Shown: positions 1 through 44,663 of the stretch, piece by piece | Numbering within the stretch: position 1 is the first letter of the stretch | How the letters are laid out: every line of letters starts with the position of its first letter | Origin: Halodesulfovibrio spirochaetisodalis | GTDB taxonomy: Bacteria; Desulfobacterota; Desulfovibrionia; Desulfovibrionales; Desulfovibrionaceae | Reading direction: 5' to 3' | DNA: 44,663 bases | Assembly (NCBI RefSeq): GCF_001672295.1 | Contig: NZ_JXMS01000031.1 | Span: 32,564-77,226 of the forward strand | Notes under the pieces: generated by a model | The model's database searches: none | Told to the model about the DNA's origin: nothing | Seen by the model: the letters and a program-made list of their open reading frames with translations, nothing else | Position numbers and translations under genes: made by a program

Positions 1-77
1 TGGCGGGGATGGGAAGATTCGAACTCCCGACCAACTGGTTCGTAGCCAGGTACTCTATCCAACTGAGCTACATCCCC
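1..77 (-). tRNA. tRNA-Arg(ACG), copy 1
   Basis: The minus strand folds as a 77-nt tRNA. The acceptor stem starts GGGGATG, the discriminator is G and the CCA end is encoded at 3-1. The anticodon loop CTACGAA gives anticodon ACG, which reads CGN arginine codons once A34 is deaminated to inosine. The 77 bases are identical to the copies at 302-378 and 586-662. The CCA sits on the window edge, so any terminator lies outside. Confidence 0.97.
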
Positions 78-160
78 GCATGATCCCTGAAAGACAGCAA
101 TGTTTTGAATCAATCAGGTTTCTGGAAATTTGTTTGTGACCTTCCGTCACAGCGAGAGGG

Positions 161-189
161 GGTATATGTCCAACCCTCATCAAGGTCAA
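161..189 (-). promoter_or_regulatory. sigma70-type promoter of tRNA-Arg copy 1
   Basis: On the minus strand a TTGACC -35 box (189-184) and a TATACC -10 box (166-161) are 17 bp apart, about 85 nt upstream of the tRNA. A GTGAC/GTCAC inverted repeat (136-150) lies in the predicted leader. This is a consensus match only. Confidence 0.6.
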
Positions 190-265
190 GCAGTTTTTCA
201 AAAAAACTTTTGAGTAAACTCATGTAGTGCGCTAGCTGTGATTACTTTCTCTTTGGAAGAAAAAC

Positions 266-288
266 GCCTGTCAGAAAAACTGACAGGC
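266..288 (-). terminator. intrinsic terminator after tRNA-Arg copy 2
   Basis: A perfect 9-bp stem, GCCTGTCAG/CTGACAGGC, has a 5-nt loop and is followed on the minus strand by a T-run (plus-strand A-run at 261-264). It lies 13 nt past the end of tRNA copy 2. Confidence 0.85.
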
Positions 289-301
289 AGAATAATCTAA
301 A

Positions 302-378
302 TGGCGGGGATGGGAAGATTCGAACTCCCGACCAACTGGTTCGTAGCCAGGTACTCTATCCAACTGAGCTACATCCCC
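302..378 (-). tRNA. tRNA-Arg(ACG), copy 2
   Basis: This is a second 77-nt copy identical to copy 1, with the same CTACGAA anticodon loop, discriminator G and encoded CCA. The upstream spacer (379-585) differs completely from those of the other copies, and I could not place a convincing -35/-10 pair in it. A terminator hairpin follows at 266-288. Confidence 0.97.
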
Positions 379-556
379 GCACTCGATCATGCTACTTCCG
401 CGCATTGCTGCGTTACTTCAAAAACGTCACCCTCTCACATATGTAGTATATGCTTCGATCTTGCCGTTTTTTCGTGCCTTGCACTGCACGAAATTATCAT
501 AATCGTATATATAATGATGTTTCCATCATTTGGGGAGGGCATATTACCCTCAAAAA

Positions 557-575
557 GCGTCTGCGTAGCAGTCGC
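557..575 (-). terminator. intrinsic terminator after tRNA-Arg copy 3
   Basis: On the minus strand, arms GCGACTGC and GCAGACGC (one mismatch, loop TAC) are followed by a T-run (plus-strand A-run at 552-556). It lies 10 nt downstream of tRNA copy 3. Confidence 0.7.
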
Positions 576-585
576 ATATAATCAA

Positions 586-662
586 TGGCGGGGATGGGAA
601 GATTCGAACTCCCGACCAACTGGTTCGTAGCCAGGTACTCTATCCAACTGAGCTACATCCCC
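586..662 (-). tRNA. tRNA-Arg(ACG), copy 3
   Basis: This is the third identical 77-nt tRNA-Arg(ACG). A strong promoter lies upstream (695-723) and a terminator hairpin downstream (557-575), so it looks like an independent transcription unit rather than part of one polycistronic array. Confidence 0.97.
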
Positions 663-1132
663 GCAATAGGTACGTCGCTAGCAACGTGAGGAGGGTTATA
701 TGCAGCATCCTTCAGTCCGTCAAGCCGAAATTGAAAAAAACTTGAATGTTCCCTGAATAGTGAGATGCCCTTCGGGGACTATATAATGATAGAAGATTGG
801 ATAAGGCCAGATCGCTTGTTTTTGTCGCATTGGTAATTAGCACTTTTTGGCTATTGCCTACAGTGAAATAAGCAGGTAGGTGAGCACTGCCTTTGTTGTG
901 CTTGTGGCACAACAGGTTATAGAGACATTGTTGTAAAAAAATACACAATATTGATTCTCTATATCTGTATATAATCACTCTTGATTTTGGGTAACATCAG
1001 TCTGATAAAAAAGAATAAAACCACTTTCTATCTCAGTTTGGTATCAAGTTCTTGGTCTCTTATAAATGTGAGCAAGGTTGGTATAGTGGCATGCTGATGT
1101 TAACCATTATGAGCTATTAACTAGAGAACATT
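663..1132. other. intergenic region upstream of the CysH-like gene
   Basis: About 470 bases. The first 60 hold the tRNA copy 3 promoter. I see no supported gene in the rest. An 88-codon minus-strand reading frame (712-978) overlaps that promoter, has no good ribosome binding site and looks non-coding. Confidence 0.5.
695..723 (-). promoter_or_regulatory. sigma70-type promoter of tRNA-Arg copy 3
   Basis: On the minus strand a TTGACG -35 box (723-718), a 17-bp spacer and a TATAAC -10 box (700-695) lie about 33 nt upstream of the tRNA. The layout is the same as that of the promoter at 161-189. Confidence 0.75.
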
Positions 1133-1798
1133 ATGCTCGAAAAGAAAATAGAAGCTGCACGCAATGAACTCAGGCAAATTGCTGCAGAATACGGAGCTGA
1201 CAATATTTCCGTGGCATGGACCGCAGGAAAGGATTCAACGGTTACCCTGCATCTGTGGAAGGAAGTGTTAGCCGAAATGGGTGTAGAGCGCGTTACGGCT
1301 CTTAATATCGACACTGGTTGTAAGTTCCCGGAAATACTGAATCAGCGCGACATGTTGGCGCAAGCATGGGGTATTGATTTAACCATTGTCCGCCCTGAGG
1401 TGGATATGGCACAGTACCCTGTAGCACAGGATAAAGTGTCATGCTGCGCTGATCTTAAAGTTGAACCGTTGAGCAGGGGCGTAAAACAGCAGGACATTGA
1501 AGTGCTGCTAACAGGTATTCGTAAAGATGAGCATCCTGACAGGGACCGTCCTATGCGTGAGCAAAGAGACCGGCCTGCCTGTCTTATGATGCATCCAGTA
1601 CTGGACTTTAGTGAAATGGATATCTGGGCGTATACTATGCAATTTAATCTGCCTTATTGCCCATTGTATGATGCCGGATATCGTTCTTTGGGATGCATGC
1701 CATGCACAGCTCCTTGTGAAGAAGGAAGTGAACGTTCCGGTCGTGATGGAGATAAAGAGGCAAAGATGGATATGCTCCGCAGCCTTGGATATTTTTAG
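1133..1798 (+). CDS. PAPS/APS reductase (CysH)-family protein with Fe-S cysteines, no catalytic tail
   Basis: The 221-residue protein belongs to the adenine nucleotide alpha-hydrolase/PAPS reductase superfamily. Its PP-loop reads TAGKDSTV (residues 30-37). A CC pair (C104-C105) in the context SCCADLKVEPL, plus C188-x2-C191 in YRSLGCMPCT, match the layout that binds a [4Fe-4S] cluster in bacterial APS reductases. An arginine loop, TGIRKDEHPDR, lies between them. The C-terminal ECG(L/I)H segment carrying the nucleophilic cysteine of true reductases is absent, and the protein ends SLGYF. It is therefore probably not a simple assimilatory reductase. Sulfate reducers obtain sulfide by dissimilation, so another nucleotide or sulfur-transfer role is possible. 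The gene converges on the small gene at 1795-2004, and the stop codons overlap by 4 nt. Confidence 0.85.
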   Translation: MLEKKIEAARNELRQIAAEYGADNISVAWTAGKDSTVTLHLWKEVLAEMGVERVTALNIDTGCKFPEILNQRDMLAQAWGIDLTIVRPEVDMAQYPVAQDKVSCCADLKVEPLSRGVKQQDIEVLLTGIRKDEHPDRDRPMREQRDRPACLMMHPVLDFSEMDIWAYTMQFNLPYCPLYDAGYRSLGCMPCTAPCEEGSERSGRDGDKEAKMDMLRSLGYF

Positions 1799-2004
1799 AC
1801 TCTGTCGCAGTAAACGCCTTCCATAAAAGCTTCCAGAGCGTCATCCATTTCACGCAGGTATGCCGCAATATCGCTTTTTTTACCGCAATGGCTGCATTCC
1901 ATATATACGTGCTGGCAGCTGCGCTTAACCGTGAGAGGCTTTTTGCACTCTTTGCATGGAATGGTCGTTTGAGCGCTGCGCTTCCAGCTTGAAGAACCCC
2001 ACAT
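1795..2004 (-). CDS. small dual-CxxC zinc-ribbon-like protein
   Basis: The 69-residue protein has two CxxC knuckles (PCKECKKPL near residue 17 and ECSHCGKK near residue 37). An acidic helical tail follows, with the motif YLREMDDALEAFMEGV. The layout resembles the small 'dual CXXC' proteins of Desulfovibrio, some of which carry selenocysteine; here all four positions are cysteine. Metal binding or a thiol-redox role is inferred. A GGAG ribosome site lies 7 nt before ATG. The gene overlaps the 3' end of the CysH-like gene tail to tail, and no terminator is visible between them. Confidence 0.75.
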   Translation of the reverse strand: MWGSSSWKRSAQTTIPCKECKKPLTVKRSCQHVYMECSHCGKKSDIAAYLREMDDALEAFMEGVYCDRV

Positions 2005-2267
2005 ATGATAACTCCATTCAGGCTGCTAAAACCTTAGAGCCTGAGTCGTTGATGGTTGAGTGTGAACCACGCTGATACAGCATTATGTTTTCCTCTGCAA
2101 ATCGCTTTTGCCTATCTATAAACGCGTGATTTGAGCTGGTTGCTTTTTGCACGGCATCGTGCCAAATACTGTTTCTGCCCTTTTGATGCCAAGACTGCTT
2201 TGCACATCGGACTTGTTCATCAAAATATGCTATAGTTGTACTACCTGTTATTATAAGGAGATTTCTG

Positions 2268-2774
2268 ATGTTGTCTGAAAAAATGAATCAAGCATTAAAT
2301 GATCAAGTAAAATGGGAAATGTTCTCCAGCTACCTGTACCTCTCCATGTCCGCTTACTTTGCAGATAAAGGTATGGGCGGTTTTGCGCAGTGGATGCGCG
2401 CGCAGGCTCAGGAAGAGCTTTTCCATGCAACAAAATTTTATGACTACATCAACGAGCGTGGCGGGCGTGTAATCCTTCAGCCTATCGAAGCGCCTGAAAA
2501 TGATTGGGCAAACACCATCGAAGTGTTCGAGGAAACTCTTAAGCACGAGCAGCTTGTTACTTCCCGTATCAATGACCTCGTGAACCTCGCAATCGATGAA
2601 CGTGATCATGCAACTAACATTTTCCTTCAGTGGTTTGTTTCTGAGCAGGTTGAAGAAGAAGATTCAGTAAATGATGTTCTTGGTCAGCTCAAAATGATTG
2701 GCGGAGAAGGACAGGGCATGCTTATGCTCGACAGAGAACTCGGCCAGCGCGTGTTTACACCGCCTGTTAAGTAA
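2268..2774 (+). CDS. ftn: ferritin
   Basis: The 168-residue non-haem ferritin is a cytosolic iron-storage protein that oxidises Fe(II) and mineralises it in a 24-mer shell. The ferroxidase signature is visible: E17 in VKWEMFSSYLYLS, the EELFHA segment (E50/H53 type), an E near 94 and E/Q residues in WFVSEQVEEE. Length and the four-helix pattern are normal for bacterial FtnA. An AAGGAG site precedes ATG by 5 nt. The gene stands alone with its own terminator (2791-2827), and I could not identify a Fur box upstream. Confidence 0.96.
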   Translation: MLSEKMNQALNDQVKWEMFSSYLYLSMSAYFADKGMGGFAQWMRAQAQEELFHATKFYDYINERGGRVILQPIEAPENDWANTIEVFEETLKHEQLVTSRINDLVNLAIDERDHATNIFLQWFVSEQVEEEDSVNDVLGQLKMIGGEGQGMLMLDRELGQRVFTPPVK

Positions 2775-2789
2775 GTTTTTCTAATATAA

Positions 2790-2827
2790 AAGTCCCCATA
2801 CCAATTGTGGTTATGGGGACTTTTTTT
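2790..2827. terminator. intrinsic terminator between ferritin and Fe-ADH, probably bidirectional
   Basis: Stem AGTCCCCATA (2791-2800)/TATGGGGACT (2812-2821) is followed by T7 on the plus strand. An A-run on its 5' side could serve the convergent alcohol dehydrogenase gene. Confidence 0.9.
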
Positions 2828-2861
2828 ATGCATCTTGCTGCGTTTTAGAAATTAATCAGAC

Positions 2862-4016
2862 CTAGTTTCCATAGTATACTGTCAGGAACAGTTCTTTCAT
2901 TTGCTCAACTGAGATTGCTCTAGGGTTCGTGCTGGTGCATGGATCAGCAACAGCTCCTCGAGCAATGACATCAAGATTCTTAAGGAATTCTGTTTCCGGC
3001 ACTCCAAATTCCTGGAGAGAGGCAGGAATTTGAAGTGCACGGTTCAGGCCTTCAACGAACTCAATGAGCGCAGAAACGCGTTCTTCGGTAGTGGTTCCTT
3101 TGAGTCCGAGACGGCTGGCAATGTCGGCGTATTTTTCTCCGGCTTCTTCTGCATTAAAGCGAATTGCAGCAGGCAGATATATTGCGTTAGCACAACCATG
3201 AGGGATTGCGAACATTTTCCCTGTGTTATGTGCCATGCTGTGGACAATTCCTAAGATAGCATTGGAGAAAGACATTCCAGCAAGGCACTGTGAAAGATGC
3301 ATTTTTGATCGCGCATTGGTATCGCCGTTGAATGATGCAACAAGATGTTCCTGAATCATCTCAATAGATTTCATAGCCAAAGCGTCTGTCAGTTCGTTTG
3401 CCATAATAGAAACATATGCTTCTAATGAATGCGTCAACGCGTCCATGCCAGTGTGTGCCACAAGGGGGGCTGGCATAGATTGAGCAAGGTTGGTGTCGAC
3501 AATTGCCATGTCAGGCGTGATGTTGAAGTCGGCAATTGGATATTTAAGCTCTGTTTCCTTGTTTGTGATAATAGAAAAAGCAGTCACCTCTGTGCCGGTT
3601 CCACTGGTTGTCGGAATAGCAATAAAACGTGCTTTATTACGAAGTTGCGGAAGATTGAAAGGAATGGCTGCTTGCTCGAATGTATATTCAGGGTCTTCAT
3701 AGAAAATCCACATTGCTTTTGCCGCATCAATGGGGGAGCCGCCTCCGATACCGATGATGATGTCCGGCTGGAATTCATTCATTGCAACAACACCTTTCAT
3801 GACAGTTTCATCAGAAGGATCTGCTTCGACACCTTCAAACAGGTAAGTTTCAATACCAGCTTTGGCTAGGTGAGCTTCAATATTAGCAAGGCTTCCATTT
3901 CGTTTGATAGATCCTCCGCTTATAACGAGAAAAGCTTTGTTGCCTTTGACATTTGCGAGTTCTTCAATGGTGTTTTCACCAAAGTAAACATCTCTTGGAA
4001 TAGTAAAACGAGCCAT
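2862..4016 (-). CDS. iron-containing (group III) alcohol dehydrogenase
   Basis: The 384-residue cytoplasmic NAD(P)-dependent alcohol dehydrogenase of the Fe-ADH family interconverts primary alcohols or diols and aldehydes. The nucleotide-binding GGGSPIDAAKA segment is near residue 95, and TTSGTGTEVTAFS follows. Metal ligands sit in GIVHSMAH and IPHGCANA near residues 260-275, with an Asp near residue 190. Length is normal. AGGAG lies 7 nt before ATG. It diverges from the HxlR regulator gene across a 424-nt region with several inverted repeats, so regulation by HxlR is likely. Substrate cannot be assigned from sequence. Confidence 0.95.
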   Translation of the reverse strand: MARFTIPRDVYFGENTIEELANVKGNKAFLVISGGSIKRNGSLANIEAHLAKAGIETYLFEGVEADPSDETVMKGVVAMNEFQPDIIIGIGGGSPIDAAKAMWIFYEDPEYTFEQAAIPFNLPQLRNKARFIAIPTTSGTGTEVTAFSIITNKETELKYPIADFNITPDMAIVDTNLAQSMPAPLVAHTGMDALTHSLEAYVSIMANELTDALAMKSIEMIQEHLVASFNGDTNARSKMHLSQCLAGMSFSNAILGIVHSMAHNTGKMFAIPHGCANAIYLPAAIRFNAEEAGEKYADIASRLGLKGTTTEERVSALIEFVEGLNRALQIPASLQEFGVPETEFLKNLDVIARGAVADPCTSTNPRAISVEQMKELFLTVYYGN

Positions 4017-4440
4017 GCGTGGTACTCCTATTGATATATAAGTAATTTTGCTTTTAAGGTCTGGTGTGCTGACCTCACATTGTGTCAGGATAGTCCGTTA
4101 TAACTGTGTTTGATGTCACTTTTGATAAGTAGTGACAATGACGTTAATAGCGGTAGAGGTGACAACACACTGAGACCGTCTTCCAAGTGCAGAAAGCACA
4201 GTCGAGTGTGTGTAAACAATATTTACTTTATCCTGTAAAGTACGCACTTTTCGGTACTGTAGTGTGAAATTGGTGACTAGTTTACAAATGGTAACTACCT
4301 AAAAAAGAATTCAAGGGTTCCAAAAAATGAATAAACTGGTAATGCTGAGACTGGTATGCTGAGGAGTGGTTTGCGTATTTTAGAAATCAAGTCACAGCAT
4401 CCGTAATGTGCTTCTATGAATATTTATGAAGAGGTTTTGA
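4017..4440. promoter_or_regulatory. divergent ADH/HxlR intergenic region with inverted repeats
   Basis: Four symmetrical elements are visible: TGTCACT-N10-AGTGACA (4114-4137), GTAAA-N5-TTTAC (4212-4226), ACTTTA-N5-TAAAGT (4225-4241), and an imperfect repeat running from TAGTTTAC to GTAACTA (4278-4297). The second and third overlap by 2 bp. They are candidate operators for the adjacent HxlR protein. No gene is seen here. Confidence 0.5.
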
Positions 4441-4794
4441 ATGCCGGAAGATAGAACAAATAAAATTAGCTGCAATAGCTATACATATGAACTTGAAATT
4501 GCCTTTGAAATTCTTTCTGGTAAATGGGTGCCACAGATAATCTGGCATCTGGCAAAAGGTGAAAAGCGATTTGGTCAGTTGCGAAAGCTCATGCCAAAGG
4601 TGACGCAAAAAATGTTAACCCAGCAGCTGAGAAGTCTCGAGAAAAATGGAATAATAAACCGAAAGGCGTACCCTGAAGTTCCGCCTGTTGTTGAATATTC
4701 TCTCACAGAAATTGGCAAATCACTGATTCCTTCCTTTAATAGTCTTAACGAATGGGCTGTGACGTACTTAAAGAGCAGGGAGGATCAGAGCTAG
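4441..4794 (+). CDS. HxlR-family winged-helix regulator
   Basis: The 117-residue HxlR/DUF24 regulator carries the typical FEILSGKWVPQIIWHL and RFGQLRKLMP...TQKMLTQQLR helix-turn-helix segments, followed by a VVEYSLTEIG wing. A cysteine at residue 11 (KISCNS) sits where the single conserved N-terminal redox cysteine lies in YodB/HypR-like quinone and electrophile sensors, so aldehyde or redox sensing is plausible. It is transcribed away from the Fe-ADH gene and about 260 nt upstream of the 2-oxoacid oxidoreductase genes. Likely targets are itself and the alcohol dehydrogenase. Confidence 0.93.
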   Translation: MPEDRTNKISCNSYTYELEIAFEILSGKWVPQIIWHLAKGEKRFGQLRKLMPKVTQKMLTQQLRSLEKNGIINRKAYPEVPPVVEYSLTEIGKSLIPSFNSLNEWAVTYLKSREDQS

Positions 4795-5054
4795 CCAGTC
4801 TGGTTTCATTAATCTGCTCATGTAAATGTGTGCAACCAAGAGCAGCAGGGGAGGCCATGACAAGTGAGAATACTTTGTGTAGATGAGCATGATTGTTAAT
4901 AGAAACTTGGATAGGACAATACGCCCTTTTCTTTTGGGTTGCTGGTAAATAGTGACAATCGACCTCTTTCATAATTTCTTTTGCTAAAAGTAGTTCTCTG
5001 CTATTGTGAGCGTACTCTTTTCTACAACCTCATTTTTTCTGTATTGGAGGTTTT

Positions 5055-6755
5055 GTGGCTACTTTTGACAGAACTATAATTATTGCGGGTGCCGCCGGAC
5101 AGGGACTTGTTACGGTAGGTGAGTTACTTGGCAAAATATTAACCCGCGCAGGATACGAAGTTTTTGCAACGCAGTACTATATGTCTCGCATTCGTGGGGG
5201 ACATAACTCTTTTCGATTGCGGATAAGTGATGAGCCGCAGTTTTCCTCTGCTGACTCATGTGATATTTTATTTGCATTTGATCAGGACGCAGTTTCCCAG
5301 CATTTTGAAATGTTACATGACAACGGCACGATAATTTTGAGTGATAAACTCAATGCCATGAATAAGCAGTGTGTCAGCATTCCTTTTAGCGAATTAGCTT
5401 CAAAACCATTATATGAGAACGTTGTGGCACTTGGTGTGCTATGTGCGTTGCTCGGATTGGACAGCACATTGCCAAAAAAGCTCCTTTCTGAGCGCTTCGC
5501 CCCTAAAGGCGAGCAGGTTATTCAAGAAAATATCCAGACGCTTTCTGCTGCGTATGAGTGGAGTCAGCAGTACTCAGAAAAGTGCTCTCAGCTTCCTAAG
5601 GTTAGTACTCATTCTGAAAGGATGCTTGTGAATGGCAATACTAGTATTGCACTTGGTGCGATGGCAGCCGGAGTAAAATTCTGTTCATTCTATCCGATGA
5701 CCCCGGGGTCATCTGTTGCACAGACATTGATAAACCATTCTCAAGAGATGGGCGTGGTGGTTGAGCAAGTTGAAGATGAAATTGCGGCTCTGAATATGGC
5801 GTTGGGAGCTTCATACGCAGGTGCACCAGCGATAGTTCCTACCTCAGGCGGTGGTTTTGCGCTGATGACGGAGGCGGTAAGTCTTGCCGGAATTATGGAA
5901 CAACCAGTGGTGCTTGTTCTTGCTCAACGTCCGGGGCCGGCTACAGGCATGCCGACACGTACAGAACAAGGTGACCTTTTGTTTTCTATGTTTGGCGGGC
6001 ACGGAGAGTTTCCGCGGATTATTTATGCACCGAGTTCTATAGAAGAGTGTTTTGAGATGGGGCATCGGGCAATTTGCTCTGCAGAAAAGTTCCAAACACC
6101 AGTCATTATTCTTACAGATCAGTTTTTAGCAGATGCTCAGCAAAGTCTTGAGCCATATGATATGCACCAGCTGTGTCAGGTGTATACGCCTGACTATTCA
6201 GACACGCATCCCGAGGCATACAAACGCTATTTGTTGACAGAAGACGGTATCTCTCCCCGCCGTTTGCCCGGATTCGGGAAGTCGATTGTTCTTGCTGACA
6301 GTCATGCGCATAACGAACGAGGGAATATTACAGAGAATAAGCAGTTACGTAATGTCATGGTGGAAAAAATGCTGTTAAAAGAGGAAAGCATCCGTTCAGA
6401 GGTAATTCCTCCAAGGTATTTTGGTAGTCCGGAACCTGATACATTACTTATATGCTGGGGCTCTGTCGAAGGTGCTGTTCGAGAAGCTGCTGAAACTCTA
6501 GCAGAACAGGGTGAAGATGTCGCTGTTCTTAGTTTTTCACAGGTCTGGCCTCTGGATGTGTCCCAGTTCACGCACCTGCTTGAAAATGCCAAAGTACGGG
6601 TGTGCATTGAAGGTAATTCAAATTCGCAGTTTGCATGGTTGCTAAAAGGGCTGACCTGTATTCCTATTCAAAAAAACATCGGAAGGTATGATGGCCGCCC
6701 GATTACTGCAGGGTATATACTAAGCAAAATGAACGGGGAGCAACGTCATGCCTGA
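5055..6755 (+). CDS. korA: 2-oxoacid:acceptor oxidoreductase, fused gamma-alpha subunit
   Basis: The 566-residue subunit belongs to a ferredoxin-dependent 2-oxoacid oxidoreductase (KorA/OorA type), which oxidatively decarboxylates a 2-oxoacid with CoA to acyl-CoA. Residues ~1-180 are the gamma domain (IIIAGAAGQGLVTVGELLGK; SRIRGGHNSFRLR). Residues ~195-565 are the alpha pyrimidine-binding and transketolase C-like domains (YPMTPGSS; VEQVEDEIAALNMALGASYAG; RPGPATGMPTRTEQGDLL). GTG is the likely start, with GGAGG 4 nt upstream. The end overlaps korB by 8 nt, so translation is coupled. No ferredoxin-like delta subunit is encoded nearby. 2-oxoglutarate is the family guess; other 2-oxoacids remain possible. 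Confidence 0.92.
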   Translation: MATFDRTIIIAGAAGQGLVTVGELLGKILTRAGYEVFATQYYMSRIRGGHNSFRLRISDEPQFSSADSCDILFAFDQDAVSQHFEMLHDNGTIILSDKLNAMNKQCVSIPFSELASKPLYENVVALGVLCALLGLDSTLPKKLLSERFAPKGEQVIQENIQTLSAAYEWSQQYSEKCSQLPKVSTHSERMLVNGNTSIALGAMAAGVKFCSFYPMTPGSSVAQTLINHSQEMGVVVEQVEDEIAALNMALGASYAGAPAIVPTSGGGFALMTEAVSLAGIMEQPVVLVLAQRPGPATGMPTRTEQGDLLFSMFGGHGEFPRIIYAPSSIEECFEMGHRAICSAEKFQTPVIILTDQFLADAQQSLEPYDMHQLCQVYTPDYSDTHPEAYKRYLLTEDGISPRRLPGFGKSIVLADSHAHNERGNITENKQLRNVMVEKMLLKEESIRSEVIPPRYFGSPEPDTLLICWGSVEGAVREAAETLAEQGEDVAVLSFSQVWPLDVSQFTHLLENAKVRVCIEGNSNSQFAWLLKGLTCIPIQKNIGRYDGRPITAGYILSKMNGEQRHA

Positions 6756-7599
6756 TATTAATGATTATGGTCACTATAATGAAGCGTGGTGCCCCGGTTG
6801 CGGCAATTTTGATATTTTGAAAGCGTTGAAGCAAACATTGGCTGAACTGGATATACCGCCATATAAAGCAGCTATTGTTTCCGGTATCGGGCAGGCTGCA
6901 AAAGTGCCGCACTATATTACAGCCAATGGTTTTAACGGACTTCACGGAAGGGCACTACCTCCCGCGCAAGCTGTTAAGATTGTGAATCCGGAACTGACTG
7001 TTATTGCAACAAGTGGCGATGGCTGTTCATATGGTGAAGGTGGTAACCATTTTCTTGCAGCCATAAGGCGTAATGTCGATATGGTTGCTCTGGTGCATGA
7101 TAATCAGGTTTATGGTCTCACAAAGGGGCAAGCCAGTCCGACCACCCTTGAAGGGCAAATTACCAAAACGCAGCCGATGGGTGTTACCAACGCACCGTTT
7201 AATCCGGTAGAGGTTGCTATTTCAATGCGGGCTAATTTTGTAGCGCGAGCTTTTTCCGGCAATGTCCCGCATCTTGTGGAGATGTTGAAAGCCGCGATAG
7301 CACATCCGGGTTTTGCTTTAATTGATGTATTTCAGCCGTGTGTCTCTTTCAACAAGATCAATACGTTTGGGTGGTATAAAAAGCGTTGCTATGAGCTTGA
7401 TGAAGGGCATGATCCTACAGATTGGGATGCGGCTATTCAGAAAGCGAATGAATTTGGTGACCGGATTCCTGTTGGAGTGTTGTATACCAATGATCGTCCT
7501 GCTTTTGGAGGACATTTACCCAAAGACCTTGTGTACCCGTTGGGGACAGAGAAGGTTGATAGCACAGCCTTCAGAAAAATTGTCAAAAAGTATTGCTAA
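6748..7599 (+). CDS. korB: 2-oxoacid:acceptor oxidoreductase, beta (TPP) subunit
   Basis: The 283-residue thiamine-diphosphate subunit partners the preceding gamma-alpha chain. WCPGCGN (C15, C18) opens the protein and, with other cysteines, binds the [4Fe-4S] cluster typical of the two-subunit class. The TPP/Mg motif is visible as SGDGCSYGEGGNH near residue 93, then DNQVYGLTKGQASPT. Length is normal for KorB. The reading frame starts within the end of korA, and a strong terminator follows 23 nt after the stop. Confidence 0.93.
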   Translation: MPDINDYGHYNEAWCPGCGNFDILKALKQTLAELDIPPYKAAIVSGIGQAAKVPHYITANGFNGLHGRALPPAQAVKIVNPELTVIATSGDGCSYGEGGNHFLAAIRRNVDMVALVHDNQVYGLTKGQASPTTLEGQITKTQPMGVTNAPFNPVEVAISMRANFVARAFSGNVPHLVEMLKAAIAHPGFALIDVFQPCVSFNKINTFGWYKKRCYELDEGHDPTDWDAAIQKANEFGDRIPVGVLYTNDRPAFGGHLPKDLVYPLGTEKVDSTAFRKIVKKYC

Positions 7600-7622
7600 T
7601 AACTTGTAGAGATGCTGATAAA

Positions 7623-7656
7623 AACTGCCATTTTCATATGAATGGCAGTTTTTTTT
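7623..7656 (+). terminator. intrinsic terminator of korAB
   Basis: A perfect 10-bp stem, AACTGCCATT/AATGGCAGTT (7623-7632/7641-7650), has an 8-nt loop and is followed by a T8 run. Confidence 0.9.
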
Positions 7657-7811
7657 GTTTTTATTACGGGCAAGCTATTTTGATTCCGCGTGAAATTATC
7701 AGCCATTGGTCAACGGGGAATATATCCATTCTTTATGTGTATCGATCAGGTATACTGCAAACGGAACAGATACCGATCGTAATGTGCAATATAAGAAAGG
7801 ATGGATAGGCT

Positions 7812-8303
7812 ATGCTTACCTATATAGAACGCAGAGAAAAGATAGACATAGCGTTGATTGAAACTCTTGTGGAAAGCATGGGAGTTTTGCCGGATTTACG
7901 GCTGTTTACTGCATTGGAAGAACAGTTGGATGAAGAGGTTGTCGTTGACTACACATCGCTTATGGGAGGAGAACCACACTCTGCAGTGCCTAAGGATATC
8001 GTTCGGCGCTGGAAAGAGTCGTTATGTGGATTTGATGCAACACGACATCAGTTGAAGAACATTGCTATTGAGTTGAAGGGACAGACTGCAAAAGTGACGG
8101 CCGATGCTACCGCGACATATTTTTTGCACGAGCATATATGGGAAGGGAAGGGCAGGTATGCATTCGGATGTAGGTTCACAGCAAAAGGTTGGAAGGTAAA
8201 CAGGTTGGAATTTACTTTTGAAAGCGAAAAAGGAACTCGGGACATACTGGAGAAAGCTCGTGAATTAGTAGATAAAAAAGGCAAATGTAATATGCATGAA
8301 TAG
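7812..8303 (+). CDS. NTF2/SnoaL-like domain protein
   Basis: The 163-residue protein matches the SnoaL-like NTF2 fold. It has an N-terminal helix (ERREKIDIALIETLVESM), the strand VVVDYTSLMGG with an Asp near residue 46, a central ATRHQLKNIAIELKGQTAKVTADATATYF segment and a final curved strand GWKVNRLEFTFESEKG. Such proteins act as small hydrolases, isomerases or ligand binders; no specific function can be read. A possible site, AAGGATGG, lies a few bases before ATG. It is flanked by terminators, so it is monocistronic. Confidence 0.75.
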   Translation: MLTYIERREKIDIALIETLVESMGVLPDLRLFTALEEQLDEEVVVDYTSLMGGEPHSAVPKDIVRRWKESLCGFDATRHQLKNIAIELKGQTAKVTADATATYFLHEHIWEGKGRYAFGCRFTAKGWKVNRLEFTFESEKGTRDILEKARELVDKKGKCNMHE

Positions 8304-8325
8304 GCTGTAATAAGGAAGAGATCGG

Positions 8326-8358
8326 GGCTGGTTCACATGATGTGAACTAGCCTTTTTT
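8326..8358 (+). terminator. intrinsic terminator after the NTF2-like gene
   Basis: A 12-bp stem GGCTGGTTCACA/TGTGAACTAGCC (one G-U pair, 3-nt loop) is followed by T6. Confidence 0.88.
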
Positions 8359-8612
8359 CATTGCGAAGCGAAAGGGAGGCTATCACGTGAAGCTTGCTAT
8401 TTAGTTTTAGCCCACATTGGTTACTCAACAAGTTATGAAAAAATATTTAACCACGTACCTTATGACATTAGATAATTAAGAGGTGAAAGTAGGAAATATT
8501 AATAAAGTTTTAGTTAGGCCTGACGATTGCTTATTTAGGGGATGGGCTTGGTGTCATTGTTAATAGATTTGGTGTGTTATAGGGAGCTCTAGGATATGCA
8601 AGGAGTATCGCC

Positions 8613-9045
8613 ATGTCGATTCAGGCTACTGCCAGCAATCCAGGTAGAGTGAATGATTACACTGCAAAACAAAGGGTTCTTAATGCACGGGGAGCTGCCT
8701 CGCCAGTTAGAACTGCCACTTAAGTAGTAACGAGAAGCTTGCTTCTGTAGATACACCCTATGTATTGGAACTATCATCGCAGGCAAAAGAGTTATCCGAG
8801 CAAGCGTTGGAAAAGCATTTTGTAGAAAAAACAAATCAAAATATTAATGACCAAGTTGTTGGCTTTAAACAATTGCCTGCTGGAGAAGCCATTCATAAGG
8901 CTACCGAAGAGTAGAATACGGTAATATTTTGGCTGACCAGTTTTTTAAATTTGAACACAATCCTTGTGTTGAGACTACTGTCTTGAGTACGAGAAATAAT
9001 ATTAGACGCTCGCAACTGGCTACAGGGGACACAATGTCAGCATGA
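8613..9045 (+). pseudogene. small protein gene broken by two frameshifts
   Basis: An intact start (AAGGAG at 8600-8605, ATG at 8613) opens a 36-codon frame that stops at 8721. The sense resumes in another frame from about 8722 (SSNEKLASVDTPYVLELSSQ onward) to a stop at 8912, and again in a third frame from 8914 (EYGNILADQFFKFEHN onward) to a stop at 9043. Joined, the product would be about 137 residues, polar and helix-rich, with no recognised family. The ELSSQAKELSEQ stretch recalls short flagella-associated or secreted Desulfovibrio proteins, but that is weak. Two indels suggest a recent loss of function, or sequencing error. Confidence 0.6.
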
Positions 9046-9052
9046 GCAATAG

Positions 9053-9081
9053 AAAAAGCGTGAGCCTAGGCTCACGCTTTT
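9053..9081. terminator. bidirectional terminator
   Basis: GCGTGAGCC (9058-9066)/GGCTCACGC (9069-9077) forms an almost perfect palindrome flanked by A5 and T4. It serves the broken gene upstream and argB on the opposite strand. Confidence 0.88.
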
Positions 9082-9175
9082 GTGTGTATTGAATAATCCG
9101 ACAAATCACATTGAATAGTGGTTGTCTGCAGCTGGATATAGCATGAATAATCGTATCTGCTGTTCAGGTTGTAGG

Positions 9176-10069
9176 CTAACGTGTGCCAAGAATCTGTGTG
9201 CCGATGCCACTGTCAGTAAACAGTTCCAGCAGGACAGAGTGTTCAACACGACCATCAAGGATGGTTGCACGTCCTACACCGTCACCAATGGCCTCCAGAC
9301 AGCATTTAACCTTTGGAATCATGCCGCCCTGCAGCGTTCCATCGTCAAAAAGTTCTAGTGTCTCTTTGATCGTGAGTTCTTCCAACAGGTTCTTGTCTGC
9401 GTCTAGAATGCCGGCAACATCGGTAAGCAGGAGCAGGCGTTTGGCGCGAAGAGCACCAGCCACTGCGCCGGCTACAGAGTCTGCGTTGATGTTGTAAGTA
9501 TTGCCTTCCATATCGACACCGACCGGAGCAATAACAGGGGTGTATCCTTCTGCAAGCAGGCCGCGTAAGAGGCTGGTTTCTACCCCGATAACTTCTCCAA
9601 CCTTACCTAGATCGATGATTTCAGGAGCTTTGTCTGCGGAATCCACAACCATCTGCAGTTTTCTAGCACGGATTAGTGTTCCGTCTTTGCCGGAAAGTCC
9701 AACTGCTTTGCAGTCGGCGAGATTCAATTTATTAACGATCTCTTTGTTCACTTTACCAACGAGCACCATTTCTACCACGTCCATGGTCGCATCATCAGTT
9801 ACTCGCTGGCCTTCGCGGAATTGACAGGTGATGTTGAGCGCATCAAGCATTTTGCCAATTTGAGGGCCACCGCCGTGTACGATTACCGGCTTTAATCCTA
9901 CGTACTTTAAGAGAGCAATGTTCTGGGCAAATGCACGACCAAGCTCTTCGTCTTTCATTGCGTGGCCACCATATTTGATGACAACAATTTCACCATGAAA
10001 CTGCTTAATGTACGGAAGAGATTCAATAAGAATGCGTGATGTAAGCTGTGCTTTAGCGTAGTCTTTCAT
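9176..10069 (-). CDS. argB: acetylglutamate kinase
   Basis: The 297-residue enzyme phosphorylates N-acetyl-L-glutamate, the second step of arginine synthesis, in the cytosol. The amino-acid kinase fold is clear: [10 protein letters not shown] near residue 30, [12 protein letters not shown] near residue 62, [15 protein letters not shown] and [12 protein letters not shown] near residues 195-220, and the C-terminal [12 protein letters not shown] long N-terminal helix (residues ~1-20) is present, as in arginine-inhibited hexameric forms. It lies 40 nt after hslU in the same direction, and the pairing matches my recollection of D. vulgaris. Confidence 0.97.
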
Positions 10070-10109
10070 GTACGTAGTTCCTGCTGCGGGGGGATGCCCC
10101 GTAAATCTA

Positions 10110-11465
10110 TTAGAGAATGTAACGACTTAAGTCTCTATCCTCGCGAACATCTTCTAAGTGCTGTTCTACAAATGCTCGATCAATGACGATTTCTTCTCCT
10201 GAGCGATCTGGAGCTTCAAAAGAAATGTCACTCAGAATTTTTTCCATGATCGTATAGAGACGGCGCGCACCGATATTTTCGGTTTCCTGATTTGTCATTT
10301 CTGCAAAGGCTGCAATTTCATCAAGTCCGTCTTCGGCAAATGTAATAGTTACACCTTCAGTTGCCAGAAGAGCAGAGTACTGTACTGTAAGGGCATTACG
10401 AGGTTCCTTGAGGATTCGTAAGAACTCGTCTTTACCCAATGCAGTAAGCTCCGCACGAAGCGGGAAGCGGCCCTGCAATTCAGGAATAAGATCAGACGGT
10501 TTGGAATGATGGAATGCACCCGCACCGATGAACAGAATATGGTCTGTTTTGATCATGCCATATTTTGTGTTTACAACGCTGCCTTCAACAATTGGGAGCA
10601 AGTCACGCTGAACTCCTTCTCGGGAAATATCTGCGGATTTACCACCGTGCTGTGAACTGGCTACTTTATCGATTTCATCGATGAAAATGATACCGGACTG
10701 TTCGACACGTTCTTTTGCCAGTTCTGTGACTTTTTCTTCATCAATCAGGCGCATTGCCTCTTCTTCAATAAGCAGAGGAAGTGCGTCGCCGATTTTCATG
10801 CGTTTTTTCTTTTTCTTGGAAGGAAACGCCTTGCTGAAGAGATCCTTAAACTGACTGCCCATTTCTTCCATGCCCGGCATGGTCATGACTTCAATGCCCT
10901 GTGGTGCAACTTCAAGTTCCATTTCCACTTCACGGTCATTAAGCTTACCATCGCGGAACATTTTGCGCATTTTTTCGCGGGTAGAGTTCGCTGAATCAGT
11001 TTCAGGCGCAGGAGAGTCAAAAGTGGTTACTGGGTCAGCTATCGGCTTAGGAGCAGAGCCAGGGAGCAGCAGGTCGAGAAGTCGCTCTTCTGCATTGGTC
11101 TCAGCTTGAGCACGAACACGTGTTGCTTCTTCGTCACGTACAAGTGCAACACTCAGCTCCATCAGATCGCGAACCATGGATTCAACGTCACGGCCAACGT
11201 ATCCGACTTCTGTAAATTTAGTAGCTTCTACTTTCACAAATGGAGAAGCAGAAAGCTTAGCCAGACGACGTGCAATTTCTGTTTTACCAACGCCGGTAGG
11301 TCCCATCATAATAATATTTTTAGGTGCAATTTCGTCACGAAGGGACGGATCAATTTGCTGGCGGCGCCAGCGGTTACGCATGGCAACGGCGACCATGCGT
11401 TTAGCACCATGTTGTCCAATAATGTATTTATCCAGTTCGGATACAATTTCACGTGGTGTAAGCAC
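10110..11465 (-). CDS. hslU: HslU (ClpY) ATPase subunit of the HslVU protease
   Basis: The 451-residue AAA+ unfoldase feeds substrates to the HslV peptidase. It starts with [17 protein letters not shown]. Walker [10 protein letters not shown] is near residue 58 and the pore loop [13 protein letters not shown] near residue 88. The I-domain spans ~110-240 with a lysine cluster. Walker B is IIFIDEIDK, and the sensor and C-terminal segments end in LSRYIL, the tail that docks on HslV. The start is GTG with AGGAG 8 nt upstream. No hslV is found beside it in this window. argB follows, and the HtrA gene lies upstream with its own terminator. Confidence 0.97.
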
Positions 11466-11613
11466 GTTATAATCTCCTGATTAGTGTGTGTGCAATAACA
11501 GGGCATAGTAACAAGCCACTGGTTGATTGCCAATATCAAATTAGATACTGCATCCGGCTTCTGTACTTTTCAGTACATTTTATCAGAGCGCTTTTGCTTC
11601 CAGCTGATGCAAC

Positions 11614-11642
11614 AAAAAAGGGGCACCGCAAGGCGCCCCTTT
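11614..11642 (-). terminator. intrinsic terminator of the HtrA gene
   Basis: Stem AAAGGGGC (11617-11624)/GCCCCTTT (11635-11642) is followed on the minus strand by a T-run (A6 at 11614-11619 on the plus strand). It separates the HtrA gene from hslU. Confidence 0.85.
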
Positions 11643-11656
11643 GGTATCAATCGTTG

Positions 11657-13102
11657 TTATTTTTCCAGACTCATTGTGCGGAACATTGTCTGTTGCTGAC
11701 GGACAATTTTAAGGAGCACGGCTCCACGTTTTTTGCCCTGTGTTTTGATAATGTTCATGAACTCCTTAATGGAATTCACCGGAGTCAGGTTGGCTTCAAG
11801 AATTACGTCGCCCGGACGGAGTTCGGCGCTGGCTGCAATGCCTTCGTCAAGAACGTTGGTGATGAGTAAGCCACGAACATCTTTTAAACCGAGTGCCTGT
11901 GCTTCTTTTGCGCTTAATGGGCTTAAGCTGAAGCCTAAGGCATCAATATCCTGCTCACTGCCTTTTGGAGCTTTTTGACTAGGCTGTGTCTTTTGGCCTG
12001 AGTCACGCTCTCCAAGCTTAACCTTAACGGTAATGAATTTGTCTTTGCGGTACACAGTGAATGATGCTGTGCTGCCAGGGTTAAGAGAGGATACGGTACG
12101 GATTAGTTCTGAAGCATCTGCAATCGGCTGATCATTCACTTTGGTAATGATATCACCCTCAAGCAATCCTGCGGCTGCGGCGGGTTGTCCCGGTACAACC
12201 TGAGCGATAAATGCGCCTTCTGCCTCTTTAAGTCCCAGTGCTTGCGCCATGTTCGGATCAACATCAGTAATGGAAACACCGAGCCAGCCGCGACGTATTT
12301 TTTTGTCGGTTTTAAGCTTAGTGATGATATCTTTTACTGTGGAGCTAGGAATAGCAAACCCGATGCCTTGACCGCGGGCGATGATAGCTGTGTTGATGCC
12401 GATTACTTCACCTTTAAGGTTGAGAAGCGGGCCGCCGGAGTTACCCGGGTTGATGGATGCATCTGTCTGCAGGAAATTGTCGTAAGGGTTATTGCTGATG
12501 TTTCGACCAAGCGCGCTGACAATGCCGCTGGTTACAGTGTGATCAAGGCCGAATGGGTTACCGATGGCAAGAACCCACTGGCCGACTTCGACTTTGGAGA
12601 AGTCAGCGAGTTTGAGTGTCGGTAAATCACGCTTGGCATCAATTTTTAAAAGCGCAAGGTCGGTTAACGGGTCAGTACCGATGATTTTGGCATCGTATGA
12701 CTCGTAATCACCTTTTTCATCAAGGATATTAACATTAATTTTATCTGCGCCCTCTACAACATGGTTGTTGGTGGCGATGAATCCGTCAGGTGAAATGATA
12801 AAACCTGAACCAAGGGAGCGTTGAGGTTCGGGACGTGCTCTTCTGTCACCGAAATATCTTTCGAACTGTTTGAAAAAATCATCAAGAGGAGTTCGAGGGT
12901 TATCTTTAAAAAACTTTTCCATCCCCGGTTGGTTTCTAGGGGCAACTTCCACTTTTTTTTGTGTGCTGATGTTAACAACAGCAGGGCCTGCTTTTTTTGC
13001 TAACTCTGTAAAGTTAGGTAATTCCGCCATTGCAGGGAGCGTCGTCAGTGAAAAAATAAATACAAAAATAGGAAGTAGTAAAAGCCTGTTACGAGGTGTC
13101 AT
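11657..13102 (-). CDS. degP: periplasmic Do-like serine protease (HtrA/DegP)
   Basis: The 481-residue envelope quality-control protease degrades misfolded periplasmic proteins. A signal peptide (hydrophobic residues ~6-24) would be cut after PAMA (26). The catalytic triad is visible as H114 (ATNNHVVEG), D148 (DPLTDLALL) and S222 (NPGNSGGPL). Two PDZ domains follow, near residues 270-360 and 385-470. Length is normal for DegP/DegQ. It lies between the S1-protein gene and hslU, each separated by a terminator. An HtrA gene beside hslU and an S1 gene is the order I recall from D. vulgaris. Confidence 0.96.
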   Translation of the reverse strand: MTPRNRLLLLPIFVFIFSLTTLPAMAELPNFTELAKKAGPAVVNISTQKKVEVAPRNQPGMEKFFKDNPRTPLDDFFKQFERYFGDRRARPEPQRSLGSGFIISPDGFIATNNHVVEGADKINVNILDEKGDYESYDAKIIGTDPLTDLALLKIDAKRDLPTLKLADFSKVEVGQWVLAIGNPFGLDHTVTSGIVSALGRNISNNPYDNFLQTDASINPGNSGGPLLNLKGEVIGINTAIIARGQGIGFAIPSSTVKDIITKLKTDKKIRRGWLGVSITDVDPNMAQALGLKEAEGAFIAQVVPGQPAAAAGLLEGDIITKVNDQPIADASELIRTVSSLNPGSTASFTVYRKDKFITVKVKLGERDSGQKTQPSQKAPKGSEQDIDALGFSLSPLSAKEAQALGLKDVRGLLITNVLDEGIAASAELRPGDVILEANLTPVNSIKEFMNIIKTQGKKRGAVLLKIVRQQQTMFRTMSLEK

Positions 13103-13262
13103 TATGTGTATTCTCCTAAATTCTCAGGTGGACACTCTATCCGTAGGGTATGTGTAGCACACACCCGCCACTTATTTAAGGACTATTTTACGATTGTAAA
13201 CCAAAAAAAGTATAAAGTATGGTGTTTTTTTATCAGACAGGCTTTTAGTGGAGAAATAGCAT

Positions 13263-13293
13263 AAAAAAAAGGATCAGCATTTGCTGATCCTTT
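13263..13293 (-). terminator. intrinsic terminator of the S1 protein gene
   Basis: GGATCAGC (13271-13278)/GCTGATCC (13283-13290) extends with A/T pairs. On the minus strand it ends in a T8 run (plus-strand A-run 13263-13270). Confidence 0.88.
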
Positions 13294-13317
13294 AACGTAG
13301 CGATGTGCATCAACTAG

Positions 13318-14784
13318 TTATTTTTTCTTGTTGAGCGCGTCCTGCAGCAGGGAACCTAAAGAGCCGAAGCTGTTCTGCGGTTCTGCTTTAGCAGTTTGTG
13401 TTTTACGATGCGCTTTCCAGGAATTGTCTTCTGAGGCTGCAACGCCTTTAGGAGCAAGAGTAATCTTGCGCTCTGCAGTGCGGAGCTGAGATACAGTTAC
13501 TTCAACTTTGTCACCGGAGTTAACGGCATCAAGGTTTGCTGCTTTATCAGCTTTTGCCATCATAGATTTCGGCATAAGACCGGTAATGCCCGGAGCAATG
13601 TTGATAAACAAGCCAAAATCAGAAGAAGACTCTACAGTACCTTCAATTTCAGAGCCTGCTGGGAAACGCTCTTCAACGTCAGCCCAAGGATCGCCTTCAG
13701 CATCACGCATGCTGAGGGAGATGCGACGGGAGCTCAAGTCGATGGACTTGATTTTTACAGAAACGGTGTCACCAACAGCAACAACGTCTTCAGGCTTATG
13801 AATGCGCTTAGTGTAAGACATTTCAGAAATGTGCACCAAGCCGTCAATGCCAGGGAGTACTTCAACAAAAGCACCGAATGGAGTCAGGCGAACAACTTTG
13901 CCGTCGCGAACTTCACCGGCTGTCAGATCTGCTTCAACACGTGTCCAAGGGTTTTCTTGAACCTGTTTTGCAGAAAGAGAAATACGAAGCTGACCTTTTT
14001 TGTCGGTATCTACGCTGAGCAGCTTAACGCGCAGTTTATCACCAACGGAAACTGCTTCGTCTGCCTGAGCAATGCGGGTCCATGAGAGTTCGGAAACGTG
14101 AATAAGACCTTCAACGCCTTCTGCAAGTTCTGCAAATGCACCGAAGTTAGTAAGGCGGGTGATGGTAGCATCAATAAGATCGCCATCATTCACGTTTTTG
14201 AGGAACTCATCACGTGCAGCCTGCTGTTCCTGCTCAAGCAGAGCGCGTCGGGAAACAACAATGTTGCGGCCGCGCTGTTCGAACTTGATGATTATGAAGG
14301 AGAATGTCTTGCCGACATATTCTTCTGCATTTTCCACAAAGCGGGTGTCGATCTGGCTTACTGGGCAGAATACGCGACGCTTGGAAACTTCAACATCAAA
14401 GCCGCCCTTGCGGGTAGCCAGTACTTTACCTTCAACAGGAAGTTTTGCGTTGAATGCTTCTTCAAGCACTGCGGCGCCTGCAGGGCCGCTGATTGCTTTG
14501 GAAAGAAGGATTGCGTCAGCTTTAACAGCAGTAACATACAGTTCTACGGTATCGCCTTCAGCAACGGTAAGTTCGCCTTCGTCATTGAGGAACTCAGCAC
14601 GGTCAGCAAGACCGTCAATTTTTGCTCCAACATCAACGAAAAGGTTATCGCCGGACATGCCGATGATTGGGCCGGAAACTTTATCGCCCACTGACAGTGC
14701 TTTATCTGCACCAGTGTAAGCTTCCAGCATTTCTTCAAAATTTTCCATTGTGCCGTTCTGACGGCTATCTTCGGAACCGGTCAT
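13318..14784 (-). CDS. rpsA: ribosomal protein S1-like RNA-binding protein, five S1 domains
   Basis: The protein is 488 residues from the chosen ATG at 14784, which has AAGGAG 6 nt upstream; an in-frame ATG 42 nt earlier lacks a site. Five S1 (OB-fold) domains are visible, starting near VGDKVSGPIIGM, LPVEGKVLATRK, DGDLIDATITRL, AGEVRDGKVVRL and AGSEIEGTVESS. The basic tail ends in NKKK. Canonical S1 has six domains and about 560 residues, so this may be a short S1 or a paralogue of a full-length S1 elsewhere. S1 proteins bind mRNA leaders on the 30S subunit. The gene symbol is therefore tentative. Confidence 0.85.
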   Translation of the reverse strand: MTGSEDSRQNGTMENFEEMLEAYTGADKALSVGDKVSGPIIGMSGDNLFVDVGAKIDGLADRAEFLNDEGELTVAEGDTVELYVTAVKADAILLSKAISGPAGAAVLEEAFNAKLPVEGKVLATRKGGFDVEVSKRRVFCPVSQIDTRFVENAEEYVGKTFSFIIIKFEQRGRNIVVSRRALLEQEQQAARDEFLKNVNDGDLIDATITRLTNFGAFAELAEGVEGLIHVSELSWTRIAQADEAVSVGDKLRVKLLSVDTDKKGQLRISLSAKQVQENPWTRVEADLTAGEVRDGKVVRLTPFGAFVEVLPGIDGLVHISEMSYTKRIHKPEDVVAVGDTVSVKIKSIDLSSRRISLSMRDAEGDPWADVEERFPAGSEIEGTVESSSDFGLFINIAPGITGLMPKSMMAKADKAANLDAVNSGDKVEVTVSQLRTAERKITLAPKGVAASEDNSWKAHRKTQTAKAEPQNSFGSLGSLLQDALNKKK

Positions 14785-15097
14785 CCAGTTCTCCTTGAAA
14801 GAGGGGGTTAGATGGTTGATGCACAATACGCTTTCGGCGCTATATCTTTCATTTGTTTTATATACAAGTCCGAAAATGCAAAGAATGCTGTTAAAAATAT
14901 GTATGTAAAAAGCAATATAAAGTTTGTGTGTTGAAAATATTCAATTTTATGCTGAAGCGGGGGAAATGTCGGTGTAGTGTGTAATCAGATTTTTTTACCT
15001 GAAGCTGTTGACTTTGGAAGTGATTATTTACTCAGTTGATTCATTTTGTATCATCTGGCATTATATATTTTCGTATACCATATATAGGAGTTTTACC
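14785..15097. other. divergent promoter region between S1 and parvulin genes
   Basis: About 310 bases of AT-rich DNA with start signals on both sides. Promoters for both genes must lie here, but I could not place -35/-10 boxes with confidence. No gene is seen. Confidence 0.4.
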
Positions 15098-15379
15098 ATG
15101 GCAAAAGCTAAAGCACGTCATATTCTCGTTGATTCTGAGGATACATGTAACGAATTGAAGGCACGTATCGTTGGCGGGGAAGATTTCGCTGCGATTGCAA
15201 AAGAGTACTCAAAGTGCCCATCCGGACGCCGTGGCGGAGAACTCGGAGAATTCTTCCCTGGTCAAATGGTACCAGAATTTGACACTGTTTGCTTTAATGA
15301 AGAAGTAGGCGTAGTGCACGGCCCGGTTCAGACTCAGTTCGGTTACCATCTTGTGGAAGTAACAGAGCGTCAGGACTAG
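15098..15379 (+). CDS. ppiC: parvulin-type peptidyl-prolyl isomerase
   Basis: The 93-residue single-domain parvulin catalyses cis-trans isomerisation of peptidyl-proline bonds. It begins AKAKARHILVDSEDTCNEL. The typical GEDFAAIAKEYSKCPSG, GGELGEFFPGQMVPEFD and VQTQFGYHLVEV segments follow. No signal peptide is present, so it is cytosolic. ATG 15098 is chosen because AGGAG lies 7 nt upstream and the protein then matches E. coli PpiC in length; a longer frame back to 15008 has no such site. It is monocistronic, with a terminator downstream. Confidence 0.95.
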   Translation: MAKAKARHILVDSEDTCNELKARIVGGEDFAAIAKEYSKCPSGRRGGELGEFFPGQMVPEFDTVCFNEEVGVVHGPVQTQFGYHLVEVTERQD

Positions 15380-15455
15380 ATTCTGTTTTACAGACAGTGA
15401 TACATAGTATCGCATACTACAGAATGCTCTAGTTTGATTATTCTGTGTATTTTTA

Positions 15456-15490
15456 CCCTGTTATGTTTTCGAGCATAACAGGGTTTTTTT
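15456..15490 (+). terminator. intrinsic terminator of ppiC
   Basis: CCCTGTTATG (15456-15465)/CATAACAGGG (15474-15483) is followed by T7. A second, weaker GAGGTT/AACCTC hairpin lies at 15491-15510. Confidence 0.92.
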
Positions 15491-15529
15491 GAGGTTAAAA
15501 AAGAAACCTCAAAAGTTCGAAAAATGTAT

Positions 15530-15558
15530 TTGACAAGCTCTGTAAATTCTTTTTAAGA
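15530..15558 (+). promoter_or_regulatory. candidate promoter of the ridA cluster
   Basis: A perfect TTGACA -35 box (15530-15535) lies 17 bp before a weak TTAAGA -10 (15553-15558). It precedes the palindromes at 15576-15602. The weak -10 makes this tentative. Confidence 0.45.
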
Positions 15559-15575
15559 CGAAATCACGCCGTGTG

Positions 15576-15602
15576 AAATGTCGACATTTTACATGTCGTA
15601 AA
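15576..15602. promoter_or_regulatory. paired palindromes upstream of ridA, candidate GntR operator
   Basis: AAATGTCGACATTT (15576-15589) is a perfect 14-bp palindrome. It overlaps TTTAC-ATGTC-GTAAA (15588-15602), a second inverted repeat. The core TGTCGACA has the GT..AC half-sites usual for FadR/FCD GntR regulators. The site lies just past the predicted promoter, where a repressor would block. A GntR/FCD gene closes the same cluster at 21495. Confidence 0.5.
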
Positions 15603-15641
15603 GCAGCAAATATAATTCCAACCAGTGAAACTGGAGACAAC

Positions 15642-16031
15642 ATGTCTACAAAAAAACCAATTTTTTCTGAGAAAGCGCCTGCAGCTGTAGGTCCTTACTC
15701 CCAAGCCATTGAGTCTGACGGCTTTGTGTTCGCATCCGGCATGCTGCCGATCGACCCTGCAACCGGTAACATGCGTGAAGGCACTATCGCTGACAGAGCG
15801 CATCAGGCTCTCACAAATCTTAAGGCTGTAGCAGAGTCTGCTGGCTGCACACTTGAAGATGCTGTGAAAACCACCGTATTTCTCACCGACGTTAATGATG
15901 GCAAAGAAGTTAACGCGGTATATGCAGAATATTTCAGCGAACCGTTTCCGGCTCGCAGTGCGTTTCAGGTAGCTGCTCTTCCGCTTGGAGCAGACATCGA
16001 AATTGAAGTTATTTTCCGTAAAAAAAACTAA
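15642..16031 (+). CDS. ridA: RidA family 2-iminobutanoate/2-iminopropanoate deaminase
   Basis: The 129-residue RidA/YjgF protein hydrolyses enamine and imine intermediates such as 2-aminoacrylate, which PLP enzymes release and which damage other PLP enzymes. Family segments are GPYSQAIESDGFVFASG near residue 17, NLKAVAESAGCTLEDAVKTTVFLTD, and PARSAFQVAALPLGADIEIE with the substrate-binding Arg near residue 107. ATG 15642 follows GGAG; the frame extends upstream without a site. It lies 23 nt before the PLP beta-elimination enzyme, whose reaction would make exactly this intermediate. Confidence 0.95.
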   Translation: MSTKKPIFSEKAPAAVGPYSQAIESDGFVFASGMLPIDPATGNMREGTIADRAHQALTNLKAVAESAGCTLEDAVKTTVFLTDVNDGKEVNAVYAEYFSEPFPARSAFQVAALPLGADIEIEVIFRKKN

Positions 16032-16054
16032 CTGTCTTTTAGAAGAGAAAAATT

Positions 16055-17056
16055 ATGAATCTCGCAAAATTTCCTCGTCGTGGCTATGTTTCTACCCCAA
16101 CTCCGCTTGAAGCAGCTCCAGCTTTCTCTGAAGCTCTCGGCGGAAAAGTAAACATCTTCATCAAGCGTGATGACCTTCTTCCAGGTACTTCCGGTGGTAA
16201 CAAAACCCGTAAGCTTGACTTCAGCATGGCTGACGCAATCGAGCAGGGTGCAGACACTATCATTACATGTGGTGCTGTTCAGTCTAACCACTGCCGTCTT
16301 ACCCTTGCATGGGCTGTTAAAGAAGGCATGGATTGTCACCTCGTTCTTGAAGAGCGCGTAAAAGGCAGCTACAAGCCAGAAGGTTCCGGTAACAACTTCC
16401 TCTTCAACCTCCTCGGTGTTAAGAGCACTAAAGTTGTTCCTGGTGGTTCTGACATGATGGCTGAAATGGAAAAAGTAGCTGAAGCTCTTCGTGCAGAAGG
16501 CAAAAAGCCTTACATCGTACCTGGTGGCGCTTCTAACTCCATTGGCGCACTTGGCTACGTTTCTTGTGCACAGGAAATGCAGCAGCAGTTCTTCGACATG
16601 AAGCTCAAAGTTGATCACGTTGTTGTTCCTTCCGGTAGCGCTGGTACCCACGCAGGTATGGCAATCGGTATGTACGCAACCAATTCCGGTATCCCAGTAT
16701 CCGGTATTAACGTGAGCCGTACTAAAGATGTGCAGGAAGCACATGTTTACAAACTCGTTGAAGAAACTGTAGAGCTCATCGGCGATATCAAAGGTGGCGT
16801 ACCAAGCGAAGCAGTAGAGTGCTTTGACTCTTACGTTGGACCTGGTTACTCCCTCCCGACTGATTCTATGATTGAAGCAGTTAAATTGCTTGCACAGACT
16901 GAAGGTATCCTTCTTGACCCTGTATACTCCGGTAAAGCAATGGCTGGTCTTATCGACCTCGTACGTAAAGGCCATTTCCCAGAAGGCTCTAACGTAGTAT
17001 TCTTGCATACCGGCGGTTCTCCTGCTCTGTATGCATACCTCGACACTTTCCAATAG
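16055..17056 (+). CDS. PLP-dependent D-cysteine desulfhydrase / L-cysteate sulfo-lyase family enzyme
   Basis: The 333-residue fold-type II PLP enzyme belongs to the ACC deaminase/D-cysteine desulfhydrase family. Pyridoxal Lys is K50 in GGNKTRKLDF. QSNHCR (76-81), PGGASNSIGALGYV and the phosphate-binding SGSAGTHAGMA follow. TEGILLDPVYSGKAMAGLI and the C-terminal HTGGSPALYAY complete the match. The two known activities are D-cysteine to pyruvate, H2S and NH3 (DcyD), and L-cysteate to pyruvate, sulfite and NH3 (CuyA); I cannot separate them from sequence. RidA upstream and a TRAP transporter downstream favour catabolism of an imported substrate. Codons are strongly biased (CGT, AAC and ATC preferred), suggesting high expression. 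Confidence 0.9.
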   Translation: MNLAKFPRRGYVSTPTPLEAAPAFSEALGGKVNIFIKRDDLLPGTSGGNKTRKLDFSMADAIEQGADTIITCGAVQSNHCRLTLAWAVKEGMDCHLVLEERVKGSYKPEGSGNNFLFNLLGVKSTKVVPGGSDMMAEMEKVAEALRAEGKKPYIVPGGASNSIGALGYVSCAQEMQQQFFDMKLKVDHVVVPSGSAGTHAGMAIGMYATNSGIPVSGINVSRTKDVQEAHVYKLVEETVELIGDIKGGVPSEAVECFDSYVGPGYSLPTDSMIEAVKLLAQTEGILLDPVYSGKAMAGLIDLVRKGHFPEGSNVVFLHTGGSPALYAYLDTFQ

Positions 17057-17073
17057 AAAGTAGCTGAATATAT

Positions 17074-17108
17074 GCCGTGCGGAGAACGTGGACTCCGCAC
17101 GGCATTTT
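17074..17108 (+). terminator. attenuator-like hairpin between the PLP enzyme and dctP
   Basis: A perfect 11-bp GC-rich stem GCCGTGCGGAG/CTCCGCACGGC (17074-17084/17093-17103) has an 8-nt loop and only a short T4 run. It may partly terminate or protect the 3' end of the upstream message. Confidence 0.6.
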
Positions 17109-17142
17109 ATAAAACAACCGAACCTTGTGATAGGAGAGAAGT

Positions 17143-18135
17143 ATGAGAAATGTTAGAATTATGATTCTTGCGCTCGTTGCTGTTCTTATGATTGGCGCAA
17201 CTTCAGCATTCGCTGCACCAAAGGTTATCAAGCTTGCTCACCCTAACGTGCCTCAGCACCCGATGGGAATGGCTTTTGAAAAGTTTAAAGAGCTTGTTGA
17301 AGAGCGCTCTAATGGCAGATACAAAGTTGATATTTACGATAGCTCTAAATTCGGTAACTTCGATAGCGTAGTACAGGGTCTGCAGCTTAACATGCTTCAG
17401 ATGGGTTCTGCATCTACCCCTAACCTTGCTCCGTTCTCTGACGAGTTCCTTATCTTTGACCTTCCGTTCCTGTTCCCTTCCTACGAAGCAGCAGATAAAA
17501 TTACAGATGGTCCTATTGGTATGAACGCAACTAAAGCTCTTGAGCCTTCCGGCATCATTGGTCTCGGCTACATCGAGATCGGTTTCCGTAACCTCTGGAA
17601 CAACCAGAAGCCGGTAAAAACCCTTGAAGATGCTAAAAACCTCAAAATCCGTTCTACCCCTTCAAAAGCACACATCGCTACATTGCGTGCTCTTGGTATG
17701 AACCCAACTCCAGTATCCTGGGGTGAAGTATACACAGCACTTCAGCAGAAAACTGTTGATGGTATCGACATTGACCTTAACCTCGCATGGCACAACAACT
17801 TCCCAGAGGTTAACAACAACCTGACTATCGTTAACAGCCTTTACAGCCCTCACCTCGTGATGATGTCTAAGCGCTTCCTCGACAGCCTTAGCGATGAAGA
17901 TAAGGTTATGATCCTTACTGCATTCGAAGAAATCAAACTTTACGAGCGTAAGCTTGTTCGTGACGGCGAAAAAGAAATTCTTACCAAACTCGCTGATAAA
18001 GGTGTTACTGTTGTAAAACTCACTCCTGAAGAGCGCGCTCGCTGGGCTGCTGCATCTGCAGGTGTTTACAAAGAGTTTGAAGACCGCATCGGTAAAGACC
18101 TTATCGAAAAAGCAAAAGCAACTGTAGCAGAATAA
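17143..18135 (+). CDS. dctP: TRAP transporter substrate-binding protein (DctP family)
   Basis: The 330-residue periplasmic binding protein belongs to a tripartite ATP-independent transporter. A signal peptide covers residues 1-24 (cleavage after AFA). The DctP pattern follows: VIKLAHPNVPQHPMGMAFEK, ERSNGRYKVDIYDSSKFG, the FRNLWNN segment carrying the carboxylate-binding Arg near residue 149, and LKIRSTPSKAHIATLRALGMNPTPV near residue 167. The conserved Arg implies a carboxylate ligand, which suits cysteate or another amino or organic acid. GGAG precedes ATG by 8 nt. Codon bias is very strong, and a stable hairpin follows the gene. Confidence 0.95.
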   Translation: MRNVRIMILALVAVLMIGATSAFAAPKVIKLAHPNVPQHPMGMAFEKFKELVEERSNGRYKVDIYDSSKFGNFDSVVQGLQLNMLQMGSASTPNLAPFSDEFLIFDLPFLFPSYEAADKITDGPIGMNATKALEPSGIIGLGYIEIGFRNLWNNQKPVKTLEDAKNLKIRSTPSKAHIATLRALGMNPTPVSWGEVYTALQQKTVDGIDIDLNLAWHNNFPEVNNNLTIVNSLYSPHLVMMSKRFLDSLSDEDKVMILTAFEEIKLYERKLVRDGEKEILTKLADKGVTVVKLTPEERARWAAASAGVYKEFEDRIGKDLIEKAKATVAE

Positions 18136-18147
18136 TTGTATTGAGTT

Positions 18148-18173
18148 CTGCCGGCCGCCTCAGCGGCCGGCAG
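18148..18173 (+). promoter_or_regulatory. very stable intercistronic hairpin after dctP
   Basis: CTGCCGGCCGC (18148-18158)/GCGGCCGGCAG (18163-18173) is a perfect 11-bp stem, nearly all G-C, with a CTCA loop and no T-run. It looks like a 3' stabiliser that keeps binding-protein mRNA in excess over the permease genes. Confidence 0.7.
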
Positions 18174-18188
18174 GCTTAAGGAGAATGC

Positions 18189-18689
18189 ATGTCTCAAAAA
18201 GGTAAATCGTATTTGGCACGTTTTGAGGAAATCTTCTCATCGTCTTGTCTTGTTGTAATGACAATTCTCATCGCGGTGCAGGTTTTCTCACGATACGTTC
18301 TTGAATATTCTTTCGAATGGTCTGAAGAGTTAGCCCGCTACTTATTCATCTGGGCTGTTTATGTAGGCTGTAGCTATGCAACCAAAGAAGACAAACACCT
18401 TGAGGTGACAATCTTCCGTACCATTTGCGGCGGTCGTTTAGCTAAACCGGTTACGTTGCTTTCCTATGTATTTACTGCAATCTTTTGTTTTGCATGTACA
18501 TGGTGGGGTGTGGAAATGCTTCAGTTCCTCATTAAAACCGGTCAGAAAACTCCAGCATTGGAAATCAAAATGTACTGGGTTTTCCTTAGCCTTCCATTTG
18601 GCATGTTCCTGATGGGACTGCGTACAGTAGAAAGAATTATCGGCGTGGCAACTGGTAAAATTGATCCAGTTCCTTCCGCGGAAGTATAG
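18189..18689 (+). CDS. dctQ: TRAP transporter small permease (DctQ family)
   Basis: The 166-residue inner-membrane protein has four predicted transmembrane helices (near residues 15-35, 50-70, 90-112 and 128-150). The DctQ signature EWSEELARYLFIWAVYVGCS and the AtKEdkHLEV-type segment are present. It pairs with DctM to form the Na+- or H+-coupled permease. AAGGAG lies 5 nt before ATG. It starts 53 nt after dctP and ends 11 nt before dctM. Confidence 0.93.
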   Translation: MSQKGKSYLARFEEIFSSSCLVVMTILIAVQVFSRYVLEYSFEWSEELARYLFIWAVYVGCSYATKEDKHLEVTIFRTICGGRLAKPVTLLSYVFTAIFCFACTWWGVEMLQFLIKTGQKTPALEIKMYWVFLSLPFGMFLMGLRTVERIIGVATGKIDPVPSAEV

Positions 18690-18700
18690 AGGCTTATCTC

Positions 18701-19972
18701 ATGGAATTTACAATTTTAATTATTTTTGCATCCCTTGCATTCTTCCTGTTACTCAGTGTGCCTATCGGCATTGCAATCGGGCTTTGTGTAGCAGTCGGGA
18801 TTGTCTTCGGTGACATGCTTCCGCCGGCTTTCCTTGTTCAAAAAATGATCACATCCCTTGATGTTTTCCCTCTTATGGCTGTGCCATTCTTTATTATGGC
18901 AGGGGAAATCATGCAGAAAGGGAGTATGGCTCAGCGCTTACTTAAAGTTTCCCACAGCTTTGTAGGACATGTTACCGGTGGTATGGCACATATCTCTGTT
19001 TTAACAAGCATGTTCTATGGTGCTCTTTCCGGTTCTTCTCCGGCAACTGTTGCTGCTGTTGGTGGCATCATGGTTCCTGCTATGGTTAAAGAAGGCTACA
19101 GCCGTCGCTTTGCTGCTGCGGTTAACACTTCTGCAGGTTGCCTTGGTGTTATGATTCCACCTAGTGTACCTCTTATTATTTACGGCACAACAGCTGGTGT
19201 TTCTGTAGGTGACCTCTTTATCGCAGGTGTAGTTCCGGGTATTTTTGTTGGTGTCTGTCTCATGGCTTGCAGCTACGTTATTGCCAAACGCCACGGCTAT
19301 GGTGGTGGTGAGCGTGCGACATTTATGGAACGTATCACAGCTCTTCGTGAAGCAGTTGTAGCACTCATGGTTCCGCTTATCGTACTCGGCGGTATTTACG
19401 GTGGTCTTACAACTCCGACAGAAGCTGGTGTTATTGCAGTAGTATATGCATTCATTGCAGAGGGGCTCGTTCTTCGTACCCTGAGCTGGCAGAAAGTATG
19501 GGATATCTTCCGTAACACAGCTATTACTTCAGCATCCATCTTTATCGTAGTAGCAACAGCAACTGCGCTTGGTCAGATTCTTTTATTCTATAATGTACCT
19601 GACATGCTCGTTGAAGTGCTCGTAGGAATCTCTGACAATAAATATGTTCTGATTCCAATCATTCTGGTATTCCTTCTTATTATGGGTACCTTCATGGACG
19701 CGCTGGCTAACATCCTTATTCTGACACCGCTGCTTCTGCCTGTTATGAAGCACCTCGGAATGGATCCAATCCACTTCGGTATTGTTATGATCGTAGCTGC
19801 GTCTATGGGCTTCTTGACTCCGCCTGTTGGTGTTAACCTCTTCGTCGGTTGCAGCATCAGTAACTTGAGTATCGAGAAACTCAGTGTAGCGGTACTGCCG
19901 TTCCTGTTCACAATGTGTATTGCACTTCTGGCAATCACCTTTATTCCGTGGCTTTCTTTGGGACTTCTCTAG
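18701..19972 (+). CDS. dctM: TRAP transporter large permease (DctM family)
   Basis: The 423-residue integral membrane protein has about twelve hydrophobic helices and provides the transport pathway. Typical DctM stretches are VPFFIMAGEIMQKG near residue 66, FYGALSGSSPATVAAVGGIM near residue 105, GVMIPPSVPLIIYGTTAGVS near residue 150, LTTPTEAGVIAVVYAF and MGFLTPPVGVNLFVGCSI. A terminator hairpin (19995-20022) begins 22 nt after the stop. Confidence 0.95.
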   Translation: MEFTILIIFASLAFFLLLSVPIGIAIGLCVAVGIVFGDMLPPAFLVQKMITSLDVFPLMAVPFFIMAGEIMQKGSMAQRLLKVSHSFVGHVTGGMAHISVLTSMFYGALSGSSPATVAAVGGIMVPAMVKEGYSRRFAAAVNTSAGCLGVMIPPSVPLIIYGTTAGVSVGDLFIAGVVPGIFVGVCLMACSYVIAKRHGYGGGERATFMERITALREAVVALMVPLIVLGGIYGGLTTPTEAGVIAVVYAFIAEGLVLRTLSWQKVWDIFRNTAITSASIFIVVATATALGQILLFYNVPDMLVEVLVGISDNKYVLIPIILVFLLIMGTFMDALANILILTPLLLPVMKHLGMDPIHFGIVMIVAASMGFLTPPVGVNLFVGCSISNLSIEKLSVAVLPFLFTMCIALLAITFIPWLSLGLL

Positions 19973-19994
19973 AATACGCCGCAATGAATACATA

Positions 19995-20022
19995 CGGGGG
20001 GGATATTGTCCTCCCCGTTTTT
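19995..20022 (+). terminator. terminator or attenuator just before the 407-residue gene
   Basis: CGGGGGGGA (19995-20003) pairs with TCCTCCCCG (20009-20017; one G-U pair, loop TATTG), followed by T5 (20018-20022). The next gene starts at 20030, so its ribosome site GAGG lies immediately beyond the T-run. Read-through would be needed to express that gene from the TRAP message. Confidence 0.75.
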
Positions 20023-20029
20023 GAGGATT

Positions 20030-21253
20030 ATGCAAGAATATTCAATAAGCAAAAGTTCCGAAGCCGTAGGGTTGTTCGGTATTATGGGGCACGCTGGTGC
20101 GGGGCATGTGCATAGTCATTCCGGCTTTATTCAAGATGATACAGCCGGTTTTGCTGTTACTGTAACCCTTATGGCGCAGGCATATCCTGTTGATTTGACC
20201 ATTGCATCAGTGACTGTACAAGGTGACTGGTTTACCGTGACAACGGTAGACGGCGGTATTGGCAAAGCTTATGCTCGCAGGGGCATTACTCCTTACGAAG
20301 CTGATATTGCAAACCGCGTAGTTGGTACTGATGCTGTCTATAACCAGCTGTCTGTTTTGACTGCGTTTGGCAGGATTTACGGGCAGGGGGTAACAGAAGT
20401 ACCTGTTGCTTTACAGACCGCTATTTGTCATGCGGTAATGAATACTTTCGTAACGCAGTATCCTGATGAATTTTTCTATGAAGTCGAGGGACTGAAAGGT
20501 ACCTGTGGCGGTTGCCTCGGAACTGTCCTCGCAATCAACGATACACCTGTGTCTGTTGTAGCAACGCTGAATGCTGCAGCAGGTGGAACAGGGCCGATCG
20601 AAGATGCTGAAGGCAACCTTGCCTATGGTGGCAAACAGGTTGTTATGAAACGCCTTCGTCTGGAGGAATTGCCTACCATTATTCTGGAAAGTAAAGCCTA
20701 TGTTCCTGCTGTCTGTAGTGATTTAAGCTCGGACGTTATGTGGGTTCGCTATAATGAAGAAGTTGATAATCCTGAAGTTGGGAAGGCTCTTTGTTGTGGT
20801 GGGCATGATGCAAAGGTGACGACTATGTCTTCCAATGCTGCGTATGTGCGAAATGCAACTGAATTGGAAGCTATGACGCAGCAGACAGGCAAGCGTATCG
20901 CTGAACTTGGTAACGCATTAGCAGCGTCACAGTCTTCAGAAGAAAAGGTTGCTATCGTCAGCAAGCTTGCAGAGCTTGTGAGCCAGGATGCTGGTGGTGT
21001 AACTTTTATGAGCAACACACTGCATGCGCTTGTCGGAGGCGGTGGATTGCAACCGGGAATGACTGCTGTTCTTTCCATGGCAGTTTGTGGTGAAAATATT
21101 AGACGCGATTGTATTCCTGCTGTCTCATCTTCTGATGTTGAGGCTTACCTGAAGGTGGTAGTTGCGGCCACACCGCATTTGATTGCAGCGCTTGATGAGG
21201 CTTTGCAGTTGGTTCGTGTTCGTAAGGTTGAACTGCCGCAGGGCACTGTATAA
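20030..21253 (+). CDS. unrecognised 407-residue protein of the TRAP/PLP cluster
   Basis: I do not recognise this family. The protein has no signal peptide or membrane segment. A histidine-rich N-terminus reads GHAGAGHVHSHSG (H21, H26, H28, H30). TVDGGIGKAYARRGITPYEAD lies near residue 72, a GTCGGCLG motif near C159/C162, GGTGPIEDAEGN near residue 185, ILESKAYVPA near residue 218, and LCCGGHD with C255, C256 and H259. These suggest a metal or Fe-S enzyme. ATG 20030 is chosen because a possible TTG at 20006 lies inside the terminator hairpin, although GAGG is only 3 nt before this ATG. Placed between dctM and a GntR gene, it probably acts on the transported substrate. Confidence 0.8.
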   Translation: MQEYSISKSSEAVGLFGIMGHAGAGHVHSHSGFIQDDTAGFAVTVTLMAQAYPVDLTIASVTVQGDWFTVTTVDGGIGKAYARRGITPYEADIANRVVGTDAVYNQLSVLTAFGRIYGQGVTEVPVALQTAICHAVMNTFVTQYPDEFFYEVEGLKGTCGGCLGTVLAINDTPVSVVATLNAAAGGTGPIEDAEGNLAYGGKQVVMKRLRLEELPTIILESKAYVPAVCSDLSSDVMWVRYNEEVDNPEVGKALCCGGHDAKVTTMSSNAAYVRNATELEAMTQQTGKRIAELGNALAASQSSEEKVAIVSKLAELVSQDAGGVTFMSNTLHALVGGGGLQPGMTAVLSMAVCGENIRRDCIPAVSSSDVEAYLKVVVAATPHLIAALDEALQLVRVRKVELPQGTV

Positions 21254-21494
21254 TTTTCGTAACTGTTTTTTTCTGCTGCAGGCTGAGCAGCATGCTGACG
21301 ATATCTTGTATTGAATAAATATTAGAAGATATTTGCATAGGTATACTAACTTTATTATAAGAAACTGCCCCTTAACAAGGGACAAAACCATATAGCGTGG
21401 TGTCGGATGCAAGCTGTATTTAGTTGTGGGAACTAATGCTGTATTCGTTCCATAATATAATAATCTCGAGAGTGAGCTTGGTAGAAGGAAGAAT

Positions 21495-22166
21495 ATGTCC
21501 GCCGTAAAAACTTATAGCGAACAAATTATTGTTTACATTAAAGACGCCATCCTTACCGGAAAATTGCATCCAGGGGATAAGGTGAATGAAGTTGTCGTGG
21601 CTACAGAGTTGTCGATTAGCCGCGCCCCAGTGCGTGAAGCGCTGCAGATGCTGGTAAAAGAAGGTCTTATTACCTCTATTCCCCAGCGTGGTAAATTTAT
21701 TACTGCGCTCACTGCCAAACAGATTAAGGACAGCTATTTTACAGGCGGAGTTCTTGAAGGCGCGGCAGTAGCATCCACCATAGACAAATTCACAGTACAG
21801 GATTTTCAGAAACTCGAAGCCGTTGTCGGCGAGATGAAGAAGGTTGCGGACTGTGGAGAGAACGGTACATCAATGGCCGAACTTGATGACCGTTTTCACG
21901 ATATCTTGTTCTCCAAGAATGAAAATGAGCTTATTGGTGAGCTTGCACGTCGGTCTTGTCAGGGCATCTCTAAATTCCTGCTCTTCCGTTACTGGAAAAA
22001 ACTGTTCACTTTGCAGGGAATTTATGAACGTCACAAAATGTTGCTTGATGTTTTGCTTACCAAAGACTGTGTGGCAATTGAAAAAACTCTGCGTGAACAC
22101 TATATCGAATCCGGAGACCGAATGGCACGGTACGGTGTAGATGTTCTGGAGGATGAAGACGCTTAG
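21495..22166 (+). CDS. GntR-family regulator with FCD effector domain
   Basis: The 223-residue FadR-subfamily regulator has a winged helix at residues ~5-72 (YIKDAILTGKLHPGDKVNE; ISRAPVREALQMLVKEGLI; QRGKFIT) and an all-helical FCD ligand domain at ~80-210. Metal-ligand positions are visible as D128/H132-type residues in ELDDRFHDIL and later His residues. Such proteins usually repress a nearby catabolic operon and are released by a carboxylate metabolite. Its likely site is the palindrome pair upstream of ridA. It follows the 407-residue gene by 241 nt. Confidence 0.93.
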   Translation: MSAVKTYSEQIIVYIKDAILTGKLHPGDKVNEVVVATELSISRAPVREALQMLVKEGLITSIPQRGKFITALTAKQIKDSYFTGGVLEGAAVASTIDKFTVQDFQKLEAVVGEMKKVADCGENGTSMAELDDRFHDILFSKNENELIGELARRSCQGISKFLLFRYWKKLFTLQGIYERHKMLLDVLLTKDCVAIEKTLREHYIESGDRMARYGVDVLEDEDA

Positions 22167-22286
22167 CGTCTTATATGTATTTGCTATTTCATCGCACCGT
22201 TCAATCTAGTTGAAAATTGATACAATTGTTGTGTCGAGTAATTTCAGTGTCCACCCGTATGTTCTTTGTTGAACGGTGTGATGTGT

Positions 22287-22317
22287 AAAGCCCCTCTTTC
22301 GAGGGGCTTTAATTTTT
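22287..22317 (+). terminator. terminator after the GntR gene
   Basis: AAAGCCCCTC (22287-22296)/GAGGGGCTTT (22301-22310) is followed after AA by T5. A second, related GCCCCT/AGGGGC hairpin follows at 22379-22397 before a T-rich stretch. Confidence 0.82.
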
Positions 22318-22522
22318 GGTTATTCCGGTTATCAGAAGTAGTCCGTCAGCGTGTGTTCTATTAGCTGAATGTATTTATGCCCCTTTAATTGAGGGGCTTG
22401 TTTATTTTGAATCTGCGATGTTGTATAACAGGCTAGAATCATATCTACAAAAGAGGGGATGCGGTACAAACGTAGGAGCGAGTAGTAATCGATGAACGCG
22501 CGTGAGCGCAGGAGGTCTGTCA

Positions 22523-22954
22523 ATGTCCAATCTAAAATCATGGAGAAACCAGCAACTGCAGCGCCTTAAGCTCGACAGCGATCGGATGTTCAACCAGATT
22601 TGTTCTGAGTTCGGATTACCTTCTGTATGCCAGCCGTTGATGGATACGGAATTGCGACTGGTTGAAACAGATGAAGGGTATCAGATCGAGGCAGAGCTTC
22701 CCGGTGTGACAGAAGACAATTTGGAACTTCATATAGACGGTGCATATCTCACATTACGATGTGCTTTTTCTGAACAGAATGATACCGCAGAGTCCGTGGG
22801 TTCTTTTGAGAGCCAGATGCGTTTGCCCTGCAAAGTCAAACTGGAAGATGTTGTGGCAAAGCTGGAAGACGGTTTGCTGACCGTAAAACTTCCTACGTGT
22901 ACTCTTCCGGAGAGACGTACCATTCCAATTACCAGCGGCGATGAAAAGGAATAG
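22523..22954 (+). CDS. Hsp20/alpha-crystallin small heat-shock protein
   Basis: The 143-residue ATP-independent holdase binds unfolding proteins. The alpha-crystallin domain covers residues ~38-135 (DEGYQIEAELPGVTEDNLEL; RLPCKVKLEDVVAKLEDGLLTVKLP). A C-terminal I-x-I-like anchor, RTIPI, is present. ATG 22523 is preceded by AGGAGG at 7 nt; an in-frame GTG 21 nt earlier is less likely. It is followed 9 nt later by a Lon-like protease, so holdase and protease are probably co-expressed. Confidence 0.93.
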   Translation: MSNLKSWRNQQLQRLKLDSDRMFNQICSEFGLPSVCQPLMDTELRLVETDEGYQIEAELPGVTEDNLELHIDGAYLTLRCAFSEQNDTAESVGSFESQMRLPCKVKLEDVVAKLEDGLLTVKLPTCTLPERRTIPITSGDEKE

Positions 22955-22963
22955 GAGGCACTC

Positions 22964-25459
22964 ATGGCTGAGATTGAACAACGCAATTTGGTTCCTTTAG
23001 ATAAGCTGCGCTGGAAAGTGGATCCTGCAACGCTTCCGTTCGCTACGACCAAGGATCTCGAAGAGCTGACTGATATTATCGGGCAGAATCGTGGGGTTGA
23101 TGCGTTTCGCTTTGGTATGGGGATTGATGCCAAAGGCTATAATATTTTTGTAACGGGAGCGGCTGATGTCGGGAAAATGGGAATGGTCAGGCAATTACTT
23201 GAAAAAGCCTCCCGTAAACAGCAGCCTCCCAGCGATCTGTGTTATGTGAATAACTTTAAGACGCCTGAAGAGCCTATTTTGCTTACGTTTGAAGCAGGAG
23301 AAGGGCAAAAGTTTAAAAAAGATATTGAAGAATTTCTCGAAGATATTAAGCGTGAAATTCCACAGCTGTTTGAAAGTCAGGAATATATCAATAGCAAGAA
23401 TGCACTGCTTGAAGAGCATGACAAGAAGACACGTGACTTCTTTAAGGGATTGGAAGAGCGGGTTAAAGAGGCTGGTTTTGTTCTTGTAAACATGCAAATG
23501 GGGCAGGTGCAGCGGCCTGATATTGTACCAGTTGTTGATGGCGAGCCGACTCACCTTCTTAAACTTGAAGAATTGGTGGAAAAAGGCCGTTTTCCCAAGA
23601 AAGAGTATGAGGCTCTTCAAGAAAAATATAAAGAGCTCAAGGAAGAAATCGATACCATATTTATGGATGTCAGGCGATTGCAGAAGGATGTAAAAACCAA
23701 AAGTGAAGAAGTTGATCGCTTGATGTTTATGAACACAGCCCGTGAACTTGCCATGAGTCTGACTGATGCATGGAAGGAACATGAGAAAGCTACCAAGCAT
23801 ATTAAAGCAATGCTGGAAAATATGTCTGAGCAGCTAGACATTATTAAAATGATCGGTCAGCCCCAGATGGGGCCAATGCCGGGTATGCAGCTTCCTGCTG
23901 TAAATGCCGAGGCCGTCTTGCATCCGTATGGCGTAAATCTGCTTGTGGATAACGCAGAAAGGGATGGCCCTCCGGTTATTATAGAATCTTTCCCGAACTA
24001 CCGGAATCTGTTTGGCTCCATTGAACGTGTAATGGACAGATCTGGATTGTGGCGCACTGACTTCCAAAAAATTACTGCGGGTTCTTTTATCAAGGCTAAT
24101 GGCGGGTTCCTCGTCATCAACCTTATTGATGCTATTATGGAGCCTGGAGTATGGCAGACGCTTAAGCGCGCTCTGAAGACTTCTGAGCTGGAAATTCAGA
24201 CATTTGATCCGTATTCGTTTATGGCTTCAACAGGAATTAAACCGGAAGCCATCTCAATGGATGTGAAAGTTGTAGTTCTAGCAACAACACAACTTTACCA
24301 TATGCTTAAACATTATGACCCTGAAGTGGAAATGATCTTCAAGGTTCGTGCAGACTTTGACTCCAGTATGGATAATACTGATGAAGGTGTTGGAGAAGTC
24401 AGCCGTCTGATTGGCACGTATGCGAAAAAGCGTGACTTGAAACCTTTTAACAACAAAGCTGTAGCAGCTCTGCTCGAGCATAGTGTTCGTAAGAGCGGTA
24501 GACAGGAGAAGTTGAGCACTTCGTTCCCGGTAATCGGGGACATCATGGCAGAAGCAAACTACCTTGCTAATAACGAAGAGCAGGAGGTAGTGGATGCAGA
24601 ACATGTTGAGAAAGCGCTTGAAGCCCGTATTTACCGTGACGGACTTGTTGAAGAGAAAATTCAAGAAATGATAGACCGTGGTACAATATTTATTGATGTG
24701 GCTGGCGGAGAAGTGGGGCAGATTAACGGGCTTGCTGTGTATTCAACAGGTGACATGATGTTCGGTAAACCGTCCCGCATTACTTGCACGACTTCGATGG
24801 GCAAGGAAGGCATTATTAACATTGAGCGCGATGCCAAAATGTCTGGGCCAACTCATAATAAAGGCATGCTTATTTTAAGCGGATATTTGCGTAGTCATTT
24901 TGCACAGGAAAAACCGCTTACTCTTGCCGCTTCCATTGCCTTTGAACAATCGTATGGTGGCGTGGATGGCGACTCAGCTTCATCAACAGAACTGTACGCA
25001 CTGCTCTCCAGCCTTGCAGATGTGCCGATAAAGCAATCCATTGCTGTTACGGGCTCTGTAAACCAGAATGGTGAGGTGCAACCTATCGGTGGTGTTAATG
25101 AGAAAATTGAAGGCTTCTACAAAGTGTGTGAGGCAAAAGGTCTTACAGGTGAACAGGGGGTAATGATCCCTGAAGCCAATGTAAAAGATCTTATGCTTAA
25201 ACAGGAAGTTGTAGACGCTGTAGATAAAGGCAAGTTCTCTATCTGGGCAATTCAAAATGTACGGGAAGGTATTGAAATACTAACCGGTGTAATTGCTGGT
25301 GAACGTAATGAAGACGGTACGTATCCCGAAAATTCTGTATACGGTCTTGTGGATGCACGCCTCGTTTCCTTAGCAGAAGGGTTACGAGATTTCGGTAGAA
25401 ATAATTCTGAGAACAATTCTACAGGCACTAGTGAAAAAACAGAGAACGATGACGAATAG
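22964..25459 (+). CDS. Lon-like ATP-dependent protease (AAA_32/LonB-related)
   Basis: The 831-residue protein has an N-terminal AAA module, a long coiled-coil insertion (~100-300) and a C-terminal Lon proteolytic domain (~590-790). The Ser-Lys dyad is visible: Ser in GGVDGDSASSTELYALLSS and Lys in QPIGGVNEKIEGFYKV. The P-loop reads GAADVGKMGM (near residue 65): the Lys is kept, but the following Ser/Thr is Met. The protein should be cytosolic; LonB's membrane helices are missing. AGGAGG is 5 nt before ATG. Residues after ~800 are low-complexity (Asn/Ser/Glu). A terminator lies about 110 nt downstream. Confidence 0.93.
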   Translation: MAEIEQRNLVPLDKLRWKVDPATLPFATTKDLEELTDIIGQNRGVDAFRFGMGIDAKGYNIFVTGAADVGKMGMVRQLLEKASRKQQPPSDLCYVNNFKTPEEPILLTFEAGEGQKFKKDIEEFLEDIKREIPQLFESQEYINSKNALLEEHDKKTRDFFKGLEERVKEAGFVLVNMQMGQVQRPDIVPVVDGEPTHLLKLEELVEKGRFPKKEYEALQEKYKELKEEIDTIFMDVRRLQKDVKTKSEEVDRLMFMNTARELAMSLTDAWKEHEKATKHIKAMLENMSEQLDIIKMIGQPQMGPMPGMQLPAVNAEAVLHPYGVNLLVDNAERDGPPVIIESFPNYRNLFGSIERVMDRSGLWRTDFQKITAGSFIKANGGFLVINLIDAIMEPGVWQTLKRALKTSELEIQTFDPYSFMASTGIKPEAISMDVKVVVLATTQLYHMLKHYDPEVEMIFKVRADFDSSMDNTDEGVGEVSRLIGTYAKKRDLKPFNNKAVAALLEHSVRKSGRQEKLSTSFPVIGDIMAEANYLANNEEQEVVDAEHVEKALEARIYRDGLVEEKIQEMIDRGTIFIDVAGGEVGQINGLAVYSTGDMMFGKPSRITCTTSMGKEGIINIERDAKMSGPTHNKGMLILSGYLRSHFAQEKPLTLAASIAFEQSYGGVDGDSASSTELYALLSSLADVPIKQSIAVTGSVNQNGEVQPIGGVNEKIEGFYKVCEAKGLTGEQGVMIPEANVKDLMLKQEVVDAVDKGKFSIWAIQNVREGIEILTGVIAGERNEDGTYPENSVYGLVDARLVSLAEGLRDFGRNNSENNSTGTSEKTENDDE

Positions 25460-25570
25460 GCTGGATACGGGGAACATTTTCCACCAGCATGGTTCTTTTT
25501 TGGATTCCCAGTGTCGATAGCGAGTTAACAAACTCAACTGATTTGCTATAAATTGTGTAACATGATGATA

Positions 25571-25611
25571 AAAAAAGGTGGCTTCTAAAATTGAAGAAGC
25601 CGTCTTTTTTT
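25571..25611. terminator. terminator after the Lon-like gene
   Basis: GGCTTCT (25580-25586)/AGAAGCC (25595-25601) extends outward through G-U and A-T pairs. The stem is flanked by A6 and T7. Confidence 0.82.
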
Positions 25612-25823
25612 ATGGCCAAAAGTGCTCAATAGATCATTTGAATATGGTGTAAAACAGATATTTCTTATAAACGCTTCTAATTTATAATATTGGTTGAATA
25701 CGCAAAGTATTTTTTTCTTTTGCAATGTCCCTGGTAGTTGTGCAAGGAAGAAGGATACACCAAATTTTATGCGTTACTTACCAACCGGATGAATTCGGGC
25801 AAATCAAACGGAGCGAGTGAGTT

Positions 25824-26069
25824 ATGGACAACGGCAAGGTTGTTGATGCAATCAACTGTGTGGAAATTGTTTTAACAAAAGCCTGCGGGGAACGGATTGA
25901 AGTTAATGTAGATACAAACGGATTACTCTACATTGATGTTGAATCAGACAAGCAATGTACTATGAACTACGCTGAAGCATGGAAAAAAGTTCCAACAGAC
26001 CAGAAGGAGCGTCTGAAGGAAATGCTTGAAGGCTTGGTGAATAGCCTTGATCAGGTTTTAGAAAATTAG
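25824..26069 (+). CDS. small hypothetical protein
   Basis: The 81-residue protein is of no recognised family. Its N-terminal half looks beta-rich (VEIVLTKACGERIEVNVDTNGLLYIDVES) with C12, C21 and C45. The C-terminal half is helical and charged (WKKVPTDQKERLKEMLEGL). GGAGCGAG lies about 7 nt before ATG. A bidirectional terminator closes it at 26147-26180. No signal peptide is present. Confidence 0.7.
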   Translation: MDNGKVVDAINCVEIVLTKACGERIEVNVDTNGLLYIDVESDKQCTMNYAEAWKKVPTDQKERLKEMLEGLVNSLDQVLEN

Positions 26070-26146
26070 AATGATACAATGCAAACAGGTACTTTCTGCT
26101 TACAGTACGTGTTTTGCAATGCATGGATTGTTGAGATTTCTCAATA

Positions 26147-26180
26147 AAAAGAGCAGCCTGCTGTAGTAGGCTGCTCTTTT
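26147..26180. terminator. bidirectional terminator
   Basis: A 13-bp stem AAAAGAGCAGCCT/AGGCTGCTCTTTT (26147-26159/26168-26180) with an 8-nt loop serves both convergent small genes. Confidence 0.92.
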
Positions 26181-26195
26181 TATGTACTGATCTTT

Positions 26196-26480
26196 TCAGT
26201 TAGTAGTTTTTTTGTTTACCAATTCTTTGTGTAGAGATGAAGAATCCCACACACAACCGTACATATGGTTTCCGAGCTCAGTATCACGATGAATTTCGCT
26301 TTTCTGATCATTCTGTGGACGCAGGGGGCACGTCGAGCAAAAGGTGTCAGGATACGGGCAGGAAATACATAATGGAAGATAGTTGCTGCATTTTTTTTGT
26401 GATGTTCCCGTAATGCCTATTGTGCAGTTTCCACGATGGAATACACAGCAGTTACAGGCTGTTTTTATTGCACGTGCCAT
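26196..26480 (-). CDS. cysteine-rich small protein
   Basis: The 94-residue protein has ten cysteines (9, 11, 12, 19, 31, 38, 41, 48, 51 and 76), including CNCC, CISC and CSTC pairs. This suggests zinc or Fe-S binding. No signal peptide or recognised family. GGAGG lies 4 nt before ATG, a strong site. It converges on the gene at 25824 across a shared terminator. Confidence 0.75.
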   Translation of the reverse strand: MARAIKTACNCCVFHRGNCTIGITGTSQKKCSNYLPLCISCPYPDTFCSTCPLRPQNDQKSEIHRDTELGNHMYGCVWDSSSLHKELVNKKTTN

Positions 26481-26761
26481 TGTTCCTCCACAGGCAAATT
26501 CCCACTTTTAAGGTACCACCTGTAAGCAAATTATCAAGGTGAATAAGAAGAATATATATCTGCTCAAAAGGCTCACAGTCTAATTGAATACATGCGTTTA
26601 ATAAATTGATTGTTGAGTAAAATGCTCTGAAAAATTAAATGGTTGTAGGAAGCTGTGCGGTAGGGTATGGAAAGAAGGGAAGTTACTTAGCCGAATGATA
26701 TTTTCGGAATTAGTAATGAATACGTATTGTTTTTATAGGGTATTACCATAAGGAGTTTGCT

Positions 26762-27298
26762 ATGCGACTGTTAACCAATAGCAGATATGGCACGAGATTA
26801 TTGCTCGACATTGCCACCCACGGTCAGGATAAGCCGGTACTCATGAAAGAGTCTTCCGCTCGTCTTGGCATTTCCCAGAAGTATCTTGAAAAAATTGCCA
26901 GACAGTTGCGTGCTGGCGGATACTTGAAAACCCGACGTGGACCGAGTGGGGGACATAGAATGGCAGTGGATCCGTCCGATGTCACCGTAGGGGAAGTAGT
27001 TCGCCATCTAGAAGGGGGAACAGATATAGTCGGTTGTGGAGAGGATGCTGCAACATGTTGTGATGCGCCGGGATGCCTTACACGTCTGCTTTGGAAAGAA
27101 GCAAGTGTGGCTATGTACTCGCATTTAGATAAATTTACCTTTGCAGAATTAGTCAGTTACGCAGAAAAAGGGGTAAAGTTCGGAGATTACTGTGTGCGTA
27201 CTGTGCAACGGTCAGGAACTACACCGATGGATGATGAGCAAAAACGGCTCAACTTGCTACGTGAATACTCACTGACTGGTCTCGAGGATTCATTCTAA
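26762..27298 (+). CDS. Rrf2-family transcriptional regulator
   Basis: The 178-residue winged-helix regulator begins MRLLTNSRYGTRLLLDIA. It has the Rrf2 recognition segment ARLGISQKYLEKIARQLRAGG and the wing RGPSGGHRM. Cysteines 92, 99, 100 and 105 follow, in the region that binds an Fe-S cluster in IscR/NsrR-like members, though the spacing is its own. Fe-S, NO or redox sensing is therefore plausible. AAGGAG lies 7 nt upstream. The next gene is a haem-type sensor kinase in the same direction, 182 nt away. Confidence 0.92.
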   Translation: MRLLTNSRYGTRLLLDIATHGQDKPVLMKESSARLGISQKYLEKIARQLRAGGYLKTRRGPSGGHRMAVDPSDVTVGEVVRHLEGGTDIVGCGEDAATCCDAPGCLTRLLWKEASVAMYSHLDKFTFAELVSYAEKGVKFGDYCVRTVQRSGTTPMDDEQKRLNLLREYSLTGLEDSF

Positions 27299-27480
27299 TT
27301 GCTTACAGCAACTAGTAAAGTCTCTTTCAGTCAGTAAGCATGAACCGAATTATACAGGATGAGTTAGCCCCCTGTTTTCATTGCACGGTTATTGAGTACT
27401 GTAGTAACAAAGAACGAATGAATGCGTTAATTTCATAGTGGTAACTGGCATGTGTGTGCGGCTTTATACGGGAGTTGAGC

Positions 27481-29742
27481 ATGTATTTTTGGCTTTCGCG
27501 TTTTCGTAATTCGCTGGCTGTAAAGGTTCTTCTGCTAATCGCGCTTGTATTGATTCTCTGTCTTGGCCTGCATTCATGGGGTACAATGCACTATCTCAAC
27601 AAGCATACTGCGTCTAAGCTTTCGATAGAGGCTGATAGACTCAGTAAAACGATATTGCTCTCTGCCCGCTATGCAATGATGGCAAATGCCCGGAGCGAAA
27701 TTAACCAGATTGTTTCTGACATTGCAAAACATCCGGATATCACCTCTGTGCGTATTTACGATAAACAGGGTGTTATCCGGTTTTCTAATATGCATAGCGA
27801 AGTGGGGACGAAGGTTGCCAAAGATGCTCCTCCCTGTCTTGCCTGTCACGCTGTAAACCCGCCTCGTGTGTTTCTTGGGCTGGAGCAGCGGACGCGTAGG
27901 ATTGTGAAAGACGATACGGTATTGCTTGGTTCAATTGCCCCTATAATGAATGAAGCAAGTTGCTCTACAGCACCGTGCCATGCCCACAATGCAGAACATC
28001 AGGTGTTGGGTGAGTTAGAGCTTATATTGCATACAGATCAGGCTGCTCTTGGACTTGCTGCGGTGCAGAGTAAGCTACTTACGCTCACCGGATTAATTTA
28101 TGTCCTTTCGGTTTCACTTCTTGTTTTTGGGATACGCAGGTATCTGACCAGCCCTATCAAAAAGCTTATCAGATCAACAAAGCGCATCAGTGAAGGAAAG
28201 TCATCCGGGTTAGATACAGTTAACCGTACGGACGAGCTAGGGCATCTCGTTGATTCTATTGTGGCTATGGAACAGGCCATTGCCCAGAAGCAGGAAGAGG
28301 TCGATAAAAAGCGTCAGGAGTATCAGGATCTGTTTGAACAAGTTCCTTGCAGTATAACGGTCCAAGACGCAAATATGCGTATTCTGAAGTACAATAAGGA
28401 GTTTGCCGAACGTTTTCATCCTGAACCCGGGGCGTTTTGCTATGAAGCATATAAGGGGTTGTCAGAAAAGTGCCCTAATTGTCCGTTGGATAAAACGTTT
28501 CAAACTGGCAGGCCATATTGTTCAGAAGAGAGCGGAATTAATCCTGATGGCACCGAAGCGCATTGGATTGTCCATGTCAGCCCAGTCTTTGACGATAAAG
28601 GTGAAGTTGTTGCTGCAATGGAGATGGGGATTGATATCTCCGATAGAAGACGTATGGAAGAGAAGCTTCTTTCTTCTGAAGCGAAATACCATGCTATCTT
28701 TAACCATATTCCGAATGCCGTGTTTGTTTTGGATATGGAAGAGTATACCATCATCGATTGTAATGAGATGGCTGAACGAAGCTATGGGTATAGCTCAGGA
28801 GAGATGCAGCAAGCTTCGTTTATCCAATTGTTTCCTGAAGAGGAGCAGGAGAAAGCACGTTCCTATTTGAAGGCATTTACAGCGTTAAACCGCGTGCGAC
28901 AGAAGAGAAAAGATGAAAGTATGTTTTACATGGATTTTCGGCTGTCTCCTGCTGTGTATAATGATCGAAATGTACTGTTAGTTTCAGCTACAGACGTAAC
29001 GGATCGGCTTGAAACTGAGCAGAAGCTAATTCAGGCAGGTAAAATGGCTACGCTTGGCGAGATGGCAACAGGGGTTGCCCATGAGCTTAATCAGCCGCTG
29101 ACGGTGATTAAAGCAGCAAGCGGGTTTATTATGCGCAAAATACGTCGTGATGAACCAATAGACTCTGATGTTCTTAATACAATGGCAGAAGAGATTGATT
29201 CGCATGTCGATAGGGCAAGCCAGATTATTGACCATATGCGCGCATTTGGCAGGCAGTCTGATCATGCTCTGGAGCGGGTTGGCGTTAACAGGGTAATAAA
29301 AAGTTCTGTGGCGATGTTTATCTCTCAGCTTACGTTGCGGGGAATACGTGTGCAGCAGAATTTTGAAGAAAATCTTCCGGAAATTCTTGGCGTATCAAAC
29401 AGGTTAGAGCAGGTATTTATTAATTTACTGCTTAATGCGCGGGATGCCATAGAAGAAGCAGAAGTGGAAAATCCAAGTCAGGATAAGATCATAACATTGA
29501 CAACGTATTCAACTCCGCGTGCTGTTGTTGCTGTGGTGGAAGATACTGGTACCGGTGTGCCTCAGCGGTTGTTGGACAAGATATTTGAACCGTTTTTTAC
29601 CACTAAAGAAGTTGGAAAAGGCACAGGCTTGGGGCTTTCTATTACGTACGGGCTGATTAAAGATTTTGGCGGAACAATCAGGATTCAAAATAAGGAAGAA
29701 GGCGGGGCACGCTTTACGCTGACATTCCCTAGAAGTCAGTAG
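27481..29742 (+). CDS. membrane sensor histidine kinase with periplasmic c-type haem motifs
   Basis: The protein is 753 residues. Transmembrane helices lie near 12-30 and 195-214. The periplasmic domain between them holds CLACH (119-123, CxxCH) and CSTAPCH (161-167, CX4CH); both spacings are used for haem c attachment in Desulfovibrio cytochrome c3. A HAMP linker (~215-270), PAS (~285-405; with a C-x2-C pair in EKCPNCP), a second PAS (~410-525), HisKA (His in GVAHELNQPLT) and HATPase (NLLLNARDA; DTGTGVP; GKGTGLGLS) follow. It is inferred to sense periplasmic redox state or a haem ligand. ATG 27481 follows GGGAG; a GTG 27 nt earlier is less likely. No terminator separates it from the next kinase gene. 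Confidence 0.93.
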   Translation: MYFWLSRFRNSLAVKVLLLIALVLILCLGLHSWGTMHYLNKHTASKLSIEADRLSKTILLSARYAMMANARSEINQIVSDIAKHPDITSVRIYDKQGVIRFSNMHSEVGTKVAKDAPPCLACHAVNPPRVFLGLEQRTRRIVKDDTVLLGSIAPIMNEASCSTAPCHAHNAEHQVLGELELILHTDQAALGLAAVQSKLLTLTGLIYVLSVSLLVFGIRRYLTSPIKKLIRSTKRISEGKSSGLDTVNRTDELGHLVDSIVAMEQAIAQKQEEVDKKRQEYQDLFEQVPCSITVQDANMRILKYNKEFAERFHPEPGAFCYEAYKGLSEKCPNCPLDKTFQTGRPYCSEESGINPDGTEAHWIVHVSPVFDDKGEVVAAMEMGIDISDRRRMEEKLLSSEAKYHAIFNHIPNAVFVLDMEEYTIIDCNEMAERSYGYSSGEMQQASFIQLFPEEEQEKARSYLKAFTALNRVRQKRKDESMFYMDFRLSPAVYNDRNVLLVSATDVTDRLETEQKLIQAGKMATLGEMATGVAHELNQPLTVIKAASGFIMRKIRRDEPIDSDVLNTMAEEIDSHVDRASQIIDHMRAFGRQSDHALERVGVNRVIKSSVAMFISQLTLRGIRVQQNFEENLPEILGVSNRLEQVFINLLLNARDAIEEAEVENPSQDKIITLTTYSTPRAVVAVVEDTGTGVPQRLLDKIFEPFFTTKEVGKGTGLGLSITYGLIKDFGGTIRIQNKEEGGARFTLTFPRSQ

Positions 29743-29750
29743 GCGCGAGT

Positions 29751-29864
29751 ATGAAACTTTCTGCCAGCATGATAAACGGAGCAGAAAAAAGTTCGTATAC
29801 CGTCATGCCTCTGATTGATCCGAATGCCTATGGAACAAAGCAGCCGGAGGCGCAGCATAAATGA
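29751..29864 (+). CDS. possible 37-residue ORF linking two kinase genes
   Basis: A 37-codon frame starts at ATG 29751, 9 nt after the kinase stop, and ends in an ATGA overlap with the receiver-kinase gene at 29861. The overlap suggests translational coupling. Its ribosome site is weak (GGCGCGAG). The product is polar with no recognised motif. It may be a genuine small protein or only a translated leader. Confidence 0.35.
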   Translation: MKLSASMINGAEKSSYTVMPLIDPNAYGTKQPEAQHK

Positions 29865-31021
29865 GTATTGCATCAAGATCATCTGTACTTCTTGTAGATG
29901 ATGAAAAAGGCATCACGGTTGTCCTTGGAGCCTATATTACTGATTTGGGGTATGTGATTGATGTAGCCCATAGTGGTGAAGAAGCATTAGAAAAACTTCA
30001 GCAGAAAGCCTATGAAGTGGTTGTAACTGACGTTCGCATGCCCGGGATGGATGGCGTTGCTTTGCTGAAAGAGATTCGTAAACATTGGCCGGAAACCGGT
30101 GTTGTTATCACGACGGGACATGCGGATGTGTCTGTTGCGGTAGACTGCTTGCGTCTTGGGGCAACGGATTTCATTACGAAGCCAGTGAATGTAGAGCTGC
30201 TTGAATTTGCGCTGCGGCGGGCTGTTGAGCGCGTCATTATGCGTAGGCAGCTAGTCGAACATACGATTCATCTTGAATTTCTGGTCGAACAGAGAACCAA
30301 GGAGCTTGTTCAGGCAGAGCGGTTTGCTGTGATGGGAGAGACCGTTGCTGGATTGGCTCACGCTATTAAGAATATTGCCGGCGGACTGGAAGGCGCATTG
30401 TTTGTGCTTGAAAAAGGGTTAGAGCTTGATCGTAAAGACTACCTTGAGCAAGGCTGGGGGATGGTTAAGCGGGATGTGACTCGGGTTCGCGATCTGACAA
30501 TGAACCTGCTCCAACTTTCGCGACCGCTGTCATTACGGCCATCCAAGCTAGATCCCGGTCTTCCGTTGTCTGAAGTTGCTGAATTGTTATCCGCACGAAT
30601 GCGCGATGCAGGAGGGAAAATTATCCACGAGAATATGCCTCAACCTGTTGCATTGCTGGATGAGCAGGCAGTACATACGTGTTTAATGAATCTGGCAACC
30701 AATGCAGTTGAAGCCGTAGAGGAAGCAGTTCAGTCAGGTCGTAGAGAGTTTGGCGACGGTAAAGTCATGTTGCACACAGAATGTGATGAACAGTATGTTC
30801 GATACTTGGTTGAAGACAATGGGCGCGGGCTCTCGTCTGAATTGTTTGAGCAGCTGGAAGAGGGATTGGTAACAACTAAAGACAGAGGGTCTGGTTTCGG
30901 GCTTATGGCTACCCGTAAAGCTGTTCGTGAGATGGGTGGAGAGCTTATTTTAGAGAACGGTATAGAAGGTGGTGTCCGTGCAATCTTGTTATTGCCCTTT
31001 GTACCAGTAGGTAATTTGTAG
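29861..31021 (+). CDS. receiver domain-histidine kinase hybrid, cytoplasmic
   Basis: The 386-residue protein carries an N-terminal receiver (LLVDDEKG; phospho-acceptor D57 in TDVRMPG; K107 in TKPV), then a coiled linker (HTIHLEFLVEQRTKELVQAERF), an H-box with H167 (GLAHAIKNIAGG) and a HATPase domain (NLATNAVEAVE; DNGRGL; GSGFGLMATRK). No membrane segment. The receiver-first layout implies it is switched by phosphotransfer, most simply from the upstream sensor kinase, and then acts on another regulator. No DNA-binding output gene is adjacent. It resembles the first 170 residues of the kinase at 34132. Confidence 0.92.
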   Translation: MSIASRSSVLLVDDEKGITVVLGAYITDLGYVIDVAHSGEEALEKLQQKAYEVVVTDVRMPGMDGVALLKEIRKHWPETGVVITTGHADVSVAVDCLRLGATDFITKPVNVELLEFALRRAVERVIMRRQLVEHTIHLEFLVEQRTKELVQAERFAVMGETVAGLAHAIKNIAGGLEGALFVLEKGLELDRKDYLEQGWGMVKRDVTRVRDLTMNLLQLSRPLSLRPSKLDPGLPLSEVAELLSARMRDAGGKIIHENMPQPVALLDEQAVHTCLMNLATNAVEAVEEAVQSGRREFGDGKVMLHTECDEQYVRYLVEDNGRGLSSELFEQLEEGLVTTKDRGSGFGLMATRKAVREMGGELILENGIEGGVRAILLLPFVPVGNL

Positions 31022-31050
31022 CTGAAGTAAACTGCGCGAATGAATATACT

Positions 31051-31082
31051 AAAGAGTGAGGTTGTTATCTTGCTCTTTTTTT
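31051..31082 (+). terminator. terminator of the kinase operon
   Basis: AAAGAGTGAG (31051-31060)/CTTGCTCTTT (31069-31078), with two G-U pairs, runs into a T-tract 30 nt past the kinase stop. Confidence 0.75.
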
Positions 31083-31325
31083 ATTGAGGATGAAATTTTG
31101 CGAAACTGAAAAAAATTTGCTGGCTTTACTATAAAAAATGGAAACAGTTCTTCAATTATGGATTAAAAATTCTCTTAGGTGAATGCTGTGTTGAACGATT
31201 ATTCTCATGTAACCATATACTATCATATGTTTTTATTTTAGATTTACGTTGCTGATGACTATAAAATAAGCTAGTTATCTGCCGATTAGAGAGTAGGACT
31301 AAAGGAGATACATGCGAGGTTCATA

Positions 31326-31928
31326 ATGATTGTTCCTACATCACATGCAGTAAGAGTCTTTGATGTGCCATCCTCTGTAGCACAAGGCCAACGTAATAGT
31401 AGCCAGAGTTCTGAGGTGGAGAAAACGTTACAGGGTAACGATGCAGCTCAGCCCGTTATAGCTGATGTTGTAGAGTTTTCTGATGACTTTCAATCTTTGA
31501 CGGCAGGTTCAGTTGTAGATGTCCAATTCAATGTGAATAAGCATGCGGGAATCATGGATGCATCCGGTCAAGGGGCAAGTCCAGTTGCAGTAAACGAGAG
31601 CTATTCTGAAGCGCGCATGTATTCTATGCCGAAGCTTCCTACTGTAGAAGAAGTTCGTGCAGTAATTATGCGTAAAATGGCTCGCGCAACTGATGCAGCA
31701 TACTTAGGCGGCAATCAACAGTCCGGTGCAATTCAGCACGCCGCAGTTGTTGCGCAAATGGGTATTGCCACTCCGCAAGCGCCTCTCGATGTGCACACAA
31801 TGCAGAGCGTTCAGTCTGCAACGTCCGTGCAGGTCGGCCCGCGTGTCTCTGGGTATTCAGGGTACAAACCTATGAGTTCCAGAGCTGTTTCATCTGCTGC
31901 CCAGTCGAATCTTCGTGTAAGGGCATAG
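31326..31928 (+). CDS. unrecognised Ala/Ser/Val-rich 200-residue protein
   Basis: I do not recognise this protein. It has no signal peptide, membrane helix or domain. The first 90 residues are polar and probably disordered. A short helical segment lies near residues 100-120 (LPTVEEVRAVIMRKMARATDA), followed by a Ser/Ala/Gln/Val-rich tail. GCGAGG lies 6 nt before ATG. It is preceded by an AT-rich region and followed by a strong terminator, so it is monocistronic. Composition resembles secreted or flagellar-regulatory small proteins, but that is only an impression. Confidence 0.6.
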   Translation: MIVPTSHAVRVFDVPSSVAQGQRNSSQSSEVEKTLQGNDAAQPVIADVVEFSDDFQSLTAGSVVDVQFNVNKHAGIMDASGQGASPVAVNESYSEARMYSMPKLPTVEEVRAVIMRKMARATDAAYLGGNQQSGAIQHAAVVAQMGIATPQAPLDVHTMQSVQSATSVQVGPRVSGYSGYKPMSSRAVSSAAQSNLRVRA

Positions 31929-32784
31929 GACATTTGATGTATTTTTTATGTACTGGCATTATTATCTTTATTGAATGAGAAAAATGGATTAGTACTAAAA
32001 TTAATCGCTTTATCTAAGAAATAAAGCTACATCCAAAGTGTTCGGCTAGCTCCTTTTGAAGAGATTCCGCTATCAAGATGGTTTAACCAATAGTGATAGC
32101 GGAATTTTTTTGTGCAAAAGACAAAAAGTACAATATAGGTTTTGTTTTTTATTCTGCAAAAGCAGGTTGTTAGTGTCTTTTGCTATGCCATGTTTATGTT
32201 TATAAACAAAGTTGGATTAATAACATTATTTCAACATGCCAATAGAGGACGCAAGAATTGCGCGCATGCTTGATCTGCTGTTTGTAGCTGCATTGAGTGT
32301 GGAATGTGTTGCGGCGGATGGCGTTGACTCTTAAGAGTTTGAGTTGTAAAGGGAAGTATACCTATATATCTAAGGAGTTTTTTTGAACAAAGTTAGAAAA
32401 GATGATGTGCTGTTGGTTGCCGATGTGAGGGTTGACCATTAATACATCACTGTAGTGTTTTATTCTGAATAAAACACGTTGCTCTGCCCTAGTTGCAGTG
32501 CTGTGATATCTTCCGACATACGTCAGGACAGAAGTCGTCCTGATTTCTGTGTCTTTGGTTGTGCCCTCTGTCTGCAACCACTTTCCGCGAACTACTGTTT
32601 TATGCGGGGTCTTTTTTTGCGCAAGTCGTATTAAGATCCCATCCCAATATCATGCTGCGTTGTCTGTTCAGGTGTGCCTGATGGTTACGTGTGTCTTATG
32701 GCTATACCTTTGGATAGCAGGAAGGATACAAGCACAATAGAGACCTGCATGCAGATGTAGCAGTGTATCGTATGAGTAAAAATA
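31929..32784. other. 856-base region with a terminator and possible gene remnants
   Basis: This holds the terminator at 32064-32111 and no convincing gene. Two tiny frames are visible: 32236-32334 (32 codons, no clear ribosome site) and 32383-32442 (19 codons from TTG with AAGGAG 8 nt upstream). A perfect GTGTTTTATT/AATAAAACAC hairpin (32455-32477) and a TCAGGAC/GTCCTGA hairpin near 32523 follow. It could hold a leader or small RNA for rsgA, or decayed genes. Confidence 0.4.
32064..32111 (+). terminator. terminator after the 200-residue protein gene
   Basis: ATTCCGCTATCA (32064-32075)/TGATAGCGGAAT (32094-32105) is a perfect 12-bp stem followed by T7. Confidence 0.9.
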
Positions 32785-33915
32785 ATGAAAAGTTCAAAAG
32801 AAAGTATCACAGAGAAGTCTTCAAGGTTTAATAAATTAATGTCCTATGGTTGGGAGCCTTTTTTTCAAGATCAGGTAACGTTAATTGAGGAAGAAGAGCC
32901 AACTATAGGCAGGGTTGTCGGAGTTCGTAAAAATAGTTTTCTTGTAACCGACGGAAATACGGAAATACTCGCGACAGTATCTGGAAAAATGTTGCACATG
33001 GCAGATGGGCTTTTTCCAGCTGCGGGTGACTGGGTAATGCTATACGAGTCAATGATCACGCGGGTTCTTTTAAGAAAAAATATTCTCTCCCGCGGTGCTT
33101 CCGGAGGGCGGGGTAAGCTTGATGCTGCTGCGTATAAGCAACAGGTAATTGCTGCTAATCTGGATACAGTCTTCATCGTTTGCGGATTGGATCAGGATTT
33201 TAATCTGCGGCGTATAGAGCGCTATGTCACCCTTGTATATAACTGCGGAGCGCAGCCTGTAATCGTACTCACTAAAGCTGACTTGCATGATTCCCCAGCG
33301 CATATAGTGTGTGAGGTGGAGAGTATTGTATTTGGTGTCCCTGTGCATGTGGTATCTGCTCAGGAGTCCACAGGAATAGTGAGTCTTGGTCAGTATGTTG
33401 CTGACGGGAAAACAATTGCTATGCTTGGTTCATCTGGTGCCGGAAAATCCACACTGTTGAACAGGCTAGCAGGGGGAGAGGTGCAGCGTACCGGTGCAGT
33501 AAGTTCTGCTGTAGGTAAAGGAAGACATACAACCACAACGCGCGACCTTATTGTACTTCCGCAGGGCGGTATGGTTATAGATAACCCTGGAGTTCGCGAA
33601 ATTGCATTTTGGGACTCTGGTGATGGACTGAGTGATGTTTTTCCTGAAATTGAACGTTTCGCGCAAGAGTGCCGTTTCGGGGATTGTACTCATCTTGCTG
33701 AGCCGGGGTGTCGAGTGCTTGATGCAGTAGCAACAGGCGAACTGCAAGCGTCGCGGCTTGATAGTTACCACAAGATGAAACGTGAGCTTGAGTATCAGGA
33801 ACTCCGCCATAATACGAGTGCGGACAGGGCAGAGAAAGAGCGCTGGAAAGATGTAAGCTTGAAAGTTAAGGCGATAAAGAAAGCCAGACGATACCCAGCC
33901 AGAAAGCTCTTGTAG
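32785..33915 (+). CDS. rsgA: ribosome small-subunit GTPase RsgA
   Basis: The 376-residue circularly permuted GTPase helps 30S maturation. An OB-fold leads (RVVGVRKNSFLVTDGNTEIL). GTPase motifs then occur in permuted order: G4 LTKADL, G5 VSAQES, G1 GSSGAGKSTLLN, G2 HTTTTRDL and G3 DNPGVRE. The zinc site reads CRFGDCTHLAEPGC near residue 293. The C-terminus is basic. No good ribosome site precedes this ATG, so the exact start is uncertain; M19 is an alternative. It lies alone between terminators. Confidence 0.95.
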   Translation: MKSSKESITEKSSRFNKLMSYGWEPFFQDQVTLIEEEEPTIGRVVGVRKNSFLVTDGNTEILATVSGKMLHMADGLFPAAGDWVMLYESMITRVLLRKNILSRGASGGRGKLDAAAYKQQVIAANLDTVFIVCGLDQDFNLRRIERYVTLVYNCGAQPVIVLTKADLHDSPAHIVCEVESIVFGVPVHVVSAQESTGIVSLGQYVADGKTIAMLGSSGAGKSTLLNRLAGGEVQRTGAVSSAVGKGRHTTTTRDLIVLPQGGMVIDNPGVREIAFWDSGDGLSDVFPEIERFAQECRFGDCTHLAEPGCRVLDAVATGELQASRLDSYHKMKRELEYQELRHNTSADRAEKERWKDVSLKVKAIKKARRYPARKLL

Positions 33916-33946
33916 CAGAACACGATACGTTGAAATAAAATAAATG

Positions 33947-33982
33947 AAGGGATGGTGCGGCATATGTGCATCATCCCTTTTT
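33947..33982 (+). terminator. terminator of rsgA
   Basis: AAGGGATGGTGC (33947-33958)/GCATCATCCCTT (33968-33979), with one G-U pair, is followed by a T-run. A second GGCGGTG/CACCGCC hairpin (34009-34029) lies beyond, near the 3' end of the opposing kinase gene. Confidence 0.85.
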
Positions 33983-34131
33983 AGCTATGTATTGGGCTGC
34001 TCTGACAAGGCGGTGCGGGCTACACCGCCTGAGCATATTTTTGCCAATGTCAGAGTATGTGGGCTATGACGCAGGTGTCATATTAGAGAGAATTTGTTGT
34101 TCAGGAATACCAATGCATAGCTTTGCTGTTG

Positions 34132-36081
34132 TTAGCTGGTAGTGTCGGATAATTCTTTTTTCAGGTGTTCAGGGAGTTCGGCATGCAGACGTATTGAGAA
34201 AGTGCTGCCTTCTCCTTTTTCAGATGACACAGATATAGTGCCTCCATGCTGTTGCACTGTCTGGTTGGCAACAAATAACCCGATACCTGTACCAGCCGGC
34301 CCTTTGGATGAAAAAAAGAGTGTAAACAGTTTTTCCCGTGTTTCCTGCGACATGCCGGAGCCATTGTCAGTAATGGTAAAGTCGACGGTTTTACCGTCTG
34401 TACAGACGACAAATTCAACACAGTATTCCGCTGTTGAGCGTGAAGCCTCGCAGGATTCAACTGCATTTTCCAGAATATTAACCAGTGCGGAAGACAGCCC
34501 GCCATAATCTGCTTCAAGGGTGCCGTCTTCCGGCGTGATACAGTTAAAAGTGACCCCTTTTGATTCTGCTTTCGGGCGGATAATGCTTTCTATTTCACGT
34601 ACAAAGTTGGGAAGGAGGATTACTTCCCAGTTCAGGGAACGTTCTTTAGCATAATGCAGAATGTCCAGCACCATTTTACGTAGACGGTCTATGAGATGAG
34701 AAAGGTCGTTAAAACTGTCCAGAACGCGCTCTGGTTTATCCATTTTAATGCCAGTACCGAGACGGTAGATGCCACCATCCAGAGCTGTGAGCAGACCTTT
34801 AATGCCATGTGCTGTGGAGCCCAGCAGTAACCCCAGAGTGGAAAGCCTGTCCTGTAGTGCTCGCAATTGAGTGATGTCGGTCGACATCTCCATAACTTCC
34901 GCAATGTTTCCTTCTACATCACAGATAGGAGCAGTCCAGATCAACACATTGCGCTGTTCACCGTTACGGGTAGTAATGACTGTTTCATATTGATGAGTTT
35001 TTCCATCTTCAAATGTCTTCATTACAGGGCATCGGGTGCATGGAGTATCCCTGTGGGCATAGAGTTGATGGCAGCTTTTCCCAAGAGAGCTTCCAAAGTC
35101 TTCTCGAAAACGCCTGTTGTTTGCAATAATCTGTAAATCTTTATTTTGCACACTGATATAGCACGGAGATTCTTCAAACAACTGTTGGTAGCGGTGGCGG
35201 GTGATCCGAAGCTCTTCTTGCATACTCTGAACTTCAGTCATGTCTGCTGCTAATTCAAGTACCAGTTCAATAGTACCGTCATTATCCAGAATGGGGACAG
35301 CATTTACTTGAACCGGTAATTTGCTCCCGTTTTTGTCCGTAATAAATTCTTGTGAGGATTGTGCATCTCCTGAAAGCAGGACGCGTTCGACTGGGGAGCT
35401 GTCAGGACGTTTCTCAGTGCTGTTTTTGTAAGCCCACCAGCTTGGTTTACCAACGGAAGGCCCTATTCGCTCAGTGAAAATCGGGTTTGCAGAGATGATT
35501 TCGCTCTGTGCATTATGCACAGAAACAAAGCATGGCAGTTGGTTGAACGTGGATGTGCCACCATCGATATGGCTTACAATTGTTCGCAGGCCGTCAGCAA
35601 ATCCTTCAGCGATTTGTAAAGCAGCCAGTTGGCGTTCTTGTTCGACCAATTGAGTTGCCTGTTCATCAACAAGGCGTTCAAGGTCACAGGTGTACTGACT
35701 GAGTTGACGCCGCATCTCAATACGCTCGTGTGCACGATTGAGAGCTATTTCCAAGGCATCTTCATTAATCGGTTTGGTTATGAAGTCTGTTGCGCTGCGC
35801 TTGATGCTCTGGATAGCCAAATCCATATCACCATGGCCGGTAATCATGATGACTTCGGTATCGGGAGCCTGAAATTTAAATCTGTCCAGCAGATCAAGGC
35901 CGGATAAGCCGGGCATTTTAATGTCGGTAAGTACAATTTCTGGTTCGTACTTGTTGAACATCTCTATGCCTTCTTCACCACTGGCGGCTGTATAGACAGT
36001 GTATCCCAGATCCTTCAATGACAGACCCAGGATTTTTCGAATTCCTTCCTCATCATCCACAAGCAGAATTGTGTGCAACAT
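34132..36081 (-). CDS. receiver-PAS-PAS histidine kinase of the tmc operon
   Basis: The 649-residue cytoplasmic hybrid has a receiver (ILLVDDEEG; D53 in TDIKMPG; TKPIN), a coiled linker, PAS domains near residues ~190-290 and ~300-410 (the second with a CTRCP cysteine pair), an H-box (GSTAHGIKGLLTAL) and HATPase (NILENAVES; DNGSGMS; GPAGTGIGLF). It is the last gene of the minus-strand tmc operon. The position matches the kinase DVU0258 that I recall from D. vulgaris. It may integrate input from the two receiver genes upstream. GGAG lies 7 nt before ATG. Confidence 0.93.
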   Translation of the reverse strand: MLHTILLVDDEEGIRKILGLSLKDLGYTVYTAASGEEGIEMFNKYEPEIVLTDIKMPGLSGLDLLDRFKFQAPDTEVIMITGHGDMDLAIQSIKRSATDFITKPINEDALEIALNRAHERIEMRRQLSQYTCDLERLVDEQATQLVEQERQLAALQIAEGFADGLRTIVSHIDGGTSTFNQLPCFVSVHNAQSEIISANPIFTERIGPSVGKPSWWAYKNSTEKRPDSSPVERVLLSGDAQSSQEFITDKNGSKLPVQVNAVPILDNDGTIELVLELAADMTEVQSMQEELRITRHRYQQLFEESPCYISVQNKDLQIIANNRRFREDFGSSLGKSCHQLYAHRDTPCTRCPVMKTFEDGKTHQYETVITTRNGEQRNVLIWTAPICDVEGNIAEVMEMSTDITQLRALQDRLSTLGLLLGSTAHGIKGLLTALDGGIYRLGTGIKMDKPERVLDSFNDLSHLIDRLRKMVLDILHYAKERSLNWEVILLPNFVREIESIIRPKAESKGVTFNCITPEDGTLEADYGGLSSALVNILENAVESCEASRSTAEYCVEFVVCTDGKTVDFTITDNGSGMSQETREKLFTLFFSSKGPAGTGIGLFVANQTVQQHGGTISVSSEKGEGSTFSIRLHAELPEHLKKELSDTTS

Positions 36082-36199
36082 GATTTCTCCAGCGGGTTGT
36101 TGAGAGGACTACCTTTCTTGATTCCGATCCATATTGCTTTGCTGATGTATAGTAAGACTCGGTTAAAGCTCATCACGTAAGAACGGCATAGGGAAGGAC

Positions 36200-36241
36200 G
36201 GTTGAGGGAAACCCGATGGTAATGGGCTTCCCTCAGCAACC
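36200..36241 (-). promoter_or_regulatory. intercistronic hairpin upstream of the kinase gene
   Basis: GGTTG-AGGGAA pairs with TTCCCT-x3-CAACC, with a further short CC/GG stem inside. There is no T-run. It may be an mRNA processing or stability element between the receiver genes and the kinase gene. Confidence 0.45.
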
Positions 36242-36253
36242 GGACAAGTATAT

Positions 36254-36622
36254 TTACGCGTGTTCTTTTTCCACGAGCGAGCTTTTTATGATCTCAAGCA
36301 GCGCATTGGGGTCGAACGGTTTTTTTAATGAGGCTACAGCATTTTTGATAGCCAAGTGAATACCGGGGAGACCGCTGATAACAATAACCGGTGTATTTTC
36401 AAAACCCGGCTCCTTTACCATTTTGCGGTAGAAGCGAGGCCCCCATTCTTCAGGCATTTCCAGATCAAGTGTAACTAGATCTGGTTTTTCACGCTTAAGG
36501 ACCTCAAGCCCTTCCGCACCGTTTGATGCAGAGCATGTTGCGTAGCCGTTATCAGTTAATATATCGATGAGATATTTTACAATATATGGATCGTCATCAA
36601 TTACAAGGACTTTATGTGGCAT
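36254..36622 (-). CDS. single-domain response regulator (CheY/DivK-like)
   Basis: The 122-residue receiver has no output domain. Acidic pocket VIDDD and phospho-acceptor D53 (TLDLEMPEEWG) are visible, with ISG and KKPF further on. ATG 36622 has AAGGAG 8 nt upstream; a GTG 9 nt earlier overlaps that site and is rejected. It resembles the neighbouring receiver (shared MPEEWG/MPEWGG and YRK segments), suggesting duplication. It probably relays phosphate to or from the operon's kinase. Confidence 0.93.
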   Translation of the reverse strand: MPHKVLVIDDDPYIVKYLIDILTDNGYATCSASNGAEGLEVLKREKPDLVTLDLEMPEEWGPRFYRKMVKEPGFENTPVIVISGLPGIHLAIKNAVASLKKPFDPNALLEIIKSSLVEKEHA

Positions 36623-36648
36623 TAGAGTCACTCCTTGGTCGTAGCAGG

Positions 36649-37056
36649 TTATTTGGAAACACTCAGTTTTAGTAGATCCTGAACTGTAGACAGTAGTTTT
36701 TCCGGACTTGGCGGTTTTTCTACATAGGCCTCAGGAGGCGGAAGTTCCGTTTCCGATATGCCTATCATGTTAAGTGCATGTGCAAAACCTTCGGGTGCCA
36801 CAGCGGAAAGCATTACTACCGGTATCTCAGCCAGTTCCGGCGTTGTTCTTATTTTTCTGTACATGTTGATTCCGCCCCATTCGGGCATCATCACATCCAG
36901 TACGATTAATGATGGCTTATTGGCGCGCGCTTTATCGTATCCTTCACTGCCGTTACGGGCGCTTTCAACCCGCATGCCACTTGTTTCGAACAGCGTCTTC
37001 AAAAACAGCCTGAAACTGAGTTCATCATCTACTACAAGTACGCGCGGTGTGTTCAT
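36649..37056 (-). CDS. single-domain response regulator
   Basis: The 135-residue receiver has VVDDE, phospho-acceptor D54 (LDVMMPEWGG), the LSA switch segment and VEKPPSPEKLL. No output domain is present. A loop of about ten extra residues (ISETELPPPEA) lies before the conserved Lys. GAGGTG precedes ATG. It lies 26 nt before the second receiver and after the Usp gene. Confidence 0.93.
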   Translation of the reverse strand: MNTPRVLVVDDELSFRLFLKTLFETSGMRVESARNGSEGYDKARANKPSLIVLDVMMPEWGGINMYRKIRTTPELAEIPVVMLSAVAPEGFAHALNMIGISETELPPPEAYVEKPPSPEKLLSTVQDLLKLSVSK

Positions 37057-37082
37057 GTTTCACCTCTAACCGGCTGGTGTCT

Positions 37083-37988
37083 TTATGCACGTGACACACT
37101 GGCAACAGGACAGGCAGAGCGCACAACAACCTGTTCAATTGTGCTGCCGAGCTCTGCATCTTCTACAGGGACATCAGCAGTATGGTGTGCCATAATGATA
37201 AGGTCGGCCTGCTTTTCCCGTGCGAACTTGAGAATTTCAACGTACGGTGTGCCTTCCCATATTTCAACGTCATAGTTGTCATAGCTTGCCAGCTTGGATA
37301 CATATCGTTCGTCAATTTTCTTTTGAGCTGATTCCAGCTGGCGTTCAATATCGCTCTGTGACGGGAATAGTCCCATTTTAGAGCTGGACATATCAAATGC
37401 ATGGAAGATGTTGAGTTTTGCACCAATTTCTTCCGCAGTGGTTTTTGCGAACTCAAAAGCATTGTCTGCTGCAGGAGAAAAATCCGTGCAGTAAACAATG
37501 TTGGAGAAGAGCTTCCAGCAGGTTGTGCATGGACGGTTGACGATGAGTACCGGACACTTGGCAAGACGTGCCACCTTTTCCATGGTTCGTCCGACAATGG
37601 AGCGGGAGCGGGCAGATTCCGGATCGTCATCGCGGGTGTTTGCTCCCATGACAATAAGGTCGACATTTTCTTTACGGGCAAAGCGTAGGATTTCGGTAGC
37701 AGGTACACCTACACCGAGTTCCAGAGCGGTATTATCGTATTCTGCAAGTTGCGTTGCGTATGTTGTGGACAGTTCTTCCATCACCCAGTCACGGTAGTCG
37801 GCATCAACGGTTTCTTCTTCACCGGTGCGAAGATCAGTTACTGTTGTGCTGAATCCTCGTGAAGGGACACCAAGAACATGCAGAGTGTACAATTTAGCAT
37901 TGTTTTTTTGTGCGAGATCAAAGGAAACCTTGGCTGCGTTATCGCAAGCCGGAGAAGCTGATGTAGCGAACAGAATTTTCTTAAACAT
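37083..37988 (-). CDS. tandem universal stress protein
   Basis: The 301-residue protein has two Usp domains (residues ~1-150 and ~155-301). The first has an ATP-binding signature (VMGANTRDD...SIVGRTMEKVARLAKCPVLIV). In the second the equivalent segment is IMAHHTADV...GSTIEQVVVRSACPVASV, without the usual G-x2-G, so it may not bind ATP. The genomic position matches DVU0261 as I recall. AGGAGG lies 6 nt before ATG. It is part of the tmc operon. Confidence 0.94.
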   Translation of the reverse strand: MFKKILFATSASPACDNAAKVSFDLAQKNNAKLYTLHVLGVPSRGFSTTVTDLRTGEEETVDADYRDWVMEELSTTYATQLAEYDNTALELGVGVPATEILRFARKENVDLIVMGANTRDDDPESARSRSIVGRTMEKVARLAKCPVLIVNRPCTTCWKLFSNIVYCTDFSPAADNAFEFAKTTAEEIGAKLNIFHAFDMSSSKMGLFPSQSDIERQLESAQKKIDERYVSKLASYDNYDVEIWEGTPYVEILKFAREKQADLIIMAHHTADVPVEDAELGSTIEQVVVRSACPVASVSRA

Positions 37989-37991
37989 ATG

Positions 37992-38525
37992 CTACCTCCT
38001 GAGGCTGCATGTATGGGTTCCGCCCTGAAAACTCAGCTCCCAGGCGATACCCTCGATTACTTCAAAAAGAGAGAACGTGGTGTTGCAATAAAGCTCACTT
38101 GTTCTGTCTCCGAATATTACATGACGCATTTGGCCAAGCGAAAAAGGCATGTCCAGCAGGTTGTTGAGCCGGAAGAAACGCAGCTCGTGCCTGCCTGTAT
38201 TGTTTATGCCGCGCACCAGAGTGTGGATGTTCATTTCCGGAGTACCGGGGGCACCTGTCATTTCAAGTTGTCTGTAAAGTTCAAGGTGCGAAAACTCCTC
38301 TGTAATGCATCCTGAAGCAGTGCAGGTCGCCGCATCATCTGAAGCTCCCTGCAAAAAAGGATTCAGGCGCAGTACTTCCGGATACGCGGAAAACATGGAG
38401 AAGAACGAGCGCAGCGTAACGTCTTTTTCAAGTACAAGTCTGGTGCTGAGAGTGCTGAGTATGTCCGCCACAACGGTGTTGTTCAGCTTCAGGGTACCAT
38501 CTTGTGCCAGAGTGAGTTCTTCCAT
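37992..38525 (-). CDS. conserved tmc-operon protein of unknown function
   Basis: The 177-residue soluble protein is of no named family. It has a Cys pair in TCTASGC near residue 70 and C-terminal YCNTTFSLFEVIEGIAWEL. It lies between tmcA and the Usp gene (3-nt gap to Usp), a place taken by a hypothetical gene (DVU0262) in D. vulgaris. AGGAG precedes ATG by 7 nt. A regulatory or assembly role for the complex is possible. Confidence 0.85.
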   Translation of the reverse strand: MEELTLAQDGTLKLNNTVVADILSTLSTRLVLEKDVTLRSFFSMFSAYPEVLRLNPFLQGASDDAATCTASGCITEEFSHLELYRQLEMTGAPGTPEMNIHTLVRGINNTGRHELRFFRLNNLLDMPFSLGQMRHVIFGDRTSELYCNTTFSLFEVIEGIAWELSFQGGTHTCSLRR

Positions 38526-38546
38526 GCCGTCTTCTCCTGTTACATG

Positions 38547-38942
38547 CTATTTTTCCGGCACGTGGCAGGATTTACACTGCACCGGGCCTTTATTCTGGTT
38601 TTCATGACAGGTAATGCACTGCAGGTGGAACGCTCGTCTGAGCGGGGTTACACCGCGCTGCTTTTCAACAGAGTGACATTCGACACACGGAGTGCCGGAA
38701 GTGTCATCTTCCATGTCCATTTTTCCATTTTCGCCGCCGTGGTGACAGGCGATACAGTTTTCTTCCAGACCGGCCTTTTCATTATGCGGGTCATGGTCAA
38801 AGACTGCTGGAGCGTATTTGAACGGGGCAAGTTCAGGTACATTCATTCTGCCTTCGGGCATTCCTTCAGCAAATGCGGATGCTGCCGGAATAGTAAGCAT
38901 GAAGGCAAAGATCAGCAGTATTGGTGTGAATACTTTGTTCAT
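38547..38942 (-). CDS. tmcA: TmcA, acidic type II tetrahaem cytochrome c3
   Basis: The 131-residue periplasmic cytochrome has a signal peptide (residues 1-25; cleavage near SAFA). Four haem-binding motifs, CIACH (63), CVECH (86), CITCH (109) and CKSCH (123), with further His ligands (H50, H53, H68 and H106), fit a bis-His c3 fold. TmcA takes electrons from periplasmic hydrogenase/type I c3 and passes them to the TmcBCD membrane complex. It lies 12 nt after tmcB. A GGAG site precedes ATG. Confidence 0.96.
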   Translation of the reverse strand: MNKVFTPILLIFAFMLTIPAASAFAEGMPEGRMNVPELAPFKYAPAVFDHDPHNEKAGLEENCIACHHGGENGKMDMEDDTSGTPCVECHSVEKQRGVTPLRRAFHLQCITCHENQNKGPVQCKSCHVPEK

Positions 38943-38954
38943 AGTGCTCTCCAG

Positions 38955-40268
38955 TTATTCCGGTTTTTCCATTAGCTCATAGATGAGATCGCCGAGGAAT
39001 TTAAGTTCGATCCCCAGATCGTAATGGTGGATAATGTCCTCAAGACCGCCATGGCAGTTATGACATGGTGCGATACAGATTTTAGCGCCGGTTGCTTTTA
39101 GCTGGTTTGCTTTGGCAAGGTTTCCTTCCACGCGTACCTTTTTGAAAGGAGGGCCGCAGTTAATAACACCGCCACCTGCTGAACAGCAGAAGTTATGTTC
39201 GCGGTTCGGATACATTTCTACGATGTTATCGCACAGCTGATGGGCAACGTAGCGCAGTTTATCCATGAGTCCGTAACCTCGTATGATGTTGCACGGGTCA
39301 TGGATAGTGACTGGTTCCTGAATCTTTCCGGTAAGCTTGATTTTACCCTGCTCAAAAAGTTCAGCAAAGAACTCAATGGAGTGTACGACAGGTACAGGGT
39401 AATCTTTGTAGCCCAGCCAGCGGTTCCCGTTATCGTAGATGGAACGGAATGCATGTCCGCACTCGCCCATGACAATACGGCTGACCTTCAGGTTCTGGGC
39501 AAGCTCATAATGCTGGCGTTTCAGGCGTCCCATCATTTCGAAGTCACCTGAGTACATACACATGTCGCTGTTGTCCCATCCCGGCATTGAAGGCATGGTC
39601 CAGTCGCATCCTGCCTGATTCATGATAGCTGCGGCCTGGTAAATAAGTTGCGTACGGAATTTAGGTTCAGGTGCAATAACAGAGTAATAGAAGTCAGCCC
39701 CTTCTTTATCCATTGGGATACGCAGTCCGGGAAATTCTTCCCGTGCTTCGTCTTCCTGCCAGAAAAGACTATCGATCCACTCATCATCTTTCACCCACAT
39801 CTGGTTCATTGTTGCAGAGTGTGAATGCGCAGTATCCTGAATATACTGTGGGGTTACACCAAGCTTATGACAGAAGCGGCGGATAGTGGTCATGATGTAG
39901 GCAACATCAATACCTATAGGACAATAGTGAACACATCTGCGACACAGGTTGCATTCTGTGTATGCAATTTGTGCCATACCGTAGATGTCGTCTGGTGTGA
40001 CCTTGCCGTTATCAGCAAGCAGCTTGCTCATAGTTTGGGAAACTTTTCCAACAGGAGCATAGGAAGGGTCGTTGCCGTGCGATACAAAGAAATGACAGGC
40101 TTCTGCACACATGCCGCAACGCATGCATGTTTCGGAAAAAGCCTTCAGTTTGGCACCGGTTTCATTGTTAATGAGAGCGTTGAATGTCTGCTGGATTTTA
40201 TCAGTAGTAAGCTTGCTGACACCGTAGGCAAGACCTTCATCATCAATTTTTCTGTCTTGAATACTCAT
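38955..40268 (-). CDS. tmcB: TmcB, HdrD/DsrK-like iron-sulfur protein
   Basis: The 437-residue cytoplasmic-side subunit has two [4Fe-4S] motifs, CMRCGMCAEAC (48-58) and CNLCRRCVHYC (106-116). Two CCG-type regions follow (GECGH...; NFCCSAGGGV and CIAPCHNCHGG), which in HdrD/DsrK/HmcF bind the special catalytic cluster. It would hand electrons to a cytoplasmic thiol or redox partner linked to sulfite reduction. GGAGG lies 6 nt before ATG, and it lies 17 nt after tmcC. Confidence 0.96.
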   Translation of the reverse strand: MSIQDRKIDDEGLAYGVSKLTTDKIQQTFNALINNETGAKLKAFSETCMRCGMCAEACHFFVSHGNDPSYAPVGKVSQTMSKLLADNGKVTPDDIYGMAQIAYTECNLCRRCVHYCPIGIDVAYIMTTIRRFCHKLGVTPQYIQDTAHSHSATMNQMWVKDDEWIDSLFWQEDEAREEFPGLRIPMDKEGADFYYSVIAPEPKFRTQLIYQAAAIMNQAGCDWTMPSMPGWDNSDMCMYSGDFEMMGRLKRQHYELAQNLKVSRIVMGECGHAFRSIYDNGNRWLGYKDYPVPVVHSIEFFAELFEQGKIKLTGKIQEPVTIHDPCNIIRGYGLMDKLRYVAHQLCDNIVEMYPNREHNFCCSAGGGVINCGPPFKKVRVEGNLAKANQLKATGAKICIAPCHNCHGGLEDIIHHYDLGIELKFLGDLIYELMEKPE

Positions 40269-40285
40269 TAGTTCCTCCAGTACCG

Positions 40286-40942
40286 TTACCAGTCTTTACA
40301 GTGGCGTACACCGCCGAATTCAGATCCGATGTAGGCTCTGGTGAACAGGGCAAACAGGATGTGTGCAAGGCGTGTGAACGGGATGGCAACGATAAGAGCT
40401 TCTGCTGTGAGTACGTGCAGCAGAGGCATGATTTCTCCGCCCACTCCCCATGAACCAAGTAGGGCAGTAACAAGCGGGGCAGCAACAAGTCCGAGGCTTA
40501 TCCAATCATTACTGCGTGTGACATAGCGAACAGTAACGTTGGTTACACGGCGGTAGACAAAGTAACAGCAGCAGGCAATCGTAATCAGCGTAAGCACATC
40601 AGCAGCTTCAGAGGATAAGGTGGGGTAGGTGATACCGAACGCATTTTCCAGAAGAATCTGATGAGGGGTTACAAAGATAACAAGAACAACAAAACAGATA
40701 TGGAAGATAAACGTAACTGCGGTAAGAACCGGGTTTGTCTTCCAACCAAGCGAGTTGTAGGGGATAAGCCAGTTAACAATAGAGCGCAGGCTGAATTGCC
40801 AGCTCATATAGGCTACAGAAGACGCATCTTTCTGTTTAGCAAGGTTGTACATGGACCATAGGCGCCATACTGCGGTAACGGCCAGTATGATAAAGGCCGC
40901 CCATGCTAACGGACCTACAGCAAAATTATAGAGACTGTTCAT
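40286..40942 (-). CDS. tmcC: TmcC, membrane cytochrome b subunit
   Basis: The 218-residue integral membrane protein has five predicted helices (near 10-30, 70-92, 113-130, 147-165 and 172-202). Candidate haem b ligands are H81, H94, H176 and H194, as in the NarI/DsrM/HmcE group. It carries electrons across the membrane between TmcA and TmcB. It lies between tmcD and tmcB with 18- and 17-nt gaps. Confidence 0.95.
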   Translation of the reverse strand: MNSLYNFAVGPLAWAAFIILAVTAVWRLWSMYNLAKQKDASSVAYMSWQFSLRSIVNWLIPYNSLGWKTNPVLTAVTFIFHICFVVLVIFVTPHQILLENAFGITYPTLSSEAADVLTLITIACCCYFVYRRVTNVTVRYVTRSNDWISLGLVAAPLVTALLGSWGVGGEIMPLLHVLTAEALIVAIPFTRLAHILFALFTRAYIGSEFGGVRHCKDW

Positions 40943-40960
40943 AGCAAAATCTCCGGTCAG

Positions 40961-42214
40961 TTAGTTAGGCACATTGGCTACGACACGCAGGGCTTTGCCT
41001 TCGTGGACACCACGAATAAGAACTTTGCCGCCATCGTCGCTGAATATCGGGTCGAAACACATATCAAACTCGCCGCCAACGTTTTTACCGTTAACAAGTA
41101 CAGAGTACTTTCCGTTTTTGCGTACCTTTGCTGCAACCGAGCTACTGTGCGGGCAAAACACCGGCTTCCACGCCATATCGTATGAACCGTTCCAAGTGGA
41201 ACCGTTTACGCAAATTTGCCAATTTGTATTAAGGGTGTTTGCCAAAGCAGCGGCGCTGTTGCCATCGGGTGAAACAGCAAGATCTGTGATTACAGGAGAG
41301 CGCATTTTCCAAGGCACATCGTTTACTGCAACAGTGAACTTCCCATATTCAGGAGCAACGATAGCGAAGAGGTTCTCTCCGTCAGGGCTGAATTGCTGAT
41401 GCCAGCAGTTAGCATATGTTGCTTTCCAAATAAGTTGACCGTCCTTAGCCAGCCCCCATTTGCCACCTTGGCGTACAGGAGCAACCACGTGTTTACCGTC
41501 CGGAGTAAACAACGGGTTCCATACTCCCTGATAGGTGTTGTCCCATAAGGTGTTGTCTACAATAATACTGTAGTCATAGAGAGTGAGTCGAACCTGTGCA
41601 GCAACGCGGTATGCATTGGCATCGAAAACAGGTGTCCACAAGTTCATGAGATGGGTATCCCATGCAATACCATCAACCGCGATAGAGAAGATGCCGTTAC
41701 GGAATGTTTTCAGATCTGCTTGCCCCATAGGCGTGACCTGAACAACCGCAGCCGACTTTTTTCCATCGGGGCTTATCGCAAAGTTGTTGGCGTTTTCATA
41801 AAGGTTTTCCCAGATTGATCCGTTTACGGACATGCCATATTCCATATCCTGCTGTACTGCTGTCGCAATATTATTGCCGTCACAACTGAACAGCGGAGAC
41901 CAGACAAATCCGTAGGTTTCTTCCCACGGTTTATCTGCAACTACCATAGTCCATTCTTCATCCTGCATTGCGTAGCAGCACAAATCACCATTGGCAGCAT
42001 AGGTGAGTTCCCATAATTTTTCGAATGTGTTTTCAGAAACATCGTCATTCGTCCGTATTGAGAACTCAGCATCATCGAGGCAAACGATGGCGGAAGCTTT
42101 CTCCCCGTCTGGGGACATCACAATTTCTTCCTGCCATGTGTGGTCACTTTTGGGTGTCATGTCCGCAATTGTGCGTTGACCGACCTCCCAATTCCACGTT
42201 TCGGTTTTATACAT
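40961..42214 (-). CDS. tmcD: TmcD, tryptophan-rich repeat protein
   Basis: The 417-residue soluble subunit of the Tmc complex has no signal peptide. It is built of roughly eight repeats of 45-50 residues with the pattern W-x(3)-Y-x(n)-W-x-P-x-F-(S/T)-x-D-G-x(n)-A-A-x-V, as in FSPDGENLFA, FTPDGKHVVAPV and VSPDGNSAAAL. This resembles a TolB/WD-type beta-propeller. ATG 42214 is chosen for AAGGAGG 5 nt upstream; an 81-nt longer frame has no site. First gene of the nine-gene operon. It has no cofactor motif, so a structural role is likely. Confidence 0.9.
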   Translation of the reverse strand: MYKTETWNWEVGQRTIADMTPKSDHTWQEEIVMSPDGEKASAIVCLDDAEFSIRTNDDVSENTFEKLWELTYAANGDLCCYAMQDEEWTMVVADKPWEETYGFVWSPLFSCDGNNIATAVQQDMEYGMSVNGSIWENLYENANNFAISPDGKKSAAVVQVTPMGQADLKTFRNGIFSIAVDGIAWDTHLMNLWTPVFDANAYRVAAQVRLTLYDYSIIVDNTLWDNTYQGVWNPLFTPDGKHVVAPVRQGGKWGLAKDGQLIWKATYANCWHQQFSPDGENLFAIVAPEYGKFTVAVNDVPWKMRSPVITDLAVSPDGNSAAALANTLNTNWQICVNGSTWNGSYDMAWKPVFCPHSSSVAAKVRKNGKYSVLVNGKNVGGEFDMCFDPIFSDDGGKVLIRGVHEGKALRVVANVPN

Positions 42215-42887
42215 GCTGGCCTCCTTGGCCATCCAAGGGTTAACAGACGCTCCTTTTGTCGGCACACACGGCAAAAGGGGAAAATATAGTTGCATACTAT
42301 TTTTTCCTATTTCTTTAGTAAGGTAGCATAACTGTATAAAAAACCAGTTAAAAAAGTGAAATTAATACGTAACAAGCACGGTGGGAAATAAAAAACAAGA
42401 ATGATGTGTTTTATTTTTGTCTTAAAAACAGGATGTTACAGACTTGATTATAGCTGTTATAACTATACTGTCTAGGTATGTAACTTTTTATGGAGATAAA
42501 ACTACATGTTGGTTTGGCACTAATAAAGAAAAGTAGAGTGAGATAGTGTGGAATTATTTGCAGATGATACTTTGAAAAACAAAATAAAATATACTGATAC
42601 TCATATGAATAATGCAGCAATGCTTAGCTGCATAAAATATACGGCTGAATAATATTATACAAAATTAGTCTGGAATGTGTTTGAGGCAACATTATCGTTA
42701 TCTGTGCGGTGTATGGGAGAGAAGAGTAATGTTAAAATATATAGCTGGTTAATCATAGATGCATGAAAAACTGTCTACAGTGCCGGTAGGAATTAAGGCT
42801 GAAGATAATTATCGGTGGGATAAGCCTGTTGGCAATGGGAAAAAGAAAAAGCTCAGGTACGTATATAATGATACGTACCCTGAACTT
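42215..42887. other. AT-rich region upstream of the tmc operon
   Basis: About 670 bases between tmcD and the small gene at 42888. It must contain the tmc promoter (minus strand), but no confident -35/-10 or sigma54 site was found. The terminator at 42850-42885 closes the next gene. No supported gene. Confidence 0.4.
42850..42885 (-). terminator. terminator of the small gene at 42888
   Basis: On the minus strand AGTTCAGGGTACGTAT pairs with ATACGTACCTGAGCT (one bulge), followed by a T-run. Confidence 0.75.
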
Positions 42888-43082
42888 TTATTTTTGTGGT
42901 AGCGTCTGACTAGAAGGAATAAGCAGACAATACCCTTCACACCATGCCATGCATAGTTCTGCCATGCATTTTCCGTGATCAGAACTTTCATCTTTGAATC
43001 TGAAGGCAAAATCAGCATTATTCAGCTGGAAAGGACAGATGAGTCTTTTTGCCTCTTCAGAAGTGCGTTTAGGTTGTTGCAT
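42888..43082 (-). CDS. small cysteine-containing protein (CPF...CMAWC type)
   Basis: The 64-residue protein has the pattern RLICPFQ, then CMAELCMAWCEGYC (five cysteines in all). This resembles small CPF...C(x)ECMAW proteins common in Desulfovibrio and its phages, whose function is unknown; metal binding is inferred. GGAGG lies 6 nt before ATG and a terminator follows directly, supporting a real gene. An overlapping longer frame (42809-43018) is a shadow. Confidence 0.7.
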   Translation of the reverse strand: MQQPKRTSEEAKRLICPFQLNNADFAFRFKDESSDHGKCMAELCMAWCEGYCLLIPSSQTLPQK

Positions 43083-43229
43083 ACTAATCCTCCATTTTCT
43101 TTCATATCACATGTGGGGCTTGATTATTATTATAAAAGTATGACAGAGTGTTAGATAGTTTGGAGATCATATTATTTTTAAAATAGAATGAAAGCACAGT
43201 CAGTATGACGGGAGGTTGGCAACAGGCAT

Positions 43230-43263
43230 AAAAAAAGCGGTTAGTTTGTGAAAAACTAACCGC
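43230..43263 (-). terminator. terminator of tRNA-Tyr copy A
   Basis: A perfect 11-bp stem GCGGTTAGTTT/AAACTAACCGC (43237-43247/43253-43263) is followed on the minus strand by T7. Confidence 0.9.
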
Positions 43264-43274
43264 AACGTGTTCCA

Positions 43275-43360
43275 TGGTGGTGGGGGGAGGATTTGAACCT
43301 CCGAAGGCGTACGCCGACAGATTTACAGTCTGTTCCCTTTGGCCACTCGGGAACCCCACC
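43275..43360 (-). tRNA. tRNA-Tyr(GTA), copy A
   Basis: An 86-nt class II tRNA with acceptor GGTGGGG/CCCCACC, discriminator A and encoded CCA. The anticodon loop CTGTAAA gives GTA, and a long variable arm is present. It is identical to the copy at 44477-44562. Confidence 0.97.
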
Positions 43361-43755
43361 ATATATGGTCTGCTAAGAATTCGTGTTCCTTGGCAACGAG
43401 AGAGGGTTCTACGCACGAGTCGTTGTTTTGGCAAGTGAAAAAATTGTTTTTCACTGTTTTAAGTTGATGGGTAACCTATGTTTACAACAGAAAAAAACGA
43501 AAAAAGCAAAATAATGTTTGCAAATTGTAGAAAGAAACTTTAGCCAACTCGTTAGAATTTTTCGTTATGTGACCTAGGTCAAGTTAATGAGAGATGAGAA
43601 GTTATACCCAATAAGCAACGCTTTCGCATTGGTTCTATACATATTCTGCCGTGCCCGCAGAGAATCTGGAGTTCGCCAATTCCGTTTGATGCAACCCTAC
43701 AGCATGGCCTGGAATTTTGAATCAGTCGAAGAAAAATCCAGTCACGGAGGGGACA
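43361..43755. promoter_or_regulatory. intergenic region with a 12-bp palindrome
   Basis: TGACCTAGGTCA (43570-43581) is a perfect palindrome within TGTGA-N6-TCA, close to a CRP/FNR-type half-site pair. It lies about 175 nt upstream of the small-protein pair and may regulate it. No gene is seen. Confidence 0.35.
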
Positions 43756-43965
43756 ATGTCTAAAGCAACACAAAAGACCGAACCCAAGACAAGATATTTT
43801 TCGGATAATTTATTTAGTTTAATGGCTGAGTTGGCAGAAGAAATTGAAGCTTTGCCGACAGGTTTACAAAAAAGATTAAACGGGGTGGCTGACCAGCTTC
43901 TTAGCGAAGTCTACAGTCAGGCCAAGTTTGAGCGTTCTGTACCAGTTACGCTCAGGCCTCAATAG
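43756..43965 (+). CDS. small helical protein, first of a tandem pair
   Basis: The 69-residue protein has a central helix-loop-helix (LFSLMAELAEEIEALPTGLQ...LLSEV). GGAGGGG lies directly upstream of the chosen ATG; the frame extends 39 nt further without a site. It aligns without gaps to part of the next gene, including L-x-S, an L-P turn and a terminal EV. Function unknown. Confidence 0.7.
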   Translation: MSKATQKTEPKTRYFSDNLFSLMAELAEEIEALPTGLQKRLNGVADQLLSEVYSQAKFERSVPVTLRPQ

Positions 43966-43973
43966 GGGACGTA

Positions 43974-44198
43974 ATGAAATCGACCAGTTCCGTACCGGTG
44001 GGGACTCCTGAGGGACCTATCTCCGGCGCGTTACACAGCTATTTAATTGAAATGGCTGCACACATGCAGACATTGCCACAGGAATCCTTTGAAGTAGCAA
44101 GTATGGCGCTCAAAGGAGCTTTGGCAGAAGTAGCTCGTGTAGAAGAGCTCGAAAGTAAAATCACAGGTGATTGGGCTTACGAGCAGCAAAACTGTTGA
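43974..44198 (+). CDS. small helical protein, second of a tandem pair
   Basis: The 74-residue protein has the pattern LHSYLIEMAAHMQTLPQ followed by a second helix ending in LAEV, echoing the upstream protein. The N-terminal 15 residues are Ser/Pro/Gly-rich. It starts 8 nt after the first gene (site AGGGGACG), so the two form an operon. No known family. Confidence 0.7.
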   Translation: MKSTSSVPVGTPEGPISGALHSYLIEMAAHMQTLPQESFEVASMALKGALAEVARVEELESKITGDWAYEQQNC

Positions 44199-44276
44199 GT
44201 CCATCCGGCTTGGGGAGTCGGAATGACAAGAGAGTAAACGCGGAAATCTAGACATGAGTTATGAGAATACACTTGC

Positions 44277-44307
44277 AAGGCCAGTCCATCGGGGCTGGCT
44301 TTGCTTT
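44277..44307 (+). terminator. terminator of the small-protein pair
   Basis: AAGGCCAG (44277-44284)/CTGGCTTT (44295-44302) is followed by TGCTTTT. A second hairpin with a T7 run (44345-44378) follows and probably completes termination. Confidence 0.7.
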
Positions 44308-44442
44308 TGGTAAGCATCTTTAGCGGATGCTCATAAAAAACGAGAGAAGCTGAGGCATTGCCTTGAGCTTCTTTTTTTATTTGTTGCAATGTGAGTTGCG
44401 GCGGGTACTGACAGGAAGTTTGAGAAGGAGATACGTAGATAC

Positions 44443-44468
44443 AAAAAAAGCCAGCTTAACGCTGGCTT
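44443..44468 (-). terminator. terminator of the tRNA-Thr/tRNA-Tyr unit
   Basis: AAGCCAGC (44448-44455)/GCTGGCTT (44461-44468) with a 5-nt loop is followed on the minus strand by T7. It lies 8 nt after tRNA-Tyr copy B. Confidence 0.9.
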
Positions 44469-44476
44469 AAAATTCG

Positions 44477-44562
44477 TGGTGGTGGGGGGAGGATTTGAAC
44501 CTCCGAAGGCGTACGCCGACAGATTTACAGTCTGTTCCCTTTGGCCACTCGGGAACCCCACC
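44477..44562 (-). tRNA. tRNA-Tyr(GTA), copy B
   Basis: Identical in all 86 positions to copy A, with encoded CCA. It follows tRNA-Thr by 4 nt and is cotranscribed with it. Confidence 0.97.
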
Positions 44563-44566
44563 TGAC

Positions 44567-44642
44567 TGGAGCTGGCGATGGGACTTGAACCCGCAACCTG
44601 CTGATTACAAATCAGCTGCTCTACCAATTGAGCTACGCCAGC
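44567..44642 (-). tRNA. tRNA-Thr(TGT)
   Basis: A 76-nt tRNA with acceptor GCTGGCG/CGCCAGC, discriminator T and encoded CCA. The anticodon loop TTTGTAA gives TGT. It is first in the minus-strand pair with tRNA-Tyr. In many bacteria this pair lies near tuf; that neighbour would be outside the window. Confidence 0.97.
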
Positions 44643-44663
44643 AACGAGAAGAGTGTTTATATA

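What the first reader, a model, noticed from the sequence alone, without database searches (positions are those of the whole stretch)
15530..22166. A candidate sulfur-amino-acid catabolic unit: ridA, PLP beta-eliminase, TRAP transporter, unknown protein, GntR
Seven genes on one strand combine uptake (dctPQM), a D-cysteine desulfhydrase/L-cysteate sulfo-lyase-type enzyme, RidA to remove 2-aminoacrylate, an orphan 407-residue protein and an FCD regulator. In a sulfite-respiring host, L-cysteate would supply both pyruvate and sulfite. The enzyme and dctP genes use a very restricted codon set (CGT, AAC and ATC dominate), which suggests high expression and a major substrate. The substrate itself is inferred.
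Basis: partly seen in the sequence, partly recalled or inferred. Interest (0 to 1): 0.8.

Follow-up and report, generated by a model that had tools for sequence, protein, structure and literature searches.

The report
Cysteate operon with unknown enzyme family
A sulfate-reducing bacterium carries an operon that probably imports the sulfonated amino acid cysteate and splits it into pyruvate, ammonia and respirable sulfite, and one gene in it belongs to an unnamed protein family that may be a new kind of racemase for acidic amino acids.

Summary
The seven genes are real and co-directional. The PLP enzyme passes NCBI's CuyA model (529 bits, cut-off 450) and fails the three D-cysteine desulfhydrase models; E. 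coli DcyD fails the CuyA model (405). The host, genus Halodesulfovibrio by contig match, has dsrA. A cysteate-respiration operon is the best reading. The 407-residue 'orphan' has no Pfam or NCBIfam family but has relatives in 77 named loci of bacteria and archaea. A transporter gene lies directly upstream in 66 of 77 and an asparaginase gene directly downstream in 31; CuyA-linked members are not one clade. In CuyA operons without it, an Asp/Glu-type racemase often fills the slot. I infer a non-homologous racemase of cysteate/aspartate-like amino acids. Against this: the host also has an unlinked CuyB, and no fold match was obtained. The AlphaFold model is very confident (pLDDT 96) but could not be searched.

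The parts
15455..15484 (+). terminator-like hairpin before the unit
   Evidence: consensus scan only
15576..15589 (.). perfect palindrome AAATGTCGACATTT, candidate operator for the GntR regulator (its GT-N2-AC core resembles FadR/FCD-type operators as recalled)
   Evidence: exact once in the window; a second site needs 2 mismatches; chance mean 0.26 at up to 2 mismatches, 3 of 100 shuffles had 2 or more; an overlapping 21-mer is identical upstream of ridA in 3 other genomes of the genus (L020, L021, L022)
15588..15616 (+). promoter-like site upstream of ridA
   Evidence: 5 sites found against 10.5 in shuffles, so weak evidence
15642..16031 (+). ridA, Rid-family enamine/imine deaminase
   Evidence: TIGR00004 159.3 bits, cut-off 106.25 (scanned from 15573)
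16055..17056 (+). cuyA, PLP-dependent D-cysteate sulfo-lyase
   Evidence: NF052482 528.9 bits, cut-off 450; 52.0% identity to the R. pomeroyi DSS-3 megaplasmid enzyme, 44.7% to an E. coli DcyD
17143..18135 (+). dctP, TRAP solute-binding protein
   Evidence: PF03480; best PDB hit 8t9t isethionate-binding protein, 216 bits; R149, R170, S91, N94, W193, H237 match IseP ligand-site residues, I146, I210, F73 do not
18189..18689 (+). dctQ, TRAP small permease
   Evidence: PF04290
18701..19972 (+). dctM, TRAP large permease
   Evidence: PF06808, TIGR00786
19996..20015 (+). hairpin between dctM and the orphan, possible partial terminator or processing site
   Evidence: the stem is kept in 3 other genomes of the genus (L020-L022)
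20030..21253 (+). orphan: unnamed family, inferred racemase of cysteate/aspartate-type amino acids
   Evidence: no Pfam/NCBIfam match; family contexts; model pLDDT 96.2
21495..22166 (+). GntR/FCD regulator, inferred regulator of the unit
   Evidence: PF00392, PF07729
22286..22311 (+). terminator-like hairpin after the unit
   Evidence: consensus scan only

Best explanation
The unit is a cysteate uptake and desulfonation operon. DctPQM imports cysteate (inferred). The 407-residue orphan interconverts the enantiomers so that L-cysteate becomes D-cysteate (inferred). CuyA splits D-cysteate into sulfite and 2-aminoacrylate/imine, which becomes pyruvate and ammonia (family assignment shown here; reaction from established knowledge and PMC11382572). 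RidA hastens the hydrolysis of the enamine/imine (established role of the Rid family). Sulfite enters the host's dissimilatory sulfite reductase (dsrA shown; flux inferred). The GntR regulator binds a palindrome before ridA (inferred). The orphan founds a racemase family not homologous to CuyB, used for cysteate in some operons and for aspartate or asparagine in operons with asparaginase.
For: CuyA: NF052482 528.9/450 while the three DcyD equivalogs score 283-316 against cut-offs 429-610; controls behave: R. pomeroyi 553, E. coli DcyD 405, an ACC deaminase 324. Co-occurrence in 149 genomes of the family: orphan in 19, CuyA over cut-off in 39, both in 18, Fisher 1.4e-11; leaving out the 9 genomes with both in one locus, 9 of 10 against 21 of 130, p 2.8e-6; TRAP-type unlinked only, 6 of 7, p 4e-4. 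The exception G067 has only CuyA fragments near contig ends. Phylum draw of 395: orphan 2 (one is the host), CuyA 15, both 2. Slot: transporter gene directly upstream of the orphan in 66 of 77 named loci. A PF01177/CuyB-type racemase sits in the same kind of place (SDF-racemase-cuyA in 9 loci; own genome dctPQM-CuyB). Within 2.5 kb of cuyA: racemase in 0 of 10 orphan-bearing CuyA loci and 20 of 46 others, p 0.0095. CuyA-linked orphans do not form one clade (AU test); the TauE-type ones nest among asparaginase-type ones, 100/98. Cetobacterium MAG G545 has CuyA and the orphan but no asp_race hit at E 1e-15 (its completeness is not told). Shared substrate class: asparaginase and dicarboxylate/Asp-type (SDF) symporters elsewhere.
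Against: The host has its own CuyB (274 bits, cut-off 190) on another contig beside a different TRAP system, so a second racemase is not needed. Over whole genomes a CuyB-like hit of 160 bits or more (my threshold) is in 10 of 19 orphan genomes and 15 of 21 CuyA genomes without the orphan: the replacement is seen at operon level only. The other six of those 21 have neither, and two genomes (G019, G073) have both a racemase near cuyA and an orphan elsewhere. Counts are not corrected for kinship. The orphan shows no sequence likeness to racemases (hhalign probability 0.9%; one of 58 members has a below-cut-off hit to a mandelate-racemase N-terminal domain, E 0.025) and no conserved cysteine pair. 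No fold match was obtained. In asparaginase-type genomes a racemase step is not obviously required, and 21 of 26 orphan genomes searched already have an asp_race. DctP lacks three IseP contacts.
Confidence: 0.52

Rival explanations
1. Cysteate operon as above, but the orphan is another enzyme for acidic amino acids (for example a lyase, hydrolase or metal-dependent enzyme acting on aspartate, asparagine or cysteate derivatives), and the unlinked CuyB supplies D-cysteate.
For: Host CuyB exists; the orphan's invariant H21, H26, Q35, D37, E191, E194, K202, E220, R240, D246 with no cysteine at 90% would suit a metal or general acid/base enzyme of any class; linkage to asparaginase.
Against: The same kind of slot is filled by Asp/Glu-type racemases in sister operons; several CuyA+orphan genomes (G036, G074, G012, G053, G086) show no CuyB hit at E 1e-20, though G012 (83%) and G053 (79%) are incomplete.
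Confidence: 0.28
2. D-cysteine desulfhydrase unit: the PLP enzyme makes pyruvate, ammonia and sulfide from D-cysteine, for detoxification or sulfur supply.
For: Many plasmid records name such enzymes D-cysteine desulfhydrase, as do the solved relatives 7ysk and 4d97; [quoted passage not shown] the CuyA tree does not push DcyD outside all CuyA.
Against: All three DcyD equivalog models fail and CuyA passes; TRAP with IseP as nearest solved relative; TauE-type exporter beside cuyA and orphan in 4 other loci.
Confidence: 0.1
3. The orphan is an accessory protein of the transporter, not a catabolic enzyme.
For: A transporter gene lies directly upstream in 66 of 77 named loci.
Against: The transporters are of four kinds (TRAP, SDF, an unclassified family, TauE-type); invariant acid/base-type residues look enzymatic.
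Confidence: 0.1

Closest known systems
CuyA/CuyB cysteate dissimilation (Liu et al. 2024, J Biol Chem 300:107371; cited in PMC11382572, original not held)
   Same: CuyA lyase; a cysteate racemase before it; sulfite, pyruvate and ammonia as products (as stated in PMC11382572)
   Different: No CuyB in this operon; an unrelated family occupies the place beside the transporter; RidA and an FCD regulator are in the unit
Ruegeria pomeroyi DSS-3 megaplasmid cuyA cluster (NC_006569.1)
   Same: TRAP transporter genes near cuyA (52.0% identity of the enzyme)
   Different: LysR regulator and a putative sulfate exporter gene; no RidA and no orphan relative annotated in the 11 kb shown (annotation only, not searched)
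IseP isethionate TRAP binding protein (PMC11668362; PDB 8t9t)
   Same: closest solved relative of DctP by sequence; both arginines and Ser95/Asn98/Trp200/His244 equivalents kept
   Different: Tyr153, Asn217 and Asp77 equivalents are Ile, Ile, Phe; the paper describes the two arginines as almost completely conserved in related TRAP binders
E. coli DcyD D-cysteine desulfhydrase
   Same: same PLP superfamily, 44.7% identity
   Different: fails the CuyA model; the window enzyme fails the DcyD models

Membership tests
CuyA (D-cysteate sulfo-lyase) | score over NF052482 cut-off 450 | tested here: met
   528.9 bits, residues 1-333
CuyA (D-cysteate sulfo-lyase) | groups with the R. pomeroyi enzyme apart from DcyD | tested here: inconclusive
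   window in a 99 clade; DcyD joins it at 82, R. pomeroyi outside that node; DcyD branch long
CuyA (D-cysteate sulfo-lyase) | releases sulfite from D-cysteate | not testable with these tools
   needs an assay
DcyD (D-cysteine desulfhydrase) | score over NF003029/NF003030/NF003032 cut-offs | tested here: not met
   283/610, 316/429, 289/469
CuyB (cysteate racemase, asp_race type) | NF052483 or TIGR00035 match of the orphan | tested here: not met
   orphan has no NCBIfam match at E<=1; hhalign to a six-sequence CuyB-type profile 0.9%
CuyB (cysteate racemase, asp_race type) | racemises cysteate | not testable with these tools
   inferred for the orphan from context only
IseP-type sulfonate TRAP binder | sulfonate contacts Ser95, Asn98, Tyr153, Arg156, Arg177, Asn217 | tested here: inconclusive
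   4 of 6 kept (S91, N94, R149, R170), 2 not (I146, I210)
RidA | TIGR00004 over cut-off | tested here: met
   159.3/106.25

The most novel reading that the evidence does not exclude
The orphan founds a new, non-homologous family of amino-acid racemases for acidic amino acids (cysteate, aspartate, perhaps asparagine), with conserved His, Asp, Glu, Lys and Arg but no cysteine pair. It is shared by sulfate reducers, Bacillota, Fusobacteria, Sutterellaceae, Synergistota and Thermoproteota archaea, and was recruited probably more than once into cysteate operons in place of CuyB and into asparagine/aspartate operons beside asparaginase.
Probability: 0.45. Interest if true: 0.65.

Novelty: new variant of a known kind. 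Interest (0 to 1): 0.5.

Why it matters
Cysteate is a sulfite donor for sulfidogenic anaerobes (PMC6278857, passage). PMC11382572 states that the cysteate racemase of R. pomeroyi is unknown (passage), so some CuyA hosts lack an identified racemase. A second racemase family would complete the pathway in hosts such as the Cetobacterium MAG G545, and would give a function to an unnamed family found also in Parasutterella, Turicimonas and Phascolarctobacterium beside asparaginase, where it would predict D-Asp/D-Asn use.

Tried and rejected
Tried without result: close relatives of the orphan in viral contigs; PDB by sequence and by profile, best E 0.4 and 0.031, unconvincing; Pfam over 58 members, only scattered weak hits: 18 families, each in at most 2 of 58, best DUF5714 at 3.5e-4; in the one such member examined, L099, DUF5714 is below its cut-off over 47 residues; hhalign of the orphan against CuyB-type racemases; residues separating CuyA/TRAP-type from asparaginase-type members at my thresholds, none; the unclassified transporter in 200 genomes of one Lachnospiraceae-side family, 2 weak hits; literature on asparaginase/aspartate-racemase clusters, 0 papers with 4 of 5 terms. 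Considered and rejected: that the orphan is itself the desulfonase replacing CuyA, since 18 of 19 orphan genomes of the family also have CuyA over the cut-off. I had expected orphan and CuyB to exclude each other at genome level; they do not; only the operon-level pattern holds. One search covered the genomes of 40 of the 77 named loci; one search covered 26 of those 40. In one search the L092 DctP row lacks nearly all of the shared residues and I did not count it as linked; L063 carries a different TRAP type.
Full report
What is there. Seven + strand genes occupy 15642-22166: ridA, a PLP enzyme, dctP, dctQ, dctM, a 407-residue protein without family, and a GntR/FCD regulator. The gaps are 23, 86, 53, 11, 57 and 241 bases (from the coordinates). 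A terminator-like hairpin precedes the unit and another follows it; a promoter-like site lies before ridA (consensus scans only). A perfect palindrome before ridA overlaps a 21-mer that is identical in three other genomes of the genus. The hairpin between dctM and the orphan is also kept in them, which would fit lower expression of the orphan; codon bias agrees (effective codon numbers 36.2 and 36.7 for cuyA and dctP against 48.7 for the orphan).

Host. The window lies in a 3.6 Mb draft genome. A same-genus contig, G132:C26, has the length of a named Halodesulfovibrio contig with the match at the same place, so the genus is Halodesulfovibrio by that match. dsrA scores 639.5 bits against a cut-off of 392.85, so sulfite reduction is expected.

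The PLP enzyme. It passes the NCBIfam CuyA equivalog and fails the DcyD equivalogs. Controls behave: R. pomeroyi DSS-3 enzyme 553 bits, E. coli DcyD 405, an ACC deaminase 324. Identity is 52.0% to the R. pomeroyi enzyme and 44.7% to the best E. coli DcyD. That the R. pomeroyi megaplasmid gene is the enzyme characterised by Denger et al. 2006 is recalled; the record calls it D-cysteine desulfhydrase. The nearest solved relatives, 7ysk and 4d97, are also named D-cysteine desulfhydrase. The tree puts the window in a well supported clade of CuyA-type enzymes, but E. coli DcyD joins that clade with support 82 while the R. pomeroyi enzyme lies outside, so the tree is inconclusive on family borders.

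Substrate. PMC11382572 (passages, outline and reference list seen) states that CuyB interconverts L- and D-cysteate, that D-cysteate is preferred by CuyA, and that the R. pomeroyi CuyB is unknown; the source it cites, Liu et al. 2024, is not held. [quoted passage not shown] DctP's best PDB relative is IseP (216 bits, with 4p47 close behind at 211). Using the ligand residues in PMC11668362 (passages), the window DctP keeps Ser95, Asn98, Arg156, Arg177, Trp200 and His244 equivalents and lacks those of Tyr153, Asn217 and Asp77. This fits an anionic ligand other than isethionate and does not prove cysteate.

The orphan family. No Pfam or NCBIfam match at E<=1 for the window protein. It occurs in 19 of 149 genomes of the host's family and in 77 named loci (found through two peptide patterns, so a lower bound). 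Contexts of the 77 (L227 left out; neighbours found with small profiles built here): CuyA+TRAP 11, TRAP without CuyA in reach 13, CuyA+TauE 4, asparaginase 32, other transporter without asparaginase seen 12, none of these 5. Directly upstream lies a transporter gene in 66 of 77; directly downstream an asparaginase in 31 and a GntR-like gene in 11; 9 end at a contig edge downstream. Examples checked against Pfam or NCBIfam: asparaginase (PF00710), SDF symporter (PF00375), TauE (PF01925); the ~427-residue transporter-like protein has no Pfam or NCBIfam match, so 'transporter' is inferred from its look.

Link to CuyA. In the 149 genomes, 18 of 19 orphan genomes have CuyA over the cut-off, against 21 of 130 without the orphan (p 1.4e-11); without the nine genomes that hold both in one locus, 9 of 10 against 21 of 130 (p 2.8e-6). 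Three of those ten are asparaginase-type. In genera g1, g8, g36 and g7 both genes are present together in 5, 2, 1 and 1 genomes and both lacking (CuyA judged by the cut-off) in at least 4, 6, 1 and 3 (the lists are cut, so these are lower bounds); g20 and g39 also hold CuyA genomes without the orphan. Of the six genomes of TRAP-type named loci without linked cuyA that I searched, six have CuyA elsewhere; of 22 asparaginase-type genomes searched, three have CuyA over the cut-off. CuyA-linked orphans are not one clade (AU test, p 1.9e-148 under the model; the group was named from context). The four TauE-type members sit in a clade of 19 with 12 asparaginase-type members, support 100/98, and Desulfotignum L063, whose TRAP system is of another type, joins at 98/96. 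Repeated gain is the simplest reading, since the operon layouts differ; repeated loss is not excluded.

The racemase slot. In the family draw, nine CuyA loci without the orphan have the order SDF-type transporter, PF01177 racemase, cuyA, most with a GntR gene after it. NCBIfam has a cysteate racemase model, NF052483; of ten PF01177 proteins scanned, seven pass (229-283 bits; one of them is the host's own unlinked protein) and three fall just short (178-188; cut-off 190). A racemase lies within 2.5 kb of cuyA in 20 of 46 CuyA loci without the orphan (one of the 46, L225, has CuyA below the cut-off) and in 0 of 10 with it (L024 has a 41-bit hit 4.2 kb away). By genome: 2 of 19 against 17 of 32, p 0.0027. 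Eight of the 46 have a contig end close by (L150, L162, L166, L168, L175, L176, L222, L224), and kinship is not corrected.

What speaks against. The host has CuyB (274 bits) beside another dctPQM. At genome level CuyB-like hits of 160 bits or more are found in 10 of 19 orphan genomes and 15 of 21 CuyA genomes without it. So the orphan may be a second racemase with another range, or not a racemase. In the host the architecture dctPQM-CuyB beside dctPQM-orphan is itself a parallel that favours like function, but it is only a parallel. In Clostridiaceae bacterium BRH_c20a the CuyA gene lies beside a racemase gene (with one stop inside the match) while the orphan lies with asparaginase in another operon. 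Of 26 orphan genomes searched, 21 have an asp_race over its cut-off.

Chemistry. Invariant in 58 of 58: H21, H26, Q35, D37, E191, E194, K202, E220, R240, D246 among the polar residues; no cysteine reaches 90%. A two-cysteine mechanism like that of Asp/Glu racemases (recalled) is therefore unlikely; a metal-assisted or Lys/His two-base mechanism is my guess. AlphaFold2 gives mean pLDDT 96.2 and pTM 0.95 from 58 sequences, a mixed alpha/beta protein. Four attempts to search the fold met a full queue and the second library was absent, so the fold is not identified.

Verdict. The operon is a new arrangement of a known pathway with good support for cysteate; the unnamed family is the interesting part. 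No claim is made that it is absent from print: the library searches were made, over open-licence papers only, and the key paper is not held. Further papers seen in passages only: PMC12421959, PMC6278857, PMC9594981, PMC12890257.

Noticed in passing
L185 3811-7549 (G000:C1, about 265810-269548): The host's second dctPQM operon ends in a CuyB-type racemase (274 bits, cut-off 190), the same layout as dctPQM-orphan in the window; its ligand is unknown.
   Followed up: partly
L020 1144-3706; L021 869-3445: Two relatives of the host carry a second cuyA followed by a ~480-residue transporter (PF03553 Na_H_antiporter in L021) directly upstream of the ridA-cuyA-TRAP-orphan unit; the window's genome has one cuyA over the cut-off.
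   Followed up: partly
window 17056-17142: A 13-bp inverted repeat (read by eye) lies between cuyA and dctP without a long T run; it might stabilise or process the mRNA.
   Followed up: no
L075, L076, L091, L109: Three Fusobacteriaceae and one Tissierellia record carry cuyA, a TauE-type exporter and the orphan, suggesting organisms that export sulfite instead of respiring it.
   Followed up: partly
L057 8634-9917, L060 5329-6603: A ~427-residue transporter-like protein with no Pfam or NCBIfam match lies directly upstream of the orphan in asparaginase operons; in several Sutterellaceae it is preceded by a ~850-residue gene and a response-regulator-like gene (by eye).
   Followed up: partly
L099 7822-8076: An open frame near the orphan of a Sulfolobales archaeon reads the same short peptide several times, as a CRISPR-like repeat array would.
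   Followed up: no
window 1-662: Three tRNA-Arg(acg) genes in a row at the window start.
   Followed up: no
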